This document shows positions 1-64,000 of a stretch of 64,000 bases of DNA, piece by piece. A program made the translations under genes and the position numbers. Under the pieces are notes generated by a model. It ran no database searches. It was not told where the DNA came from and saw only the letters and a program-made list of their open reading frames with translations. Source of the DNA: Chthoniobacterales bacterium (GTDB lineage Bacteria > Verrucomicrobiota > Verrucomicrobiia > Chthoniobacterales > DYNR01); assembly GCA_026418675.1 (NCBI GenBank), contig JAOAAX010000003.1, forward strand, positions 1 to 64,000, in the 5' to 3' direction. The stretch's first letter is position 1. The number at the start of each line of letters is the position of its first letter.

Positions 1-19
1 AGATGTGTATAAGAGACAG
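1..19 (+). other. Nextera/Tn5 mosaic-end adapter remnant
   Basis: The first 19 bases read AGATGTGTATAAGAGACAG, which is the Tn5 transposase mosaic end used in Nextera library adapters. It is almost certainly untrimmed library sequence and not genome. It puts a TAA (10-12) into the frame of the truncated gene that follows, so the apparent upstream limit of that gene is artificial and the contig starts inside it. Confidence 0.95.
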
Positions 20-201
20 ATATTGAGCTGGACTTGGGCGGGGTGGAGGATGTGGATTCGCTTGCGCTGGCAACGATATGTTCGTTAGCAGCGGAGTTGC
101 GGGAGGCGCGAGGGACGTTGTCGCTGTGGAATGTGCGGGCACCTGTGCGAGCACTGATCGAGCACACCCGGATTGAGCAGAATTTTTTTGTTGTGAGTTG
201 A
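20..201 (+). CDS. STAS-domain protein, 5' truncated
   Basis: About 60 C-terminal residues are readable from base 22 to the TGA at 199-201. They contain a block of the type ELDLGGVEDVDSLALA, then a helix (SLAAELREARG) and a strand (LSLWNVR), ending in TRIEQNFFVVS. This order of strand, DS-loop, helix and strand is the usual end of STAS domains, as in anti-sigma-factor antagonists and the small STAS proteins of chemosensory clusters. Only four bases separate the stop from the cheA start, so the two are probably co-transcribed and the protein may tune or link to the CheA pathway. The N-terminus is lost because the contig begins here behind adapter sequence, so a fused upstream domain cannot be excluded. 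Confidence 0.7.
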
Positions 202-205
202 GCGG

Positions 206-2557
206 ATGAATGAGGTGGATCCAGAATTGTTGGCGGAGTTTGTAAGCGAAGCCCAAGACCACTTGGCTGTGCTGGAGAGTGAGTTGCTCGTGATGGAAAA
301 GGAGTTGGGCGGGACTTCGGCGGAGAGTTTGAATCGGATTTTTCGGTCGGTTCATAGTATTAAGGGGACAGCTGGTTTTCTGGGTTTTCAAAATATCGTG
401 ACGCTAAGCCATGTGATGGAAACCCTGTTTGATCGGTTTCGAAAGGGGACGGCCGTGCCGAATCGAGAGGCGGTCGGCTTGCTGTTTGAAGCTACAGATG
501 ACTTGGTGAAGATGGTGAATGATTTGGGGAGTGAAGGTGGATACGATGTGTCGGGAAGGGTGGCTGCGATCGAAATGCTTCTAAAAAGGGGAATGGGAAG
601 TGAAAGCGGAGAGAAGAATGGCCCAAGTAAAGGTAGCCGGAAAGGGAAGAAAACACGAGGGAAACGGAAGAAAGAGGAGCCAGAAGGAGGGGAAGAGACT
701 GTAGGTGCGGAAGAGATGCGAGCGGAAGGGGTGGCAGGCGGTGCACGGGAGGAGATTGGGGGGGAGAGCCCGCTGCCGGGGAATTATCGGTTTCGGTATG
801 AGGTGCGGATCGAGGATTTAGAGGCGTTTGAAAGGATGATAGGGCTGACACCGGTGCGGCTGTTTCGGGTGTTGGAGGGAGTGGGTTTTGTAGCGGATTC
901 GAGGTTGGAAGTTCCTGCTGGGGGGATACGAGGAGGTGGTCTGCGGAAGGCGCTGCCGCTGAGGATCTTGTTTTATTCGGATAAGACGGCGGGGGATCTT
1001 GAAGCTGCGACGGAGATACCGGATTTTTATTTTTGCGCAGTGGAGAAAGCAGGGCCTGGAGATGAGGGTGGGAGGAGTGAAGTGGAGGGAGGAGAGGGCG
1101 GGGTTGGTGGTGGTCGTGGGATGGTGGGTTCGGAAGGGGAGGGGGAAGGGGAAGGGGTCGGGAGGAAGGAGATGGTGGCGGATGATGGGTTGGATGTGGA
1201 AGGGCTTTTTCGTGGGGAGGTGGAGGGTGGAGAGGTGGAAGGGGGTAGTTCGTCAGAGGATGGAGAGAGGGGAATGGGGAGGGAAGGGCGAGGGAAGAAT
1301 GGTGAGGAGATGCTGGGGAAAGAGGGAATGGGAATGGGAACGCGGGGTGGCGTGGGACAAGGGGTTGGCAGTGGGACTGATATGGTGCGGGTGCCGTCGC
1401 GGAAGCTGGATCATTTGGTGAATTTGGTTGGGGAGATGGTAATCCTGCACGCGCAGTTGGCAGCGGCGACGAGGAAGATTGCAGTTGGGAATCCGGAGCT
1501 CCAGTCAACGATTGAGGGGATAGAGCGCTTGGGGGCGGAATTGCGGGATACGGTTTTGAATATCCGGATGATGCCTGTTGGGACGACGTTCCAGAAGTAT
1601 CATCGGTTGGTGAGGGATCTTTGCCGAGAGCTTGGGAAGGAGGCAGTGCTCGTAATCGAGGGAGGAGAGACGGAATTGGATAAAACAGTGTTGGATCAAC
1701 TTGGGGATCCGTTGACGCATATACTACGGAATTCGGTTGACCACGGTTTGGAGAAACCAGAGGAACGAATAGCAGTAGGGAAGCCTGCAAGCGGGACGAT
1801 CCGATTGGCTGCGGAACATCGTGGGGAGCGAGTTGTGATTCGGATCAGTGACGATGGGCAAGGGCTGAATACGGAGAAGATTCGACAAAAGGCGATTGAG
1901 CGAGGGTTGATTTCTGCGGAGGCACGTTTGGCGGAGCAGGAAATCTGGGGGCTTATTTTTGAGCCGGGATTTTCGACTGCCCAAAAGGTGACAGGGATTT
2001 CTGGGCGTGGGGTTGGGATGGATGTGGTGAAGAAGAAGATTCAGGGTTTGGGAGGGGAGGTGAGCCTGCAAAGCGAGAGGGGGAAAGGGACGGAGATATT
2101 GCTTTCGCTGCCGCTGACACTAGCGATCATTGATGGGTTGATGGTTGAAGTGGATGGGGATCGGTTAATCATTCCCCTTTCGATTGTTTCAGAGACGATT
2201 GAGCTGAGGCGAGAGGAGCGGTTTCGGCACAATGCGAGGAATGTTGTGGATCTGCGAGGGCATCCAATACCGTATCTTCGTCTGAGAGAATTGTTTGGGT
2301 ATGGGGATGGTGGAGCGGCGATTGAGCCTATAGTGATCGTTGAGCATCAAGGGCAGCGGATAGGGCTGGTGGTTGACCGAGTGATCGGGAATCATCAGAC
2401 GGTGCTGAAGTCGCTTGGGAGACTGTGTCGGAATGTTGCGTTTTTTTCTGGCGCAACGATTCTTGGGGACGGGACCGTGGCGTTGGTGCTGGATGTTGGA
2501 GGGATTTTGCGGGTGCACCGGAGTTCAATTGATCCGCGGACGACGCTTGAGGTGTGA
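206..2557 (+). CDS. cheA: Chemotaxis histidine kinase CheA (first copy)
   Basis: 783 residues. It autophosphorylates on the HPt histidine and passes phosphate to response regulators; it works in the cytoplasm with receptor arrays and CheW. Domains: HPt at about 1-105 with His50 in HSIKGTAGF; a basic/acidic linker; a P2-like segment at about 195-285; an unusually Gly/Glu-rich linker at about 285-390; the dimerisation helices at about 392-480; HATPase with an N box (ILRNSVDHGLE, about 501-511), G1 (DDGQGLN) and G2 (GRGVGMDVVKK, about 600); a CheW-like domain from about 640. The ATG lies four bases after the STAS stop. The operon continues with a receptor gene and cheW. No cheY, cheB or cheR is in the window, so the output is unknown. 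The 285-390 linker looks like low-complexity drift; all catalytic motifs are intact. Confidence 0.95.
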   Translation: MNEVDPELLAEFVSEAQDHLAVLESELLVMEKELGGTSAESLNRIFRSVHSIKGTAGFLGFQNIVTLSHVMETLFDRFRKGTAVPNREAVGLLFEATDDLVKMVNDLGSEGGYDVSGRVAAIEMLLKRGMGSESGEKNGPSKGSRKGKKTRGKRKKEEPEGGEETVGAEEMRAEGVAGGAREEIGGESPLPGNYRFRYEVRIEDLEAFERMIGLTPVRLFRVLEGVGFVADSRLEVPAGGIRGGGLRKALPLRILFYSDKTAGDLEAATEIPDFYFCAVEKAGPGDEGGRSEVEGGEGGVGGGRGMVGSEGEGEGEGVGRKEMVADDGLDVEGLFRGEVEGGEVEGGSSSEDGERGMGREGRGKNGEEMLGKEGMGMGTRGGVGQGVGSGTDMVRVPSRKLDHLVNLVGEMVILHAQLAAATRKIAVGNPELQSTIEGIERLGAELRDTVLNIRMMPVGTTFQKYHRLVRDLCRELGKEAVLVIEGGETELDKTVLDQLGDPLTHILRNSVDHGLEKPEERIAVGKPASGTIRLAAEHRGERVVIRISDDGQGLNTEKIRQKAIERGLISAEARLAEQEIWGLIFEPGFSTAQKVTGISGRGVGMDVVKKKIQGLGGEVSLQSERGKGTEILLSLPLTLAIIDGLMVEVDGDRLIIPLSIVSETIELRREERFRHNARNVVDLRGHPIPYLRLRELFGYGDGGAAIEPIVIVEHQGQRIGLVVDRVIGNHQTVLKSLGRLCRNVAFFSGATILGDGTVALVLDVGGILRVHRSSIDPRTTLEV
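1136..1162 (+). other. G-quadruplex-type G-tract cluster inside cheA
   Basis: Five runs of three to five G (1136-1139, 1141-1145, 1148-1151, 1154-1157, 1160-1162) are separated by only one to two bases, which meets the usual G-quadruplex rule on the coding strand. It lies in the Gly/Glu-rich linker of CheA. Fold formation in DNA or mRNA is inference. The simplest cause is the general G-over-C bias of this strand acting on an unconstrained linker. Confidence 0.6.
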
Positions 2558-2596
2558 TGTGAGTATGAAGAGGAACTTTTTAAAAATAACTTAAAA

Positions 2597-2620
2597 GAAA
2601 TAACGAAATAACGAAATAAC
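2597..2620 (+). repeat. Three tandem copies of GAAATAAC upstream of the receptor gene
   Basis: Three perfect consecutive 8-base units lie 21 bases before the ATG of the methyl-accepting chemotaxis gene, in an A-rich leader without a good Shine-Dalgarno sequence. Each unit carries TAA-like triplets. It may be a slippage-prone leader that alters expression, or neutral AT-rich sequence; the bases do not decide between these. Confidence 0.75.
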
Positions 2621-2640
2621 AATAAACGAAAAAAATAACT

Positions 2641-4728
2641 ATGAAAAAGAGCAAAATAACAATTGGGAAACGCATAGGACTGGGCTTTGCTGCGGTCCTA
2701 GCCGTTTTAGGATTATTTGGCATTTTTGCCATAATTACTTTGATAACAATAACGTCGAAGGCTGAAGTTATTGTTCAAAAGGTCATTCCAATGACAAAGG
2801 CAATTAGTAAGTTAGCTTACGAAATCGCTGAGTTTCGAATATCTGCACGGAGTTATGGGCATACAGCAAAAGAAAAATATTTGCAGGACGCAAAGGGGCA
2901 TTTGAACGAAGTGCAAAAAACCTTTAATCAAATTGAATTGGCTTTGGATAAGGAAGAGATTTTTGAGGGTTTAAGGAAAGACTTTTCTGACCTACAAAAA
3001 ACGACGGATGAGTATATCGTTTATTTTAACAAAACAGAGGAACTGTTTAAGCTAATCATTCAAAGCACGCAAAATGCCAATCAGGTTTCTGATAAGACAG
3101 TAAGTTCGATTTATCAGTTGCTCGATAGTTTACAAAACATGCAGGTTGAGCAACTGCAGTTGGAAAACATAGATCGGCAAAGGCTAGTGACAAGGACCAT
3201 GAATTTTGCAAAGGTGAATTTAATCCTAGATAAGGTTAATGAGATGCGGTTTTTTACGTATAAATCACTCGCTGAGCAGAATGCGGGCTTTATGGAAAGT
3301 CATGTGTCAAATTTAGATGAGGCGATGAAAATTGGGCAGGAGGTGCTGGGGACATTCCAATCTGCTACGAATCAGCAACTTATGAATCAAATACTTGCCA
3401 ATCTATCGAGTTACAAAGTTTCATGCCAGCAAGTTATTGAGAGCCTAAAGGAGCTTGAACAGGTGAATGAGCAACGAGCAAAAATAGGGGAGAAGCTAAA
3501 TGAGGCTACATTAAATCTCCGGGAGATGGTTGAGAATTTTACGGCGAAGATGAACCAAGAATTGTCTTCGGGCGTCGTGTTTGCGGAGGTTTCGGTTGTT
3601 ATTGGGATTTTGATAGCGATTGGGATTGGGGTGGTGCTTTCAATTGTCATAGCGCGGATAATTTCGACTCCGGTAGTTGAATTGGCCAGTAAGATGAAAG
3701 CCATAGCGAGTGGGGATTTGACAGTGGAGGTGGAAGTTCGGTCGGAGGATGAGATAGGACAAATGACAGAGAGTGCGAAGACAATGATCGAGAATCTGCG
3801 GAATGTGGTGCGGGAGGTGCAAGGGGCAGCGGAGAATGTGCTGGTTGGGACTGAGCAAATGAGCGCGTCATCGGAGAATATAGCGACAGGTGCATCGGAG
3901 CAGGCAGCATCTGTTGAGGAGATTTCTGCGACAGTGGAGGAATCTACGGCGAGTATTCGGCAGAATTCAGAGAATGCAAAACAGACTGAGGCGATTGCGA
4001 CGAAGGCTGCCCAAGATGCTGTAGAGACAGGAGAGGCAGTAGGGCAGGCTGTGACTGCACTAAAGGATATAGCTCAAAAAATTTCGATTATCGAGGAGAT
4101 TGCGCGGCAGACGGATTTGTTGGCGCTGAATGCTGCGATTGAAGCGGCACGAGCTGGGGAGCATGGGAAAGGTTTTGCCGTGGTAGCATCGGAGGTGCGG
4201 AAACTTGCAGAGCGGAGTCAAGCTGCTGCAGCGGAGATAAGCAAGGTTTCGGCCAGTAGTGTGGAGTTGGCCGAGGAGGCTGGGCAGAAATTGGCGAAGT
4301 TGGTTCCAGATATCCGGAGGACGGCGGATTTGGTGCGTGAGATTAGTGCAGCGAGCCAGGAGCAGGCAGTTGGGATGAATCAGATAAACAAGGCGATGCA
4401 GGAGCTTGATAAGGTTGTGCAGACGAACGCAGCATCTTCTGAGGAGCTTGCCTCTGCCTCGACGGAACTTGCAAGCCAAACTGAGCAGTTGCAAAATACG
4501 ATCCGGTTTTTTAAACTTGGGACCGATGGAGGGACTCGGGTGGTGACGCGAGCTGTGCGTCAACCGGCACAACAAGGTGGAGGAGCGGTGCAGAAGCTTA
4601 AGAAGCTTGGGACGAAAGCAGGGTTGCTTGTAGGGAAACAGGAGGGGAAGAAGAAAAGTGGGAATGAAGGGGTAGAGATTGACCTTAGTGAAAATCAACC
4701 CAAGGAGAAAGAGTTCCAAGATTTTTAA
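2641..4728 (+). CDS. Methyl-accepting chemotaxis protein
   Basis: 695 residues, a membrane receptor that controls CheA. A first membrane helix lies at about 14-38, followed by an all-helical periplasmic region of about 275 residues. That is longer than a simple four-helix bundle and closer in size to helical bimodular sensors; the ligand is unknown. The second membrane helix is at about 315-340, then HAMP (about 340-395) and the signalling hairpin, with the conserved tip around [20 protein letters not shown] and [18 protein letters not shown]. The C-terminus is Lys/Glu-rich and ends EKEFQDF, so there is no NWETF-type CheR/CheB tether. It sits between cheA and cheW, so it is probably the dedicated receptor of this array. 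Base composition is AT-richer in the sensor half than in the neighbouring genes. Confidence 0.95.
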
Positions 4729-4762
4729 AAAATTTTGGAGAATGGAGGGAATCTAAAAGAAC

Positions 4763-5290
4763 ATGGAAGAGATTATGAGCCAGACGACATCGAGTAAGAT
4801 TACGGAGACGGCGCGATATTTGACGTTTCGGCTTGGGGATGAACTTTTTGCGATCAACGTGTTTAAGGCGCGAGAGGTTCTGGATGTGACTCGTATTACG
4901 CGAGTGCCGACGGCGCCGAGCTACATGCGTGGAGTGGTGAATGTTCGAGGGAATGCAATTCCTGTGGTGGATTTGCGAAGGAAATTTGGGTTGCCTGAGG
5001 CACCGGATACGCGGAATACCCGGATAATTGTAATGGAGATCTTGATCGATGGAGAGACAACAGTGATAGGGGGATTGGCGGATTCTGTGCACGAAGTGCT
5101 GGAGCTTGAGCCGAACGAGATTGAGTCGCCACCAGCGATTGGGATGCGCTGGCGAACGGATTTGATTCTGGGAATGGGTAGGAGGGAGGGCCAGTTCTTA
5201 ATAATACTGGACATTGATAAGGTTTTTTCGAGTGAAGATTTAAGTTTGGTTCCTGATGAGAATTCAACGGCTTCAGCAACGAGCGAATAG
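4763..5290 (+). CDS. cheW: Chemotaxis coupling protein CheW
   Basis: 175 residues, a single CheW domain that bridges receptor and CheA. Visible family blocks are YLTFRLGDELFAINVFKARE near residue 20, the central VPTAPSYMRGVVNVRG, VVDLRRKFGLP, and GLADSVHEVLEL in the second half. About ten residues precede the fold and a Ser/Thr-rich tail follows it. An upstream GGAGGG at 4744-4749 is 13 bases from the first ATG; a second in-frame ATG at 4775 has a closer purine run, so the true start may be either. It follows the receptor gene by 34 bases in the same operon. After its stop comes about 150 bases of non-coding T-rich sequence, so transcription of the next genes may be partly separate. Confidence 0.93.
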   Translation: MEEIMSQTTSSKITETARYLTFRLGDELFAINVFKAREVLDVTRITRVPTAPSYMRGVVNVRGNAIPVVDLRRKFGLPEAPDTRNTRIIVMEILIDGETTVIGGLADSVHEVLELEPNEIESPPAIGMRWRTDLILGMGRREGQFLIILDIDKVFSSEDLSLVPDENSTASATSE

Positions 5291-5438
5291 AGGGAAGGAA
5301 TTTAGGATTTAATTTTTTGGAGGTTTCGTTTTATTTTTTTTAGCTTGGCGCTGAGGCGGATTGGTTTGGCAAAATAGCGCCGTTTGGGGTTGCCAAAATA
5401 GGCGTGGAGGGTTTATAGGTGTGGGTAAGGAGGAGTGA

Positions 5439-6140
5439 TTGAATACGAAGAGTCATTGTGAAAAAGCGGGGGAGGCCAAGGGTGGCTTTTTCCGTGGAAT
5501 AGTTGGTTTATGTATTGTTTTTTTTGTGCTTCATCATGTGGGCTGTGTGTATACAGGCACGGGAAATTTAACGCCTCCAGAGAAGGCGATCCTTGACTTC
5601 CACCTGGAGGGAATAGCACTTGGTTCATCACCTTCCAAGCTGTCGCGATTTTCGCAAGTTCAAGCAATTGCGGAGAATCCAGCGGATAAATCTCTCTATA
5701 TCGTGTTTAATCCGAATCCGAATATTTCCTCGGCGATATTTAGTTATGTGAAGAATAGTTTGAAGAGCGTTGAGATGCGGTATTATGAGGCTGTTGGAAT
5801 GGATAGTTTAACGAAGTCGGGGGGATGGGATGGGATATTGCGATATCTTGAAGGGAAGTATGGGCCGGCTTCGGAAGTTGGACCGCAAGTAGTAAATGTT
5901 GCGACGATGCCTGGATTGGATCCGAATGTTGCGGTTTTTAACGGGGAGTGGAATTTTACACGAGTTCACCGTCAGATGAATTACATCGCGCAACAATCGC
6001 CAACGGGTTGGTTTGCGGCGATTGTGATACAAGAGACTGAGCCGCCACCTGCAGCCCCTAAGAAAAAAGAGACCAAGAAGAAAAAGGAGCAACCTGCGCA
6101 GGAACAGAAGGAGCACCCAGCGCCATATCCAGGTTTTTAA
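5439..6140 (+). CDS. Secreted or membrane-anchored protein of unknown function
   Basis: 233 residues, family not recognised. The TTG start is supported by a strong AAGGAGGAG at 5427-5434. A hydrophobic N-terminal segment (about residues 19-35, ending VGC) looks like a signal peptide; the cysteine could be lipidated, though the lipobox is poor. The body is mixed alpha/beta with a block LEGKYGPASE and a W-containing strand after it. The last 30 residues are Pro/Lys/Glu-rich. It follows cheW and precedes an envelope OmpA-like protein. A secreted protein of similar size and layout follows the second cheA at 42332, also with a hydrophobic N-terminus and an L-x-x-x-YG block. That resemblance is by eye only. 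Confidence 0.65.
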   Translation: MNTKSHCEKAGEAKGGFFRGIVGLCIVFFVLHHVGCVYTGTGNLTPPEKAILDFHLEGIALGSSPSKLSRFSQVQAIAENPADKSLYIVFNPNPNISSAIFSYVKNSLKSVEMRYYEAVGMDSLTKSGGWDGILRYLEGKYGPASEVGPQVVNVATMPGLDPNVAVFNGEWNFTRVHRQMNYIAQQSPTGWFAAIVIQETEPPPAAPKKKETKKKKEQPAQEQKEHPAPYPGF

Positions 6141-6193
6141 ATATTGAGAGTTCTTGGATTTTGCAATGTCTGAAGTTAAAATAATTGCATTTT

Positions 6194-7102
6194 ATGAAAT
6201 TTCAAACTGGACGGTGCACAAACTACTCGAGCTGTAAGCTTGCATATCGTGGAGAGAAGATCAACGCTCCTGCGAATGCGTTTCGTTGTCCTGAGTGTGG
6301 GTCAGCACTTGAGCTTGTTCGTTCGACACACCATGCATCGCTGAACCGGTGGCTTGTGGTAGTTGTTTCTTTGGCATTGGTGTTTACGGTTGGGGCGGTT
6401 CTTTACGGATTTTGGTATTTTTCTCAACTTCGCGCACGGGATTGGATGCCAACGGTGGTAGCAGTTCCGACACCCAGCGCCACTCCTACACCGACTCCGA
6501 GTCCGACGCCGACACCGACGCCGATTCTCCAAGCACCGACACCTTTTCCGTTGTTAAATTTGACACCGACTCCGAGTCCGACGGTGACACCGACACCGAT
6601 ACAAGTTGCGACGCCTGAGCCGAAGCGATTGGCGTTTAATCTTACAGAGGAGGAATTTGCGAAGCTTAAGGAGGAAGTTGTTCAGCGGATTGAACTAATG
6701 CCTGAACTAACTGCGGCACAAAAACAAAATCTTTATTTGGCACTGAACCGAGCGCAAGGGATGCATTTGCTCTATAAGGTTGAATTTCCGACAGGCCAGA
6801 TTCGGGTAAATACGAGTGACGAAGAAGCGATACGGCGGGCACTTGAGCAGCCAGTTATAGCCAAGGCATTAGAAGACCCGCTACTCGTTTTTGTGATTTT
6901 GGGATATGCCAGTCAGACAGGGACATCGGAGACGAATTTACGGATTTCGCGTGCACGGGCTGATTTTATTGCTGATTTTCTGATAAAGAAGATACAGGTT
7001 AAAAATGTTATTTATCCTGTGCCGATGGGAGCCAGCACATTATTTGGTAAGGATAGGCCGCATGCCAATCAGGCTGCGGAGATTTGGCTAGTTGTTCCCT
7101 GA
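6194..7102 (+). CDS. Zinc-ribbon, membrane-anchored OmpA-like protein
   Basis: 302 residues from the ATG; a TTG nine bases upstream is possible. Domain order is unusual. A cytoplasmic four-cysteine ribbon comes first (C-T-N-Y-S-S-C, then CPEC, about residues 8-38), then one membrane helix (about 55-77), then a Thr/Pro repeat linker (about 95-145). After a helical stretch comes an OmpA C-terminal-like domain with the helix NLRISRARADFIADFL and a strand before it (FVILGYASQTG). OmpA-type domains bind peptidoglycan, so the protein may link the inner membrane to the wall and carry a cytosolic metal-binding head. It lies between the chemosensory genes and the FHA-ABC transporter, in one direction with short gaps, so a shared envelope role is plausible but unproven. 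Confidence 0.75.
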   Translation: MKFQTGRCTNYSSCKLAYRGEKINAPANAFRCPECGSALELVRSTHHASLNRWLVVVVSLALVFTVGAVLYGFWYFSQLRARDWMPTVVAVPTPSATPTPTPSPTPTPTPILQAPTPFPLLNLTPTPSPTVTPTPIQVATPEPKRLAFNLTEEEFAKLKEEVVQRIELMPELTAAQKQNLYLALNRAQGMHLLYKVEFPTGQIRVNTSDEEAIRRALEQPVIAKALEDPLLVFVILGYASQTGTSETNLRISRARADFIADFLIKKIQVKNVIYPVPMGASTLFGKDRPHANQAAEIWLVVP

Positions 7103-7146
7103 AATATTGGGGGAGCAAAGCTGAGAAGAAGAGTTGTTTTTGCAAG

Positions 7147-9408
7147 GTGAATTCGCAAATCCAGTCGTCTCTTTCGTGGCGGCGGCTTGATACTCTGCCA
7201 ACAACAAGTTCTTCGCTGTTAAAGATTGGGATAATTGAAAAAAGAGGACATATTTATCTAAAATTTCCGCCGAGTTTTCCTGTGTGGGTCAATGGGAGGC
7301 GAGTTCGAGGCAGGACGGTGATTACGGCTGGGGATATACTGCAGGTGTTTAAGGAGCGTTGGTTGCTGGAGGATGTGGATGGTAAGTATGTTTTTAATTT
7401 ACAGAATCTTCCGCCGATTGCGAAGGGTAGAGTAAACATCTGGTTTCCGCTTAAGGAGAGAATAAGTCTAATTGGTTCTGGGCCTGAGTGTGACATTTTG
7501 CTACCTGGGTTAGGCGTTCCGGAGATAGCTGCACGGTTGGAGCGCAAATCTGATGCCACATGGCGGTTAATTCCCATGGGCGGAAAAGAGGATATACAAA
7601 TCAACAAGAAGTCTACGGAAAATGAGCAGGTATTATATTTTGGGGACAAGATTTCGATTGGAGGTTATGAGTTTCTGTATCGAGGGGTGGGTCTTTTGTG
7701 GTCTGGAGAAAATGCGCCGGATGGGTGGCATGGGACTGCCGTAGAGGTGGAGCGTGGGGGGCGTAAAATTCTTGAAAAAGTTAGTTTTGAGGTTTTTGCG
7801 GGAGAGGTGATGGTTGTAATTGGGAGGTCGGGTGCTGGTAAGACGACTCTATTGCGAGCTGCACTTGGGCTGATACCTTGCGCGGTTAGTTTTGCGAGTC
7901 TTTCGATTTCCGAATTTCGGAAACGGTTTCCCTGGCGTTTTGGGTGGCTACCGCAGGCGGATGTAATTTTTCCGAATCTGAGAGTTCGGGAACTTCTTGA
8001 TTTTGGATCGCGGAGCCGGTTGCCAAAGGGACTTTCGTTGAGGGACCGAGCTGAGCGGATGCGGTTGGTGGCAGGGGAATTTGACATTTTGAATTTGATG
8101 GACCAGAGGGTTGGCGATCTATCGAGTGGCGAGAGCCGAAAAGTTTTCTTGGCGGTGGAGTGTTTGCATGCTCCGGATTTTTTGGTTCTCGACGAACCGA
8201 CTTCCAATCTTGATCCGCTAAGTGAGAAGGAAATTTTAAAGCTTCTGCGGAGAGCAGCGGATTGTGGGGCTCGAGTTATTTTCAGTTCTCACTCGCCATT
8301 ATCGCTTGAGATAGCGGATCGGATTCTTGCCCTTTCTGAGGGGCGAACAGTTTTTGAGGGATCGATAGAGGATGCTTATGAGTTTTTTGGTGCGAAAAAT
8401 GCGTTGGAGATTTTTGAACAACTTGAACCGAAACGTTCAAGGGAGCTCCAGGTTGCTTTTTCCCTACTCCATTCTGGGAGTAGCCACTTATCTGCGAGGA
8501 GACGTAAGATAGCGAAACTTTTTGATGAATATTCCCCCACGAGGCTTCGGAAAATGCTGTCAATTGGGAGGGAGAAACTGCGGATTGGATGTGATTTTTT
8601 AACGACGCTTGGTATTCAAGTGGCAACTTTTTTTGGTAGTTTACAAAATATAATCCTGTCTCTAGTCAATCCAATTATAATTGGGGTGCTTCTTCATTGG
8701 GCGATCCAAGGGACACCGGATGATGAGGCGCTAAAGCTATTCCTAGCATCGCTTACGATTCTTTGGCTGGGAGCTTCTCAAGGCTCGCAGGAGATAGTTC
8801 CGTATTGGTCTTACTATTTACGGGAGCGTTTGGCTGGACTTACACCTGTCAAATATGTATTAGCAAAGTGGACTTTTGTATCGTTTATAGTATTTTTGCA
8901 GTCGGTTTTATTGTATGTGGTGCTTCGGGGCCTGTCTGGGAGGTTTGAAGGGGAGTGGTTTTGGCAAATGGGAGCGATAGGGATGGTTGGAATATTTGCT
9001 AGTGCGCTTGGGCTATGGGTATCAGCAATTGCCCGAACTTCTGTTCAGGCATCAGTGATTGTGCCGTTTGTTTTGATTCCGATAGTTATTTTTTCGGGGT
9101 ATCCAGTTTCGATTGGAGCGATGACGGAAGGTGTTCGTTGGGTTGCTGGAATTACGCCTTTATTTCAGAGCCAGGTGTTGTTTGATGTGTCTTATTATTG
9201 GGGTGAAGAGGCCTCGGGGGAGAGGCTTTTGTCCCACTATCCTGCTGCCCAGAATCTTCGCAGTCTTGGATATTTGAAGAATTTAGAGCCATTAAACGAT
9301 TTGAGTTTGCCTTTAGGTGCGTTAGCGCGGCTCTGGCTATGGACATTTATTATTCTTGGGATTGTGCCTATTTTGTTAGTGAGAAGGGAGTGGCGGGAGC
9401 ACAGTTAA
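7147..9408 (+). CDS. FHA domain-ABC transporter (ATPase and permease in one chain)
   Basis: About 753 residues from the GTG at 7147; an earlier TTG at 7084 would overlap the previous gene. Order: an FHA-like fold at about 75-180 (RISLIGSGPECDILLPGLG, then GDKISIGGYEFLY), which in this family binds phosphothreonine. Next is an ABC ATPase with Walker A GRSGAGKTT (about 226), Q-loop LPQAD, signature LSSGESRK, Walker B FLVLDEPTSNLD and the H-loop SSHS. Last is an ABC-2/ABCG-type membrane domain from about residue 490 with around six helices. The layout matches known FHA-ABC exporters such as mycobacterial Rv1747, which are regulated by Ser/Thr kinases. No such kinase is in the window. The substrate is unknown. 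It directly follows the OmpA-like gene. Confidence 0.88.
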   Translation: MNSQIQSSLSWRRLDTLPTTSSSLLKIGIIEKRGHIYLKFPPSFPVWVNGRRVRGRTVITAGDILQVFKERWLLEDVDGKYVFNLQNLPPIAKGRVNIWFPLKERISLIGSGPECDILLPGLGVPEIAARLERKSDATWRLIPMGGKEDIQINKKSTENEQVLYFGDKISIGGYEFLYRGVGLLWSGENAPDGWHGTAVEVERGGRKILEKVSFEVFAGEVMVVIGRSGAGKTTLLRAALGLIPCAVSFASLSISEFRKRFPWRFGWLPQADVIFPNLRVRELLDFGSRSRLPKGLSLRDRAERMRLVAGEFDILNLMDQRVGDLSSGESRKVFLAVECLHAPDFLVLDEPTSNLDPLSEKEILKLLRRAADCGARVIFSSHSPLSLEIADRILALSEGRTVFEGSIEDAYEFFGAKNALEIFEQLEPKRSRELQVAFSLLHSGSSHLSARRRKIAKLFDEYSPTRLRKMLSIGREKLRIGCDFLTTLGIQVATFFGSLQNIILSLVNPIIIGVLLHWAIQGTPDDEALKLFLASLTILWLGASQGSQEIVPYWSYYLRERLAGLTPVKYVLAKWTFVSFIVFLQSVLLYVVLRGLSGRFEGEWFWQMGAIGMVGIFASALGLWVSAIARTSVQASVIVPFVLIPIVIFSGYPVSIGAMTEGVRWVAGITPLFQSQVLFDVSYYWGEEASGERLLSHYPAAQNLRSLGYLKNLEPLNDLSLPLGALARLWLWTFIILGIVPILLVRREWREHS

Positions 9409-9534
9409 AATTGGGAGTTTGTGAAATTTGCTTTGAAATTTCGGCTTAAGCGGGGCAGGCTTGAAACGCAGAATTCATGATAGAGTGGTCGTTAATTTTT
9501 GGGTTACAACTTTTGTTTTAATTATCTGAAGGAA

Positions 9535-11700
9535 ATGAGTTTTGGACCTAATTGTTTAGTTTGGGGGACACCATCGAGAGATTCATCGGGGTCGATGCCC
9601 TTAGGGAATGGGGATATTGGAATAAACCTATGGGTTGAGCCGAATGGCGACGTTGTTTTCTATATAGGGAAAACGGATACGTGGGGTGAGTTTGGTCAGC
9701 TTTATAAGGTTGGGAGGATACGATTGGCATTACGAGCTGGATGTGGGAGGATTTTTCCTGGGGAGAACTTTCGTTGGGAGTTGAGACTATTGGAAGGGCT
9801 AATGGTGGTTCGGTCTGAATTTGGGGTGCTGAAGGTTTGGGTGGATGCCAACTGGCCATGTATTCATTTGTTGGCAGAAGGCCCTTCGACCTTGACTGGC
9901 GAGATTTCGATTGAGATTTGGCGCAAATTTAAGCGTGAACTTAATGGGCGTGAACAGCATGGTTTACATACTGGGTCTCCTTATGCGGTCTGGCATGGTG
10001 AAGATAGCATAGCCTGTCTTGAAGAGGATGCGATTGCGTGGTTCCACTACAATCAACATTCGACGTGGAGGTCATGTTTAGAGATGCAAGGGTTGGGGGA
10101 TTTTGCGGATGGTGCTGAAGATCCGCTCTATCACCGAATTTTTGGTGGATACGTAAAGGGGCGGAATTTACGCAAGGTGAATGAGACGATATTAGCTACA
10201 AGGGTTGCTGAGAGTGTTTTTTGTGCGGATGTGACGTTGCTGACACTCAGTAACACTCCACCTGAGCTGTGGTTAGAACGAATACGGAGTATAGCCCATG
10301 CGGTGCCAGATGCTGAAGATGCGGAGGCGTTTGAGCGGCACGCTAATTGGTGGCGAAATTTTTGGAGGAGGAGTTGGATACGGGTGGATGGGAATGAGGC
10401 TGCACGTAAAGTAACAGAGAGCTATGAGCTTCAGCGTTTTCTGAATGCGTGTTCTGGTCGAGGGGCGTTTCCGATCAAATTTAATGGGTCAATTTTCAAT
10501 GTTGATTGGGGGATAGAGGGGGAGGCATTTGATGCGGATTATCGCCGATGGGGGCCCGGATATTGGCACCAAAACACGAGGCTACCGTATTGGGCGATGT
10601 TAATGTCTGGGGATTTTGACCTTATGCGTCCGTATTTTAAAATGTATCGGGATGCGTTGCCGTTGGAAATGGAGCGCTGTAGGAAGTATTGTGGACATGA
10701 AGGGGCTTTTTTTCCGGAGACGATATATTTCTGGGGTGCGTATTTGGAGCACAACTATGGGTGGGCTGAGGAGCGCGAAGCTGGTTTGGCTGCACATTTG
10801 CCTCAAAACCGCTATATTCGTTATCATAACTCGGGAGGGTTGGAGTTAGTCTATCACGCTCTTGAGTTTTACCGCTATACGTTGGATGAAGAATTTTTGT
10901 TTTCGACTCTGCTGCCGTTGGCCGAGGCAGTAATTGACTATTATGACTTACATTTTCCGCGTTGCGATGGGAAGCTTGTGATTGCTCCAGCTCAAGTGAT
11001 TGAGCAATGGTTTGTGGCTAAGAATCCGATGCCGGAAATTGCTGGTTTGTATGCTTGCTTGGAGGCGTTATTGAAGTTGGATGAAAGGTTTGTTTCAGCG
11101 CGACGCCGAAGTGGGTGGGAACGTTTGCTTGGAGAGTTACCCGATTTGCCTACGCGTATGATTCATGGAAAAAAGAATTTTGCGCCTGCCGAATGGTGGG
11201 AAGGTCCGCCTCGGAATGTAGAAAATCCCGAGCTGTATGCTGTTTTTCCGTATCGTCGTTGTGGGTTGGGGGGTGGTGAACTGGAAGTTGGGATCGAAAC
11301 ATATCGGAATCGGGCATATAAGCACGAGAGTGGTTGGGCGCAGGATGGGATACAAGCAGCGCTTATGGGTCTTGCTGAGGATGCACGGCAATCTGTGACA
11401 ATTCGGTTTACTTCAGGCAGTCCGTATGCCCGGTTTCCTGCTTTTTGGGGTCCTTACGATTGGATACCTGACCAGGATCATGGTGCGTGTGCAAGTTATA
11501 CGTTACAGCTTATGTGCCTGCAAGAATGGAGGGATTTGCTCTATGGATTTCCTGCTTGGCCGGCGGAATGGTCTGTTGAGTTTTGTCTCCATGCGCCAAA
11601 TGGGAATATCGTCCATGGGAATTACTCCCCTGGGGATGCGCCGAAGATATTTGCCGAGCGACCGGCTTCTTTTGCACCAATTCCTAATTTTAAGAGATAG
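9535..11700 (+). CDS. DUF5703-like glycoside hydrolase-type protein
   Basis: About 721 residues from ATG 9535; a TTG at 9499 would add 12. The N-terminal beta domain carries PLGNGDIGINLWVEPNGDV and FYIGKTDTWGEF, the pattern I associate with DUF5703 proteins and the N-terminal domain of GH95/GH65-like enzymes. The rest is helix-rich with Trp and His motifs (GWAEEREAG, HNSGGLELVYHALEFY, ESGWAQDGIQAALMG) as in (alpha/alpha)6-barrel glycosidases. No signal peptide is visible, so it is probably cytoplasmic and acts on imported or internal oligosaccharide. Catalytic residues cannot be assigned from one sequence. A 128-base gap follows the transporter gene, so it may be a separate unit. Confidence 0.7.
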   Translation: MSFGPNCLVWGTPSRDSSGSMPLGNGDIGINLWVEPNGDVVFYIGKTDTWGEFGQLYKVGRIRLALRAGCGRIFPGENFRWELRLLEGLMVVRSEFGVLKVWVDANWPCIHLLAEGPSTLTGEISIEIWRKFKRELNGREQHGLHTGSPYAVWHGEDSIACLEEDAIAWFHYNQHSTWRSCLEMQGLGDFADGAEDPLYHRIFGGYVKGRNLRKVNETILATRVAESVFCADVTLLTLSNTPPELWLERIRSIAHAVPDAEDAEAFERHANWWRNFWRRSWIRVDGNEAARKVTESYELQRFLNACSGRGAFPIKFNGSIFNVDWGIEGEAFDADYRRWGPGYWHQNTRLPYWAMLMSGDFDLMRPYFKMYRDALPLEMERCRKYCGHEGAFFPETIYFWGAYLEHNYGWAEEREAGLAAHLPQNRYIRYHNSGGLELVYHALEFYRYTLDEEFLFSTLLPLAEAVIDYYDLHFPRCDGKLVIAPAQVIEQWFVAKNPMPEIAGLYACLEALLKLDERFVSARRRSGWERLLGELPDLPTRMIHGKKNFAPAEWWEGPPRNVENPELYAVFPYRRCGLGGGELEVGIETYRNRAYKHESGWAQDGIQAALMGLAEDARQSVTIRFTSGSPYARFPAFWGPYDWIPDQDHGACASYTLQLMCLQEWRDLLYGFPAWPAEWSVEFCLHAPNGNIVHGNYSPGDAPKIFAERPASFAPIPNFKR

Positions 11701-11766
11701 AGAGGATTAATTTTTTTATAGTTAACTTGACGAAGTGGCGATCTTGGATGAAAGTTAAGCGGCAAA

Positions 11767-12132
11767 ATGCGAACCCCTGATACCATTCAAATTACCGTAA
11801 CAGTTGAGTGGCTAACAGATGATTACGTTGAGTCCCACTCTGAGCCGGTCAAGATGTCGTTGGCAGAAAAGTTAAATGACTATTTGATTAAGCTTGGTTA
11901 CTCCAACGACCATGTCATGGGAGTAGTTTTACGGCTTCTGACCCATGGTAAGGTGAAGGTTGAGTTCCGGGAATATCGGGAACGTCTCGAGTTATGTGAT
12001 CCTCGTGATCTGATGGCGCGACCGCAAATAATTGAGATGTTTGACCGTTACCTTCAGCAACTTAATCCTGAAGCCCAACAGGAACAAGCTGCTATGACTC
12101 AACGAATTGTAGTCCAGCCAAAACGAAAATAA
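11767..12132 (+). CDS. Small protein of unknown function
   Basis: 121 residues, not recognised. The N-terminal half is a beta-type segment (IQITVTVEW, later VKVEFREYRERLEL) around a helix (SLAEKLNDYLIKLGY). The last third is helical and Gln-rich. There is no signal peptide or cysteine motif. It begins 66 bases after the glycosidase stop and converges on the two - strand genes downstream. Codon use matches the neighbours, and the even reading frame with typical composition supports it as a real gene. Confidence 0.6.
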   Translation: MRTPDTIQITVTVEWLTDDYVESHSEPVKMSLAEKLNDYLIKLGYSNDHVMGVVLRLLTHGKVKVEFREYRERLELCDPRDLMARPQIIEMFDRYLQQLNPEAQQEQAAMTQRIVVQPKRK

Positions 12133-12279
12133 TTTTTTTGAATTGTAGCAATTTTGTAACAAAAGCAAGGGTTTAGTTTTAAGGGTTTGATGCGCTTATC
12201 TTGAAGGTTAGAGAGAATTATGTCCCTAGGGGGGAAGGGAATAGGCTCAGGAATTGAGGGGAAAAAACAAGTTGCTTAT

Positions 12280-12915
12280 TTATTTGACAATTATATCTAA
12301 ATACATTAATTCTTGTTCACTCCAGCCTGGAGTATTTTTGAGGTGCTCGATGATAGGAGAATCACTTAATTCCTCTGGACGGATGAGGAAATGAGCGAAC
12401 TGACCTTGGTCGGGTTGGAGCTCAACAGCAGCAGTTGGGTTTTCGTGGCTTATGCGAAGCAATTCTTCAACGAGTTGGCGTGCGTCGTCAGGGTCGAGTT
12501 CAAGCTGGAGGGATTTGAGGGGCGACTGGATTTCAGATAATTTCCATATATGTCCAAAATATTGATTAGCAGTTGTCTCTGCTGCTTGACGCAAGGTGTC
12601 TGGAGTAGGGCTAGTGGTTGGGCTTGTCGTAGAATTTGTTATGGGATTTGGTTGCGATTGGGATGGGGTTCCAGAGGCTGAAGGAGATGGGGGTGGGGAT
12701 TGGGTTTGTTGAGGTATGGCTGAAGTGGGAATAGACTTTTGTTTTCTAGCAATCCAGATACCGTGAGCAGCCCAACCTAAGAGAGTGAAGGGCAGAGCCA
12801 ACATGCATAGCGCTAAAATGACGACTAGAGAAATGGCTTTTGTTCTTTTTTGGTCGAATTCTTGAAGATTGGTTTTAGCAGAGATGGATAATTCTGGGTC
12901 TTCGGGATTAGCCAT
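12280..12915 (-). CDS. Membrane protein with Ser/Pro/Thr linker, unknown function
   Basis: 211 residues, not recognised. A short cytoplasmic N-terminus precedes one long hydrophobic helix (about 27-52, AISLVVILALCMLALPFTLL). Then comes a Ser/Pro/Thr/Gln linker (about 62-105) and a C-terminal helical domain of about 100 residues (LEFDPDDAR-like acidic block, LVEELLRISHENPTAAVEL). The layout of helix, Pro/Thr linker and globular domain repeats that of the OmpA-like protein at 6194. It starts nine bases after the stop of the lipoprotein gene at 12925, so the two form an operon. Confidence 0.65.
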   Translation of the reverse strand: MANPEDPELSISAKTNLQEFDQKRTKAISLVVILALCMLALPFTLLGWAAHGIWIARKQKSIPTSAIPQQTQSPPPSPSASGTPSQSQPNPITNSTTSPTTSPTPDTLRQAAETTANQYFGHIWKLSEIQSPLKSLQLELDPDDARQLVEELLRISHENPTAAVELQPDQGQFAHFLIRPEELSDSPIIEHLKNTPGWSEQELMYLDIIVK

Positions 12916-12924
12916 AGTTTTTGT

Positions 12925-13452
12925 CTACCAGAGCATGGATTGCCGGAAATCGGCTATTTGATCATTTACAATCAATATTACTCTCCAGGCGATAACGCGA
13001 CCATAGTCTTCGTAGTCGTCACCTATAACTTGGAAGTGAGTTCGGTAGGTCCCTTTTGCATTTGGGTAGGAGGCTTGCTGAGCTGTTACGGAGTTACCCG
13101 TTTTTAGCTGTTTATATTCGAGGCGGACAGTGACGTTAGCTTTTTCCTTGGATTGCCAAAAGATGTCGTAGTAGTGTCCGCGTTTTTGGCGTGCTTCGAG
13201 TTCATCAACTGCTCCCCAGCGGTAATAAGAGCGTTCAAATTTTGCTGGTTCACTGTTATTGGGGCGATCGTATCGGGGGTCGTTAAGGAAGTATTTGATT
13301 TTACGAATCTTGTAACGGCTATCTAAAGCCAGTGGTAAGGGTTGTGGACTTTCGAGCTTTTCCGTTTTAGGTTGAGAAGCGCAACTAGCCAAAAGAAGGA
13401 TTTCTACTGAGACAATACCTACAGCGAAGATTTTACGAAGAATGCAGTTCAT
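12925..13452 (-). CDS. Lipoprotein of unknown function
   Basis: 175 residues. The N-terminus has Arg/Lys, a hydrophobic core and the lipobox LLASC (Cys about residue 24), so lipid anchoring is well supported. The mature part is a beta-rich domain with KIRKIKYFLNDPRYDRP, a Tyr/Trp-rich block SYYRWGAVDELEARQKRGHYY, and several even-spaced strands such as ANVTVRLEYKQL. It ends in DFRQSMLW. No enzyme motif is visible. It is the first gene of a two-gene - strand unit with the membrane protein at 12280. About 255 bases with no gene or clear hairpin separate it from the divergent ROK kinase. Confidence 0.7.
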   Translation of the reverse strand: MNCILRKIFAVGIVSVEILLLASCASQPKTEKLESPQPLPLALDSRYKIRKIKYFLNDPRYDRPNNSEPAKFERSYYRWGAVDELEARQKRGHYYDIFWQSKEKANVTVRLEYKQLKTGNSVTAQQASYPNAKGTYRTHFQVIGDDYEDYGRVIAWRVILIVNDQIADFRQSMLW

Positions 13453-13707
13453 GCAGAGGGATTCAAACTGCAGCCTTGAGGAGTGTCAACGGGCAACTCA
13501 TACAAAGTTTGACGAGGAAGTTATGCTGGTTGGTAGACCTTGAAACAATAGTTACAATTAAAGGGTAGATTCAAGGGAGTTTCATATTCAAGTTAAAAAG
13601 ATGATTCCAACCTGAGCTTAATTGCTACAGAATGGAAGGGGAGCAAACATAAATTCGTTACAGTTAGGTAGAAATTACTAAAAAACAAAAATTTTTTATA
13701 TTAGACT

Positions 13708-14739
13708 ATGAAATCTGTTTTTTTGGGAACTGACAGTGGAGCGACGACATCCAAGACATGCGGGGTATGGGAGGATGGCACGCCAGTGAGCTTAAAATTA
13801 TCACAAAGTTCAACGAATTCCCAGCATGGAACGGAGGCAGTAATTCGCGGTTGGATTGAGGGCTTGGAAAAGTTTTTGGCCGAGAACGGGCTTTCGTGGC
13901 AGCAAGTTGAAGGGGTAGGTTTGGCGATACCTGGACCCTACAAGCGGTATGGGGTTCTGGACCGGACGGCAAATCTGCCATTGAGTTTTGAGGGTTGGGA
14001 ATTTCACCGCGATTACGAGTCTGCGATTGCTGAGCGGGCTGGTCGGCGGATTCCACTTTTTTGTGGGAATGATGGGAATTTTGGAGGAGTTGCGGAGGCG
14101 GCGTATGTGCGTGGGAAAGAGAAATGCACTGTTTTGATGTTAGCACCTGGGTCTGGGCTTGGTTGTGCGTATGTGGGGAGGGATGGTTTACCTCTCGAAG
14201 GTGATACTTTGAATGGAATGGAAGCAGGACACATGCCCCTTCCGATTCATTTGCTGGGACTTCCTGCTTTTCGATGTGGGTGTGGTCGGACGTGGGGATG
14301 TGCAGAAGCTTACACGACCATTTCGGGACTTTCGCAATACTTGGATTATCTTCTGCCGGAATATCCGAACCATGAATTGGCAACTTCTACAGCGACGACT
14401 AAGGAGAAAGTGCTTTCGCTTCGAGCACGGGCACAAAAAGAGGATCCTCTTGCGCTCAGAATTTTTGACTTACAGGCTAAAGCGCTTGGAATTCACGTTG
14501 CATCGCTATTGATGGCATTTGATACAAAATATGTTGTTATTGGAGGAGGATTGATAGACCCTGGTTCGACGACGGAGGAGTTTCGGAGTCGTTACTTGAG
14601 TGGCATACGGGAAGCTGCATTACCGTGGCTTCATTCTGCGCAGCGGGAATATGTCCAAATTGTGCCAGCTCACTATGGGGAGCTCTCGCAATCTATTGGT
14701 GCTGCCCTTGTTGCTCTCTATTCCATTAAGAATAGTTGA
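13708..14739 (+). CDS. ROK-family sugar kinase
   Basis: 343 residues. The N-terminal phosphate loop LGTDSGATTSKT and the second motif NDGNFGGVAEA (about 113-123), with the block APGSGLGCAYVG and the metal site around GHMPL, mark a ROK/glucokinase-like ATPase fold. It would phosphorylate glucose, N-acetylglucosamine or a related sugar; the substrate is not decidable. The ROK zinc motif is normally C-x-C-G-x-x-G-C-x-E. Here it reads CGCGRTWGCAE, with one extra residue before the second GC, which is unusual. No helix-turn-helix precedes the kinase, so it is an enzyme and not a ROK repressor. It sits between glycosidase genes and a PstS-like protein. Confidence 0.85.
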   Translation: MKSVFLGTDSGATTSKTCGVWEDGTPVSLKLSQSSTNSQHGTEAVIRGWIEGLEKFLAENGLSWQQVEGVGLAIPGPYKRYGVLDRTANLPLSFEGWEFHRDYESAIAERAGRRIPLFCGNDGNFGGVAEAAYVRGKEKCTVLMLAPGSGLGCAYVGRDGLPLEGDTLNGMEAGHMPLPIHLLGLPAFRCGCGRTWGCAEAYTTISGLSQYLDYLLPEYPNHELATSTATTKEKVLSLRARAQKEDPLALRIFDLQAKALGIHVASLLMAFDTKYVVIGGGLIDPGSTTEEFRSRYLSGIREAALPWLHSAQREYVQIVPAHYGELSQSIGAALVALYSIKNS

Positions 14740-14856
14740 ACAAATTAGCTAGTTTTGGCGGAGATCGAAATTATTTTGACAAAATTGTAACAAAAAAAAC
14801 TTTTACAGGGAATGTGCAGTTGGTAGGAGGTTTGCCGCAACCCAAATCTGCAATCT

Positions 14857-15831
14857 ATGAAAAGAAGCATAATTCTAAAACTCTCAGCAATGGTTCTAAG
14901 TCTCCAAATATTTGGAATATCTCTAACCCAAGGTGGTCCGATTCCGGTTGACGCGGAACTTCCGGATTATCAACCGACGAGTGGAGTTAGTGGCAACCTC
15001 AACTCGATCGGTTCAGATACCTTGAACAACCTCATGACTCTTTGGGCGGAGGCATTCAAGGCGATCTATCCAAACGTGAATATTGGCATTGAAGGAAAAG
15101 GCTCGAGCACTGCACCTCCAGCGCTTATTGAAGGGACGGCCCAGCTTGGCCCAATGAGCCGTCCTATGAAAGGAACTGAGATAGACCAATTTGAGGCTAA
15201 GTTTGGGTATAAACCGACAGAAGTCGCTGTAGCGGTAGATGCACTTGCTATTTATGTAAATAAGGACAATCCCTTGCGCGAGATAACAATGAAACAGGCA
15301 GATGGGATTTTTTCCACTACTCGCAAGTCAGGGGCTGAGGATATTACAAAATGGGGGCAATTGGGGCTAACTGGAGAATGGGCGGAAAAGCCCATTTCGA
15401 TTTATGGCCGGAACAGCGCGTCTGGCACTTATGGTTTCTTCAAGGACCACGTTTTGAAAGGTGGGGATTTTCGGCCTACCGTGAAGGAGCAACCTGGCTC
15501 GTCGGCAGTCGTTCAGAGTGTTGGGAGCGATCTAGGTGGAATAGGGTATTCGGGGATTGGATACAAAACCTCTGAGGTTCATACCCTAGCATTAGGTCAA
15601 GAGCCGGGCAAATATTATGATTGCACTCCAGAGAACTGTTACAATGGGAATTATCCTCTTGCTCGCTTCCTTTACATTTACATCAACAAAAATCCCAAAG
15701 AGCCCCTTGACAAGCTCACTCATGAGTTTTTGAAGTTTGTTCTTTCGAAGCAAGGTCAGGAAGTAGTTGCGAAAGACGGTTACTTTCCCTTACCTGCATC
15801 TGTAGCGAAAAAAATTTTAGAGAAGCTGTAA
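14857..15831 (+). CDS. PstS-like phosphate-binding periplasmic protein
   Basis: 324 residues with a signal peptide (about 1-25). The mature part begins in a Pro-rich stretch and then shows the binding-protein pattern: GNLNSIGSDTLNNLMTLWAE, GKGSSTAPPALIEGTAQLGP, an NSASGTYGFFKDHVL motif (about 187-200), and the C-terminal HEFLKFVLSKQGQEVV. These match the phosphate ABC transporter substrate-binding family; SGTYGFF is the classic ligand loop. No pstC, pstA or pstB follows: a strong terminator comes 34 bases after the stop. The partner permease must be elsewhere, or the protein has a sensory role. The ATG is preceded by a 117-base leader with a possible TTGACA at 14776. Confidence 0.88.
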   Translation: MKRSIILKLSAMVLSLQIFGISLTQGGPIPVDAELPDYQPTSGVSGNLNSIGSDTLNNLMTLWAEAFKAIYPNVNIGIEGKGSSTAPPALIEGTAQLGPMSRPMKGTEIDQFEAKFGYKPTEVAVAVDALAIYVNKDNPLREITMKQADGIFSTTRKSGAEDITKWGQLGLTGEWAEKPISIYGRNSASGTYGFFKDHVLKGGDFRPTVKEQPGSSAVVQSVGSDLGGIGYSGIGYKTSEVHTLALGQEPGKYYDCTPENCYNGNYPLARFLYIYINKNPKEPLDKLTHEFLKFVLSKQGQEVVAKDGYFPLPASVAKKILEKL

Positions 15832-15864
15832 TATTTAGCCCACTGATTTTTCCCTTGCTAATTC

Positions 15865-15898
15865 AAAACCCCTCACAAACGAGCGTGAGGGGTTTTTT
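15865..15898 (+). terminator. Intrinsic terminator of the PstS-like gene
   Basis: CCCCTCAC pairs perfectly with GTGAGGGG across an eight-base loop, and flanking A and T runs extend the stem. It ends in six T. It lies 34 bases after the stop at 15831 and reads on the + strand. Confidence 0.95.
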
Positions 15899-15951
15899 CG
15901 TTTTCCCTACTACAATTAATTGTGGTGGAGATAAAGCTTTTCAGATTTAAG

Positions 15952-15984
15952 AAAAAGCCCTCTTGCTTGAGATTGCAAGAGGGC
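15952..15984 (-). terminator. Intrinsic terminator of the Fur-family gene
   Basis: GCCCTCTTGC and GCAAGAGGGC form a perfect ten-base stem with an eight-base loop (15957-15984). Five A on the + strand (15952-15956) become the T run when read on the - strand. It is 27 bases past the end of the regulator gene. With the hairpin at 15865 it insulates two converging genes. Confidence 0.95.
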
Positions 15985-16010
15985 AGTCGAGAGGGAATCG
16001 TTGTTTCGAA

Positions 16011-16514
16011 TTAAACCGTCTGAGTAGGGTTAAAGGCGGGAGTTTCGATTGAATTTGTGCTTGGTGCTGAGTTATGTTCTTCTTGTGGTTGAGGTTGTGC
16101 AGTAGTTTGGGAAGTATGCAATTTATTTTTGCAAGTAGAACATACACCGTAGAGCGTTATTTCGTGACGACGTAAATCGAAGCCTTCCGGTAACATTGAA
16201 TCAATTCCAGAAACGCACCCTTCAAGATTAAAAACGTGGTTGCAAACTTCACAAAGGAAGAAGTGATGATGGACATTTTTTTCGATTTCGTAATGTGGCG
16301 GAGCGCCTGGAATATCAACAACTCGGACAGCACCATCCTCCATGAGGTTTCGCAAGCAACGATAAACTGTTGCCATCCCAATCCGCGGGCATTGCTCAGA
16401 GGCGCGGAGAAGGATTTGCTGTGGAGTTAGGGGTGATTGTGATTGATTTAATACATCACGAACGGCTTTTTTCTGACGGGTTTGATAGGAACGATTCTGT
16501 TTGTCTCTTTTCAT
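16011..16514 (-). CDS. Fur-family metal-responsive repressor
   Basis: 167 residues from the ATG at 16514; an in-frame ATG at 16556 would add 14 residues that do not look like family sequence. The N-terminal winged helix shows TRQKKAVRDVLNQSQSPLTP and the recognition part MATVYRCLRNLMEDGAV. The C-terminal dimer domain has VHHHFFLCEVCNHVFNLEGC and VCSTCKNK, so both CxxC zinc pairs are present, and YEIEKNVHHHF holds the sensory His cluster. Whether it senses iron, zinc or peroxide (Fur, Zur or PerR) cannot be told. The Thr/Gln-rich tail after the second CxxC is about 30 residues longer than usual. It is divergent from the AI-2E-type permease at 16646, with about 130 AT-rich bases between. Confidence 0.88.
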   Translation of the reverse strand: MKRDKQNRSYQTRQKKAVRDVLNQSQSPLTPQQILLRASEQCPRIGMATVYRCLRNLMEDGAVRVVDIPGAPPHYEIEKNVHHHFFLCEVCNHVFNLEGCVSGIDSMLPEGFDLRRHEITLYGVCSTCKNKLHTSQTTAQPQPQEEHNSAPSTNSIETPAFNPTQTV

Positions 16515-16645
16515 AATTGAAAAAACAAAAATTTTAGATTTTTTCCAGAAGTGCAACTTAATTTTGTAAATAATAAGCTCTTTTTTTACTTGGAAAAAAT
16601 TTAGGTATAGCTATATGCAATAGCTGTTTTTGGAACAATTCCTGA

Positions 16646-17881
16646 GTGAATAAAAATCCTCAAACTCAAATTCCTACGAATTTCCAAAAAAAAATTTGTT
16701 GGGCTGCACTCACATCACTGGCTGTATTTGTGCTTGCATCCCTCTTGGGAGTGATGATTTACTTTATCTCGCAAGCGGTTAGTTTTCTTCAACCGATTCT
16801 GCTTCCTTTGGCAATTGCGATAGTTTTGGCTTACTTTTTGGAACCGATTGTAGCTTTTGTGTGTAAAAAAGGACTTTCTCGCACTTTTTCAACTTTACTG
16901 GTTTTTCTAGCGTTTTTTCTTGTTGCCAGTGGTATTTTGTTGTCAATTTTGCCGGCGGCCTGGCGGCAAGGCTCCCAATTTCTTCAAAATTTACCCAGCT
17001 ATTCGCAGAAATTTTTGAATTTGGGAATTAATACCCTTGAGGGGTTCCGAAAATTTCACAAGCAACTGCAAACCAATAGACAATTCCAGAGTGGAGCAAG
17101 TAATCAAGGGGGAGATAACCAGACTGTCTTTTCACCAGAAGACTCGAATTCAGATTTCGTAACAGCTTATCTTGCAACAAGTTTAGAGAACATCATTATA
17201 TGGATTCAAAACAGCATTCCGGATTTTGTGCTATTTCTTGGGCGGATGGTGCAGCGGAGTATAGGAGGTTTTCTTGGAGCATTTGGACTGATAGTGGGGC
17301 TAATTTTGGTTCCGATTTTTCTCTTTTATTTACTGCGCGATGCTCCTTCGATCCAACAGAAATGGCAAGACTTTCTTCCCATTCGCTCCCCTGAAATCAA
17401 ACAAGAGGTTGCTTCCCTTTTACTTGAAATTAATCGCTACATCATAGCTTTTTTCCGTGGGCAAATACTTGTGGCTTTTATAGATGCAATTCTCATAACG
17501 ATCTGTCTATTAATCATGGGCTTAGAATTTTCTGTTTTAATTGGTTTACTTGCAGCGACATTGGGAATTATCCCGTATGCGGGCACGATTTTAAGCTGGG
17601 GTCCTGCGGTTCTGATTGCTGCAGCTCAGTATGGGGATTGGTTTCATCCCCTTGTTGTGACGTTAATCTTTTTCGGAGTGAATCAATTAGATAGCCTATT
17701 TATCTATCCTCGTGTAGTGGGGGAATCTGTTGGATTGCATCCACTTACAGTAATGATAGCTGTATTGTTTTGGACTATTGTAATAGGTGGTCTTCTTGGT
17801 GCTCTTCTTGCTGTTCCCCTCACTGCGGCCTTAAAAGTAATAGCTCGTCGTTACATTTGGGAGACGAAATTTCTTTATTAG
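16646..17881 (+). CDS. AI-2E-family transporter (TqsA/PerM type)
   Basis: 411 residues from a GTG start. There are about eight membrane helices: two near the N-terminus (about 17-40, 46-75), a central soluble part with a Gln/Ser-rich stretch (about 145-175), and a C-terminal set with LIGLLAATLGIIPYAGTILSW and a block VNQLDSLFIYPRVVGESVGLHPL. The last is the hallmark of the AI-2E exporter family. Members export small molecules or act as Na+/H+ antiporters; this substrate is unknown. It is alone in its unit. An AT-rich shared promoter region with the Fur-family gene suggests possible metal control, which is inference. Confidence 0.88.
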   Translation: MNKNPQTQIPTNFQKKICWAALTSLAVFVLASLLGVMIYFISQAVSFLQPILLPLAIAIVLAYFLEPIVAFVCKKGLSRTFSTLLVFLAFFLVASGILLSILPAAWRQGSQFLQNLPSYSQKFLNLGINTLEGFRKFHKQLQTNRQFQSGASNQGGDNQTVFSPEDSNSDFVTAYLATSLENIIIWIQNSIPDFVLFLGRMVQRSIGGFLGAFGLIVGLILVPIFLFYLLRDAPSIQQKWQDFLPIRSPEIKQEVASLLLEINRYIIAFFRGQILVAFIDAILITICLLIMGLEFSVLIGLLAATLGIIPYAGTILSWGPAVLIAAAQYGDWFHPLVVTLIFFGVNQLDSLFIYPRVVGESVGLHPLTVMIAVLFWTIVIGGLLGALLAVPLTAALKVIARRYIWETKFLY

Positions 17882-17978
17882 TCGTTCTCGTTGTTTTTTT
17901 CCTAAGGATTACACAGAGAAACGGAAGTAAGAAGGGGAAGTGATTGTGTCCGGAATTGCGTTTTAAGTTTGTATTTGG

Positions 17979-20900
17979 TTAGCAAATTAGAAATTCGCCT
18001 TTCCATTCTTTTTGGAGAATTTTGCAACTTTTTCCGTCGGGAGAGATTTCAACTTCTTTTGCTTTAGAGAATAGAGATTCACCTTCCTGAAGGTTAGGCT
18101 GGAAGCGAATTTCTTTTGCCCGAAAAGAAGCGGGTGTTTTGATTGTGAAGTGGATTTTTTTATCTATTTTTTGGTAGGAGAGAGAAATTTTTCCGAATCG
18201 TGTGGGACAATTTTTTAGGCAAACTCCTTCTTCGATCCACTTGGGAGGAATGCCGTGACCGATAATTATGTGTTTATTTTCTCTTTCTTGGAGGTAAAGG
18301 CTTCGGATAGCAAGGAAGAACTCTGCTGCGATCCAGGCGTGGGGCAAATCCCCGATATGGGCGGGGGTTCTAGGATTGTTCCAAGTGATTTCTGGCCACT
18401 GGTTCCAGGCGATGGGGAGGCGTCTATCGAGCATCCAGAGGAGGACTTCCTGTGCTTCTTGCCAAAGGCCCAAACGCGCTAAAGCACTTACGATTCTAAT
18501 TTCGTAAGCGGTAGCGTTTTTCCATGTGTGTGGATTTTGTCGCTGTTGGAGGCCTAGGAGATATTTCCTGAAAGTGGATTTTGCAGCTTCGGCGCCGATT
18601 TGATCCGAAAAATCCAAGAGTGCTACTGCGCAAGCGAGTGAAGTTGGATCAAAGTCAGCCCACTCTATGGAAGCTGGCAAAAAATCGAGGTTTTTATCTC
18701 TTTTAAGGGTGTAGATTGCGGTGATTGTTGAATGAAGAAGTTCAGATGCTGCTTCGTTCCAACGCTCAGAGAGTTTTACTTTTTGGAAAGCGTTGGCAAG
18801 TTCTGCGGCGGCTAGGAGACCACGAGCAGCCCAAAAGTCGTCCCAAAAGGAATGGACCGGTTGGGAAAGGTAACCTTCATGGCTTACCGAGGCTGGCAAG
18901 AGGCCGCTGAAAATGGGTGTTGATTCTGTTTCTCGGATTTGGGTTATGTATTCTGCGGTCCGTTCTACCGCGGGCCAGATTTCTTGGATTAAGTGTCTTT
19001 TTGCTCCAAAGAGGAGGGCCTCTCGTGCGGCCCAAAGGAATTGGCCGTGGCTGTCGTGTTCTACAATCGGGTCTGGTTTATCCGTGTCGAACACAGCGGG
19101 GACATGTCCGTCAAGGCGGACATGCTTAGCCAAAAAGAGAACCAAATTTAGGAGAGGAGTAGTGTGGTTTGCTCTAGCTAAAGCGGCTCCCATAACAGTT
19201 GCGTCTCTTGTCCACAAGCGTGTATAGCGGCGAGGGCCAGGTTGAAGAGCGATTCCATTGCGACAGGCGAGGATGTGACCGATGCAAGTTCGCGAGCAAC
19301 GGAGGACATCTCGTTGGGGGCTTTGTTTTGGAAGTTTTTTGGAGGGAGAGGGGATAGACCGGAATGCGCTACGCCATTGCTTAAAAAAATTACCGTTCTG
19401 CTGTTTATTGTTGGGGTGGTGCTGGATGATGTTTTTTTGAGGTAACGGGATCAAAGCAAAGAATTCAGCGCTGTGCTCAACTTGCCAATAGGCGATTCCA
19501 CTGAGGAACCCGGAAAGGTCTTGACAGGATTGCTGTAAATCTAACTGGGAAATATCGCAATTTAGGAATCCCTGTGAGGTATGCCATTCAAGGCCGCCGA
19601 GTTTGTGAGGTTGAGGTGAGAAAATGACTCTTATGGTTCCTAGTTCAAGGGTGTTGCCGAGTCTTTGTATGCGCCGGATGGCACTGAAGCCTCCCATTCT
19701 ACGGAAACTTTGCCATGGAGGGACTAATTGCCATGGGCGGATGAGGATGGCAAAACCGAGGCTTTCATGAATTTTCGATAGCTCAATTTTCCAAGTTATC
19801 CTTAAAAACTCTTCTTGATTGTAGATCAAAAAGTCAACATGTGTGGACAATTTCCACTCTTTGGTTTTTCTGAGAACAGTAGGGAGGGGTGCACCGCTGG
19901 GAGGGAGTCGGGGGATAATTTGGCAACCGGACCATCCCGTCCAGTTTTCTCCATTGAATATAAAAGGTTCCAATAATGGGGAGGCTTCGATTGGCTCTAC
20001 GCTTCCATTTTCCTCTAACAGAGCGCGAACAGCACCTGAAGGGCGTGCGACAGGTGTCCAGTAAGTTTGTTCTCTGAGCCAATAGCGGGTGAAAGAGCCC
20101 CGTGGAGCAAGTTGAGCTGCAGAATGAAGAAACTCGTTAGCAGAATCTAAGACTTGCGGGAGGAAATGAATCGAAAGCAAACCACATGCCTTTCCCTGTT
20201 GGGGGTGAACAATGAGTTTTATGGCTTCGCAGCTTTTGCGGGGAAGGTAAATTGTTTGATGGGAGGGGAGATTTCCCTTAATAGAGTAGAACGTTTTCCA
20301 GGGTTCATTTTGGTCCCGAGATTCGATGGTAATTTGAGATGGAACCATATTGGGGAGCCAAGAGAGGACAATACCACCGAAGCGCACCCATTTATTGAAA
20401 TTTATTTCGAGCTCTGCTTTTGGAGTGGCTGGTGGAACGAGCCAGGAGGGTAAATTTTCGTTCGTTTTAGTCGGGAGGAAGGTTTGGCCTTCAAGCTGTA
20501 AGGGAGGAGTTTGTGCTTGAAACAGGTTGGCTACGTAAATTTTGCAACCAGGGGTTGTTTGAAAATTGGCTTCTGGCGTTGGGAATTCATCAACAAAATC
20601 GAGGGGATAAATTTCAAAGAAACCCGCTCCTCCATTCCCTGCGACAACCACAAATTCGACTGCTTCTATTTCACCTGGTGAGCCACCTCCGGCAGGTCCC
20701 CAAGCAAAAGGGAGCTGCAGCTCAGTTATTGTGAATCTTTTTTTTGACAGTTTCGATTTTGGGCCAGGCAGAACGGCGCGCCAGACGTTTTGTCCGCCTT
20801 TCCCGACAAGCTTGAACTCAATTTTATTTTCTGTAGGGGAACCGAGAACGTCGAATTTCAGGCAAAATGCTTGCGGCATTAATATGGGGCGTTCGCAGCG

Positions 20901-21065
20901 ATATGCTACGAAGCCAAGTTCGTTGCAAAAATCGTAGCGGAAACATTTTCCGTCGCCATTAGCGGATTGTGATTCTGTGCCTTTGGCCAATCCTGAGCCG
21001 AAAACCTGCCATCGGGAGTTGTGCGAAAAAAAATCAAAAAAAACATTTTTATCCATTTTTTCCAT
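17979..21065 (-). CDS. Multidomain (alpha/alpha)6-barrel glycosidase-like protein
   Basis: 1028 residues, fully open. Residues about 10-165 form a jelly-roll-like carbohydrate-binding segment, and about 215-310 resembles a discoidin (F5/8) domain (INFNKWVRFGGIVLSWLP). A beta domain follows. From about 600 a helical domain has ALQPGPRRYTRLWTRDATVM, DGHVPAVFDTDKPDPIVEHDS and HSFWDDFWAARGLLAAAELA, typical of (alpha/alpha)6-barrel glycosidases with Asp and Glu in the clefts. It has no signal peptide. It is the last gene of the - strand polysaccharide run, downstream of five ruined genes. It is intact while those are dead, so it either has its own promoter or has kept a separate function. Family assignment is by fold pattern only. 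Confidence 0.7.
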   Translation of the reverse strand: MEKMDKNVFFDFFSHNSRWQVFGSGLAKGTESQSANGDGKCFRYDFCNELGFVAYRCERPILMPQAFCLKFDVLGSPTENKIEFKLVGKGGQNVWRAVLPGPKSKLSKKRFTITELQLPFAWGPAGGGSPGEIEAVEFVVVAGNGGAGFFEIYPLDFVDEFPTPEANFQTTPGCKIYVANLFQAQTPPLQLEGQTFLPTKTNENLPSWLVPPATPKAELEINFNKWVRFGGIVLSWLPNMVPSQITIESRDQNEPWKTFYSIKGNLPSHQTIYLPRKSCEAIKLIVHPQQGKACGLLSIHFLPQVLDSANEFLHSAAQLAPRGSFTRYWLREQTYWTPVARPSGAVRALLEENGSVEPIEASPLLEPFIFNGENWTGWSGCQIIPRLPPSGAPLPTVLRKTKEWKLSTHVDFLIYNQEEFLRITWKIELSKIHESLGFAILIRPWQLVPPWQSFRRMGGFSAIRRIQRLGNTLELGTIRVIFSPQPHKLGGLEWHTSQGFLNCDISQLDLQQSCQDLSGFLSGIAYWQVEHSAEFFALIPLPQKNIIQHHPNNKQQNGNFFKQWRSAFRSIPSPSKKLPKQSPQRDVLRCSRTCIGHILACRNGIALQPGPRRYTRLWTRDATVMGAALARANHTTPLLNLVLFLAKHVRLDGHVPAVFDTDKPDPIVEHDSHGQFLWAAREALLFGAKRHLIQEIWPAVERTAEYITQIRETESTPIFSGLLPASVSHEGYLSQPVHSFWDDFWAARGLLAAAELANAFQKVKLSERWNEAASELLHSTITAIYTLKRDKNLDFLPASIEWADFDPTSLACAVALLDFSDQIGAEAAKSTFRKYLLGLQQRQNPHTWKNATAYEIRIVSALARLGLWQEAQEVLLWMLDRRLPIAWNQWPEITWNNPRTPAHIGDLPHAWIAAEFFLAIRSLYLQERENKHIIIGHGIPPKWIEEGVCLKNCPTRFGKISLSYQKIDKKIHFTIKTPASFRAKEIRFQPNLQEGESLFSKAKEVEISPDGKSCKILQKEWKGEFLIC

Positions 21066-21089
21066 AGCAGTCGAAAATAAGGATATAAA

Positions 21090-22426
21090 TTATGATCGGA
21101 CTGTCTTTAATTTTAGCAGGATGAAGATAGTTGCTATGAAGCAGGGGAGGGCTGAGAGGAAGCCAACAGCGATAGCCTCGGTTCCGAGACTAATTTTTGC
21201 AAGCCAATGATTGTGAACCTCGATAGCTAAAAAAGTGTAGGCACCAAAAAAAGAGTATAAATTCCGCTTTGATGAAGGAGGAGGTATCTGCTGACGGGCA
21301 ACCAAACAATGGCTACAGTATGAGCCATAAGATAACTGAAAGACAAACAAAGTAGAAATCCTTTGATGCCGAGGAGGGAATAGGCTGGAGTTGCAAGTCC
21401 ATAGCTAGCTGTAACGAGTAAGTTCATAACGAAAAGGGATTTTGAATGACCGACAGCTAATGGTGCGTGTTCGACTGAACACAGAAGGATTTGAGCCCAG
21501 ATGTTGATCGCGACCCAGCGGGAAATTTCGCTGGCTGATACGTAACGTGGATCGTAGAAGCGACTGAAGAAGATTGGAGCGAAAATTGCAAAAGGCGAGC
21601 AGGTTACACCGCCGGCTAAAAAGCACAAGTTGGCTTGCACGGTAACATTTTTGAACAAGGGTTTGGGTCGCGTTTGGTAACGAGAAAGGATGGGGAATAT
21701 GACGATGTTGGCTAAGCGTGTTGCTATTTCGAATGCCAGACGGGCAAAATTGACGGAGATGCGGTAAATGCCTAGTTCGGCCATAGTGAGAAGCTTGCCG
21801 AGAAGGAAGCGGTCGAGGCTATTTGCCAAGAAGGAGAGGATTGTGCTGAGAAAAATCCACACGCCGAAAGAGGTGAGCTCGCGTGCTGAAGTTGGGTTCC
21901 AGCCGAAGGAATCTTTTTATGAAGATTAAAAAGATGGCTTAAAAACATTTTGAGTGAGCTTGAGAGGATCCACCCACCAACGAGGACCCAAACGGTGGGG
22001 TAGAGCCATGCCCAGATGAGTTGGATGGTGAGAGCGATGAATTGAGGTACTAACTCTAATAGAGTTAATAATCCAAATTTCATCTGTCGGTTTAGTGTAT
22101 GAACGCTGATGGAGTTAAAGCCGCTAATGGCGGCAGAAATGCCTACGACGAGTAAGATTGTGAGAAGTTGACTGCCAAGTGGGTTGCGCTGGCTGAAGAA
22201 GACTGAGACGGGCCAAGCGATCGCGCAGCTTACAAACCAAAGGAAGAAAGCACGGATGACTTGGATGGTGCATGTCGACAAGGACGAGGGTCATGAGGCC
22301 AAAGGCAGCGGGAAATAGGAAGTGAGCTAGGAGGAGATTACTAATAAAGCGGAAGAGCTGTGATGTGCCATAGCCGAATGTAGTCCATACAGAACCGGAT
22401 ATGGCTTACTTGCGAACTTCGCTCAT
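21090..22426 (-). pseudogene. Wzx-like polysaccharide flippase, ruined
   Basis: Pieces in three frames together give a flippase of the oligosaccharide/MATE-like family. The N-terminus MSEVRK is followed by an in-frame TAA (22406-22408), then AISGSVWTTFGYGTSQLFR. A frame change near 22280 comes at a point where about 30 residues seem missing; the new frame continues TIQVIRAFFLWFVSCAIAWP. A second change near 21870 leads into FLANSLDRFLLGKLLTMAELG, and a third near 21250, in a run of seven A, leads to the C-terminal helices. The parent would have moved lipid-linked repeat units across the inner membrane. It lies seven bases after the polymerase remnant, consistent with a former operon. Confidence 0.85.
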
Positions 22427-22432
22427 GAAAGT

Positions 22433-23819
22433 TCAGATAACTCGGGGAGTGGAAATAGGAATCGTTGGATTATGTTGGAGATGTTGGACTGAAGTAGGAT
22501 TAGGAGAAAGAGAAATAAGGAAAGAGACCAACCCTCCCATAGCGAGGGTGATGACGGGGTTATACATGGCAATAAAAAGGTTATCAATCATGGTTAAGCC
22601 CATGAGAGTTACAAAGCCCATTACTGGACTCCACTGCGGTTTGGCCCAAAGACGAGTATGATATCTTTTAAGAAAGAGAAAAGCCGGTAGTAAGTAGGAG
22701 AGGGATAAAGAAACAAGACCGAATAATCCAAATTTACCGAACGTTAGAATCCACATACCATCCGGGACGGATATGTATTCGCCTTTTTCGTTTGTGACAT
22801 AGGATCGTTGGAAGCCTCCCCATCCTAGCCAGATGCGTTGTTTTGCTTTTTCGACAAGTAAGGTTTCGTTTAAGAGACGGAATGCTAAAGAGTCTGCACG
22901 ATCTTTACTTCCGGTAGCTTTTTCTGCAGCCTCGACGAGGTTTTGGCCGTCCCATGCCCTCGTGGAGCGAAGATGCATGTAGAGGATTGGAAGCAAAAGC
23001 AATAAGAGGAGAGCCAAGCAGGAGCGAAAAAACTTTGCTGTGAGGAAGGTAACTAAGCCGACCAAGAGGAGAAAAATAAAACCTGAGGAGCGGAGGGAGA
23101 ATGTGACCAATCTTAAGAGTAGAAGAGTTGGGAGAAACGGCATTGGGATTAGGGGCAATTTGTTTCTCAGGGTTTTGCTTAGGAAGAGGATCCACCCGAG
23201 GAGTGTTCCTGCCATCATCCAGATAGCAAATTCCACCCCCTGTGTCATAAAGACGGAGGGGCGGTAGCCGCCGTCGCGTTTGGTTTGACTGAAGTCGCTA
23301 TGGGAATAAGAGCCGTAGAGTGGGATGAGTAGGATGGGACTCCTGACCATTTCTTAGATGGCCAATGGTGCAAGAGCCAAAGCGCCGAGGAACATAGCAA
23401 TGGCAAGTATTTTCATGGCTTCGAAACTGCCGAAGTAGAGACGCCCGACCAGATAGGGCATGCCGTAGAGGAAAATTTGCGTGATAACAACAGCTCTGCC
23501 GTCGTAAGCGCCGAAGTCATTGTCAACGGATGTGAAAAATGGGCAAACGACTTAAACAAGCATGGGAAAATTGAGTGGAGAGAGTCTGAGAGATTTAAAG
23601 ATTTTCCTATCGAAAATTAGGACGGAGATAAGGACAACTAGTGCGAGAGCGCTGACCTTGGTGGTACTTGGGATAACGGGCAAATCGAATTTAGCCTGTG
23701 TAAGAAAACTCCAACCGATTATCAAGGTTGCTGCAGCGGCGACAACAGGCTTGTAACGTTTGAAGAGGGAAAATGCCATTGGGATGAAACCCCATGGTCA
23801 AGTAGGCGAGTGGGGTCAT
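22433..23819 (-). pseudogene. O-antigen polymerase/ligase-like membrane protein, ruined
   Basis: The reading frame is nearly continuous. From ATG 23819 (MTPLAYLTM) a one-base insertion near 23782 shifts into MAFSLFKRYKPVV. That frame is then broken by two in-frame TAA codons (23552-23554 and 23354-23356). Between and after them it still reads good family sequence: CPFFTSVDNDFGAYDGRA, then GGYRPSVFMTQGVEFAIWM, and later NEKGEYISVPDGMWILTFG, with about ten membrane helices in total. The parent type is a Wzy/WaaL-like enzyme that polymerises or ligates polysaccharide repeats. Only three simple lesions are seen, so this is one of the less decayed members of the cluster. Confidence 0.88.
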
Positions 23820-26104
23820 CCTTGGCATAAGAAGACAGAATGGTGAATTTAATATTACTTATTTTTTTGGGGGGAAAAGGTTTTAGAGATAAATCTGTCA
23901 GAAATTTCGTGATTTTCTGTTGGAAAGTTTTTGAGGTGATTTGCTGTGTCAGTGATATGAAATTCATAGAAGACTTGAAGAGGCGAGAAAGGAAAACCAG
24001 AGTTTGAAGAGGTTGATAGAAATTAAGGACAGCGGTGAGGGCTGGTTTGTTGCAAGCGGAGAGGCAATCTACGGCCTTGCGGACGTCTGAGAGATAAGCG
24101 GTATTCTGTTTAGCAATGATGACAGCAGCATCGGATTTTACCGCTAATTCATGAGAAATGTCGGATAGCCAAATAGTTCAGCAATCGACGATAACAAGAT
24201 CGTAACTTCCGCGAGCGGATAGGAGAAATTTGTTTATTGTGGGCCGGATGGCATCTGTTGGGGTTTCAGGAATCCAGGGGAGCAGGTCACAAGGGCTATG
24301 GGGGTCTGGTATTTTTGCAGCCCAAGGGCCTGTTGGCTGGAGAGTGGATTGAGGGATTCCGGCAAGTTTTTGCATAGCTGGAAGAGGGGTTGGAAGCTCT
24401 ACGGCCAGGATGCGTAGGCCGTGTGCAGCTCAACCTCTGCTTATGGCAATGGAAAGAGAAGTAGTTCTTGCGCTAGGATGTGCACCGACAAGTGAGAAAA
24501 CTCTGGCATTTGCGCGTTGATTTTCCAGCAATAAACGGATAGCTAAGTCGCGAATAGGGATGAAGAAATTATGGTCCGTATTAAGCGGAATGGAGTCGGC
24601 TTCTTTGCCGTTGGGAAGGAGAGCCGGGATTGGCTTGCAGCCGGGTCCTCCGATTGTAGCGGCGAATTCCTTCCGGATGCATATTCTTGGGTCGAGGAAA
24701 TCGAATATGAGGCAAATAGTGAAGGGGAGGCCGATGGATAGGAAAACAGCGATATAAGAGTGAGGGTTTTTCCTTTGGTGAAGTGGGGCGTTCGGGTTGG
24801 AGGGCGTATTGTTCGATGAGGACAGGGAGCGGAGCTTTAGCCTCCATGGTTGTGTCGTAAATACGGTTTTCGATTGAGAAAAGACGTTCGCAGAATCTTT
24901 GCAGACCGAATGAGTAATTGGAGGTGCGGAATATTGCTTCAGAAATTTTATAGGCTTCGTTTTGGGTGCGGTTCAGCTCAGTTTGCAGGGTATCGAGGGA
25001 GGCTTGAGCAGGGTCGGTTGCGCATTGAGCACGGATGATGGCTTCTTCGAGTTCGTAGTCACGTTTTTGGGAGAAGATTTGGCGCATGTTCGAAGCGACT
25101 TTTTTTTTGAATTTTTCGAGGTATTCGATCATGGATGTCATGCGGTTATCGACATTTTTGCGGTGGGGGTTATCTGTAGTGAGTCCATCAATAGTTTTTC
25201 GAAGCTCTTGGGTTTCGGCGTAGCTCCATTGATCCATTTAGTTGATACCGAGCAATTTGCGACTTCTGCGTCTGCAAAAGGTTCAATACTAAGTTTTAGA
25301 ATTTGTTCTTTGTTTTTTGGGCTTGCTGGAGTTGGGCGAGTAGGGACAGTGCGTTAGTTTCGGCGTTCCAGTAGAGATTATGGAGGAGGTTAAGTTTTTC
25401 TAAATGGCTTTGATAATTGGGGTTGAGAAAGACAGAGGAGCCAAGTTCGTTGCTCATTTGTGCAAGAGCATTGGCTTCTTCGGAGATGCGGGTGAGTTTG
25501 CGGTCGCGTTCTGCGCTGAGGAAGTTGAGCTGTGCGCGGTATTGGCCTTCTTGCTCTTACTCGAGAGTATCGAGGAAGGTTTCCAGAACGGTATTGAGAA
25601 TTTTTGCTAGGCCGTAGGCCTCTCCTGCTTGGATTGAGACTTTGATGATGTAAGTTCTGGCGACTTCTTGAGCTTTAAGGCGAGAGTAGAGCCGGAAGAC
25701 AGCTTTGTCGGATTCTCCAAGACCGCGAAGGAAGGAGGGGCGTTCGGAATCGGGCAGTTTGTGTAGTGCTTCGCGGAGTATTTTAGGGTTTGTAAGCCGG
25801 AGGATGAGAGTGCGGGAGAACCATGCGACCTCGCCTTGGATTAGGTCGCGTTTTCGGCCTATAATGGTTGGGGCTTTGCTGGGGTTAATAAGGATGCGTG
25901 CATCCATTGAGTAAATGGGTTGTTAGAATGGTTTGAGGAGGAGTAAAAGGAAAAGAGAGGGTATGCAAACGATGAGAAGCAAAGGGGAACGGCGAAAAAA
26001 AAAAAGGCGATTATTTGAAAGGGTTTGCGTTTTTTTGCGTCAGCCAAATTTCCGCGTTGGACGACTGGCCTTTGGTTGGGATTGCTTGGGTTGTTTATGT
26101 TCAC
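23820..26104 (-). pseudogene. Wzc-like chain-length regulator and tyrosine kinase, ruined
   Basis: Start at ATG 26104. A frameshift in a T-rich run near 26005 leads to the first membrane helix, followed by TAA (25923-25925). The Wzz domain reads MDARILINPSKAPTIIG and on to a second TAA (25557-25559). Coiled-coil sequence continues with frame changes near 25250 and 24755. Then come the second helix and the kinase part, with TGA at 24430-24432 and 24178-24180. The Walker A segment reads GAHPSARTTS, lacking the Gly-Lys of GxxxxGK(T/S). Walker B survives as YDLVIVDC. The parent would control capsule or EPS chain length by tyrosine autophosphorylation. The 3' limit is uncertain: the last open frame runs on to 23722, past the polymerase start. 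Confidence 0.88.
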
Positions 26105-26115
26105 AACCGGTAAAG

Positions 26116-27110
26116 TTAAGGCGTAGAGCCTGCGATTGCTTCCATGAGGCCTACATTGGAGATAGCTCCGGTGGCGAGGACGAAAATTGTGAAGAAGGGT
26201 TGTATTTGGGTGAGGGAGTAATTTACGCGCGCGAGATCCGTTGGTGGGACCAAAATGAGGTCGCCATCTTTAAGAACATAATTTTCTCGGGAATCTCCTT
26301 TTGAAGTAATCTTGGCCATATCAATTCGTTTGATGACGCCTTTGCCTTCGGAGGTGCGGACGATGAGTATGTCGTTAACATTTGCGTTTTTGGTTTGGCC
26401 GCTACATGACATGATAGCATCGAGGAGTGTCATTTGGAGCTTAGGGTGAGGACAGCTGGCTTGATACTTTGCCAAGGACGTAAGCTAATTAGTCCTCACT
26501 TTGTGGAATGAAGATAACATCGCCATTTCGCAATTTTGCGTTTGGAGTCATGTTGCCATTTTCCAGCAACTCGCGGAGGTCATTCCATATAACTAAATTA
26601 TCGCCGCGAACAATCATGCAGCGGCTGAGGAAGGTTTTTTTGGTATCGAGAGGCAGTGCACCGGAAAGGGAGAGAGCTTCAAGGAGTTTTTATTTTTTTT
26701 CCTTGAAAATTAACAGCTCTTTTATTTGCTCCTCGTCACAGGAAAAAGACGCGGTTACTGTTGTGTTCGCGCATGATGATGGTGACTTCGGGATTTTCGT
26801 AAAAGGAGCTTAGTTTATCTCTGGCGAGGTTTGTGAGTTTTTCTACGGTCATATCTTGGACGTGGATGATCCCAATACGGGGTAGAGAGGCATTGCCATC
26901 GGGAGAGATGATGACGTTATTTTCGGTTGCATCAGGGCAGCCACGAACAAGGAAGCTATAGACATCGCTAGGGACGATGCGGTAACGATTGTCGAGTTTT
27001 GCGGATTCTGCTTGGACAGTTCTTTCTGAAGCGAATTGTTTTGCTGATGTCAGGAGTTCGGTTTTGAAGAATTCGCCTGGTGCAGGTCGTGGATTTTTTG
27101 GAATCTGTTG
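26116..27110 (-). pseudogene. Wza-like polysaccharide export protein, ruined
   Basis: The Poly_export domain is clear: NRYRIVPSDVYSFLVRG, SPDGNASLPRIGIIHVQDMT and FYENPEVTIIMREHNSNRVFFL, followed by an in-frame TGA (26736-26738) where a Gly is expected. A frameshift near 26695, in a run of A/T, leads to LLEALSLSGALPLDTKKTF (an SLBB segment) and RNGDVIFIPQSED, then TAA (26489-26491). Another frameshift near 26470 leads to the last SLBB part, KLQMTLLDAIMSCSGQ, and a C-terminal membrane helix. The signal peptide is not recognisable; the 5' end merges with the truncated GT2 remnant, pointing to a deletion at that junction. The parent forms the outer-membrane export channel. Confidence 0.88.
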
Positions 27111-27129
27111 TCAACTTTTTGTGGGAATG

Positions 27130-27675
27130 GAGCGAAGACTCCTTGACGCGGAGTTTTGCAATCTAGGAGAAAACTCGCGAAGTTACCGATTTCCAGGAAG
27201 CATTTGGTTCTGTAAGGGTCATACCGACGGACATCTCATCGCCGCATTTTTCGCTTATAAGATGGCCGTTTTGTTCAAAATAAGGTTTGCCGCTTCAAGT
27301 CCCTAGAAAGGGGTTTTGGCGTATGCGGTAGATGAGGATTTCGAAGTAACGGGGTGGGATATCGAGATCGAGGTCGAATTTGCAGAGAAATTCGAAGTTG
27401 TTGAGATGGACGGATTGGAGGCCAGTATAGAAAGCGTCCACAACACGCGGGCCAACGGCACGTTTGCCGCGGTCTTGGCGGCGGATTATCTGAATCCAGG
27501 GAATTTTGTTTGAGTATTCTTCGAGGGTTTGTGGTGTTTCGTCTTTTGAACCGTCATTGACGATAATCTAAAGTTTGGGCAAGCAAGTTTGGCGGGGGAC
27601 ACTCTCGATGCAGCGAGGGGCGTAATGTGATTCATCGCGGCAAGGTGTAATGAGGATTTAATTATCTGTTGATTG
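27130..27675 (-). pseudogene. GT2 glycosyltransferase, truncated and ruined
   Basis: Only the N-terminal part remains. It reads ILITPCRDESHYAPRCIESV, then IIVNDGSKDETPQTLEEYS with the GT-A nucleotide-binding Asp, and FEFLCKFDLDLDIPPRYFE with the DxD-like cluster. Stops lie at 27658-27660 (TAA), 27568-27570 (TAG, where Trp is usual) and 27295-27297 (TGA, where Cys is usual). A frame change near 27215 then yields YRTKCFLEIGNF. Roughly the C-terminal 150 residues expected of the family are missing, and the frame runs into the start of the Wza-like remnant. It is 10-20 bases from the end of the intact GT4 gene, so it was the second gene of the former operon. Confidence 0.85.
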
Positions 27676-27685
27676 CTTAATGAAG

Positions 27686-28924
27686 TTATTGGACTGGGGA
27701 CAATTCATTAGGGGTGGACTGAAGGAAACGTGCTTTTAGGTTAGCAAGGTTTGTAGCTGAGGAAAACTGAGCGAGGACTTTTCTCCAACCATTGATAGCA
27801 AGTTGGTTGCGCAAGTCTTCGTTTTGTGCGAGATGGAGGATGGAGTTGGCGAGGGAGGTAGGGTCATCTGGAGGAACGAGCCAACCAGAAACTTTATCTT
27901 CGACTAGTTCTGTGATTGTTGGGAGGTTGCCAGCGATGACGCAAACGCCAGCGGCCATTGCTTCCATAAGAGCGACGGGGATTCCGTCGCGGTCGCCGTC
28001 GTTTGCAATTTTACAAGGGAGGACGAAGAGATCACAATTTGCGAGGAGCTGAGGGATGGTGCTGTGATTTACAGCTCCCAAGAATTCGACTGAGAGGCCC
28101 TGGGCTAACTGCTGCAAATAGGGGAGTTCGGGGCCATCGCCAGCAATTCTAATAGATAAAGGAAAATTTTTTTCTGAGAGAGCTTTTGCGGCTTTGAGGA
28201 GGACATCGAAACCTTTTTTAGGGATGAGTCTGCCGATGGCGAGGATTTGGAAGCGTTCCTGAGTTGTTCGAGGTTTTGGAGGGTTTGATGGGACATCCAC
28301 GCCACAACGGATAATGGGGTAATCGGACTCTGGGCGATTGTGGATATTTTGGTAAAAAGATTGGTGCCAGTGGCTTATTGCTACGACGAATTTTGCGCGA
28401 ATGAGCTTTTCTTTGAGCAAGGAGCGTTTGCGGAATAGGTCGGCTGCATGTCCTGTAAAACTGAAGGGAATGCGAAGGGCGTTGGCTGCATACATTGCGA
28501 TTGTTGCGGAAGAATGTGCGAAATGGGCGTGGATGTGTGTTGGAGCGGATTGGCGGAGGCGCCATGCTAAAGCGAGTGCTGCGAGGCACTGCGGGTAGAG
28601 TTTGAAGCGTTTGAAAGGAGTTAAGTCGGAAGCGAGTAGGATGTCGCGGAGAGTCAATCCATAGGTTAACCAAGCCTGAATGGGATGAGTGATTTCGAAT
28701 AGAAGGGCGTGGCGGAGGAGAGCTTCCCAACCGTTGGTGAATATGGTAATGGTTTCCTTGGCTAGCTGGTCGGTAGCGGGTGAACCGAGGTCGGATTCTG
28801 GAGTGTAAAGAGAAGCGGTAAGGATTTTTAGGCCTAGTTCGCGGAGGCCGAGAATTTCGCGATAAACGAAAGTTTCGGAACGTTTGGGGAGGATAGGAGC
28901 TACATAGAGGATTTTCTGCTCCAT
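27686..28924 (-). CDS. GT4-family glycosyltransferase
   Basis: 412 residues, fully open. It has a GT-B fold with an N-terminal domain starting KILYVAPILPKRSETFVYREI and a His-rich acceptor region (THIHAHFAHSSATIAMYAA). The C-terminal nucleotide-sugar domain has LAIGRLIPKKGFDVLLKA, IAGDGPELPYLQQLA and the EX7E block EAMAAGVCVIAGNLPTITELVE. It resembles WcaL/ExoL-type enzymes of colanic acid and EPS synthesis. It is the promoter-proximal gene of the - strand polysaccharide run, and every gene right after it is dead. It may therefore act on a different glycan or be waiting to decay. Pyruvate kinase lies 47 bases upstream. Confidence 0.9.
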   Translation of the reverse strand: MEQKILYVAPILPKRSETFVYREILGLRELGLKILTASLYTPESDLGSPATDQLAKETITIFTNGWEALLRHALLFEITHPIQAWLTYGLTLRDILLASDLTPFKRFKLYPQCLAALALAWRLRQSAPTHIHAHFAHSSATIAMYAANALRIPFSFTGHAADLFRKRSLLKEKLIRAKFVVAISHWHQSFYQNIHNRPESDYPIIRCGVDVPSNPPKPRTTQERFQILAIGRLIPKKGFDVLLKAAKALSEKNFPLSIRIAGDGPELPYLQQLAQGLSVEFLGAVNHSTIPQLLANCDLFVLPCKIANDGDRDGIPVALMEAMAAGVCVIAGNLPTITELVEDKVSGWLVPPDDPTSLANSILHLAQNEDLRNQLAINGWRKVLAQFSSATNLANLKARFLQSTPNELSPVQ

Positions 28925-28971
28925 TTTTAATCGTTGAGCAGTTTGGGGGTAGATTTTTAGGTTATGGAGGT

Positions 28972-30399
28972 TTAGAGGACGATGAGTTCGATTCGTTCGT
29001 TGGCTGTTGGGCTATAGTGGGTTTTTCCAAAGACGAGGAGGACTTCTTTTGCCGGGATGTTGAGTTGTTGCATGAGTTTGGTGGTAAATTCGTTCCAGTT
29101 ATTGGGCAAAGAATTGACGAAGAGAGGGAAAACTCCGTAGGAGAGGCAGAGTTGTTGGAGGGCGGTTTCTTGATTGCCGAGAGCTATTATCCAGGATTTG
29201 AGCCTGTGGCGTGCGATAGCACGAGCAGTCTGGCCGGAATAGGTTGGGACGAGGACGGCCTGGCAGTCTTCGACAGCCAGGGTGTGCTCGACGAGGAGAG
29301 CTCGCCGGGTGCGGACTGTTTCTTGGGAGGTGGGCAAAGAGAGTTGAGGTGTTAATGTGTAGTTGTGTTCGCGGTAAAATTCCACTTCCTTCGCGATTTT
29401 TGCTAGCATTTGAACGGATTCGACTGGGAAGTTGCCGGATGCGGATTCTGCGGAGAGCATGACACAGTCTGTACCGTCGAGGATGGCATTGGCGACGTCT
29501 GTGGCTTCGGCGCGAGTTGGGATGCGGCTGGAAGTCATGGATTCGAGCATTTGGGTGGCTGTGATGATGGGTTTGGCCATGCTGCGTGCTTTGGAGATAA
29601 GATTTTTTTGGAGGACAGCGATACGCTCGATGGGGACTTCGATGCCGAGGTCGCCACGGGCAACCATGATGCCGTCGGCTTCTTTTAGGATTTCGTCAAT
29701 TTTTTCGAGAGCGAGGATTCTTTCGATTTTAGCGATGATGAGAGGGGAAGCACCAAGTTTGGTTGCTGCAGCTCTGACAGCGCGGATGTCGTCTGCAGAC
29801 TCCACAAATGACTGACTTACGATTTCGACCCCGTTACGGAGAGCGAATTCGAGGCATGTTTGGTCGTGATCGGTAAAGGCACTAATACCGAGGGGGATTT
29901 GTGGGAGGTTGATGCCTTTGCGTGTACTGATTGGGCCACCGACTATGACTTTGCAATGGACGTCGTTGCGATCAACGGAAATGACTTCTAACTGGACGAG
30001 GCCATCGTTAATGAAGATTTTGTCACCAGGATGGATGACTTGTGGGAGCTTTTTGAATGTAGTTGAGGCGCGATGATTATCGCCGATGATTTCGTCTGTA
30101 GTTATGGTGAAATTGTTACCGGGGACAAGCTCGACAGGGCTGTTGGCAATTTCGCCGAGACGTATTTTCGGGCCAGGAAGGTCTGCCAGGATAGCGAGAC
30201 GAACCCCTGTTTTTTGTGAGGCCTGACGGAGAAGATGGATATGATGTGCGTGTTGTTCGAAGTTGCCGTGGGAGAAATTGAGGCGGGCAACGCTCATTCC
30301 AGCGAGGAGCATTTTTTCGAGTATTTCTGGGGAGGAGGAGGAGGGGCCAATTGTGGCGACAATTTTTGTTTTGCAAGGAGGTAGTTTGAGTGTGTTCAC
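28972..30399 (-). CDS. pyk: Pyruvate kinase
   Basis: 475 residues. It converts phosphoenolpyruvate and ADP to pyruvate and ATP at the end of glycolysis. Motifs: KIVATIGPSSSSPEILEKM at the N-terminus, RLNFSHG (substrate and metal site), ADLPGPKIRLGEI before the B domain, and the signature IIAKIERILALEKIDEIL followed by ADGIMVARGDLGIEVP (catalytic Lys, Glu and Asp). ITATQMLESM and ESASGNFPVESV follow. The C-terminal domain is complete. The family usually has KIEN at the signature; here it is KIER, a small deviation. The start ATG has an A-rich leader; about 190 non-coding AT-rich bases separate it from the ABC permease gene upstream. Confidence 0.96.
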   Translation of the reverse strand: MNTLKLPPCKTKIVATIGPSSSSPEILEKMLLAGMSVARLNFSHGNFEQHAHHIHLLRQASQKTGVRLAILADLPGPKIRLGEIANSPVELVPGNNFTITTDEIIGDNHRASTTFKKLPQVIHPGDKIFINDGLVQLEVISVDRNDVHCKVIVGGPISTRKGINLPQIPLGISAFTDHDQTCLEFALRNGVEIVSQSFVESADDIRAVRAAATKLGASPLIIAKIERILALEKIDEILKEADGIMVARGDLGIEVPIERIAVLQKNLISKARSMAKPIITATQMLESMTSSRIPTRAEATDVANAILDGTDCVMLSAESASGNFPVESVQMLAKIAKEVEFYREHNYTLTPQLSLPTSQETVRTRRALLVEHTLAVEDCQAVLVPTYSGQTARAIARHRLKSWIIALGNQETALQQLCLSYGVFPLFVNSLPNNWNEFTTKLMQQLNIPAKEVLLVFGKTHYSPTANERIELIVL

Positions 30400-30592
30400 G
30401 TCAAATGGATGTATTTGTCAAATAATTGGAAAAAAGCGAGAAAAAAACGAAGAGCGGAAAAAGAAATGAGAAAAATTAAGAAATGCGAATGCTGAAAATT
30501 AAGATAAAAATGACTTAATAATCTATTTTATAAAAGGCAGTGATATAAAAAGTTAGAGAGGGGGAAAGATTGAAAGAGGAAAAGTTTGTTAA

Positions 30593-31402
30593 TTATGCGG
30601 TTTTTTTCCTTTTGATGATCAGGAGAGATATAAAGAAGAGAGAGGAAGCGAAAGTTACGGTAATGAATAGAGAGAGAGGAAGTGATGGGGTATGGGGGAG
30701 ATAGGACCAGGGGTTCGGTTGAAGTGCCAGTCTAATGGCAGCGACGGGATAGGAAATGGGGTTTGCGAGATAAATCCACCAGACGATTCCACTTTGCGGG
30801 GTGATCGGGAAGAGTGCTCCTGAGAGCATCCAAAGTGGGAGGAGTATAAGATTCATGAGAGCGTGGAAGCCAGCGGTTGATTCTGATTGCCATGCGGTGA
30901 GGAAGCCGAGAGCTGTCATAGCTAACGAGGAGGCAAGGAGGGCGAGTGCGAGTGGGATCAAGTTGTGAAGAGAGAGGGAGATTTGAGCAAAGGGTAGGAG
31001 GATGCAAAATATGAGAGATTGGAAGATGGCGAGAATGGAGCCGCCGATGAGTTTGCCTGTAACGATGGAGGCGGTTTTTGCTTGTGAAACGAGGGCGTAT
31101 TGGAGGAAGCCTTCGCGGCGGTCTTCGATAACGGTTACGGTAGAGAAAATGGCTGTAAAGAGCATGATGAGTGCAAGTGTTCCGGAGAAGTAGTATTGGG
31201 CGTAGGTGGCTTTTGATATGGGGTCCTGAAATGAGATGGAGAAACCTGCGCTGAGTAGGACCCAAAATAGCAAAGGAGTGAAGAGAGCTCCACTAATGCG
31301 GTGGCGTTGGCGAAGGAAACGGAGGATGTCGCGCCAACAAATGGCGAAGGAGGGGAGAATAAATGACTTATATGTCGAAGAGAAAATGGAATTGAGTGTC
31401 AT
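30593..31402 (-). CDS. ABC-2 type transporter permease
   Basis: 269 residues with six predicted membrane helices, in the layout of ABC-2 exporters. A cytoplasmic N-terminus with DILRFLRQRHRISGALFTPLLF leads into the first helix, then a large loop and the motif TVIEDRREGFLQYALVSQAKT. The last helices include LPLWMLSGALFPITPQSG, a common permease block before the final pair. It lies 33 bases after the stop of the ATPase gene at 31436 and is surely its partner. The substrate (drug, lipid, polysaccharide or protein) is not shown. The Ser/Leu/Pro-rich composition follows the base skew of this strand. Confidence 0.88.
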   Translation of the reverse strand: MTLNSIFSSTYKSFILPSFAICWRDILRFLRQRHRISGALFTPLLFWVLLSAGFSISFQDPISKATYAQYYFSGTLALIMLFTAIFSTVTVIEDRREGFLQYALVSQAKTASIVTGKLIGGSILAIFQSLIFCILLPFAQISLSLHNLIPLALALLASSLAMTALGFLTAWQSESTAGFHALMNLILLPLWMLSGALFPITPQSGIVWWIYLANPISYPVAAIRLALQPNPWSYLPHTPSLPLSLFITVTFASSLFFISLLIIKRKKTA

Positions 31403-31435
31403 TTAGTAAGCTGAAGGGGGAGTAAGTGAAGGGGT

Positions 31436-32416
31436 TTAGTTTTCGTTGTGGTGAGAGGAGAGTTGGTTATTGGTGGGGGATTGCTGTGTTGGATAGGTGA
31501 TGAAGGTAAAGACGTCGTTGAGTGTTGGTTTGTGGATGGAGGTTGAAAGGAGGGAGTTTGGGAAAATATCGTGGAGAGAAGAAGCTACGATGTGTGGGGT
31601 GGAGAGGCTGGCGATGATGGAGGTGCTGCGCATGAGTATTGTGGAGTTGGGGAAATTTTTGAGGTGGATTACTGCTTTTTCCGCGGTGGTGGGGTCGGAG
31701 AATGAAGCTGTAAGGATGAAGGGGCCGAATTTTTGAATGAGATTGAGTGGGTTGCCTGCAGCAGCGATTTGACCATGATTTAAAAGGATAATTGAGTCAG
31801 CTTTTTCTGCCTCGTCCATGAGGTGGGTAATGAGGATGATGGTGGTTCCGTTTTCTGTAAGAGAGCGATAGACTTGCCATAAATCGGCACGAGCGTTCGG
31901 GTCGAGTCCGGAGGAGGGCTCATCGAGGATGAGGAGTGGTGGTGAGGTGAGGAGGCAGCGTGCGATTTCGAGTTTTCGCTGTTGGCCGCCGGAAAGGCGG
32001 GAAGCAAGAGTTTTTGCGTCTTGTAGGAGTCCAACGGAGGCAAGGGAGAGATTGATTTGAGATTTGATATGTTTTCCGGAGATGCCTGCGAGGAGGGCTG
32101 CACAGAGGAGGTTTTCGTAGGCGGTAAGGTATGGGTCGAGCGATGGGTTTTGGAAGAGGACCCCGATTTTTGGACGGATCTGGTTTGGAGAGGTGGCAAT
32201 GTCGAGTCCGAAGGCGAAAACTTTGCGAGTATGAGTAATTGGCTGGATTGTGGAGAGGATTTTGAAGAGTGTGGATTTTCCGCTGCCGTTAGGTCCGATG
32301 ATGGCTGTGATTTTGGAGGGTTCGATAGAAAAGGTGAGGTTTTGTAGAACGGGATTAGATGGGCTAGTAGGATAAGAGAAGGAGAACTGTGAAACCTCGA
32401 TTATTGGTTTGTTCAT
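31436..32416 (-). CDS. ABC transporter ATP-binding protein
   Basis: 326 residues. Walker A is GPNGSGKST (about 40), Q-loop LFQNPSLD, signature LSGGQQRKLEIAR, Walker B PLLILDEPSSGLDP, then ITHLMDEAEKAD with the H-loop His. This is the DrrA/CcmA/NatA type that pairs with ABC-2 permeases. The C-terminal about 90 residues form an accessory beta-alpha domain common to that group. It precedes the permease gene at 30593 and follows the 100-residue membrane protein by nine bases, so the three are one unit. Confidence 0.93.
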   Translation of the reverse strand: MNKPIIEVSQFSFSYPTSPSNPVLQNLTFSIEPSKITAIIGPNGSGKSTLFKILSTIQPITHTRKVFAFGLDIATSPNQIRPKIGVLFQNPSLDPYLTAYENLLCAALLAGISGKHIKSQINLSLASVGLLQDAKTLASRLSGGQQRKLEIARCLLTSPPLLILDEPSSGLDPNARADLWQVYRSLTENGTTIILITHLMDEAEKADSIILLNHGQIAAAGNPLNLIQKFGPFILTASFSDPTTAEKAVIHLKNFPNSTILMRSTSIIASLSTPHIVASSLHDIFPNSLLSTSIHKPTLNDVFTFITYPTQQSPTNNQLSSHHNEN

Positions 32417-32425
32417 GTTTCGGTT

Positions 32426-32728
32426 TCAATCGACAGAATAGTTATCTGATTGGTTGGAGTTTGGGATAGTTTGTAGGGAATGAGTTTGTGGTTGGCTTGG
32501 GTTCTGGGGGACGGTTTGTGGGGTGTGAGTGATTTCAGGAAGTAGGTCTGTGGGGGACATGGGTTCTAGGAAATAGACATCGGTATCGTTTTCTTTTGGA
32601 CTTTCGATATGGATGGACCAAGGTTCACGGTTCGCGAGGCGCCAGTAAGCGAGGAGGGAGGTAGCAGCGGATAGGAATAAGAGCAGAAGAGAGAGCAGAC
32701 GGTCGGTGGGATTGGATTTGCGGGTCAT
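32426..32728 (-). CDS. Small single-helix membrane protein, unknown function
   Basis: 100 residues, not recognised. A positively charged start (MTRKSNPTDR) precedes one membrane helix (about 11-28). The rest is an extracytoplasmic Pro/Gln/Ser-rich tail with a short acidic block (SPKENDTDVYFLEPM). Its ATG overlaps the plsC stop by four bases (ATGA), which indicates translational coupling, and it ends nine bases before the ABC ATPase gene. It could be a small accessory subunit of the exporter; only position supports that. Confidence 0.65.
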   Translation of the reverse strand: MTRKSNPTDRLLSLLLLFLSAATSLLAYWRLANREPWSIHIESPKENDTDVYFLEPMSPTDLLPEITHTPQTVPQNPSQPQTHSLQTIPNSNQSDNYSVD

Positions 32729-33384
32729 GAAAACGATGTTACTTGGCGTGGAGGTGGTGGTATTGCTGCGATAGCTTGGAGGATTTGGTTGCTGATTTGT
32801 TGGTAGAGTTCGTTAGAGGAATGGGTATCAGTAGGTAATAAAAAGTGGATTGGTTCGCCGAAACAAACATCTATGGGGTGAAATTTCAGGGATTTGGCGT
32901 TTTTGGGTAGCGCTTCGAAGGAGCCAAAGATGCGTGCAGGAACAACCGGGGCTTTCGCTTTGGCTACGACAAAACCGACACCCGGCCGGGCAATTTGGAG
33001 TTTCCCATCAGGAGATCGAGTTCCCTCGGGAAAGAGGAGAACGCCTTCGCCCGAGCGGACGAGGTGGATGATTTTTTTTAGAGCCGTGCGGTCGTTGCCA
33101 TCGCGATCAACTGGGATGACGTTAATGAGAGGGAAGATAGGCCCGAGGATAGGCCATTCGAGGAGTGTTTTGCGGGCGAGGAACCAGATGGCGCGTGTGG
33201 ATGCAATGCCGATGAGAGGCGGATCGAGGTAACTTGCGTGATTGGAGGCGAGAATGAAGCCTTCGGTTTGGGGGAGGAGGTGGGAATTGTGAGCGCGGTA
33301 GGAGAAAAAGGTGATGGCGAGCCATCGGCAGAGGGTATAGCCAATGTTGTAAATGATGTTCATGGATTGACGTTGCGGCTTCAT
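32725..33384 (-). CDS. plsC: 1-acyl-glycerol-3-phosphate acyltransferase
   Basis: 219 residues; the ATG at 33363 is an alternative start. The enzyme adds the second acyl chain to lysophosphatidate, making phosphatidate at the inner membrane. The acyltransferase box NHASYLDP (NHxxxxD, about 48-54) and the glycerol-phosphate box FPEGTRSPDGKL (about 118-129) are complete, as are VIPVDRDG and VPARIFGSFEALP. One weak membrane segment is near the N-terminus. It lies downstream of cmk with a 36-base gap and overlaps the next gene by four bases. Confidence 0.95.
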   Translation of the reverse strand: MKPQRQSMNIIYNIGYTLCRWLAITFFSYRAHNSHLLPQTEGFILASNHASYLDPPLIGIASTRAIWFLARKTLLEWPILGPIFPLINVIPVDRDGNDRTALKKIIHLVRSGEGVLLFPEGTRSPDGKLQIARPGVGFVVAKAKAPVVPARIFGSFEALPKNAKSLKFHPIDVCFGEPIHFLLPTDTHSSNELYQQISNQILQAIAAIPPPPRQVTSFS

Positions 33385-33420
33385 GTCCGTGAGCTGATAA
33401 ATATGGATATTATTATCTAT

Positions 33421-34140
33421 TTAATGATGGGAGAAGAAGCCTTTTTTGTCGAGGGAGTGAACTTTTTGGATTATAATTTGGACGACCTGATCGAGTGTAA
33501 GAAAGGAAGTGTCTATGATGGTGGCATCGGGGGGTATAGTGAGGGGGTTAGCTCGGCGTGAGGAATCAAGCCTGTCGCGTTCGGCGATTTGGTCTTGGAT
33601 GCCTTGGGAGGAGCGACGCTGTCTGCGTATTTCTGGTAATGCGTCGAGGTAGAATTTGAAGGGGGATTCTGGGAATACAGCAGAGCCGATGTCGCGGCCT
33701 TCCATTGCGAGAGGGGAGAGATTGGCAAGGGAACGAAGAGTTAAAAGAGTCCAATGTCTAATTTCTGGAATAGCTGCTATGCGTGAGACGATGGAGTTTA
33801 CTTGCTGAGAATAGAGTTCTTCGTCGAGTTTTTTTCCGTTAAGGAGGACAATGAGTTCGCTGTTTTGGAGTGAGACCTGAAGGGAACCTGAGTTAAGTTG
33901 TGGGAGGAGTGTGGAGGTGATGGTTTCTGGAGATGCGGATGAGATGGTTGATGGAGGGAGGGATTTGCAGAGGAGCCAAGCTGCGGCGCGGTAGAGAACG
34001 CCGGAGCTGACGAAGCAACAACCGAGAGTTTGAGCGACAGCACGAGCGACAGAGGTTTTGCCTGAGGCGGCCGGGCCGTCGATGGTGATGACGGGGAATT
34101 GAAGTGTTTTCTGTTGGTTGTTTGCGGTTGTTGATGTCAC
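33421..34140 (-). CDS. cmk: Cytidylate kinase
   Basis: 239 residues from a GTG start; no ATG is available before the fold. It phosphorylates CMP and dCMP. The P-loop is TIDGPAASGKTSVA (about 18-31), followed by FVSSGVLYRAAAWLL for nucleotide-monophosphate binding, MEGRDIGSAVFP (usual GRDIGT) and the lid region PEIRRQRRSSQG. The last part ends in ATIIDTSFLTLDQVVQIII. It has about ten extra residues at the N-terminus. It follows aroA by 21 bases and precedes plsC, an order often found as aroA-cmk in bacteria. Confidence 0.94.
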   Translation of the reverse strand: MTSTTANNQQKTLQFPVITIDGPAASGKTSVARAVAQTLGCCFVSSGVLYRAAAWLLCKSLPPSTISSASPETITSTLLPQLNSGSLQVSLQNSELIVLLNGKKLDEELYSQQVNSIVSRIAAIPEIRHWTLLTLRSLANLSPLAMEGRDIGSAVFPESPFKFYLDALPEIRRQRRSSQGIQDQIAERDRLDSSRRANPLTIPPDATIIDTSFLTLDQVVQIIIQKVHSLDKKGFFSHH

Positions 34141-34161
34141 CTTTTGGGAGTGTGAATTTCG

Positions 34162-35475
34162 CTATTGGGAGTTTGATTTTTGGAGAAAGGAAAGAGTTTG
34201 AAAGAAGGATGGGTAGGAGGTGGCGATGCAGGCGGTATTGCGAATTGTGGTTTGGCCGGAGGCGAAGAGTCCGGCGATAGCGAAAGCCATGGCGATGCGG
34301 TGGTCGCCGTAGCTGTCGATTTGAGCGGCTTTGAGTTTTTTAGAGCCTGTGATGATGAGGCCGTCGTGAGTTTTTTGGACATCTACATCCATTATTTTGA
34401 GGTTATTTGCAATAGCGGCGAGGCGGTCAGTTTCTTTGACGCGGAGTTCAGCAGCATCAGAGATTGTTGTGGTTCCTTCAGCAAGTGCGGCGGCGATGGA
34501 GAGGATGGGAATTTCGTCAATTACGTTTGGGATTTCAGGACCGCTGATTGTGGTTGCTTGGAGATGGGAGCCGTGGACTTCGATGGTGCCTGAAGGTTCA
34601 GCGGAGTTTGAGGATTGGACGTATTCGCGGATGGAAGCACCCATGCGGATGAGGACGCGGAGGAAGCCTGTGCGAGTTGGGTTGAGGCCCACATTGCGGA
34701 CGATGAGGTGAGAATTGGGGTTGGCTGCAGCTGCGACGATCCAAAAAGCGGCACTGGAAATGTCGCCCGGGATGGAGATGTCGGAGGATTCAAGCTTGGA
34801 ACCGCCGGTGAGAGATATTTCGCCATTGAAGGTGTTGATGGGAACTTGGAAGTGACGGAGCATCCGCTCGGTGTGGTCGCGGGAGGGTATTTTTTCGATG
34901 ACAGTGGTTCTGCCTTTCGCGGAGAGAGCGGCGAGGAGAATGGCACTTTTGACCTGAGCGCTTGGGATGGGGAGTTGGTAGCGGATAGCTTGGAGTGGGA
35001 GTGATCGGCCTTGGATGTGGAGTGGTGGTGTGTTGCGTTCTCCGGATGCTTTGAGAGAAGCTCCCATGAGGGAAAGTGGTGTGATGATGCGTTCCATGGG
35101 GCGACGAGAGAGTGAATCGTCGCCGATGAGAGTGGAGCTGAAAGGGCGGGCCGCTAATATGCCGGCCAAGAGGCGCATAGTTGTTCCGGAGTTACCGCAA
35201 TCAATTGGGGAATCGGGTGGGAGGAGATTGCCGCCCTGGCCGTGGACGATGAGGGTAGATGGTTCTGGGTTTTCGATATGTATGCCCATTTTTTTGAAGG
35301 CATTGGCAGTGGCGAGGCAGTCTTCGGAGGGGAGGAAATTTTGGATATGGCAGGTTCCGTTAGAGATAGCGGATAGCATGACGGCGCGGTGGGAGATGCT
35401 TTTGTCGCCCGGGACAGTTATTTCTGCTTCGATTGCCGGTAGGGGGTGGATTGAGATGGGATCAGGTATTTTCAT
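34162..35475 (-). CDS. aroA: 3-phosphoshikimate 1-carboxyvinyltransferase (EPSP synthase)
   Basis: 437 residues, the sixth step of the shikimate pathway, joining phosphoenolpyruvate to shikimate 3-phosphate. The family blocks are all present: GDKSISHRAVMLSAISNG at about 23-40, DCGNSGTTMRLLAGILAA (usual LGNAGTAMR variant region), RPMERIITPLSLMGA, the RVKETDRLAAIANNL motif at about 355, and DHRIAMAFAIAGL near the end. Sequence such as GNSG instead of GNAG is seen in class II-like enzymes, but I do not assign glyphosate tolerance. The ATG overlaps the end of tyrA by 14 bases, so the two are coupled. Confidence 0.96.
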   Translation of the reverse strand: MKIPDPISIHPLPAIEAEITVPGDKSISHRAVMLSAISNGTCHIQNFLPSEDCLATANAFKKMGIHIENPEPSTLIVHGQGGNLLPPDSPIDCGNSGTTMRLLAGILAARPFSSTLIGDDSLSRRPMERIITPLSLMGASLKASGERNTPPLHIQGRSLPLQAIRYQLPIPSAQVKSAILLAALSAKGRTTVIEKIPSRDHTERMLRHFQVPINTFNGEISLTGGSKLESSDISIPGDISSAAFWIVAAAANPNSHLIVRNVGLNPTRTGFLRVLIRMGASIREYVQSSNSAEPSGTIEVHGSHLQATTISGPEIPNVIDEIPILSIAAALAEGTTTISDAAELRVKETDRLAAIANNLKIMDVDVQKTHDGLIITGSKKLKAAQIDSYGDHRIAMAFAIAGLFASGQTTIRNTACIATSYPSFFQTLSFLQKSNSQ

Positions 35476-36412
35476 TTGAAGGATTTTGGGGTGAATGGGA
35501 GGAGTAAGGAAGAGGGGTGCTGGGTTGAGTTGTTTGGTTAATTTTTCTGCGGATTTCTGCGGCTTGGCTGAGGAGGGAAAGGAGGGAGTCGGCGTTTGGT
35601 TCTGTCAAAGCTTTTTGGAAGAGCTGGAGTTGCTGGATGAGGGAGTTGAGGGAATTGAGGACGGCGGTTTTGTTGAGGAGGAGGATGTCGCGCCAGAGTT
35701 CTGGTGGGCCGAGAGCGACGCGGGTTGAATCGCGGTAGCCGGGGCCAGCGAATTGCTGGGAAGCGGCGGTGGCATTGAGGACGATGGCGGCGGCGGTGAG
35801 GTGAGGGATGTGGCTGATGTGAGCGACGATTTGGTCGTGTTCTTCCGGGGAGCAAAGGGTGGTTTTGCATCCAAGGAATTGCCAGAAGTTGGCGACGTTT
35901 TGGAGAGTGATGGGGGAGGAGTGAGGTGTTGGGGTAAGGAAGCAGACAGCGTTTTGGAAGAGGTCTGGGCGGGCGTTGGCGAAGCCTTTTTTTTCTGAAC
36001 CTGCCATGGGGTGGGATCCTAAGTAACGGGAGCCAAGGATTCTCTCTAATATTGGAACGAGAGGTCCCTTGACGCTACCAACATCAGTGACCCACGTATT
36101 TTCAAGGATATGTTTCGAAATTTGGGCTGAAATTTCCTCCATAAATGGGATGGGGCAACAGAGGATAATTCCTGAAGCTGAATGGACGGATTGAAGGAGG
36201 TCAGTGGAGATGAGTGTTTTAGGGTGGGACTCAGGAAGTGCAGCGAGGTGAGAGGAAATGAGGTTGAGGGAGGAGGGATTAGGAGACCAGAGATGGATAG
36301 TGCCTTGGAAGCCTCTTTCCCGGAGAGCGAGGAGAATGGAACCACCGATAAGGCCGGGGCTCAGGATTGCGATGGGGGATGTAGGCGGAGAGGGGGTGGG
36401 TGAGCAGTTCAG
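35462..36412 (-). CDS. tyrA: Prephenate dehydrogenase, with no canonical start codon
   Basis: About 316 residues if read from CTG 36412. The enzyme oxidises prephenate (or arogenate) for tyrosine synthesis. The Rossmann start is [17 protein letters not shown], where the first Gly of GxGxxG is Ser. Further blocks are [31 protein letters not shown] and FVxP-type [12 protein letters not shown], then [14 protein letters not shown] and [11 protein letters not shown]. In this frame there is no ATG, GTG or TTG before the Rossmann motif, or for at least 35 codons upstream. The first ATG (36142) would remove 90 residues, including the whole nucleotide-binding loop. CTG 36410-36412 overlaps the stop of the upstream lipoprotein gene, which would allow coupled initiation. 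Confidence 0.88.
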
Positions 36413-36810
36413 GGGACGAGGAAGGTTTTTCCTGTGTAGGGGCAGCGGACTTCCTGCCCTGGAGCGAAACCACGAACATCAACGAGACCGGCGGTTGGAT
36501 CGTGGGGGCTTGTGACGAAGCCTGGCTGGCCGGGAACGGGTATTCCATAAGGGATGTCACGTGATGATTGTGGTATGTTGGAGAGAGGGGTGGGGGAGGG
36601 GGTGGGGGTGGGGTGGAGGGAAGTTTCGTCAGTAGTTGGGGATGGAGTTGGGGTTGGGAGGACGTCCTGGACTGTTTGTGTAGGGTAACCTTGGGAGCCG
36701 TAGCCGAAACGGTTTGCGTTGCGATAGGGGTAACGATGGGGTGGGCTTTCGCAGGAGGTTAGACCAAGGGCTAATGTTGATAGGATAAGGATTGGAGTCG
36801 GGAGTTTCAT
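36409..36810 (-). CDS. Pro/Thr-rich lipoprotein
   Basis: 133 residues. The N-terminus has a signal and lipobox LGLTSC (Cys about 20). A Tyr/Arg-rich stretch ([14 protein letters not shown]) is followed by a Pro/Thr repeat (about 52-78) and a C-terminal segment with [19 protein letters not shown]. The final block resembles a short cell-envelope motif seen in small lipoproteins of related bacteria, from memory only. It is the first gene of the run tyrA-aroA-cmk-plsC, and its stop overlaps the proposed CTG of tyrA. About 200 AT-rich non-coding bases separate it from divergent miaB, which holds room for both promoters. Confidence 0.75.
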
Positions 36811-37008
36811 TTTTATGCTTTGGTAGTGGGAGTATTTTCTGCGTGTTCGTAGGATTCAATATGAAATTCAAAAGCGGATATGTAGATAGTTTAATTTGTT
36901 TTTCGAATTTATAAAAGAGGATAAATTTCTACGAAATTGGATTTTTTTTGAAGTGGGGGACTTGCTAGTCAATGGTGCGGGAGGATATTAAGCACGAGTG
37001 AAGTAGAA

Positions 37009-38364
37009 ATGCCAAAGTATTACATTAAGACTTATGGTTGCCAGATGAATGAGAGGGATTCGCTGCAAGTAGCGGCGATGCTGGAGGGGAGAGGTTTCTC
37101 TGCTGCTGAAGAGGAGGAGGATGCGGATGTGATTTTGATCAATACTTGTAGTGTTCGGGACATGGCTGAGCAAAAGGCTTTAGGAAAAATGGGGATGTTG
37201 ATGCGATACCGACGGAGGAGGCCGTGGTTAGTGCTTGGGTATTTGGGTTGTATGGCGCAGAGCCGAGGTGAAGAGTTGTTGCAGGAGAGCCCTGGCGTGG
37301 ATTTGGTTGTTGGGACGCAGAAGTATCATCGTGTTGTGGATTATGTGGAACGGATTTGGAGGGAGAGGCAGGAGCGGCTGATGGACGACGAGCGCCGGCC
37401 AATAGTGGATGTAGAAGAAGAGGAGGGGTCGCAGTCGGCAATACGGGACCATCGGCTTGGACCGGGGCAATGTTCGGCGTTTATCTCGGTGATGCAGGGG
37501 TGCAATATGCGGTGCACGTTTTGTATTGTTCCCTTTACGCGAGGGAAGGAGCGTTCTCGGCCGATTGGGGAAATCGTTGAAGAGGTGAGGGAGTTAGCTA
37601 GGAGAGGAGTGAAAGAGGTGACATTGCTTGGGCAGATAGTGAATTTGTATGGGCGACATGAGTTTCCGCGGGTGGGTGGCAAGAGTCCGTTTGTGCAGTT
37701 GTTGGAAGCGGTGCATGAAGTAGAAGGGATAGAGCGCATACGGTTTACATCGCCACATCCGATTGGTTTTCGGGAGGATTTAATTGAGGCGATTGGGCGT
37801 TTGCCGAAGGTGATGGAGCATGTGCATTTGCCAGTGCAATCGGGATCGGATGCGATTTTGAAGAGGATGAGGCGGGGATATACGGCTAAGCGGTATCTGG
37901 AGCTGGTGAGGAAACTTAGGGAGGCGAGGGCGGGACTTGCGTTAACAACGGATATAATTGTCGGTTATCCTGGGGAGACGGAGATGGATTTTGAAGCAAC
38001 GAAGGAGCTTGTGCGTGCGGCTGACTTTGATAATGCGTTTGTGTTTCGGTATTCGCCGCGTCGTGGGACGCCTGCAGCTGGTATGTATGGGCAGGTTCCT
38101 GAGGAGGTGAAAGAGGCAAGGAACCAGGAGTTGCTCGGTTTGGTGAATAAGATGTTTCGGTCAAAACTTGAGGAGCACGTTGGTAAGGATGTTGAGATAT
38201 TGTGTGAGGGGCGTAGCAAGACGAACGAACAAAGGCTGACGGGTAGGACAAGGACGAACAAAATTGTTTTGTTTGAGGGGGGTGATAGGTTGGTGGGGAG
38301 GATTTTTCGGGTTCGGGTCAAGGAGGCATCGGGTTGTGCGCTTTATGGGGAAGTTGAAGAGTGA
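37009..38364 (+). CDS. miaB: tRNA-2-methylthio-N6-dimethylallyladenosine synthase
   Basis: 451 residues. It adds the 2-methylthio group to isopentenyl-A37 of tRNAs reading U-starting codons. The N-terminal UPF0004 domain has Cys11 (YGCQMNERDS), Cys47 (NTCSVRD) and Cys81 (LGCMAQS) for one iron-sulfur cluster. The radical-SAM cysteines are 165, 169 and 172 (GCNMRCTFC). ELARRGVKEVTLLGQ and VHLPVQSGSDAILKRMRRGYT follow. The C-terminal TRAM domain holds GRTRTNKIVLF. The length is normal and the ATG start is clear. Confidence 0.95.
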   Translation: MPKYYIKTYGCQMNERDSLQVAAMLEGRGFSAAEEEEDADVILINTCSVRDMAEQKALGKMGMLMRYRRRRPWLVLGYLGCMAQSRGEELLQESPGVDLVVGTQKYHRVVDYVERIWRERQERLMDDERRPIVDVEEEEGSQSAIRDHRLGPGQCSAFISVMQGCNMRCTFCIVPFTRGKERSRPIGEIVEEVRELARRGVKEVTLLGQIVNLYGRHEFPRVGGKSPFVQLLEAVHEVEGIERIRFTSPHPIGFREDLIEAIGRLPKVMEHVHLPVQSGSDAILKRMRRGYTAKRYLELVRKLREARAGLALTTDIIVGYPGETEMDFEATKELVRAADFDNAFVFRYSPRRGTPAAGMYGQVPEEVKEARNQELLGLVNKMFRSKLEEHVGKDVEILCEGRSKTNEQRLTGRTRTNKIVLFEGGDRLVGRIFRVRVKEASGCALYGEVEE

Positions 38365-38499
38365 ATTGGAGGGTTTTTTGGAATTAAGGTGTAGTTTTTT
38401 ATTTTTTGGGATTTAATTAACTAAAATTGAGTTTAGCTGAGCAGGGTAGAAAAAAAGTCTGACTAAGTATCTTAAGGGGTGGTATTATGGAGGGAAAAT

Positions 38500-39999
38500 A
38501 TGAGCTCTGAGTCTAAAATTGGGTTAATTGGGTTAGCAGTGATGGGGCAGAATTTAGCACTGAATATAGCGGATCACGGTTTCCGGGTATCTGTTTACAA
38601 TCGGACTGCATCAAAGACCGAGTCATTCGTGCGGGCACATCGAGACACACCAGGTGGGCTTGTTGGTTTTGAGAAATTGGAGGATTTTGTGCGTTCGTTG
38701 GAACGGCCACGGAAGGTAATTCTGATGGTGCAGGCCGGGAAGCCGACGGATGCAGTGATTGAGTCACTAGAGCCTTTGTTAGAGGAGGGAGATATTATCA
38801 TAGATGGGGGAAACGCGTATTGGAGAGATACGGTTCGTCGGGAGGCGGAATTACGGGCGAAGGGGTTGCGGTTTATTGGATCCGGTGTTTCTGGAGGTGA
38901 GGAGGGGGCGCGTTTTGGGCCTTCGCTGATGCCTGGAGGAGAGAAGGGGACGTGGGAGGAGATACGGCCGATCTGGGAGGCGATAGCTGCGAAAGTGGAC
39001 GGAGAGACAGGGAAGCCACTGGAAGGGGCCGCACCGGGAAAGCCGGTTGTTGGAGGAGTCCCTTGCACGACTTATATTGGACCAGATGGATCAGGGCATT
39101 TTGTGAAGATGGTTCATAATGGAATTGAGTATGGGGATATGCAGTTAATTTGTGAGGCTTATATGCTTCTGCGGTATGGTGTTGGATTGAGCATAGAGGA
39201 GCTACAGGAGACTTTTTCTGAATGGAATAGGACGGAGTTGGATTCTTTTTTGATTGAGATCACGTCGAAAATCCTTGGAGTGAAGGATCGTCGGAGTGGA
39301 CAGCCAATGGTGGATGTGATTTTGGATGCTGCTGGACAAAAAGGGACTGGGAAGTGGACAATTGAGTCTGCTTTGGAGTTTGGGGTTCCTTGTTCGACGA
39401 TGTCGGAAGCTGTATTTGCGAGATGTATGTCTGCAATGAAAGAGGAGCGGGAGCGAGCAGCGAAGGTGTTGAAGGGACCGGAGGGAGAGTTATTTGGCGG
39501 AGAGAAGGAGAGGTGGATAGAGGATATTCGAAAGTCCCTCTATGCTTCGAAGGTTTGTTCCTATGCCCAGGGATTTGCTTTAATGAGGGCAGCTTCGCGG
39601 GAGATGGGATGGGGGTTGAAGTATGGTGATATTGCGATGATATTCCGTGGGGGGTGTATAATTCGAGCGCGTTTTTTGCAGCGGATCAAGGAGGCTTTCG
39701 ATCGGGATGGTGATTTGCCGAATTTGTTGCTTGATCCGTATTTTCGAGAGGTAGTGGAAAGTTCACAAATTGCGTGGAGGCGGGTGGTGAGTGCAGCAGT
39801 GGTGAATGGGATCCCTGTGCCTGCGTTTGGAGCTTCTCTAGCGTATTATGATTCGTATCGGCGAGATCGTTTAGGAGCGAGTTTGTTGCAAGCACAACGT
39901 GACTTTTTTGGAGCGCATACGTATGAGAGGGTGGATGAACCTCGAGGTAGGTTTTTTCACTTGGATTGGATTGGTGATGGGGAAGAGCGAGCAGTGTGA
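38500..39999 (+). CDS. gnd: 6-phosphogluconate dehydrogenase
   Basis: 499 residues from the ATG at 38500, seven bases after GGAGGG; a GTG at 38479 is less likely. It makes ribulose 5-phosphate and NADPH in the oxidative pentose phosphate pathway. Motifs: [21 protein letters not shown] (NADP-binding), [33 protein letters not shown] (substrate site), [19 protein letters not shown] with the catalytic Lys, and [13 protein letters not shown]. The usual length is about 470-485, so a short insert lies around residues 165-180 ([12 protein letters not shown]), which is common in some phyla. It stands alone between miaB and the second cheA. Confidence 0.96.
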
Positions 40000-40102
40000 A
40001 GGAATGAATCCGATGGACGGGTTAAAGAATTTTATAAAAAAGGAATTGGTTTTTGGAGGTGTGTTGTTGAAAATCTGGAATAGTTATTGAGTTTTTCGAG
40101 CG

Positions 40103-42319
40103 ATGAATCCCCAGGATTATCAAAAGATAGAGCGTTGGATTGAGCAAATTTCGTCGGAGGTTATTCTCTCGGAACCGGATACAGACCGATCTCAATTCCC
40201 ATTGAGGGATTTAATAAATTCGGTTTTGGACAAGGCGGGGAAGTATCCGGGATATGTAGCGCTGCGAGAGTGTGCAAAAGATGCTTTGACGTTAATTGAG
40301 GATTTGCTTTTTGGGAATAAGCCATACACGCAGGAGAGTTTGGATTGTCTAGGGGAATTGGCGGGGAAGATGCAGAGTTACTTAGAGAATCCGGATCAGG
40401 TTTATGAGCGGCCGAGTATTTTGGGGAAGCTAATAGGAGGAGTGATGGAGGAAAGGGAAGGTGAGACGAGAGAAGTTGTAATGGAGGAAGTAGCTGGTGG
40501 GGAGGAAAAGTTGCAGGAGGAGGTTGGGGAAAAAGTTGATGGAAGTAGGGTAAGTGGTGGAGAAGAAAAGGGGTTTGAGAACACATTTGTTTTGGGGAAT
40601 ACGGATGTTGATTTGTTGAAGGATTTCCTTGTAGAGGCGAATGAGCATCTGGACAACATTGAGCAAGGGGTTTTGCAGTTGGAGGAAAATCCTTCGGATG
40701 CTGATACGATAGCGTCAATATTTCGAGCGTTTCACACAATTAAGGGTGGATCAGGTTTTTTGAATATTTTGCCCGTTAATCACTTGGCTCATCAGTTAGA
40801 GAATTTGTTGGATTTGATTCGGGATAATAAGTTGGAGGTAACTCGGGAGGTGATAGAGGTAATTTTGGAGGGCGGAGATACATTTCGGACCTGTTTTCAG
40901 GAAATCCAAGAGCAGATAACGGGCAAACGACCTGCTGAACCGATAGTAGTGGAGGGGAGAGAGCTTTTGGAGAAGATTAGTGAGCTTATAAGGGGGCAGG
41001 GAACGGAGGAGGCTGAGGTTATACGAGCGCAGGAAGGAAGCTTGGTGGAAAAGAAGGAAGGACAAATTTCTGCAAGCTCGGAGGTGGAAGCTGAAGGGAA
41101 AGGTGAAGGAAAAAAGGTGGGCACGAAGACGAGTGGGGTTGTGGCAGGGATGATCAAGGTAGATACGGTGAAGTTCGATTCCTTGATGGACCTTGTTGGG
41201 GAGCTGGTAATAGCGCAATCTTTGGTGGCGCAAGATCCAGCGATTCGCTCCATAGAGAGTCGGAATTTGTTAAGGAATCTTTCGCAACTTGGGCGCATAA
41301 CGAATGAATTGCAAAAGACGGCAATGTCGTTGCGAATGGTGCCGATTAAGAATTTGTTTCAGAAGATGAATCGAGTTGTTCGGGATACTGCCGCTGCGCG
41401 TGGAAAGATAGTGAATTTGGTTTTGCAAGGAGAGGATACGGAGATGGATCGGACGATTGTTGAGGAGCTTGGAGATCCGTTACTTCACATGGTGAGGAAT
41501 TCCGTGGATCATGGGATTGAGATGCCAGATGTGCGCGAAGCCGCTGGAAAGCCACGTGCGGGGATGTTGCGTTTGGCAGCATCGCATGTCGGGGGGAATA
41601 TTTTGGTGGAGATTGAGGATGATGGAGCGGGGATACGGACTGATAAGGTTTTGGCAAAAGCAATTGAGAGAGGGTTGGTTTCGCCAGGAACACATTTGAC
41701 AGAAAAGGAAATTTTTGAATTAATTTTCATGCCCGGCTTTTCGACAGCGGAGCAAGTTACAGATTTGAGTGGGCGAGGTGTAGGGATGGATGTTGTTAAG
41801 AAAAATATTTCCAAGTTGCGGGGGAAAATTGATATTGAATCGAGTTTAGGAAAGGGGACGTCGTTTAAAATTTATTTGCCGTTAACGTTGGCGATTATAG
41901 ATGGACTTTTAATAGTAGTTGGGGATCAGCGGTATATTTTGCCGACTTTGTCGGTTCGGGAGTCGTTTCGGCCTACACGTGGGATGATAAGCACGGTTCA
42001 TGGGCGTGGGGAGATGGTGAATGTTCGCGGGAAGTTAATTCCCCTGTTGAGGTTGTATGAATTGTTTGACGTGACTCCACGCTCGACTGATCCCTATGAG
42101 AGTATGGTGGTTGTTGTGGAATCGGCACACGAGGAGCGATGTGTTTTGATTGATGATTTGATAGGGCAGCAGGAAGTAGTAATTAAGAGCCTTGGGGATA
42201 TGTTTAAGAATAATCGTTTGTTATCCGGAGCGGCAATTTTGGGAGATGGACGGGTTGGATTGATTATTGATCCGCGGGCGTTGGTTCAAGTGCGCGAGAC
42301 GTTAGCGAGTGCGGCTTGA
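40103..42319 (+). CDS. cheA: Chemotaxis-type histidine kinase CheA (second copy)
   Basis: 738 residues. It differs in layout from the CheA at 206. A helical N-terminal segment of about 105 residues that I do not recognise comes first, then a Glu-rich linker. The HPt follows at about 165-275 with His211 in RAFHTIKGGSGF. Another low-complexity linker runs about 290-345. The dimer helices are at about 349-440, the HATPase has VRNSVDHGIE (about 461-470), DDGAGI and GRGVGMDVVKKN, and the CheW-like domain is from about 600. There is no receiver, P2, receptor or cheW nearby, so this locus is separate from the first array. The next gene, 12 bases away, encodes a secreted protein, as also happens downstream of the first che operon. 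Confidence 0.93.
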   Translation: MNPQDYQKIERWIEQISSEVILSEPDTDRSQFPLRDLINSVLDKAGKYPGYVALRECAKDALTLIEDLLFGNKPYTQESLDCLGELAGKMQSYLENPDQVYERPSILGKLIGGVMEEREGETREVVMEEVAGGEEKLQEEVGEKVDGSRVSGGEEKGFENTFVLGNTDVDLLKDFLVEANEHLDNIEQGVLQLEENPSDADTIASIFRAFHTIKGGSGFLNILPVNHLAHQLENLLDLIRDNKLEVTREVIEVILEGGDTFRTCFQEIQEQITGKRPAEPIVVEGRELLEKISELIRGQGTEEAEVIRAQEGSLVEKKEGQISASSEVEAEGKGEGKKVGTKTSGVVAGMIKVDTVKFDSLMDLVGELVIAQSLVAQDPAIRSIESRNLLRNLSQLGRITNELQKTAMSLRMVPIKNLFQKMNRVVRDTAAARGKIVNLVLQGEDTEMDRTIVEELGDPLLHMVRNSVDHGIEMPDVREAAGKPRAGMLRLAASHVGGNILVEIEDDGAGIRTDKVLAKAIERGLVSPGTHLTEKEIFELIFMPGFSTAEQVTDLSGRGVGMDVVKKNISKLRGKIDIESSLGKGTSFKIYLPLTLAIIDGLLIVVGDQRYILPTLSVRESFRPTRGMISTVHGRGEMVNVRGKLIPLLRLYELFDVTPRSTDPYESMVVVVESAHEERCVLIDDLIGQQEVVIKSLGDMFKNNRLLSGAAILGDGRVGLIIDPRALVQVRETLASAA

Positions 42320-42331
42320 CGGCTTAGCTGG

Positions 42332-42967
42332 ATGAAGCGTTTATGCCGTGGACAGGTGTTTGCAGGGAGAAAATCGGGGCAGGAGACAAATTTCTCTACT
42401 AGTCCAGAGAGATGGAAGGTAATTATTATTGTTTTGACCTGTTTTTTTTTCATTGGTTTCTCTGGAAGTTTGAAGGCAAGCCCAGTAATTTCGACAGAGA
42501 GAAGAGAGCCTGCTCCGATTCTTGCGCCATTTGGAATGCGTTGGGGAATTACGCCCGAGGATTTTCAGCTTTTGATAAAGAACTTTAAGGTTCAGTCAAA
42601 GATAATACGCGAAGGAGAGGAGATACGAGCGATACAAGTTACAGGGATACCGCAAAAGAATTTGTTGGCTACGTTGTTTCATTTTGAAGAAGGGATGCTA
42701 TGGGAGATTGAATTGCAACTTGGTGATAAGAAATGGGGAGAGGAGGAATATAACAATTTTTTTTTGATGACGAAGAGAGTTTTGGAGAGGAGGTATGGAG
42801 TTGGCCAGCCTGTGGCAACACAAACTCTACGAGTTGGGGATATTGATACGACTTTGGGAGGATATGTTTGGCGGCAATTTGGTGGGAGTATTCAGTTGTA
42901 TTTGTTTCACGCGAAGAGGGGCGATGAGCAGTTTTTTCTAATAAGTCAACACTTTCGTCCTAAATAG
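42332..42967 (+). CDS. Secreted protein of unknown function
   Basis: 211 residues. A hydrophobic segment (about 30-48, IIIVLTCFFFIGFSGSL) ends in an Ala-Ser-Pro cleavage-like site, after an unusually long 28-residue charged N-terminus; the real start may be further in. The mature part is a single alpha/beta domain with FGMRWGITPEDFQLL, LWEIELQLGDKKWG, VLERRYGVGQPVATQ and VWRQFGGSIQLYLF. The last two resemble the block KYG plus Trp strand in the secreted protein at 5439. Both follow che genes. It begins 12 bases after cheA, so they are likely co-transcribed. The function is unknown. Confidence 0.65.
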   Translation: MKRLCRGQVFAGRKSGQETNFSTSPERWKVIIIVLTCFFFIGFSGSLKASPVISTERREPAPILAPFGMRWGITPEDFQLLIKNFKVQSKIIREGEEIRAIQVTGIPQKNLLATLFHFEEGMLWEIELQLGDKKWGEEEYNNFFLMTKRVLERRYGVGQPVATQTLRVGDIDTTLGGYVWRQFGGSIQLYLFHAKRGDEQFFLISQHFRPK

Positions 42968-42996
42968 AATTCGAAATAAGAACAGTAAAACGAGAG

Positions 42997-44055
42997 ATGA
43001 TAGATTTACGAGAAGTTGTTGAGGTAGCAGCGAGACGTAGTTTGGATCGTCAGGAGATTGGAGTGGCGGTTGAGGGGTTATTGGATTCGAGCATTGAGTT
43101 AGAGTTAAAGGCTAGTTTGCTTGAGACATTACAGGCAAGAGGCGAGAGTGTAGGGGAGATTTTGGGGTTTGTGGAGGAGCTTTTGAATCGTTCTGAGAGG
43201 CCGCAGCTTAGTGAAGCAAAGGGACCGAGGATGGATGTGTGTGGGACTGGAGGAGATGGAGCGGGGTTGTTAAATATATCAACAGCAGTGATGTTTGTGG
43301 TGGCGGGGTGTGGTGTTGAGGTTGTTAAGCATGGGAATAGAGGAGTGACGTCTCGCTCAGGTGGCGCGGATGCTCTTGAAGAATTGGGAGTGGCTGTTGA
43401 GATAGCGCCGGATGTAGCGAGGGACTTTTTGGAGGAATGTGGATTTGTTTTTCTATTTGCACCGCTCTACCATCCTTCATTTCGGGTTATAGCTCCAGTT
43501 CGTAAGTTATTGGCAGGAAGAGGGAAAGTAAGCATCTTTAATATATTGGGGCCCTTACTAAACCCTGCTCGACCTGAGTATCAGTTAGCTGGCATTTTTC
43601 GGAGGAATTTTTTGAAACCCTATGCGGAAGTGCTTGCGAAGTTAAAAAGGGAATGTGCTTGGGTTGTTCAGAGTTGGGTAGGAGAGGGTGTTAGTATTGA
43701 CGAGTGGACGCCTTGTGGGGTTTGTTTAGCTGCGATAGCTGACAAAAATGGGGTTAGTTGTTTTGAGATTCAACCTGAGGAGGTTGGAGTGAAGCGGTGT
43801 AAACTGAATGAACTTCAAGGTGGGACAGCGCAAGAAAACGCAAAACGGATAGAGCAACTTTTGAAAGGGGAATTGAGTGGAGCGACGAGGGATGCGGTTT
43901 TGTTGAATTCAGCAGCAGCGTTGTGTGTGTGTGGAAAAGCGAGCGATTTGCGTTCAGGTATAGAAATGGCAGATGAAGCTCTGAGGGGAGGGGAAGCTTT
44001 TCGTGTTCTTGAAAAGGCTCGTAAGTTCTCAGGGGAATTATTAGGGGCTTCTTAA
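42997..44055 (+). CDS. trpD: Anthranilate phosphoribosyltransferase
   Basis: 352 residues, the second tryptophan-pathway enzyme. The phosphoribosyl-binding part has MDVCGTGGDGAGLLNISTA (about 78-97), VVKHGNRGVTSRSGGADALEELG and FLFAPLYHPSFRVIAPVRK, then IFNILGPLLNPARPEYQL. These are all classic TrpD motifs; the DLLGGG-like VSIDEWTP segment is changed. No other trp gene is adjacent, so the pathway is dispersed. It lies 29 bases after the secreted protein and 29 before a lipoprotein gene, so it may be read as part of the cheA unit. Confidence 0.94.
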   Translation: MIDLREVVEVAARRSLDRQEIGVAVEGLLDSSIELELKASLLETLQARGESVGEILGFVEELLNRSERPQLSEAKGPRMDVCGTGGDGAGLLNISTAVMFVVAGCGVEVVKHGNRGVTSRSGGADALEELGVAVEIAPDVARDFLEECGFVFLFAPLYHPSFRVIAPVRKLLAGRGKVSIFNILGPLLNPARPEYQLAGIFRRNFLKPYAEVLAKLKRECAWVVQSWVGEGVSIDEWTPCGVCLAAIADKNGVSCFEIQPEEVGVKRCKLNELQGGTAQENAKRIEQLLKGELSGATRDAVLLNSAAALCVCGKASDLRSGIEMADEALRGGEAFRVLEKARKFSGELLGAS

Positions 44056-44084
44056 CGTATGTAATTGGGAGTTGTTCAAGTTTT

Positions 44085-44651
44085 ATGAGGAGAGGAGGAG
44101 TCTTTTTGATGGTGTTAATATTTGTTATGTTCTTCTTTTTTGTTGGTTGTGCGAGCAAGGTGTCGCGAGTAAATGTAAGTGGTGATCGTTCGACTTTTAA
44201 TTTGAAGGAACAACTTGGTTCTAAAAAGGATAAGGGGAAAGTAAAGATGCGGGTTAAACGATTTAGGAGGATATATCCTTTCCCTTTTAATCTCGTGCAG
44301 ATGTTGTTTTTTTGGGTGCCCCAAAAAGAGGAACAGAGAAATTCCGAGCCAGGGATGCCAGTTGGGAGGGTTTATTTTGTTAATTTGGAGCAAAGGTTTG
44401 CGGTTGTGGAAACGACTAACTGGATGCAATTACCAGTTGGGGTAGAGTTAGTTGCTTTAGAAAATGGTGTTATACAGGCTCGTGCAAGAGCGACGGCAGA
44501 TCGCCGTCCACCATTTGTTGCTGTGGAAATAGTTGAAGGGCATTTGTATCCAGGACAAAATCTTTTGCTGTTGGAAGATTCTTTTTTACAAAATGATGTG
44601 CAAATTGATTCAGGGCAGGTTCTTCAGATGCCACGGGGAACGGCTCCATAG
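44085..44651 (+). CDS. Lipoprotein of unknown function
   Basis: 188 residues. The signal runs MRRGGVFLMVLIFVMFFFF and ends with a lipobox-like FVGCAS (Cys about 22). A basic middle follows (KKDKGKVKMRVKRFRR), then a hydrophobic piece FPFNLVQMLFFWVPQ. The C-terminal half is a beta domain with GRVYFVNLEQRFAVVET, MQLPVGVELVALENG and VAVEIVEGHLYPGQNLLL, resembling small beta-barrel tails of envelope proteins. It sits between trpD and purH and ends 74 bases before purH. Function not recognised. Confidence 0.65.
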   Translation: MRRGGVFLMVLIFVMFFFFVGCASKVSRVNVSGDRSTFNLKEQLGSKKDKGKVKMRVKRFRRIYPFPFNLVQMLFFWVPQKEEQRNSEPGMPVGRVYFVNLEQRFAVVETTNWMQLPVGVELVALENGVIQARARATADRRPPFVAVEIVEGHLYPGQNLLLLEDSFLQNDVQIDSGQVLQMPRGTAP

Positions 44652-44725
44652 GAAATTTCTTTAAGTAGTCCGCGTTAAGGGAATTTTTCTTGAAAAGGTT
44701 TTATAATCGGACAAAGTAATTTCGA

Positions 44726-46246
44726 ATGAAGATCGAACGAGCCCTGATCTCGGTTTCTGATAAGACCGGGATTGAATCATTTGCTAAGAAGCTCCATACA
44801 TTTGGGATTGAAATTGTTTCGACAGGAGGGACGGCACGGCTTTTGCAACAGGCTGGAATACCAACGATTGAAATTTCTGCTTTTACTGGTTTTCCTGAGA
44901 TGCTGGAGGGTAGGGTTAAGACCCTTCATCCGAAAGTGCACGGGGGATTACTCTTTCTTCGGGATAATGCGTCTCATGTTAGTCAAATTCAGAAGCAAGG
45001 CATTCGGCCGATTGATTTAGTTGTTGTCAACCTCTATCCATTCACGCAAACGATTTGTAAAGAGGGTGTTACACTGGAGGAAGCGATTGAGCAAATTGAT
45101 ATTGGGGGTCCTGCTTTGCTCCGGAGTGCAGCTAAGAACTATCGGTATGTAACAGTTGTGACCGATCCTGCGGATTATGAAATGGTTGCTGAAGAGATTT
45201 TAGTAAAAGGGGAAACTTCGTTAAAATTGCGGGAACAGCTTGCGATTAAGGCGTTTTCGACGACTGCCCGCTACGACCAAGCTATTGCATCCTATCTTAA
45301 CGGGGAGCAACAAACGTGCGCTGCCTTTCGCCTTGAGCTACCGTTAGCAGCTCGGCTGCGATATGGAGAGAACCCTCACCAACATGCCGAGCTTTATGGA
45401 AGTTTTTTTGATTTTTTTGAAAAACTACAAGGGAAAGAGCTTTCGTTTAATAACATTCTCGACATTTCTGCAGCTGCAGCACTGATTGAGGAATTTACAA
45501 GACCCGCAGTGGCGATTCTGAAGCACACAAATCCCTGTGGTGTGGCGACGGATCCTGATCTTCGCCTAGCATGGGAAAAGGCTTTTGCGACGGACCGCCA
45601 AGCACCGTTTGGCGGAATCATTATTACAAATCGTCCTGTAAATTTAGAGCTTGCGAAGGCAATTTCTGAGATTTTTAGCGAAGTGATCATCGCGCCGGAC
45701 TTTGATTCTGAGGCTAGGGCGCTGCTTCAGAAAAAAAAGAACTTACGGCTCATTCGCCAATTGCAAACGCTTCCGAAGGCGGACCGCGACATTCGGAGCG
45801 TTCCTGGCGGGATACTCGTGCAGGATGCGGACACGCTTAATTTAGGAGAAATGGAACACAAGGTAGTTACGGAGCGTCCTCCAACTCGTGATGAACTTGA
45901 GGCGATGGAGTTTGGCTGGAAAGTTGTCAAACATGTTAAGAGCAATGCGATCGTTTTTGCTACGAAGGATCGGACTCTTGGAATTGGGGCTGGGCAGATG
46001 TCGCGGCTTGATAGTGTTAAAATTGCAGTTTGGAAAGCGAAAGATGCGGACCTCTCTTTGAAAGGGAGTGCTGTCTGTAGCGATGCTTTTTTTCCTTTTC
46101 CGGATGGTCTTCTAATAGCTGCCGAGGCAGGTGCAACCTGTGCGATCCAGCCGGGTGGTTCTGTGCGGGACGATGAAGTTATTCAGGCTGCGAATGAGCG
46201 AAAAATGGCGATGCTTTTCACAGGAAACCGCCATTTTCGGCATTGA
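44726..46246 (+). CDS. purH: Bifunctional AICAR formyltransferase/IMP cyclohydrolase
   Basis: 506 residues, the last two steps of purine synthesis. The N-terminal cyclohydrolase part has ALISVSDKTGIESFAKKLH, EIVSTGGTARLLQQAG and MLEGRVKTLHPKVHGGLL. The C-terminal transformylase part has LRYGENPHQHAELYG, LKHTNPCGVATD (catalytic Lys-His), FGGIIITNRPV, VKSNAIVFATKDRTLGIGAGQMSR and SDAFFPFPDGL. Length and order are normal. It ends 105 bases before the convergent DtxR-family gene; the gap holds no strong hairpin. Confidence 0.96.
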   Translation: MKIERALISVSDKTGIESFAKKLHTFGIEIVSTGGTARLLQQAGIPTIEISAFTGFPEMLEGRVKTLHPKVHGGLLFLRDNASHVSQIQKQGIRPIDLVVVNLYPFTQTICKEGVTLEEAIEQIDIGGPALLRSAAKNYRYVTVVTDPADYEMVAEEILVKGETSLKLREQLAIKAFSTTARYDQAIASYLNGEQQTCAAFRLELPLAARLRYGENPHQHAELYGSFFDFFEKLQGKELSFNNILDISAAAALIEEFTRPAVAILKHTNPCGVATDPDLRLAWEKAFATDRQAPFGGIIITNRPVNLELAKAISEIFSEVIIAPDFDSEARALLQKKKNLRLIRQLQTLPKADRDIRSVPGGILVQDADTLNLGEMEHKVVTERPPTRDELEAMEFGWKVVKHVKSNAIVFATKDRTLGIGAGQMSRLDSVKIAVWKAKDADLSLKGSAVCSDAFFPFPDGLLIAAEAGATCAIQPGGSVRDDEVIQAANERKMAMLFTGNRHFRH

Positions 46247-46351
46247 TGAGGAGACTGTTGGGCAACTGGAGTCCTACCTGAAACGCCAAATACATTTTGA
46301 TATTTTTTTCCCATTGGAGAGGAAAACTGCGACTGCTATTTGTGGGGAAGG

Positions 46352-47023
46352 TTAGATAGCGCGCACGTGGATTGCTTCCGCTACTTTACTGCCGAGGGAC
46401 CAAACTTTTTTTTTCTCGGTGTTTGAATTCAGCTCGATTTGCCAAAGGTCCGCGGAGGGATCTACGGCGAGGAGTGTTAAGGGTGTTCCTGGGCGCAACC
46501 CGCGCTCGCTCCACGTAGCACGTAGGGAAGGGGGGATATCGCCGATACTTAGAACGATATAACTTCCTTCGGTAGCTTTTGAAAGAGGGATACGCTCGTC
46601 AATAGGCATTTTCCCTTTTGCATCTGGGATGGGGGTGCCATGTGGGTCGTATTGAGGATTGCCCAGCAAGACGGCAAGGCGTTCGATAACTCGATCCGAA
46701 AGTGCATGCTCGAGGCGCTCTGCTTCCGAGTGAACTTCTTCCCAGCCAAACCCTAAAATTTGGACAAGAAATAACTCAATGAGTCGGTGACGGCGAAGGA
46801 TACGAAGAGCTTCCCGCCGGCCTTTTGAAGTAAGCTTAGCTCCGACACGTTTCTGATACTCCACGTATTCTCCGGAATTGTGGAGACGCTGAATCATGAT
46901 GGTTGCTGTTGCAGGAGTAACACCCAAAGAGTTTGCTACTTCACCTGGAGAGACAGATTCTCCCCGGTCACCACCAAGGCGGTAGATGGTTTTCAAATAA
47001 TCTTGGATAGTTTCGGACGGCAT
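46352..47023 (-). CDS. DtxR/MntR-family metal-dependent repressor
   Basis: 223 residues. The HTH is IQDYLKTIYRLGGDRGESVSPGEVANSLGVTPATATIMIQRL, followed by LTSKGRREALRILRRHRLIELFL. The metal/dimer domain has EEVHSEAERLEHALSDRV, with His, Glu and His ligands in place, then NPQYDPHGTPIPD. A C-terminal FeoA/SH3-like domain spans about 145-220. With bound Fe or Mn it would repress transport genes. It is divergent from the FeoA fusion and feoB, with 134 AT-rich bases between that hold a 16-base palindrome. Control of feo by this regulator is a strong inference. Its close similarity to the next protein suggests the fusion arose from such a regulator. Confidence 0.93.
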   Translation of the reverse strand: MPSETIQDYLKTIYRLGGDRGESVSPGEVANSLGVTPATATIMIQRLHNSGEYVEYQKRVGAKLTSKGRREALRILRRHRLIELFLVQILGFGWEEVHSEAERLEHALSDRVIERLAVLLGNPQYDPHGTPIPDAKGKMPIDERIPLSKATEGSYIVLSIGDIPPSLRATWSERGLRPGTPLTLLAVDPSADLWQIELNSNTEKKKVWSLGSKVAEAIHVRAI

Positions 47024-47082
47024 TTTGTTTCATTTTGCTTCGTTTAATAGATTTTGTAAACCTTAATGAGGTAAAATTTAAT

Positions 47083-47098
47083 TTTTGAATATTCAAAA
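47083..47098. promoter_or_regulatory. Perfect 16-base palindrome, candidate DtxR-family operator
   Basis: TTTTGAATATTCAAAA is a perfect inverted repeat. It lies 60 bases before the first regulator's start on one side and 59 before the fusion gene's start on the other, in the shared spacer. It is a plausible binding site for the divergent DtxR-family repressor. It is AT-rich and could be chance, and no second copy was searched for. Confidence 0.5.
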
Positions 47099-47157
47099 TT
47101 TTTTATTTGCATAATATAAAAAATAATTTCAGTTAATTCTTAAAACATTGCCTAGAG

Positions 47158-48081
47158 ATGATGAGAAAATTTGGAGAAAGTGAAATTTTGGAAAACGGAT
47201 TGAAATATCTGCATTGGCTTGAATACGAAGCCAGTCAGGAAGGGATTGGGATAGAGGAACTTGCTCGTCAACTTGGATTGGATGAGAAAGCTGTGGTTGA
47301 ATTAGTTAGGAGGCTTGAGGAAAAAAATTTTTGTCAAGTATTGGATAAAAAAATCCTTTTGACAGAGGATGGGCGGAGACGGGCACGGGAAATTTTACGC
47401 GCGCATCGTCTTTATGAGACATATTTAGCCAGGAGGACAGCGTATCCATCTGAGGAATGGCATGAGCGAGCGGAGTTTGCTGAACATCGTTTAACGCCCA
47501 AAGAAGCGGATGCGATTGCGGATGAGCTGAATCATCCTCGTTTTGATCCACATGGTGACCCGATACCGACGCGATTTGGCGATCTTCCTCCCTTACGCGG
47601 GGTTTCTCTGACCGAGGCACCGGTAGGGAAGATTCTTGAAGTTGTTCACATTGAGGATGAACCAATCGAGGTATGGCAGAAGTGTGCGGATAGTGGGGTT
47701 GTTCCAGGAACACGTCTTAAAATTCTTCAAAAAAGTGATAATTTTATCCAAATAGAATTTGAGGGCAAGCGTGCTTTATTTGAGGTGTGGATTGCATTAC
47801 GGATTCGGGTAGTTTTGGTGGAATGTAGTTCGGAAGCTTCGGCTGACGTTTTTCCTCTTTCTCAGCTTGAGGTTGGATCAGGTGGGATAATAGTTGGTTT
47901 GAGTGCGTCGTGCAGAGGTGCGACCCGGTTTCGGTTGTTGGATTTAGGTTTTGTAGCCGGGAGTAAAGTCAGAGCGGAATTTAGCAGTTTTTGGGGTTCT
48001 CCTGTCGCTTATAGGATTCGTGGGACGCTTATTGCCCTAAGGGAGGAGCAAGCAAGTCAAGTGTTAATCAGGGCGGAGTAG
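47158..48081 (+). CDS. DtxR-like regulator fused to two FeoA domains
   Basis: 307 residues. About 1-65 is a winged-helix part (GIEELARQLGLDEKAVVELVRRLEEK). About 65-140 is a DtxR-like dimer/metal part with HPRFDPHGDPIPTRFG. In the ligand block EWHERAEFAEHRLT the Glu that normally stands two residues after the His is Arg, so one metal ligand is lost. Two FeoA domains follow, at about 145-220 and 230-305 (the second with RLLDLGFVAGSKVRAEF). FeoA proteins help FeoB move ferrous iron. It ends five bases before feoB, so they are one unit. The fusion may bind FeoB and DNA, or only use the DtxR part as a scaffold. Two ATGs stand in tandem at the start; either may be used. Confidence 0.87.
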   Translation: MMRKFGESEILENGLKYLHWLEYEASQEGIGIEELARQLGLDEKAVVELVRRLEEKNFCQVLDKKILLTEDGRRRAREILRAHRLYETYLARRTAYPSEEWHERAEFAEHRLTPKEADAIADELNHPRFDPHGDPIPTRFGDLPPLRGVSLTEAPVGKILEVVHIEDEPIEVWQKCADSGVVPGTRLKILQKSDNFIQIEFEGKRALFEVWIALRIRVVLVECSSEASADVFPLSQLEVGSGGIIVGLSASCRGATRFRLLDLGFVAGSKVRAEFSSFWGSPVAYRIRGTLIALREEQASQVLIRAE

Positions 48082-48086
48082 GGACT

Positions 48087-50351
48087 ATGCTTACCTTGAA
48101 TACAATCGTTGGTTCATTACGAAGATTGCAGGAAGGGGGGATCAAAAGAGGGAGGCGTCATTTGCCGCTCGGGGAAAATAGTTCTGGGCAGGTTGTTGTT
48201 GCTCTTGCTGGTAATCCCAATGTCGGTAAAAGCACGCTTTTTAATCGTCTAACTGGGCTTCGGCAGCATACAGGAAATTGGCCAGGCAAGACTATTACTC
48301 GTGCTGAGGGTGGGTTTTGGTTTGGAGGGAAGAGTTTTCGGATTGTTGACCTTCCTGGAACTTATTCACTTTTGACAATTTCTCCTGATGAGGAAGTTGC
48401 GAGGGATTTTCTACTCTTTGAGCGGCCAGACGTAACGGTTGTTGTGATGGATGCCACTGCACTGGAGCGGAATCTGAACCTCACCCTGCAAATTCTCCAA
48501 ATTACAGACTCAGTTGTCGTTTGTGTGAATCTTTTGGATGAAGCGCGTGCTCATGGAGTGGAAGTTGATCTTCGGAAACTTGAATCTGAACTTGGTGTGC
48601 GGGTGGTGGGGTGTTCGGCTAAGAGCGGGGAAGGGATTTTGGAACTACTGGATGCTATTCTGGAGGTTGCCGATATTGGTCGGGCTTCTATTGAAGGCTT
48701 GAAGATTCCACGACCTGAGTTTCCTGCACGTTTTGAGGGATTAGTTTCCCGAATTTTTGGACGTTTACATGAGATTTTTCCTTCGATTCGTGGTGGGTGG
48801 TGGGTTGCTTTACGATTGCTCTGTGGCGACAATGCACTTCGGCAGGCTTTCCTGTCTTGTCATGTTGACAAGTTAGTGAAACTTAACGGAGGGATTCGTG
48901 TGTTACAGGAAAATGAGGATGTATCAATTTTGAAAGCGAGATGTGCTGCTCTTTTGAGCGAGGTTGAGGAGATTCGGTGGGAATTACCGCTGGCATTTGA
49001 AGATCGGATTGCTGAATCGTTTTATGGATTGGCTTCTAAGATAAGTTCTCGGTGTGTTCGGCGGGGAACTGAGACGTCGCGTTTGCGATGGCAGAGGCGA
49101 GCGGATTTTTTTGCCACACATCCGATTTTTGGGTTTCCTATAATGCTGGGATTGTTTGCGTTGGTTTTATGGGTCACGATAGTGGGGTCGAATTATCCGT
49201 CGTCGTTTTTAGCTTGGCTGCTAGTTGAGGAGGGGCATAGTTTGTTAAGGAAATTGGTAGGGGGTGTTGGTTTTCCTGGTTGGGTTGTTGGTGTATTTGT
49301 AGATGGGGTTTATCTAACGACAGCCTGGGTGGTGAGTGTGATGTTGCCACCGATGGCAATTTTTTTTCCCCTCTTTACGATTCTTGAGGATCTTGGGTAT
49401 TTGCCGCGAGTCGCGTTTAATCTGGACCGCTTATTTCAGGCTGTGGGATCCCATGGGAAGCAATCGTTGACGATGTGCATGGGGCTTGGATGCAATGCGG
49501 CGGGGGTAGTTTCTTGCCGGATTATAGATTCTCCACGGGAACGGTTGATTGCAATTCTGACGAACAATTTTTCGCTTTGTAATGGGAGGTGGCCGACGCA
49601 GATTCTTATTGCGACGATTTTTTTGGGTTCTCTTGTTCCTCCTTTTTTGGCAGGTGTAGTGGCTACTGGAGCAGTTTTTGGCGTTGCGGTTTTGGGATTT
49701 GTGCTGGCGCTTTTGAGTTCCTTTTTGCTTAGTCGGACGTTTCTGCGTGGTATTTCATCAACATTTAGCCTTGAATTGCCGCCGTATCGACCGCCGAATG
49801 TCTTGCGGACTCTTTATACGTCGTTGATTGACCGGACGATTTTTGTGCTTTGGAGAGCTGTGGTTTTTGCTGCTCCTGCAGGTGCTGTGATTTGGCTGAT
49901 TGCCAATATTGGGGTGGGGGGGAAGTCATTGGCGGAGGTTATTTGTGGATTTCTTAGTCCATTAGGGAATTTTATGGGGCTTAATGGGACCGTTTTGTTA
50001 GCCTATTTGATTGGGATTCCTGCGAATGAAATTGTTCTGCCGGCGATTCTGATGTTGACGGTTTTGGTGGAAGGGATAGGGGGAGTTGGGGCAGGGGCAG
50101 GGGTTCTTTTTGAAGCAGATGATCCGATTGTTTACAAAATTTTGACGAATGCGGGGTGGACGTCGCTTACGGCTGTTTGCTTGATGCTTTTCAGCCTATG
50201 CCACAATCCCTGTTCGACGACGCTCTTTACAATTTATAAGGAGACTGGGAGCTGGCGTTGGACACTGCTTGCTGCGATGCTTCCCTTGATATTTGGATTT
50301 GTTCTCTGTTCTTTTGTAGCGTTAATTGGGCGGACTTTTTTTGGATTTTGA
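48087..50351 (+). CDS. feoB: Ferrous iron transport protein B
   Basis: 754 residues. The N-terminal G domain has G1 GNPNVGKSTLFN (about 40), a switch I region HTGNWPGKTITR, G3 DLPGTYSL and G4 NLLDEA; a GDI-like helical part follows to about 300. The membrane part has about ten helices with the Cys-containing gate region MCMGLGCNAAG and the second gate region CNGRWPTQ; another Cys lies in LCHNPCSTTLF near the C-terminus. FeoB imports Fe(II) at the inner membrane. No feoC follows; the two FeoA domains are supplied by the fused gene immediately upstream. Confidence 0.95.
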   Translation: MLTLNTIVGSLRRLQEGGIKRGRRHLPLGENSSGQVVVALAGNPNVGKSTLFNRLTGLRQHTGNWPGKTITRAEGGFWFGGKSFRIVDLPGTYSLLTISPDEEVARDFLLFERPDVTVVVMDATALERNLNLTLQILQITDSVVVCVNLLDEARAHGVEVDLRKLESELGVRVVGCSAKSGEGILELLDAILEVADIGRASIEGLKIPRPEFPARFEGLVSRIFGRLHEIFPSIRGGWWVALRLLCGDNALRQAFLSCHVDKLVKLNGGIRVLQENEDVSILKARCAALLSEVEEIRWELPLAFEDRIAESFYGLASKISSRCVRRGTETSRLRWQRRADFFATHPIFGFPIMLGLFALVLWVTIVGSNYPSSFLAWLLVEEGHSLLRKLVGGVGFPGWVVGVFVDGVYLTTAWVVSVMLPPMAIFFPLFTILEDLGYLPRVAFNLDRLFQAVGSHGKQSLTMCMGLGCNAAGVVSCRIIDSPRERLIAILTNNFSLCNGRWPTQILIATIFLGSLVPPFLAGVVATGAVFGVAVLGFVLALLSSFLLSRTFLRGISSTFSLELPPYRPPNVLRTLYTSLIDRTIFVLWRAVVFAAPAGAVIWLIANIGVGGKSLAEVICGFLSPLGNFMGLNGTVLLAYLIGIPANEIVLPAILMLTVLVEGIGGVGAGAGVLFEADDPIVYKILTNAGWTSLTAVCLMLFSLCHNPCSTTLFTIYKETGSWRWTLLAAMLPLIFGFVLCSFVALIGRTFFGF

Positions 50352-50416
50352 AGTCTTTTTGTGTAATTAAATTAGTTAAAAGAGAACGGTATCGGGAAGA
50401 TTTTGGTAAGTTGGGC

Positions 50417-50491
50417 TGGTGGACGGTGAGAGGATCGAACTCCCGACCTACTGGGTGTAAACCAGCCGCTCTACCACTGAGCTAACCGTCC
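50417..50491 (-). tRNA. tRNA-Val (anticodon UAC)
   Basis: Read on the - strand this folds as a full cloverleaf. The acceptor is GGACGGT/ACCGTCC, the D stem GCTC/GAGC, and the anticodon stem GCTGG/CCAGT with loop TTTACAC, giving anticodon TAC. The T arm is GGGAG-TTCGATC-CTCTC. The discriminator A and an encoded CCA follow. It lies after feoB on the opposite strand and before a TIGR03790-type gene. Confidence 0.96.
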
Positions 50492-50576
50492 CTGCGTTGA
50501 GTTTGTAACAAGAGCAGGGGATTTAGCAAGTTGGAGATTTTTGAAGGCAGTGACGAATGTTGAGTGCTAGGTGTGT

Positions 50577-52214
50577 TTAGTTAGAGTTTTTGGGTGTAGG
50601 TGAAGAGGTCGGGTTAAGGCGATTGAGTTCGCTTTGAAGGAGTTGAACCTGATTAGGTGCGAGCGGTTGTTTAAGTAAATCGTTAATTAAGCGAATAGCT
50701 TCATGTTTTTTTTGGGAGGCCTCGAGGGCTTGGATGAGATACCAGGCAATTTGGACACGCTGCCAGGGTTGTTTGGCATATTGGAGAGAGTTGGCGAGTA
50801 TTTCTGCTGCTTGTTTTTGCTGGCCGTTTTCAAAGCGCCAGATACCTACAGCTTCTGCTAGCATGGGGTTAAAGAGGAGTTTGCTGAGAGCTACGAGGGT
50901 AGGAGCGGCCATTTCCATGTTGCCATTGCGCTCGGTGACAGTTTGGCGGAAACGTTCCCATTCATTGGCAGGTGCATCGCGTCGGGGTTGTGGACGGTGC
51001 CATGCGGCGAATGGGCGGTAAAGGGGGTCAGCAATAATTATACTCATCCATGAAAGAACGGGGGTTGAGGCCCAAGCGGCATCGGCTATGGGCCAGCCAG
51101 CTAAGAGGCGTTGGACGAATAGGTCAAGATTAAGGCATAGTGAGAGGTAAGGCTCGTAAACGTTTCCAGCAGAGACGGCAGCTCCTAGTTGGACGAGTGG
51201 TGCGACCCAGCCAATTGGCTGACGGAGGGTAGCTGCGCTGAAGGAATGGATGTGGATTGCGATTGCACCTGGGGAAAAGGTTGTTTGTGGGTCAGCAAAG
51301 GGTCCGCAAGCTTGACCTGCATACCAACCGAGGTAAAGGGCTGCATCGCGAACAGGAAAGCCATCTGGGAAAGTGGGTTCTTGGAAATCAGTTAGGATTG
51401 GGATTCCGTTTTTGCGGAGAGCTATTGAGCAATTTTGGAGCCATTGGTCACCTTGTGCATAAGGGCCGGTTTGGATACCACGCAGGTCGAGGTAAGCCCA
51501 TCCCCAAAGTCCCCTTGCTTCTGAACGGAGGCTGTCGTTGATGCGAGTTTTCAAAATATCTTCAGGCGCACCGTCTAACCTGCTTACCAGGAGCATAGGT
51601 GGTGGAATGGACTTTGTTTGTGTGGCCTCTTCTTGAGCCTGGAAATACGGGTTGTTTAGTGGGCCTCGCCAAGGATTATCTAGGCCTAGGACAGCAATTT
51701 CTGAATCTACGCTTGCTTCGTCGCGATCTTTTAAGGGGTCGCGCTGTTCTCCTGAAGCGGGAGGTGGAAGATCAGAACGGACTTTTAAAGGGATGCCGCG
51801 GATCAATACGGCGTAGCGGATGTTTGTCCCCAAAATGCGATTTTCTTTGAGTAGCCAGAGTTGTTTTTCTAGAAGGGCCTTTCGGAGTGGGTTTTGAATT
51901 GTTTGAATGTATTGCTCTCGAGAGATCTCTTCATCGGTTGGACAATCGAGGGGTATGATGTTTTCGTTTGGGATATTGCGGTTTTGAGCGTAGTAGAGAG
52001 CGAGGTCAGAAGCTTGTGGCCAATTCTTGTTGTAAACGACAATTGTTGATTGGGAGAGAATTGTGGGAGTTTGGAATGGTGGTGGTTGCGAAGAGGCAAA
52101 ATGAAAAGCTGGAATAGTGAGTAAAATAGTGAGTAAAAGGGTTAGAATTGTTCTCCTCACAATGTGGAGACTATTGGTTGAATAGGAAAATGGCTGTTTT
52201 AATTTTGAAACCAA
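50577..52214 (-). CDS. TIGR03790-type secreted protein, unknown function
   Basis: 545 residues. A signal peptide lies at about 20-42 (TILTLLLTILLTIPAFHFA). The mature part begins TIVVYNKNWPQASDLALYYAQNRNIPNENII, the pattern I recall for TIGR03790 proteins of Verrucomicrobiota, Planctomycetes and Acidobacteria. Further blocks are AVLIRGIPLKVRSD, YLGWYAGQACGPF, AIAIHIHSFSAATLR, and YEPYLSLCLNLDLFVQRLLAGWPIADAAW. The last 90 residues are TPR-like helices ending in a Pro/Ser tail. Similar proteins have no known biochemical role. It is followed 30 bases away by LemA in the reverse gene order, all on the - strand. Confidence 0.8.
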   Translation of the reverse strand: MVSKLKQPFSYSTNSLHIVRRTILTLLLTILLTIPAFHFASSQPPPFQTPTILSQSTIVVYNKNWPQASDLALYYAQNRNIPNENIIPLDCPTDEEISREQYIQTIQNPLRKALLEKQLWLLKENRILGTNIRYAVLIRGIPLKVRSDLPPPASGEQRDPLKDRDEASVDSEIAVLGLDNPWRGPLNNPYFQAQEEATQTKSIPPPMLLVSRLDGAPEDILKTRINDSLRSEARGLWGWAYLDLRGIQTGPYAQGDQWLQNCSIALRKNGIPILTDFQEPTFPDGFPVRDAALYLGWYAGQACGPFADPQTTFSPGAIAIHIHSFSAATLRQPIGWVAPLVQLGAAVSAGNVYEPYLSLCLNLDLFVQRLLAGWPIADAAWASTPVLSWMSIIIADPLYRPFAAWHRPQPRRDAPANEWERFRQTVTERNGNMEMAAPTLVALSKLLFNPMLAEAVGIWRFENGQQKQAAEILANSLQYAKQPWQRVQIAWYLIQALEASQKKHEAIRLINDLLKQPLAPNQVQLLQSELNRLNPTSSPTPKNSN

Positions 52215-52244
52215 AAATTAGATAATTTGATATTTAAAAAATTT

Positions 52245-52844
52245 TTAAAATTTGACTTGAGGGGCTTCCCGTTCTTTGTCGTTTTGGATTTCAAAGAGCG
52301 CCGCAGGTTGGAATTGGAAAATACTGGCTATGAAATTTGTGGGGAATAGTTCTCGTTTGGTGTTGTAGGACATGACGGCGTCGTTATAGGCTTGGCGGGC
52401 GAAGGAAATTTTATTTTCAGTTGAAGTTAATTCCTCCATGAGGTTGGAGATTGTTTGATTGGCTTTGAGGTCTGGGTAGGCTTCTGCGACAGCAAAGAAA
52501 CGCGTTAGCGCGTTGGCGAGCCCAGCTTCTGCGGAGAGGAGAGAAGCCATAGCGGTGGCGTCGCCGGGGTTAGCTGCAGCCTTAGAAGTTGCTGAGCTAG
52601 CGGCATTGCGGGCCTGGATTACTGCCTCCAGAGTGGAACGTTCATGACTGAGATAAGCTCGGGCGGACTCGACGAGGTTGGGGATGAGGTCATAACGGCG
52701 TTTGAGCTGGACATCAATTTGGGAAAAGGCGTTTTGGAAGCGATTTTTGAGAGTTATGAGTCCGTTGTATTCACTAATAGCCCAGAGAGCGAGGAGGAGA
52801 AGAAGGAGTAAGATTATGCCAAATATGGCGAGGAGGGGCGTCAT
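52245..52844 (-). CDS. LemA-family membrane protein
   Basis: 199 residues. One N-terminal membrane helix (about 3-24) precedes NGLITLKNRFQNAFSQIDVQLKRRYDLIPNLVESARAYLSHE, the standard LemA start, then NQTISNLMEELTSTENKISFARQAYNDAVMSYNTKRELFP. This is a helical bundle facing the periplasm or cytoplasm face. The biochemical role is unknown; LemA often neighbours TPM-domain or M48-type peptidase genes, which are absent here. It ends 30 bases before the TIGR03790 gene and starts 24 bases after the next secreted protein gene, so they form an operon. Confidence 0.93.
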   Translation of the reverse strand: MTPLLAIFGIILLLLLLLALWAISEYNGLITLKNRFQNAFSQIDVQLKRRYDLIPNLVESARAYLSHERSTLEAVIQARNAASSATSKAAANPGDATAMASLLSAEAGLANALTRFFAVAEAYPDLKANQTISNLMEELTSTENKISFARQAYNDAVMSYNTKRELFPTNFIASIFQFQPAALFEIQNDKEREAPQVKF

Positions 52845-52868
52845 TTTGATGTTCTGCTTTTTTTGAAG

Positions 52869-53621
52869 TTATTGGGGGAGGATTTGTATTTTGCTGGAAT
52901 AGTGGGGATAACCCGGGATGGATGCGTAGAGAATGTAGGTTTTCGCTGGGAGGAGGTTACGAGTGGAGAGAGAGCCGGAGAATACGACTTTTTCTTTTGG
53001 GTTGATGGTTATGAAACTGGGTATTTCTTCGAAGCGTTGGTCGGTTGACCAGCGTTCGATTTCGGAACCGTTGGGATCGAGGAGGACGAGATCGAATGTT
53101 TGGGTTGATGGGAATTCGAGGAGGATAAGGCGGTTGGTGTTGTTACGGATGGTGAATTTGGCGTGGATTTCATAGTAGCTGGAAATAGGAAAAGAAGGAG
53201 AGGGAGTTACGGAGAGGGAAATTTCCTCATTGTGAGCTTGTTTTTGTTCGGGGACGAATTCTTGGGAGATGTTTTGAAGGAAGTTTTTGAAGGTTGCAAA
53301 GAAAGGCATTTTCTGAGATGTTTGTTTTGTGCGTTCTTCTTCTTTTTGGTTTAGTTCTCGTTGATATGCGGATGCGAGGGCTAGTTTGGAAGGATCTGTT
53401 TCGAGAAAAAATGGGCTAACTTCGTCGAAATGGCGGAATTGTAGCTCGGTTAATTCAGGCGAAAGAGCGGGTGTTTGCCCGGTTGGAGAATCGTTTGGGG
53501 TCTGCGCTTTGCATAAAGAAAGGAATTGGGAAAAAAGAAAAGAGCAGAGGAAAAAAAAGAAGAGGAAAGTTTTGTTAGTGAATGCCCGAAAAAAGCAGGT
53601 GTTAGAGGAATTTTCTTTCAC
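52869..53621 (-). CDS. Secreted protein, unknown function
   Basis: 250 residues. A long N-terminal hydrophobic run with many Phe (about 14-38, FLFFFFLCSFLFSQFLSLC) is a signal peptide or anchor. A Glu/Lys-rich helical stretch follows (ELNQKEEERTKQTSQ), and then a C-terminal beta domain. That domain has IHAKFTIRNNTNRLILLEFP, TFDLVLLDPNGSEIERWS and TYILYASIPGYP, resembling intracellular proteinase inhibitor (BsuPI-like) folds. That resemblance is by eye. It precedes LemA in the same unit. Confidence 0.6.
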   Translation of the reverse strand: MKENSSNTCFFRAFTNKTFLFFFFLCSFLFSQFLSLCKAQTPNDSPTGQTPALSPELTELQFRHFDEVSPFFLETDPSKLALASAYQRELNQKEEERTKQTSQKMPFFATFKNFLQNISQEFVPEQKQAHNEEISLSVTPSPSFPISSYYEIHAKFTIRNNTNRLILLEFPSTQTFDLVLLDPNGSEIERWSTDQRFEEIPSFITINPKEKVVFSGSLSTRNLLPAKTYILYASIPGYPHYSSKIQILPQ

Positions 53622-53683
53622 GATTTTAATAGATTCTGGAACGATTTTGGAAGGAAGTTAACAGCACGAGGGAGAAGAAACAA

Positions 53684-55267
53684 TTATTGTTTTGAGTTGT
53701 GTAAGGGGGATGAGGGGTGGAAATTTTCAAACCATTTGAGGAATTCGGAACAAGCGGCTTGGGCGTTGCTAACAGCAAGGCCTCCTGCATCCTCAATTAC
53801 TTTGACCTCGGAGTCTTCAAAGAGGCGGACGATAGTTTTTACATTTTTGGTATATTTAAGGACACGGAGAGCATCGGCTAGCTTTGGAAGGGATACAATA
53901 ATTAGTGCAGCGTGGGTTGCGGAAGCTGCTTCGAGAATACGAGGATCGGAAGCGTCGCCTCGGATGCAAGGTATGGATTTTTTTTCTAGGGCTTCAATGA
54001 CGGCGGGGTCATCGTCAACGACAAGGATTGAGTAGCCGGCATCGAGTAAAGGCTTAGCGGCCCACATTCCAGCATTGCCGAAGCCGAGGATAAGGACATG
54101 GCCTTTACGAGGAAAGGAGGGGTGTGAGGGAGTTTTTCGTAAAGTCGGGTGCCAATGGAGAAGTTTCCAAGCTACCGAATCGGTCGCAAGGAATTGTGTG
54201 GCGGTCATGGTAGAAGTAGCAACTAGGGCGACTATCGTGAATTGCTCGCGGTCTAAGATTCCAAGCGACATTCCTACGAGGGCGGAGACAATTCCGAGCT
54301 CGCTTGTTTGGGCGAGAAGGAGGCCGCACTCGATACCTGTGCGAGAATTTTGCCCTTTCCATTCGACAACAGCAGCAACGATTGGAGGAGTGGCCAAGAT
54401 AATGATTGCAGCGAATGCTGCGGCTTGAAGAGGGATTTCCCAGCTTGGGATGATGAGAAGCGTGCCAAGGGCGATGAGGAATAATGCCTGGAAAAAGTCA
54501 GTCAAGGAACTTACTACACCTCTGACCAAACCATTAACAGGAAAGGCTGACAGTGAGAAACCTGCGAGAAAGGCTCCCGCTGCAATTGGCAGGCCGATTG
54601 CATTTGCGGCAGCAACAAACATAAACAGGAGTGCGATGGCGAGTAGAAGGAGCGTTTCATCGTCAGTGAGTAAGCGTTGAGCAAGATTGGGCAATAACCA
54701 GTAGTGACAAAACAAAGCCACTCCGGTGAGGCCGATAATTGCTGCAATGGCTTGAGGAATAGCCCAAATAGATGGTTTGGCAGAAGCACTCAAAAGAGAA
54801 ACCATAACCAGAACTGCTGCGTCCTGCATAAGTAGAACGCCAGTGACTAGTCTTCCGAACTTTTCAAACATTTGTCTGCGTAGCCTTAGATGGCGAATGA
54901 CGACGATGGTGGAACTGGCTGCCATGGCACAGGCTAAATAAACGGCGGACGTTTCGCTATGGCCAAGAGCCATAGCTAGGAAAAAGGAAACCAGCCCGAC
55001 TCCTGCAAACTGAGCAGCTGCGGCCCAGGCGGCAGCTTCTGTTTCGTGTGCAAAACGACGAGGGGTTAGTTCCATGCCGGCACTGAAAACAACAAAAGCA
55101 AGCCCAAGCTCTAAAATTGTTTTTGAGATTTCGTGAGATGGAGCAAAGGGGGTTAGGGAGAGGAGCCAACCGAGGGCAATTAATAGCGGTAAAGGGGTAA
55201 GCCGAAAATGGAAAGCGATTGCGTGAGCCAAGGCGGCTGCAGCAAGGATTACCGCAAGGCTAGTCAT
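53684..55267 (-). CDS. CPA2-type cation:proton antiporter with RCK domain (second of pair)
   Basis: 527 residues. Twelve or so membrane helices in the Na+/H+ exchanger fold include AGMELTPRRFAHETEAAAW, MAASSTIVVIRHLRLRRQ and AAGAFLAGFSLS. A C-terminal Rossmann domain follows (GHVLILGFGNAGMWAAKPLLDAG, about 395-420, ending DDDP), of the RCK/TrkA-N type that senses NAD(H) or similar. It resembles KefB/KefC. Its start ATG overlaps the stop of the upstream antiporter by one base, so the two are translated together and may form a heteromer or be a duplicated pair. Confidence 0.9.
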   Translation of the reverse strand: MTSLAVILAAAALAHAIAFHFRLTPLPLLIALGWLLSLTPFAPSHEISKTILELGLAFVVFSAGMELTPRRFAHETEAAAWAAAAQFAGVGLVSFFLAMALGHSETSAVYLACAMAASSTIVVIRHLRLRRQMFEKFGRLVTGVLLMQDAAVLVMVSLLSASAKPSIWAIPQAIAAIIGLTGVALFCHYWLLPNLAQRLLTDDETLLLLAIALLFMFVAAANAIGLPIAAGAFLAGFSLSAFPVNGLVRGVVSSLTDFFQALFLIALGTLLIIPSWEIPLQAAAFAAIIILATPPIVAAVVEWKGQNSRTGIECGLLLAQTSELGIVSALVGMSLGILDREQFTIVALVATSTMTATQFLATDSVAWKLLHWHPTLRKTPSHPSFPRKGHVLILGFGNAGMWAAKPLLDAGYSILVVDDDPAVIEALEKKSIPCIRGDASDPRILEAASATHAALIIVSLPKLADALRVLKYTKNVKTIVRLFEDSEVKVIEDAGGLAVSNAQAACSEFLKWFENFHPSSPLHNSKQ

Positions 55268-56952
55268 TAATGCAAAACTCCCAGCTTTTTCAAATGAGAG
55301 TTTTGTAACTTTATGCCGTCAACCTTGGAGAGCATAAGATAGGAGACATCTAGGTCTAATAAATTTTCTGCAACTGATTCATCAACGGTGTGAATAGCAC
55401 AGGGGACACCGTATTGGCGTGCCCGAAAAGCGAGAAGTTCGTTTGCTTCTTCAATTTGGAGGGCGCTAATCAGGAGTTTAGCTCTTGGTAAACCTGCATC
55501 GAGTAAAACATCGAGAAACTCGGAACTGCCGAGCATGGTTTCGCAGGGAAGGTTTTCGAGTTTTCGTGGGTCGGTATCGAGTGCGATTACTTTCTCTCCT
55601 CGGGCGCAAAGTTGGCGGACTATTTGTCTGCCGAGGCTGTTCATTCCAACGACGATTATGTGATTGGAGCGTTGTGCTAAGGGAAGACTGTCTTCTTCCT
55701 TTGTGGTCCGATTAGTAGTTTGAAATGGAGAGAGAAGTCCAATTTTTTTGCACCAGATATAAAGGTTTTGATTATAAAGGATGAAGTAAACGGAGATAGC
55801 GATAGTAAGAATTCCAACGAAGGCGGTTATGTCGATAATGCGTTGGGAAGAAATACCTATTTGGACACACATAGCAGTTAGCAGGAAGGAGAATTCGCTG
55901 ACTTGGGCGAGTGTGATGCTTGAAAACAGAGAAGTGCGCTCGCTATAACCCATTTTGGAGATGATGGGAATGAAAGTAAGTGGTTTTCCCAGGAGAACGA
56001 AGAGTGTGAGGATGAGGATGGGAAGGATTTCTCTCGAAGCGTTACCGAGTGAGACTCCTGCTCCAAGTGTTACGAAAAAAACTGCTATGAAGAAGTTCAT
56101 TAGGGGTTTTATTCGGTGCTGAAGGTCTCTGCTATGGGGTGATTGAGCAAGGCTTAAACCTGCGAAGAAAGCGCCAAGCTCCAGTGAGAGTTCTAAGGAA
56201 TGAGCCACCGAAACAACTGCAAAACACCATCCAAGGCTCAAGAGGAAAATTGTGGCAGGAGAGGGGGAAAAGTAGCGTAAGAGAGGAGGGAGGAGGTAGT
56301 TGGCCGCGATGAGCACGGCGCCGAGAAGAAGACTCATGGCAAGGAAAGCTTTCCCAATACCCATAGCTATGGATAGAGAAGTGGTGAGGGAAGTTTCTCC
56401 GCTTTCTAAAAAGTTTTGCGGGGTGTGGTTGAGTTCCAAGCCAGTTAAGATAGTCAGTAAAAAAATGACAATAATGTCCTGAACTAAGAAAATACCGATA
56501 GCAATACGGCCATAGAGGGTGTCCATTTCATTTTTGTCGGAGAGAATTTTGACGACGACGACTGTGCTTGAAAATGTGAGGGCTATTGAGAGGAGGAGAG
56601 AATCGAGAGGCGAAAAGCCTAAAAGTAAACAAACCAAGAAACCACCTCCTGTAGTGGAAACAACCTGGCCTATTCCAGCGACTATGGCTACTAAACCGAC
56701 TTCGCGGACTTTCTCGATATTAAGCTCGAGGCCAACAAGGAAGAGCATTAAGACGACTCCGATTTCGGATGCAAGTTGGAGTGTTGCGGTGTTTGAAATG
56801 ATTCCTGTAACTGGACCGAGTAGGATGCCCGCTGCCAAACAGGCGACAATGGGAGGAAGGCGAATAGCACGAGCTGCCAGCATGCAGACGGCCGCTCCTA
56901 CAATGACCCAGCCGAGCAAGACCAACGGAGAGTCTTCAGTCATTCCCGGCAA
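55267..56952 (-). CDS. CPA2-type cation:proton antiporter with RCK domain (first of pair)
   Basis: 561 residues. About twelve membrane helices include VACLAAGILLGPVTGI, LMLFLVGLELNIEKVREVG, FSSTVVVVKILSDKNEMDTLYGR and GAFFAGLSLAQS. The C-terminal part is HIIVVGMNSLGRQIVRQLCARG with a Rossmann fold (about 432-453); the usual first motif GxGxxG is GMNSLG here. The family exports K+ or Na+ in exchange for protons. It is followed directly by the second antiporter and preceded by a membrane protein gene 18 bases away. Selectivity is not decidable. Confidence 0.9.
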   Translation of the reverse strand: MPGMTEDSPLVLLGWVIVGAAVCMLAARAIRLPPIVACLAAGILLGPVTGIISNTATLQLASEIGVVLMLFLVGLELNIEKVREVGLVAIVAGIGQVVSTTGGGFLVCLLLGFSPLDSLLLSIALTFSSTVVVVKILSDKNEMDTLYGRIAIGIFLVQDIIVIFLLTILTGLELNHTPQNFLESGETSLTTSLSIAMGIGKAFLAMSLLLGAVLIAANYLLPPLLRYFSPSPATIFLLSLGWCFAVVSVAHSLELSLELGAFFAGLSLAQSPHSRDLQHRIKPLMNFFIAVFFVTLGAGVSLGNASREILPILILTLFVLLGKPLTFIPIISKMGYSERTSLFSSITLAQVSEFSFLLTAMCVQIGISSQRIIDITAFVGILTIAISVYFILYNQNLYIWCKKIGLLSPFQTTNRTTKEEDSLPLAQRSNHIIVVGMNSLGRQIVRQLCARGEKVIALDTDPRKLENLPCETMLGSSEFLDVLLDAGLPRAKLLISALQIEEANELLAFRARQYGVPCAIHTVDESVAENLLDLDVSYLMLSKVDGIKLQNSHLKKLGVLH

Positions 56953-56970
56953 GGGAAAGTATCAGAAGAG

Positions 56971-57792
56971 TTAAGAGAGGCGAAATAAATCCCAGAGAAA
57001 TTCCCACCACAGGAAGAACATGCCTCGCAAGGAGTATCGGACATAGCCATCCGATTCTTGGCGTAGGATTCCCTTTTGGATATTAAAGCGGACTTGTTCC
57101 TCTGCAAAAGATTTTAAAAGTTCAAGTAATTCTTCTGTTTTCTGCGGTTCAATTTTTTCTGGGGCGATGCCGTTAATTTCTAGGAACTGCTTGTGATAGT
57201 GGAGCATTTGGTTGAATTCGCAAAAAGGGATGCGTTGGATTTTCCAAGTTTTTGGAACAAGCATTCCATAAGAGAAAGGGTAATTCCAGGTAAGGAACTT
57301 TCGGCGAGGTTCAACAGTTAAGGTAGTGATAGCTGTATAGTAAAAAGTTGCCGTGGCACGTTCGATAAAACAGATTGTAGCATGGTTGCGATGAGCAGGG
57401 TTGTAGAAGATTCGGTAAAAATTACGCATATCTTCAATTTGCCAACCGGCGTCGAAGATATGTTCGTATTTTTCCTGTTCGATTTGTTCGGAGAGGTCGG
57501 ATAAATCGGGAAAAGAGGAAGAATTTGGTGGGGGGCAATGCTTGATGGGAGGACGAATAGGAAGGCGTAATTTGCGGACGTAGAAGAGGATTTCAATCCA
57601 AGGCAAGAAGAGCCAGGTGGCAGCAAAGATAGTTCCAAGCCATAGGCTCCCACCGAGTAACCATCCTGCGAGGAAGGAAGTAACGAAGACTCCAAGCGTT
57701 CCTAGACGGCGCAGGAATGGATGACCCAAACTATGTAAGGCCCAAGTAAGGACCGCCGAACCGCAAACAAGGAGCAAATTTGAAAGCATCAT
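56971..57792 (-). CDS. Membrane protein of unknown function
   Basis: 273 residues. Two hydrophobic segments are near the N-terminus (about 4-20 and 30-70, with VFVTSFLAGWLLGG). A soluble domain of about 190 residues follows, with Trp/Tyr-rich blocks YNPAHRNHATICFIERATATFYY and RKFLTWNYPFSYG, and ends near another hydrophobic Trp-rich piece GMFFLWWEFLWDLFRLS. No motif is recognised. The start overlaps the end of the glutaredoxin gene by four bases, and it ends before the antiporters, so it belongs to a - strand unit of redox and ion functions. Confidence 0.65.
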   Translation of the reverse strand: MMLSNLLLVCGSAVLTWALHSLGHPFLRRLGTLGVFVTSFLAGWLLGGSLWLGTIFAATWLFLPWIEILFYVRKLRLPIRPPIKHCPPPNSSSFPDLSDLSEQIEQEKYEHIFDAGWQIEDMRNFYRIFYNPAHRNHATICFIERATATFYYTAITTLTVEPRRKFLTWNYPFSYGMLVPKTWKIQRIPFCEFNQMLHYHKQFLEINGIAPEKIEPQKTEELLELLKSFAEEQVRFNIQKGILRQESDGYVRYSLRGMFFLWWEFLWDLFRLS

Positions 57793-58046
57793 GAAATGAC
57801 TCCTTTTTGGCGTAAAAAAAGTTCGAGTTGTCTTGTATCGAAATCTGGCAGGACATCGCCGTCTGGCATTTCTAAAGTAGGGGTGAGACTTTGTCCGGAA
57901 ATTTTTCGCATGTGAGAATAAGCGGAGGAATCTAATGTGACATCAATAACTTCATGAGGAATTTTTCTTACTCGTAGCCACTCCAATGCATCAATGCACC
58001 AAGGGCACCAGGGTTTAATATAGATTTTCATATCGAAAAAATTCAT
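57789..58046 (-). CDS. Glutaredoxin-family protein
   Basis: 85 residues from the ATG at 58046, six bases after GGAG; a TTG at 58058 is less likely. It has a thioredoxin-like fold with the active site CPWC (KPWCPWCIDALEWLRVRKIP), a cis-Pro loop TPTLEMPDG, and a C-terminal helix RQLELFLRQKG. It reduces disulfides or handles glutathione adducts in the cytoplasm. The second Cys is kept, so both monothiol and dithiol mechanisms are possible. It overlaps the next gene by four bases. The middle Trp is uncommon (CPYC is usual). Confidence 0.9.
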   Translation of the reverse strand: MNFFDMKIYIKPWCPWCIDALEWLRVRKIPHEVIDVTLDSSAYSHMRKISGQSLTPTLEMPDGDVLPDFDTRQLELFLRQKGVIS

Positions 58047-58116
58047 TCTCGTCTCCAAATGAAAACCAGAATGGTGCTTGAAATTAGCGGAACTAAGTTA
58101 GGGACTGAGTTGTTTA

Positions 58117-58350
58117 TTAGGGGTTATTGTTAGGGAAGAAACGCAAGGGCTGATATTGAGGTTGTTTGGAATCGGGAGAAAGGTTGTGAGGGGATTGGTT
58201 GTTGATATGACCCTCTTTTTTTTGATGAACATATTCGGGAAAGACTTTTTCAGCAGAACGGCGCTGGCACCCAAAGGAAGGGAAAAAGAAGGGAAGGATT
58301 ATTAAAAAGAAAAAGAAGTTTTTGAGTAGAGATAGGGATGGACGTTTCAT
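58117..58350 (-). CDS. Small lipoprotein, unknown function
   Basis: 77 residues from ATG 58350; an upstream in-frame TTG at 58362 would add four. The N-terminus MKRPSLSLLKNFFFFLIILPFFFPSFGC is a plausible signal with Cys as the acceptor. The rest is polar, Gln/Asn/Pro-rich, without a fold that I recognise. It stands between the glutaredoxin and MATE genes with about 70 bases on each side. It is short, so confidence is modest, but its composition and signal argue for a real gene. Confidence 0.5.
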   Translation of the reverse strand: MKRPSLSLLKNFFFFLIILPFFFPSFGCQRRSAEKVFPEYVHQKKEGHINNQSPHNLSPDSKQPQYQPLRFFPNNNP

Positions 58351-58429
58351 GCTATCGAGCAAAAAAAATCGGTCAGGTTACCTACTTTTCAAATAAAAAA
58401 ATGGAGATGAGTTGGAAAAGGAATTGTTT

Positions 58430-59812
58430 TCAGGGACGAGGCGAAAGGACCATTCGGTAAAGACGTAAGGAAAGAAGGGAGGCAACGCAGGCTAGTCCTA
58501 TAGCAAGGCCGATCCAGATTCCTTGAGCCCCTATCCTCAAAGCGAATGCGAGTAAAGCAGAGAGTGGTAGAGCAAGGAACCAGTAAGCGAGATAAGTTAT
58601 TAACATTGGGATGCGGACGTCTCCCATTCCGCGAAGGGCTCCCACAGAGACAATTTGGGTTCCATCGAAAAGTTGGAATATTCCGACTATAACAAGGAGA
58701 TTAGAAGCCAAGTTAACGACTTCGTAGGTTTGCAAGAACCATGAAGAGATTTGCCTGGCGAATACGAAAAAGATTACGGCAGAGAGTGACATAATAAAGA
58801 GGGAAAAGAAGAGACCGGATGCTGCGACAGGCAGGAGTTTGTGGTTTTGACGGCTCCCGAAAATTTGGCCGATTCTTACGGTTAATGCGTGAGAAACGCC
58901 AAGTGGGATCATGAAGGAAGTGCCGGCGCAAGTTAGAGCGATTTGGTGGGCAGCAAGAGAAACCGAACCCAGCCACCCCATCATTAGCCCTGCGAAGGAG
59001 AAAGCTCCAACTTCTGCAATGACCTGTAGCCCGGAAGGTAGGCCTATTCGGAACAGGGTTGGGATGTGCTTAAAAATCCTAAGAAACAACTCTTTAGAGG
59101 GAAATGATTTCAGACTTAGCAAGAAGGCGCGGAAGTGAGGAACTGCGAAGATTATCAAAATTAGCAAAATCATACTGGCCAATCGGCTTAGGAACGTGGC
59201 CAAACCTGCGCCGGTAAGTTCTAAAGGGATTACTCCTAAGTTGCCGTAAATAAATACCCAGTTTAAAAAGACATTCAATAGGACGCTGGTCAAAGTTACC
59301 CAAAAAGGGAGCCAAGGACGTAAAACTGACTCGGCAAAGGATTTTGCAGAGGTAAAAATCAAAGTGGGGACAATTGAAGCAGCAACGAAAATCAAGTAGG
59401 TCTTGGATTTGTTTACAACTTCGACAGGTTGGCCAAGGAATTGATAAATTGGAAGTAAAGCTATAGCAACGAAACTTAGGAGGAGTCCGCAAAGCAAAGC
59501 GAGAAGCCCACCTGCGAGGAGAACCTCGCCGACTTCTTCTTTTCTCCCTCCTCCAAATGCTTGTGAAGCAAGGACAGAGACGGATGACATGACCCCGTAT
59601 CCAAAAACCAAAAAAACAATCAGGACGTTATTTGCAAAGGCACATGCTGCCAATGGGGTAACTCCGAGGGGGCCAATCATTAGATTGTCTGCCCAACTGA
59701 GGAGCATTTGCCCGATTAAACCTGCAACCATTGGTGCGGAAAGCCGAAGTGTCGCCGGTATTTCTAGTATTATCTCTTGAAGGTCGAATTTTCTTTTCAG
59801 CAGTTTGGGCAA
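58430..59812 (-). CDS. MATE-family efflux transporter
   Basis: 460 residues with twelve membrane helices. The first half includes LRLSAPMVAGLIGQMLLSWADNLMIG, the standard MATE start, and SVLASQAFGGGRKEEVGEVL. The second half includes LPSGLQVIAEVGAFSFAGLMMGWLG and ALRGMGDVRIPMLITYLAYW. The NorM type exports cationic drugs against Na+ or H+. No catalytic lesion is visible. The start ATG lies about 340 bases from nuoJ on the other strand. Confidence 0.93.
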   Translation of the reverse strand: MPKLLKRKFDLQEIILEIPATLRLSAPMVAGLIGQMLLSWADNLMIGPLGVTPLAACAFANNVLIVFLVFGYGVMSSVSVLASQAFGGGRKEEVGEVLLAGGLLALLCGLLLSFVAIALLPIYQFLGQPVEVVNKSKTYLIFVAASIVPTLIFTSAKSFAESVLRPWLPFWVTLTSVLLNVFLNWVFIYGNLGVIPLELTGAGLATFLSRLASMILLILIIFAVPHFRAFLLSLKSFPSKELFLRIFKHIPTLFRIGLPSGLQVIAEVGAFSFAGLMMGWLGSVSLAAHQIALTCAGTSFMIPLGVSHALTVRIGQIFGSRQNHKLLPVAASGLFFSLFIMSLSAVIFFVFARQISSWFLQTYEVVNLASNLLVIVGIFQLFDGTQIVSVGALRGMGDVRIPMLITYLAYWFLALPLSALLAFALRIGAQGIWIGLAIGLACVASLLSLRLYRMVLSPRP

Positions 59813-60155
59813 AATTTAGTTGTTTGTTTTATGAAAGGAGAGGGAATCGAAAATAAAAATTAGAAGCTTGAGGGAAGCTATTTCGGTTAGTGATGAGTTT
59901 CTATCGGCAGTTTGGAGTTTTTTTGGATAGTTTTTAAATGGGGAAGGTGTGGCAACAAAAACGGCTGGAACGCTTATAGAAAAACAAACTTTCAGACATA
60001 GTTTTTTAGTTGAATCGGTTTTTTGAGGCTCAAAAGGTGATGTGTTTATCTAGAAAACAAAAAGATGACATTATTGTCTATAAAATTTATTTGGGCGTGA
60101 AGAGATTTGCCTTGCAGGTAGGGAGGGAGAGTTAGTAAAAGCGCAAATGTAGACA
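59813..60155. other. 343-base spacer between the MATE gene and nuoJ
   Basis: No gene is seen. The spacer is AT-rich and lies between divergent genes, so it should carry both promoters. A TATAAA hexamer near 60078 is a possible -10 element for nuoJ. I see no terminator, tRNA or riboswitch-like structure. Confidence 0.5.
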
Positions 60156-60659
60156 ATGCAGCTTGCAATTTTTTGGATATTTTCGGTTTTGATGTTACTG
60201 TTTGCCGGGTTAGTGGTAGTGATGCGTAATCCGGTGGCAAGTGCGTTGAGTTTGGTAATGTGTTTTATATGTCTTGCTGGGTTGTATTTTACCCTTGATG
60301 CGTTTTTCATAGGGATTATACAGATTTTGGTCTATGCGGGTGCAGTGATGGTTTTGTTTTTGTTTATTATAATGCTATTGAATTTGAAAGAGGAAGTTGC
60401 GAGGCGGTTGAAATTATCAGCCTTTTTTGGTGGTGGGCTTGTTTTGTGTGGTTTTGTCTATGCAATGGTAAAAGCTGTTATAAACTTACCGGAAGTTTGG
60501 CAAACGGCGCCCAAGCTAGAAACAGGCGGGATTTCAGATGTTGCTCGGATAGGTTTTAAGCTTTTTGAGACTTATAATATGCCCCTTCAGATAGTCGGAG
60601 TTATTCTCTTGGTTGCTACGATTGGGGTCGTTTTTTTAAGTAGTCGTCAATTGCGTTAA
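60156..60659 (+). CDS. nuoJ: NADH-quinone oxidoreductase subunit J
   Basis: 167 residues, a membrane subunit of complex I (NADH to quinone, proton pumping). It has five membrane helices. The family pattern starts [33 protein letters not shown] and goes on to [27 protein letters not shown], the NuoJ signature. The C-terminus is [20 protein letters not shown]. It is the first gene of this nuo run. Subunits A-I are not in front of it, so the complex I genes are split into at least two loci. Confidence 0.94.
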
Positions 60660-60672
60660 TCTAAAAAACTAT

Positions 60673-61017
60673 ATGGATATTGCTAATTTTGCCGAAGCGT
60701 CAGCGACTCTAGGGCACTATTTGATAGTCAGTGGGTTGCTCTTTGGGATTGGATTGATGGCGGTTTTGCTAAGGAGAAACATCATTATTTTGTTCATGGG
60801 TGTGGAAATGATGCTGAATGCGGCAAATTTGAGTTTAGTGGCTTTTTCGCGTTTTCATCCTGTTGGAGGTGGACCGGCCGTTGATTCACAGGTCTTTTTG
60901 TTTTTTATAATTACGGTAGCTGCTGCGGAAGTTGCGATTGGGTTAGCGATAATAGTGGCACTTTATCGAGCGAAGCAAACAATGCACGTGGAGGATTTGG
61001 ATAGTTTAAGATTTTAG
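60673..61017 (+). CDS. nuoK: NADH-quinone oxidoreductase subunit K
   Basis: 114 residues, three membrane helices: [39 protein letters not shown] (with the two conserved Glu positions of the proton path, one in GVEMMLN), then [26 protein letters not shown]. It is about ten residues longer than typical at the N-terminus. It lies 13 bases after nuoJ and 16 before nuoL. Confidence 0.95.
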
Positions 61018-61033
61018 TAAAAAAGCGTATCGA

Positions 61034-62851
61034 ATGATGATTGCAGCGATTCCATGGATATTGTTGCTTTCCCCCTTAGTTGGGTGTGTGTTAATTTTAT
61101 TTTTTGGAAGAGCAAGTAAGTTGTTGAGTTCTGGGATTGGGATTTTTTGTGCTGGGCTATCCCTCCTTTGCGCTTGGTTTTTGTGGTTAAAAGGAGGAGT
61201 GGTAGAAGTTCCCTCCTTTCCTTGGGTTGATTATACTTCGTTTGGAAAGCAGTTTCGGATCTCTATTGGCTTTTTGTTGGACGATTTAAGTTTGCCGATG
61301 TTGGTAGTTGTAACGACAGTGGCCTTTTTGGTTTTCATCTATTCTGTAGGTTATATGGCTCAAGAGGAGGGATATTGGAGGTATTTTGCGGGGTTATGCT
61401 TGTTTTTGTTTTCCATGTTAGGGATTGTTGTGGCGGAGAATTTTGTCATGATGTTTCTGTTTTGGGAGCTTGTTGGAGTTAGTTCGTATATATTGATTGG
61501 GCATTATTTTCGTAGGGATTCGGCAGCGGATGCTGCCAAGCAGGCTTTTACAGTTAACCGTGTGGGGGATTTTGGTTTTCTACTGGGAATTCTATTGATC
61601 TGGCTTTATTCAGGGACTTTTTCGTTTAACGATTTGAAAGGCAAAGCTCAAGTTATTACTGATGCAGCGCCGTGGTTATTAACTACTGGTTTGGTATTGG
61701 TGTTTCTTGGGACTGTGGGGAAATCTGCACAGTTTCCTCTGCATGTTTGGTTGCCGAATTCGATGGAAGGTCCTACCCCTGTTTCCTCATTACTGCATGC
61801 GGCAACGATGGTTGCTGCTGGTGTTTATATGCTAGCCCGGATTTTTCCTGCTTTGTCACTTTCACCGATTGCTCTGGAGGTAGTAAGTTGGGTTGGAGGT
61901 ATAACATGTTTTCTGGCTGCGTTAATGGGGACACAACAGAATGATATTAAAAGAATTTTGGCTTATTCCACTATATCGCAATTGGGTTACATGGTAATTG
62001 GGATATCAGTGGCAACTGCTTCAACAGTTGCGGTTTTCCATTTATTTACGCATGCGTTTTTTAAATGTCTTTTATTCTTGTGTGCTGGTTCTGTTATTGT
62101 TGGAATGCATCATGAGCAGGATATTTGGAAGATGGGATCTCTAAAAAATAAAATGCCATTGACGTTTATCATGATGGGGATTGGAACTTTTGCTTTGGCA
62201 GGTGTTCCTCCTTTTAGTGGTTATTTTAGTAAAGATTTAATTTTGGAATGGGCATGGATAAAAGGGACACCTGTTTTTTGGTTTGGTGCTATAACAATAG
62301 CTCTTACAACTTTTTACATATTTCGTTTATTTTTTGTTGTTTTTTTGGGTCCACCGCGTTCTGACGAAGCGAAACATGCACAAGAATCTCCTAGAGTTAT
62401 GCTCCTACCGATGTTGATATTGTCAATTTTGTCTTTGACTGTTGGGTGGCCATTTATTGGGCACTTTTTTATTCAGCCTGTGCATCCAGAACATGTTCCA
62501 TTATTTTTGCGTTTCATTCTTATAGGTTTTTTGGCAGTTGGGGCACTTGTTGCTTATCTTCTATATGCTAAGGGACCTTTGAAAGATCCTATACAAGTTG
62601 CAGTATTTGAAAATCGGTTTTACATAGATAATTTTTATGATTGGTTAGTGAAAGAAATACAGGGGCGATTTGCTGGGATTTGTGCTTTTGTTGATCGTTG
62701 GGTTGTTGATGGGTTTGTAAAGATTGCCTCAGGATGTGTTTGGCTTTTCGGTTTTTGCTTGCGTATGTTGCAGGTTGGGAATATTCAAGCTTATGCTTTT
62801 TATTTTGGAGCTGGGATTTTGTTAATTTTCTTTTTACTTTTGAGTAAATGA
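61034..62851 (+). CDS. nuoL: NADH-quinone oxidoreductase subunit L
   Basis: 605 residues, the distal antiporter-like subunit of complex I. Visible blocks: EENFVMMFLFWELVGVSSYILIGH (the conserved Glu in FWELVG), FTVNRVGDFGFLLGI, GKSAQFPLHVWLPNSMEGPTPVSSLLHAATMVAAGVYMLAR, TQQNDIKRILAYSTISQLGYM, and HAFFKCLLFLCAGSVI. A C-terminal lateral helix region follows (about 520-600). The length is normal. The start ATG follows nuoK by 16 bases, and the stop overlaps nuoM. Confidence 0.95.
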   Translation: MMIAAIPWILLLSPLVGCVLILFFGRASKLLSSGIGIFCAGLSLLCAWFLWLKGGVVEVPSFPWVDYTSFGKQFRISIGFLLDDLSLPMLVVVTTVAFLVFIYSVGYMAQEEGYWRYFAGLCLFLFSMLGIVVAENFVMMFLFWELVGVSSYILIGHYFRRDSAADAAKQAFTVNRVGDFGFLLGILLIWLYSGTFSFNDLKGKAQVITDAAPWLLTTGLVLVFLGTVGKSAQFPLHVWLPNSMEGPTPVSSLLHAATMVAAGVYMLARIFPALSLSPIALEVVSWVGGITCFLAALMGTQQNDIKRILAYSTISQLGYMVIGISVATASTVAVFHLFTHAFFKCLLFLCAGSVIVGMHHEQDIWKMGSLKNKMPLTFIMMGIGTFALAGVPPFSGYFSKDLILEWAWIKGTPVFWFGAITIALTTFYIFRLFFVVFLGPPRSDEAKHAQESPRVMLLPMLILSILSLTVGWPFIGHFFIQPVHPEHVPLFLRFILIGFLAVGALVAYLLYAKGPLKDPIQVAVFENRFYIDNFYDWLVKEIQGRFAGICAFVDRWVVDGFVKIASGCVWLFGFCLRMLQVGNIQAYAFYFGAGILLIFFLLLSK

Positions 62852-64000
62852 GCCCGTTGGTTTTTCTCATATTGCTATTAATATTAACATCAATTTTCTG
62901 TTATTTAAGTCCGGCTTCTGCACGTAGAACAGCATTTATGGGTTCTGCTCTACAGTTGATTCTTTTTTTGAGTTTGTTGCTTATTTATCTGTTCCGAGTA
63001 GAAGATGGAGCGGAAGTATTTTATGGTTGGAAATGGGAGTTGTTGCCAGAGTTAGGAGTAGTGATGGGATTAGGGATGGATGGTTTTTCAGCAATCATGC
63101 TCCTTTTGGCGACATTGGTTACGTTTGCGGCAGTTTGGGCCACACCTGCTCCTGAGAGATCTGTAGGTTTTTACTATGGGAATTTGTTCCTCATAGCAGC
63201 AGGTGTTGTTGGTGCATTTGCTTCGACTGATCTCCTGTTTTTCTACCTTTTCCATGAGTTGGCATTGATACCTACTTTTTTAATGATTGGGATTTGGGGA
63301 ACAGGTGATAAACATCGGGTTGCGTGGAAAGTAACAATTTATCTTGCACTAGCAAGTTTTGTTTTGCTAATTGGAATTTTGGGACTTTATATTAATCTGC
63401 CGGAGATTTCCCGGACATTTGGAATGAGGGAGCTAGTTGATTTGGCGAACAGTGGAGTTTTACAAACTCCGGATTGGGTTTTTGTAATGCTGTTTTTGGG
63501 GTTTGGAGCGTTGGTTTCACTTTTTCCGTTTCATACATGGGCGCCTGGTGCGTATGCGTGCGCTCCTTCATCTGTAGCAATGCTGCATGCTGGGGTTTTG
63601 AAAAAGTTTGGGTTGTATGGTTTACTGCGGGTTGTTTTGCCAATTTTTCCGCATGAGATGCAAGAGTATGGGCATGTTCTTCTGATTTTAATATTAGGGA
63701 ATATTTTCTTTGTTGGATATGCGACAATGGCACAAAGGAGATTGGATTGGATGCTGGGCTATTCGAGTGTGATGCACATGGGGTATATCTTTTTAGGGAT
63801 TGCAAGTGCTATGGTCCCTTTTGCTGGAGGGGGAGGGAGTTATTATTTAAATCCTTTAAGTTTAGGTGGTGCGGGCATACTTATGTTTGCTCATGGGATT
63901 TCGATTGCGATACTTTTTGCGCTTAGTGGGCAGTTGCGAAGAAGGACAGCCACCTTAGAATTTTCAGAACTTGGGGGAATGGGTAAGACGATGCCCGCAT
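62848..64000 (+). CDS. nuoM: NADH-quinone oxidoreductase subunit M, 3' truncated by window end
   Basis: About 384 residues are readable before the window ends. The ATG overlaps the nuoL stop by four bases (ATGA). Motifs: GLGMDGFSAIMLLLATLVTFAA, then LLFFYLFHELALIPTFLMIGIWG (the conserved Glu of FHELALIP), FPFHTWAPGAYACAPSSVAMLHAGVLKKFGLYGL, and DWMLGYSSVMHMGYIFLGIAS. It is an antiporter-like subunit of complex I in the inner membrane. The family is about 500 residues long, so roughly a quarter is missing only because of the window edge. nuoN would be expected next. Confidence 0.94.
   Translation, partial: MSPLVFLILLLILTSIFCYLSPASARRTAFMGSALQLILFLSLLLIYLFRVEDGAEVFYGWKWELLPELGVVMGLGMDGFSAIMLLLATLVTFAAVWATPAPERSVGFYYGNLFLIAAGVVGAFASTDLLFFYLFHELALIPTFLMIGIWGTGDKHRVAWKVTIYLALASFVLLIGILGLYINLPEISRTFGMRELVDLANSGVLQTPDWVFVMLFLGFGALVSLFPFHTWAPGAYACAPSSVAMLHAGVLKKFGLYGLLRVVLPIFPHEMQEYGHVLLILILGNIFFVGYATMAQRRLDWMLGYSSVMHMGYIFLGIASAMVPFAGGGGSYYLNPLSLGGAGILMFAHGISIAILFALSGQLRRRTATLEFSELGGMGKTMPA

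Follow-up and report, generated by a model that had tools for sequence, protein, structure and literature searches.

Remnants of polysaccharide genes and their neighbours

The window analysed here is the first 64 kb of contig C64 (154,675 bases), which belongs to an assembly of 2.34 Mb in 131 contigs with 94% completeness; all lesion counts given below rest on this one assembly, representing one genome of the genus. Between positions 21090 and 27675 stop codons crowd all three minus-strand frames, and recognisable protein blocks hop from one frame to another. Mapping of orthologues from four relatives (G001 of the same family, and G066, G053 and G059 of the same order) revealed here remnants of GT2, Wza, Wzc-like, Wzy and Wzx genes following each other on the minus strand from 27657 to 21093, which confirmed the gene content and order proposed in a preliminary description of this DNA. 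Owing to the frameshifts, most of the dead genes escaped detection when translations of single frames, with stops written as X, were scanned directly against Pfam; lesions were therefore counted by frameshift-aware protein-to-DNA alignment to the intact orthologues of G001 and G066, in which no internal stops are present. The features concerned are as follows.

28972-30399, same strand as GT4 and 47 nt from its start: pyruvate kinase, named from its sequence
27686-28924, minus strand: GT4 glycosyltransferase, 412 aa (Pfam Glycos_transf_1, 7.7e-35)
27179-27657, minus strand: GT2 glycosyltransferase pseudogene, 68.8% identity to residues 22-182 of the 322-aa G001 gene
26134-27169, minus strand: wza (Poly_export/SLBB) pseudogene, 53-54% identity to G001/G066
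23878-26089, minus strand: wzc-like co-polymerase pseudogene, 48.5-50.9% identity to the intact 747-752-aa genes of G066/G001
22514-23819, minus strand: wzy-like polymerase pseudogene, 53-54% identity to the intact 466-aa genes of G001/G066
21093-22426, minus strand: wzx-like flippase pseudogene, PF13440 matches, 52.6% identity to the intact 480-aa G001 gene
17979-21065, minus strand: 1028-aa glycosidase-like protein, fully open, with a weak TIGR01577 (oligosaccharide amylase) match and an F5/8 type C stretch

Amino-acid identity of the window remnants to the intact genes of relatives ranges from 48.5 to 69%, and at 51-69% identity with tblastn E values down to 4e-131 the matches are not due to chance. 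The alignments yielded exactly 12 in-frame stops (two in GT2, two in Wza, five in Wzc, two in Wzy and one in Wzx), comprising all three kinds of stop codon, and 11 firm frameshifts seen with both references plus two uncertain ones (Wza, about 27080; Wzy, about 23792), so that the earlier count of at least twelve stops and about nine frameshifts turned out to be right; lesion density in the dead genes of the window amounts to 3.7 per kb. GT2 is interrupted by stops at 27570 and 27297 and by a frameshift near 27216, and its C-terminal part of ~140 codons is gone. The wza remnant retains a PF02563 match at 26772-26993 (E 2.1e-13) along with stops at 26738 and 26491 and firm frameshifts near 26690, 26464 and 26435, its start being missing or changed past recognition. 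Stops of the wzc-like gene lie at 25925, 25559, 25240, 24432 and 24180, and its frameshifts near 26003, 25317, 25255 and 24777, while wzy carries stops at 23554 and 23356 and the single uncertain frameshift near the gene start. In wzx the stop at 22408 precedes the stretch aligned with G066 and is visible with the G001 reference only; frameshifts are located near 22270, 21918 and 21250, the first of them being a frame change combined with a 30-codon deletion. Thus the deletions noted previously are also real.

Both genes bordering the remnants are open, as had been stated. GT4 aligns with the G001 and G066 orthologues at 48.5-52.5% identity over 396 residues with no stops and no frameshifts, and since it occupies the same position in four relatives it is a genuine member of the cluster, the sole one free of lesions in this genome. 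The 1028-residue gene was also considered as a cluster edge and rejected: it was found in one of the 38 relatives searched (G011, 35% identity), where its neighbours are unrelated to the cluster, a more distant match occurs in a Kiritimatiellae contig, and in no relative seen does it adjoin the polysaccharide genes. The idea that the edges of the unit survive therefore holds for GT4, whereas the glycosidase-like gene is an unrelated neighbour.

Two further peculiarities were observed on the same contig. An ORF-poor stretch follows rsfS at C64:142.9-144.7 kb (L066) and includes an OmpA-domain remnant, and a prephenate dehydrogenase-like gene in the window (35462-36142, minus strand) has its N-terminal Rossmann part (GLIGGS) open in frame upstream to about 36400 with no ATG, GTG or TTG start before it, implying either an unusual start codon or a lesion.

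Intact clusters in relatives and the second dead block

The Wzy and Wzx remnants were searched against 57 and 97 relatives at the order level, respectively. Uninterrupted orthologues of both were found in G001 and G053, and of Wzx also in G066, G092 and G059; strong Wzx matches being limited to five of these 97 genomes, the pathway has a patchy distribution in the order. In G066 the genes follow as GT2b - GT4b - GT2up - hexapeptide acyltransferase - GT4 - GT2 - Wza - Wzc-like - Wzy, with Wzx on a separate contig. G001 has the same order as far as Wzc on its contig C253 (one stop is reported in its acyltransferase match), and Wzy - Wzx on C423. In G059 and G053 the row extends over GT2up, acyltransferase, GT4, GT2, Wza, Wzc, Wzy and Wzx to a WecG gene, which in G059 carries a STAS domain; an extra gene of opposite strand, GT2-like judging from its sequence only, is inserted between Wzc and Wzy in both, and GT4 and GT2 are fused in one open frame in G053. 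WecG-STAS adjoins Wzx in these two genomes only; the contigs available for G001 and G066 show no such adjacency.

Upstream of GT4 in the genome studied, pyruvate kinase stands where the relatives have the acyltransferase and glycosyltransferases. The upstream glycosyltransferase of the relatives was found broken on another contig, within a second block of remnants:

C41, about 20.8-25.5 kb (L080:4811-9476): remnants of WecG-STAS, GT2b, GT4b and GT2up

This block has 5 stops, about 18 frameshifts and deletions, and is flanked by an argininosuccinate synthase-like gene on one side and by ordinary downstream genes on the other. A hexapeptide acyltransferase of the cluster type was not found in a search of the whole genome. 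Thus the ancestral locus is spread here over two contigs, C41 (205 kb) and C64 (155 kb). Of its ten remaining genes, nine are pseudogenes residing in two unlinked loci, a pattern that speaks against a local fault of the assembly and in favour of a pathway lost as a unit. The preliminary description was right in recognising a dead unit and underestimated its size, the loss being pathway-wide rather than local. Judging from their contiguity in relatives, the two halves would have served the synthesis of one polymer.

Type of the ancestral pathway

Domain content of the remnants and of their intact counterparts specifies the kind of machinery affected. The flippase family PF13440 is detected both in the Wzx remnant (3.8e-11) and in the intact G001 gene (2.9e-48), and PF02563 is recognised in the wza remnant and, together with SLBB, in the gene of G001. 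The intact G001 polymerase gene matches Wzy_C (PF04932) with 6.8e-4, under the cut-off, its size and position fitting this assignment, and the co-polymerase gene of the same genome matches Wzz (PF02706) with 6.5e-4, also under the cut-off. The Walker A motif GxxxxGK[ST] was not found in the Wzc-like protein of G001 (L061:9376-11628) or in its orthologues from G053 and G059; though intact, the Wzc-like genes of all four relatives, G066 included, have a kinase domain without the Walker A lysine. Since even these relatives lack this residue, the Wzc-like protein of the cluster probably acts as a co-polymerase whose kinase domain has degenerated and not as a Wzc kinase, and its family looks like one of pseudokinases. 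The initiating sugar-phosphate transferase (PF02397) gave no match in the window and none in the cluster segments read; two uninterrupted copies are present elsewhere in the genome (C41:181.8 kb and C57:5.8 kb).

The assortment, with its putative Wzy and co-polymerase, resembles the Myxococcus EPS locus, where Wzx, Wzy, Wza, co-polymerase and glycosyltransferases are also gathered in one cluster, and GT4 matches EpsE (NF041876) with 2.8e-52, scoring 178 of 400 bits and thus staying under the curated cut-off. The differences from this locus are the co-polymerase without Walker A lysine and the lack of an initiating transferase in the cluster segments read.

Relaxed constraint and age of the decay

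Since saturation of synonymous sites is to be expected when proteins are only about 50% identical, replacement of invariant residues was assessed instead of Ka/Ks, taking as invariant the positions identical in G066, G053 and G059. In the five dead genes of the window 210 of 780 such residues (26.9%) are replaced, as compared to 81 of 894 (9.1%) in the same genes of G001 (p = 4e-22) and to 21 of 150 (14.0%) in GT4 (p = 6e-4), and for GT2up on C41 the corresponding values are 26/112 here versus 7/114 in G001. Wzy alone, though without any certain internal frameshift, shows 54 replacements over 182 positions, and the signal is therefore no alignment artefact arising at frameshifts. Relaxed selection over one functional unit, which had been suggested from the pattern of lesions, is thus supported. 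When neutral mutation was simulated on the 2086 codons in frame, 12 stops had accumulated once divergence per site reached about 5-8%, the value varying with the mutation model. A comparable figure, near 7%, follows by our own arithmetic from the excess of about 15% in replaced invariant residues, if ~3/4 of random changes are taken as amino-acid changing. The decay thus amounts to roughly 5-8% neutral divergence.

Origin of the lesions and fate of the locus

Taken together, the observations make us highly confident that the region is what remains, in decayed form, of the second half of a Wzx/Wzy-type exopolysaccharide locus ancestral in this bacterial order, which was split and in which nine of the ten remaining genes died, presumably after the polymer was no longer needed. 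The ancestral order would have been GT2b - GT4b - GT2up - acyltransferase - GT4 - GT2 - Wza - Wzc-like - Wzy - Wzx, with WecG after Wzx as in two relatives. The locus would then have been divided between the places now found on C41 and C64, and the acyltransferase gene lost; once the polymer ceased to be needed, which is the presumed trigger, nine of the ten remaining genes would have turned into pseudogenes via point mutations, small indels and few larger deletions, GT4 ending up directly behind pyruvate kinase on the same strand and without lesions.

General erosion, with the cluster being just one of many dead regions in a decaying genome, might be brought to mind by the genome size of 2.34 Mb, smaller than in most relatives searched, and by other small decayed stretches, such as the OmpA-domain remnant (C64:144.0-144.3 kb) and a methyltransferase remnant on C86; yet 91-95% of the sequence inspected consists of long ORFs, and the two longest segments poor in ORFs, of about 2.3 and 2.7 kb, fall in the two halves of this pathway, which renders such an explanation improbable. 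We assign a still lower probability to sequencing or assembly error, that is, to a low-quality stretch making intact genes seem broken. Several frameshifts do lie at or near homopolymer runs, but 12 in-frame stops and large deletions are not what homopolymer errors produce, the flanking genes, 412, 475 and 1028 codons long, form uninterrupted reading frames, and 91% of the 155-kb contig is occupied by long ORFs. Moreover, a second locus of this pathway is broken as well, and the replaced invariant residues point to lost constraint. All this is in line with the initial doubt that random errors could produce this pattern. Programmed recoding, by which stops and frameshifts would be read through and the proteins made, is hardly conceivable, as no supporting point was found and the aligned genes of relatives share neither stops nor frameshifts, all three stop codons are represented among the stops, two genes have lost parts of their sequence and invariant residues are lost at a high rate.

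Within the preferred reading of a split and decayed exopolysaccharide locus, the survival of GT4 deserves separate consideration. At the lesion density of its neighbours, the probability of zero lesions in this gene is about 0.013, or 0.10 if stops alone are counted, and on these grounds GT4 has probably either been retained by selection or followed a different schedule of decay from the rest, a conclusion that is suggestive only; alternatively, it could merely be the last gene to die. A more elaborate scenario, which we put forward tentatively and hold to be rather doubtful, supposes that both loci died in about the same period and that GT4 was spared by the rearrangement placing it behind pyruvate kinase, where it would have joined a new operon and served another glycan.

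Surface polysaccharide genes still present

Other loci of the genome encode potential components of surface polysaccharide synthesis and export:

C75, L006:12254-16357: short Wza (191 aa), Wzc with a normal P-loop (733 aa) and a BBP2 beta-barrel gene, uninterrupted and placed together
C86:74000-93999 (L064): O-antigen-like cluster of low GC (0.37) with nucleotide-sugar enzymes, several glycosyltransferases and large Wzx-like and Wzy-like proteins
C64:139.1-141.0 kb: O-antigen-ligase-like protein, 653 aa, uninterrupted

The Wzc of C75 possesses the Walker A motif, unlike the Wzc-like family of the dead cluster; no Wzx or Wzy lies alongside, and the set may be an export set pairing Wza with a separate porin. 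For C86 the putative Wzx-like and Wzy-like assignments follow from protein length, context and a weak Wzy_C match. The methyltransferase remnant of this cluster lies near L064:8.0-8.8 kb, and a GT9-like gene is apparently split at L064:6000-6993; perhaps the cluster was acquired and is itself partly decaying. With uninterrupted genes of the Wzx/Wzy-like, Wza/Wzc and ligase-like types at these other places, the cell is not bare. The suggestion that the organism had lost that coat thus concerns one polymer, and not necessarily the whole coat.

Known parallels and significance

Pathway-wide pseudogenisation is a known kind of event, to which the genome studied here adds a heavy example involving two loci. 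One inactivated polysaccharide cluster already known is the cryptic O-antigen cluster of Yersinia pestis (as cited in PMC3417512), which is similar in that a surface-polysaccharide cluster was inactivated by mutations in its own genes while an intact counterpart exists in relatives; the present case differs by nine dead genes, two unlinked loci, more advanced decay and an unrelated organism. In Hamiltonella defensa of whitefly the O-antigen was lost, with one ligase-like gene inactivated and wzy missing (PMC5322557), so that here too the assembly genes of one surface polymer are inactivated or missing in one lineage and other sugar genes stay, whereas in the case described above nearly every pathway gene is still recognisable as a pseudogene. 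A literature search on Verrucomicrobia found nothing specific on polysaccharide pathway loss of this type. The region therefore offers a clean and roughly datable dismantling of a complete surface-polysaccharide pathway with the surviving GT4 as an internal control, and could serve to quantify how the demise of a unit propagates among its components and to tell which glycosyltransferases work in more than one pathway; in general, losing a surface polymer may affect phage sensitivity and attachment.
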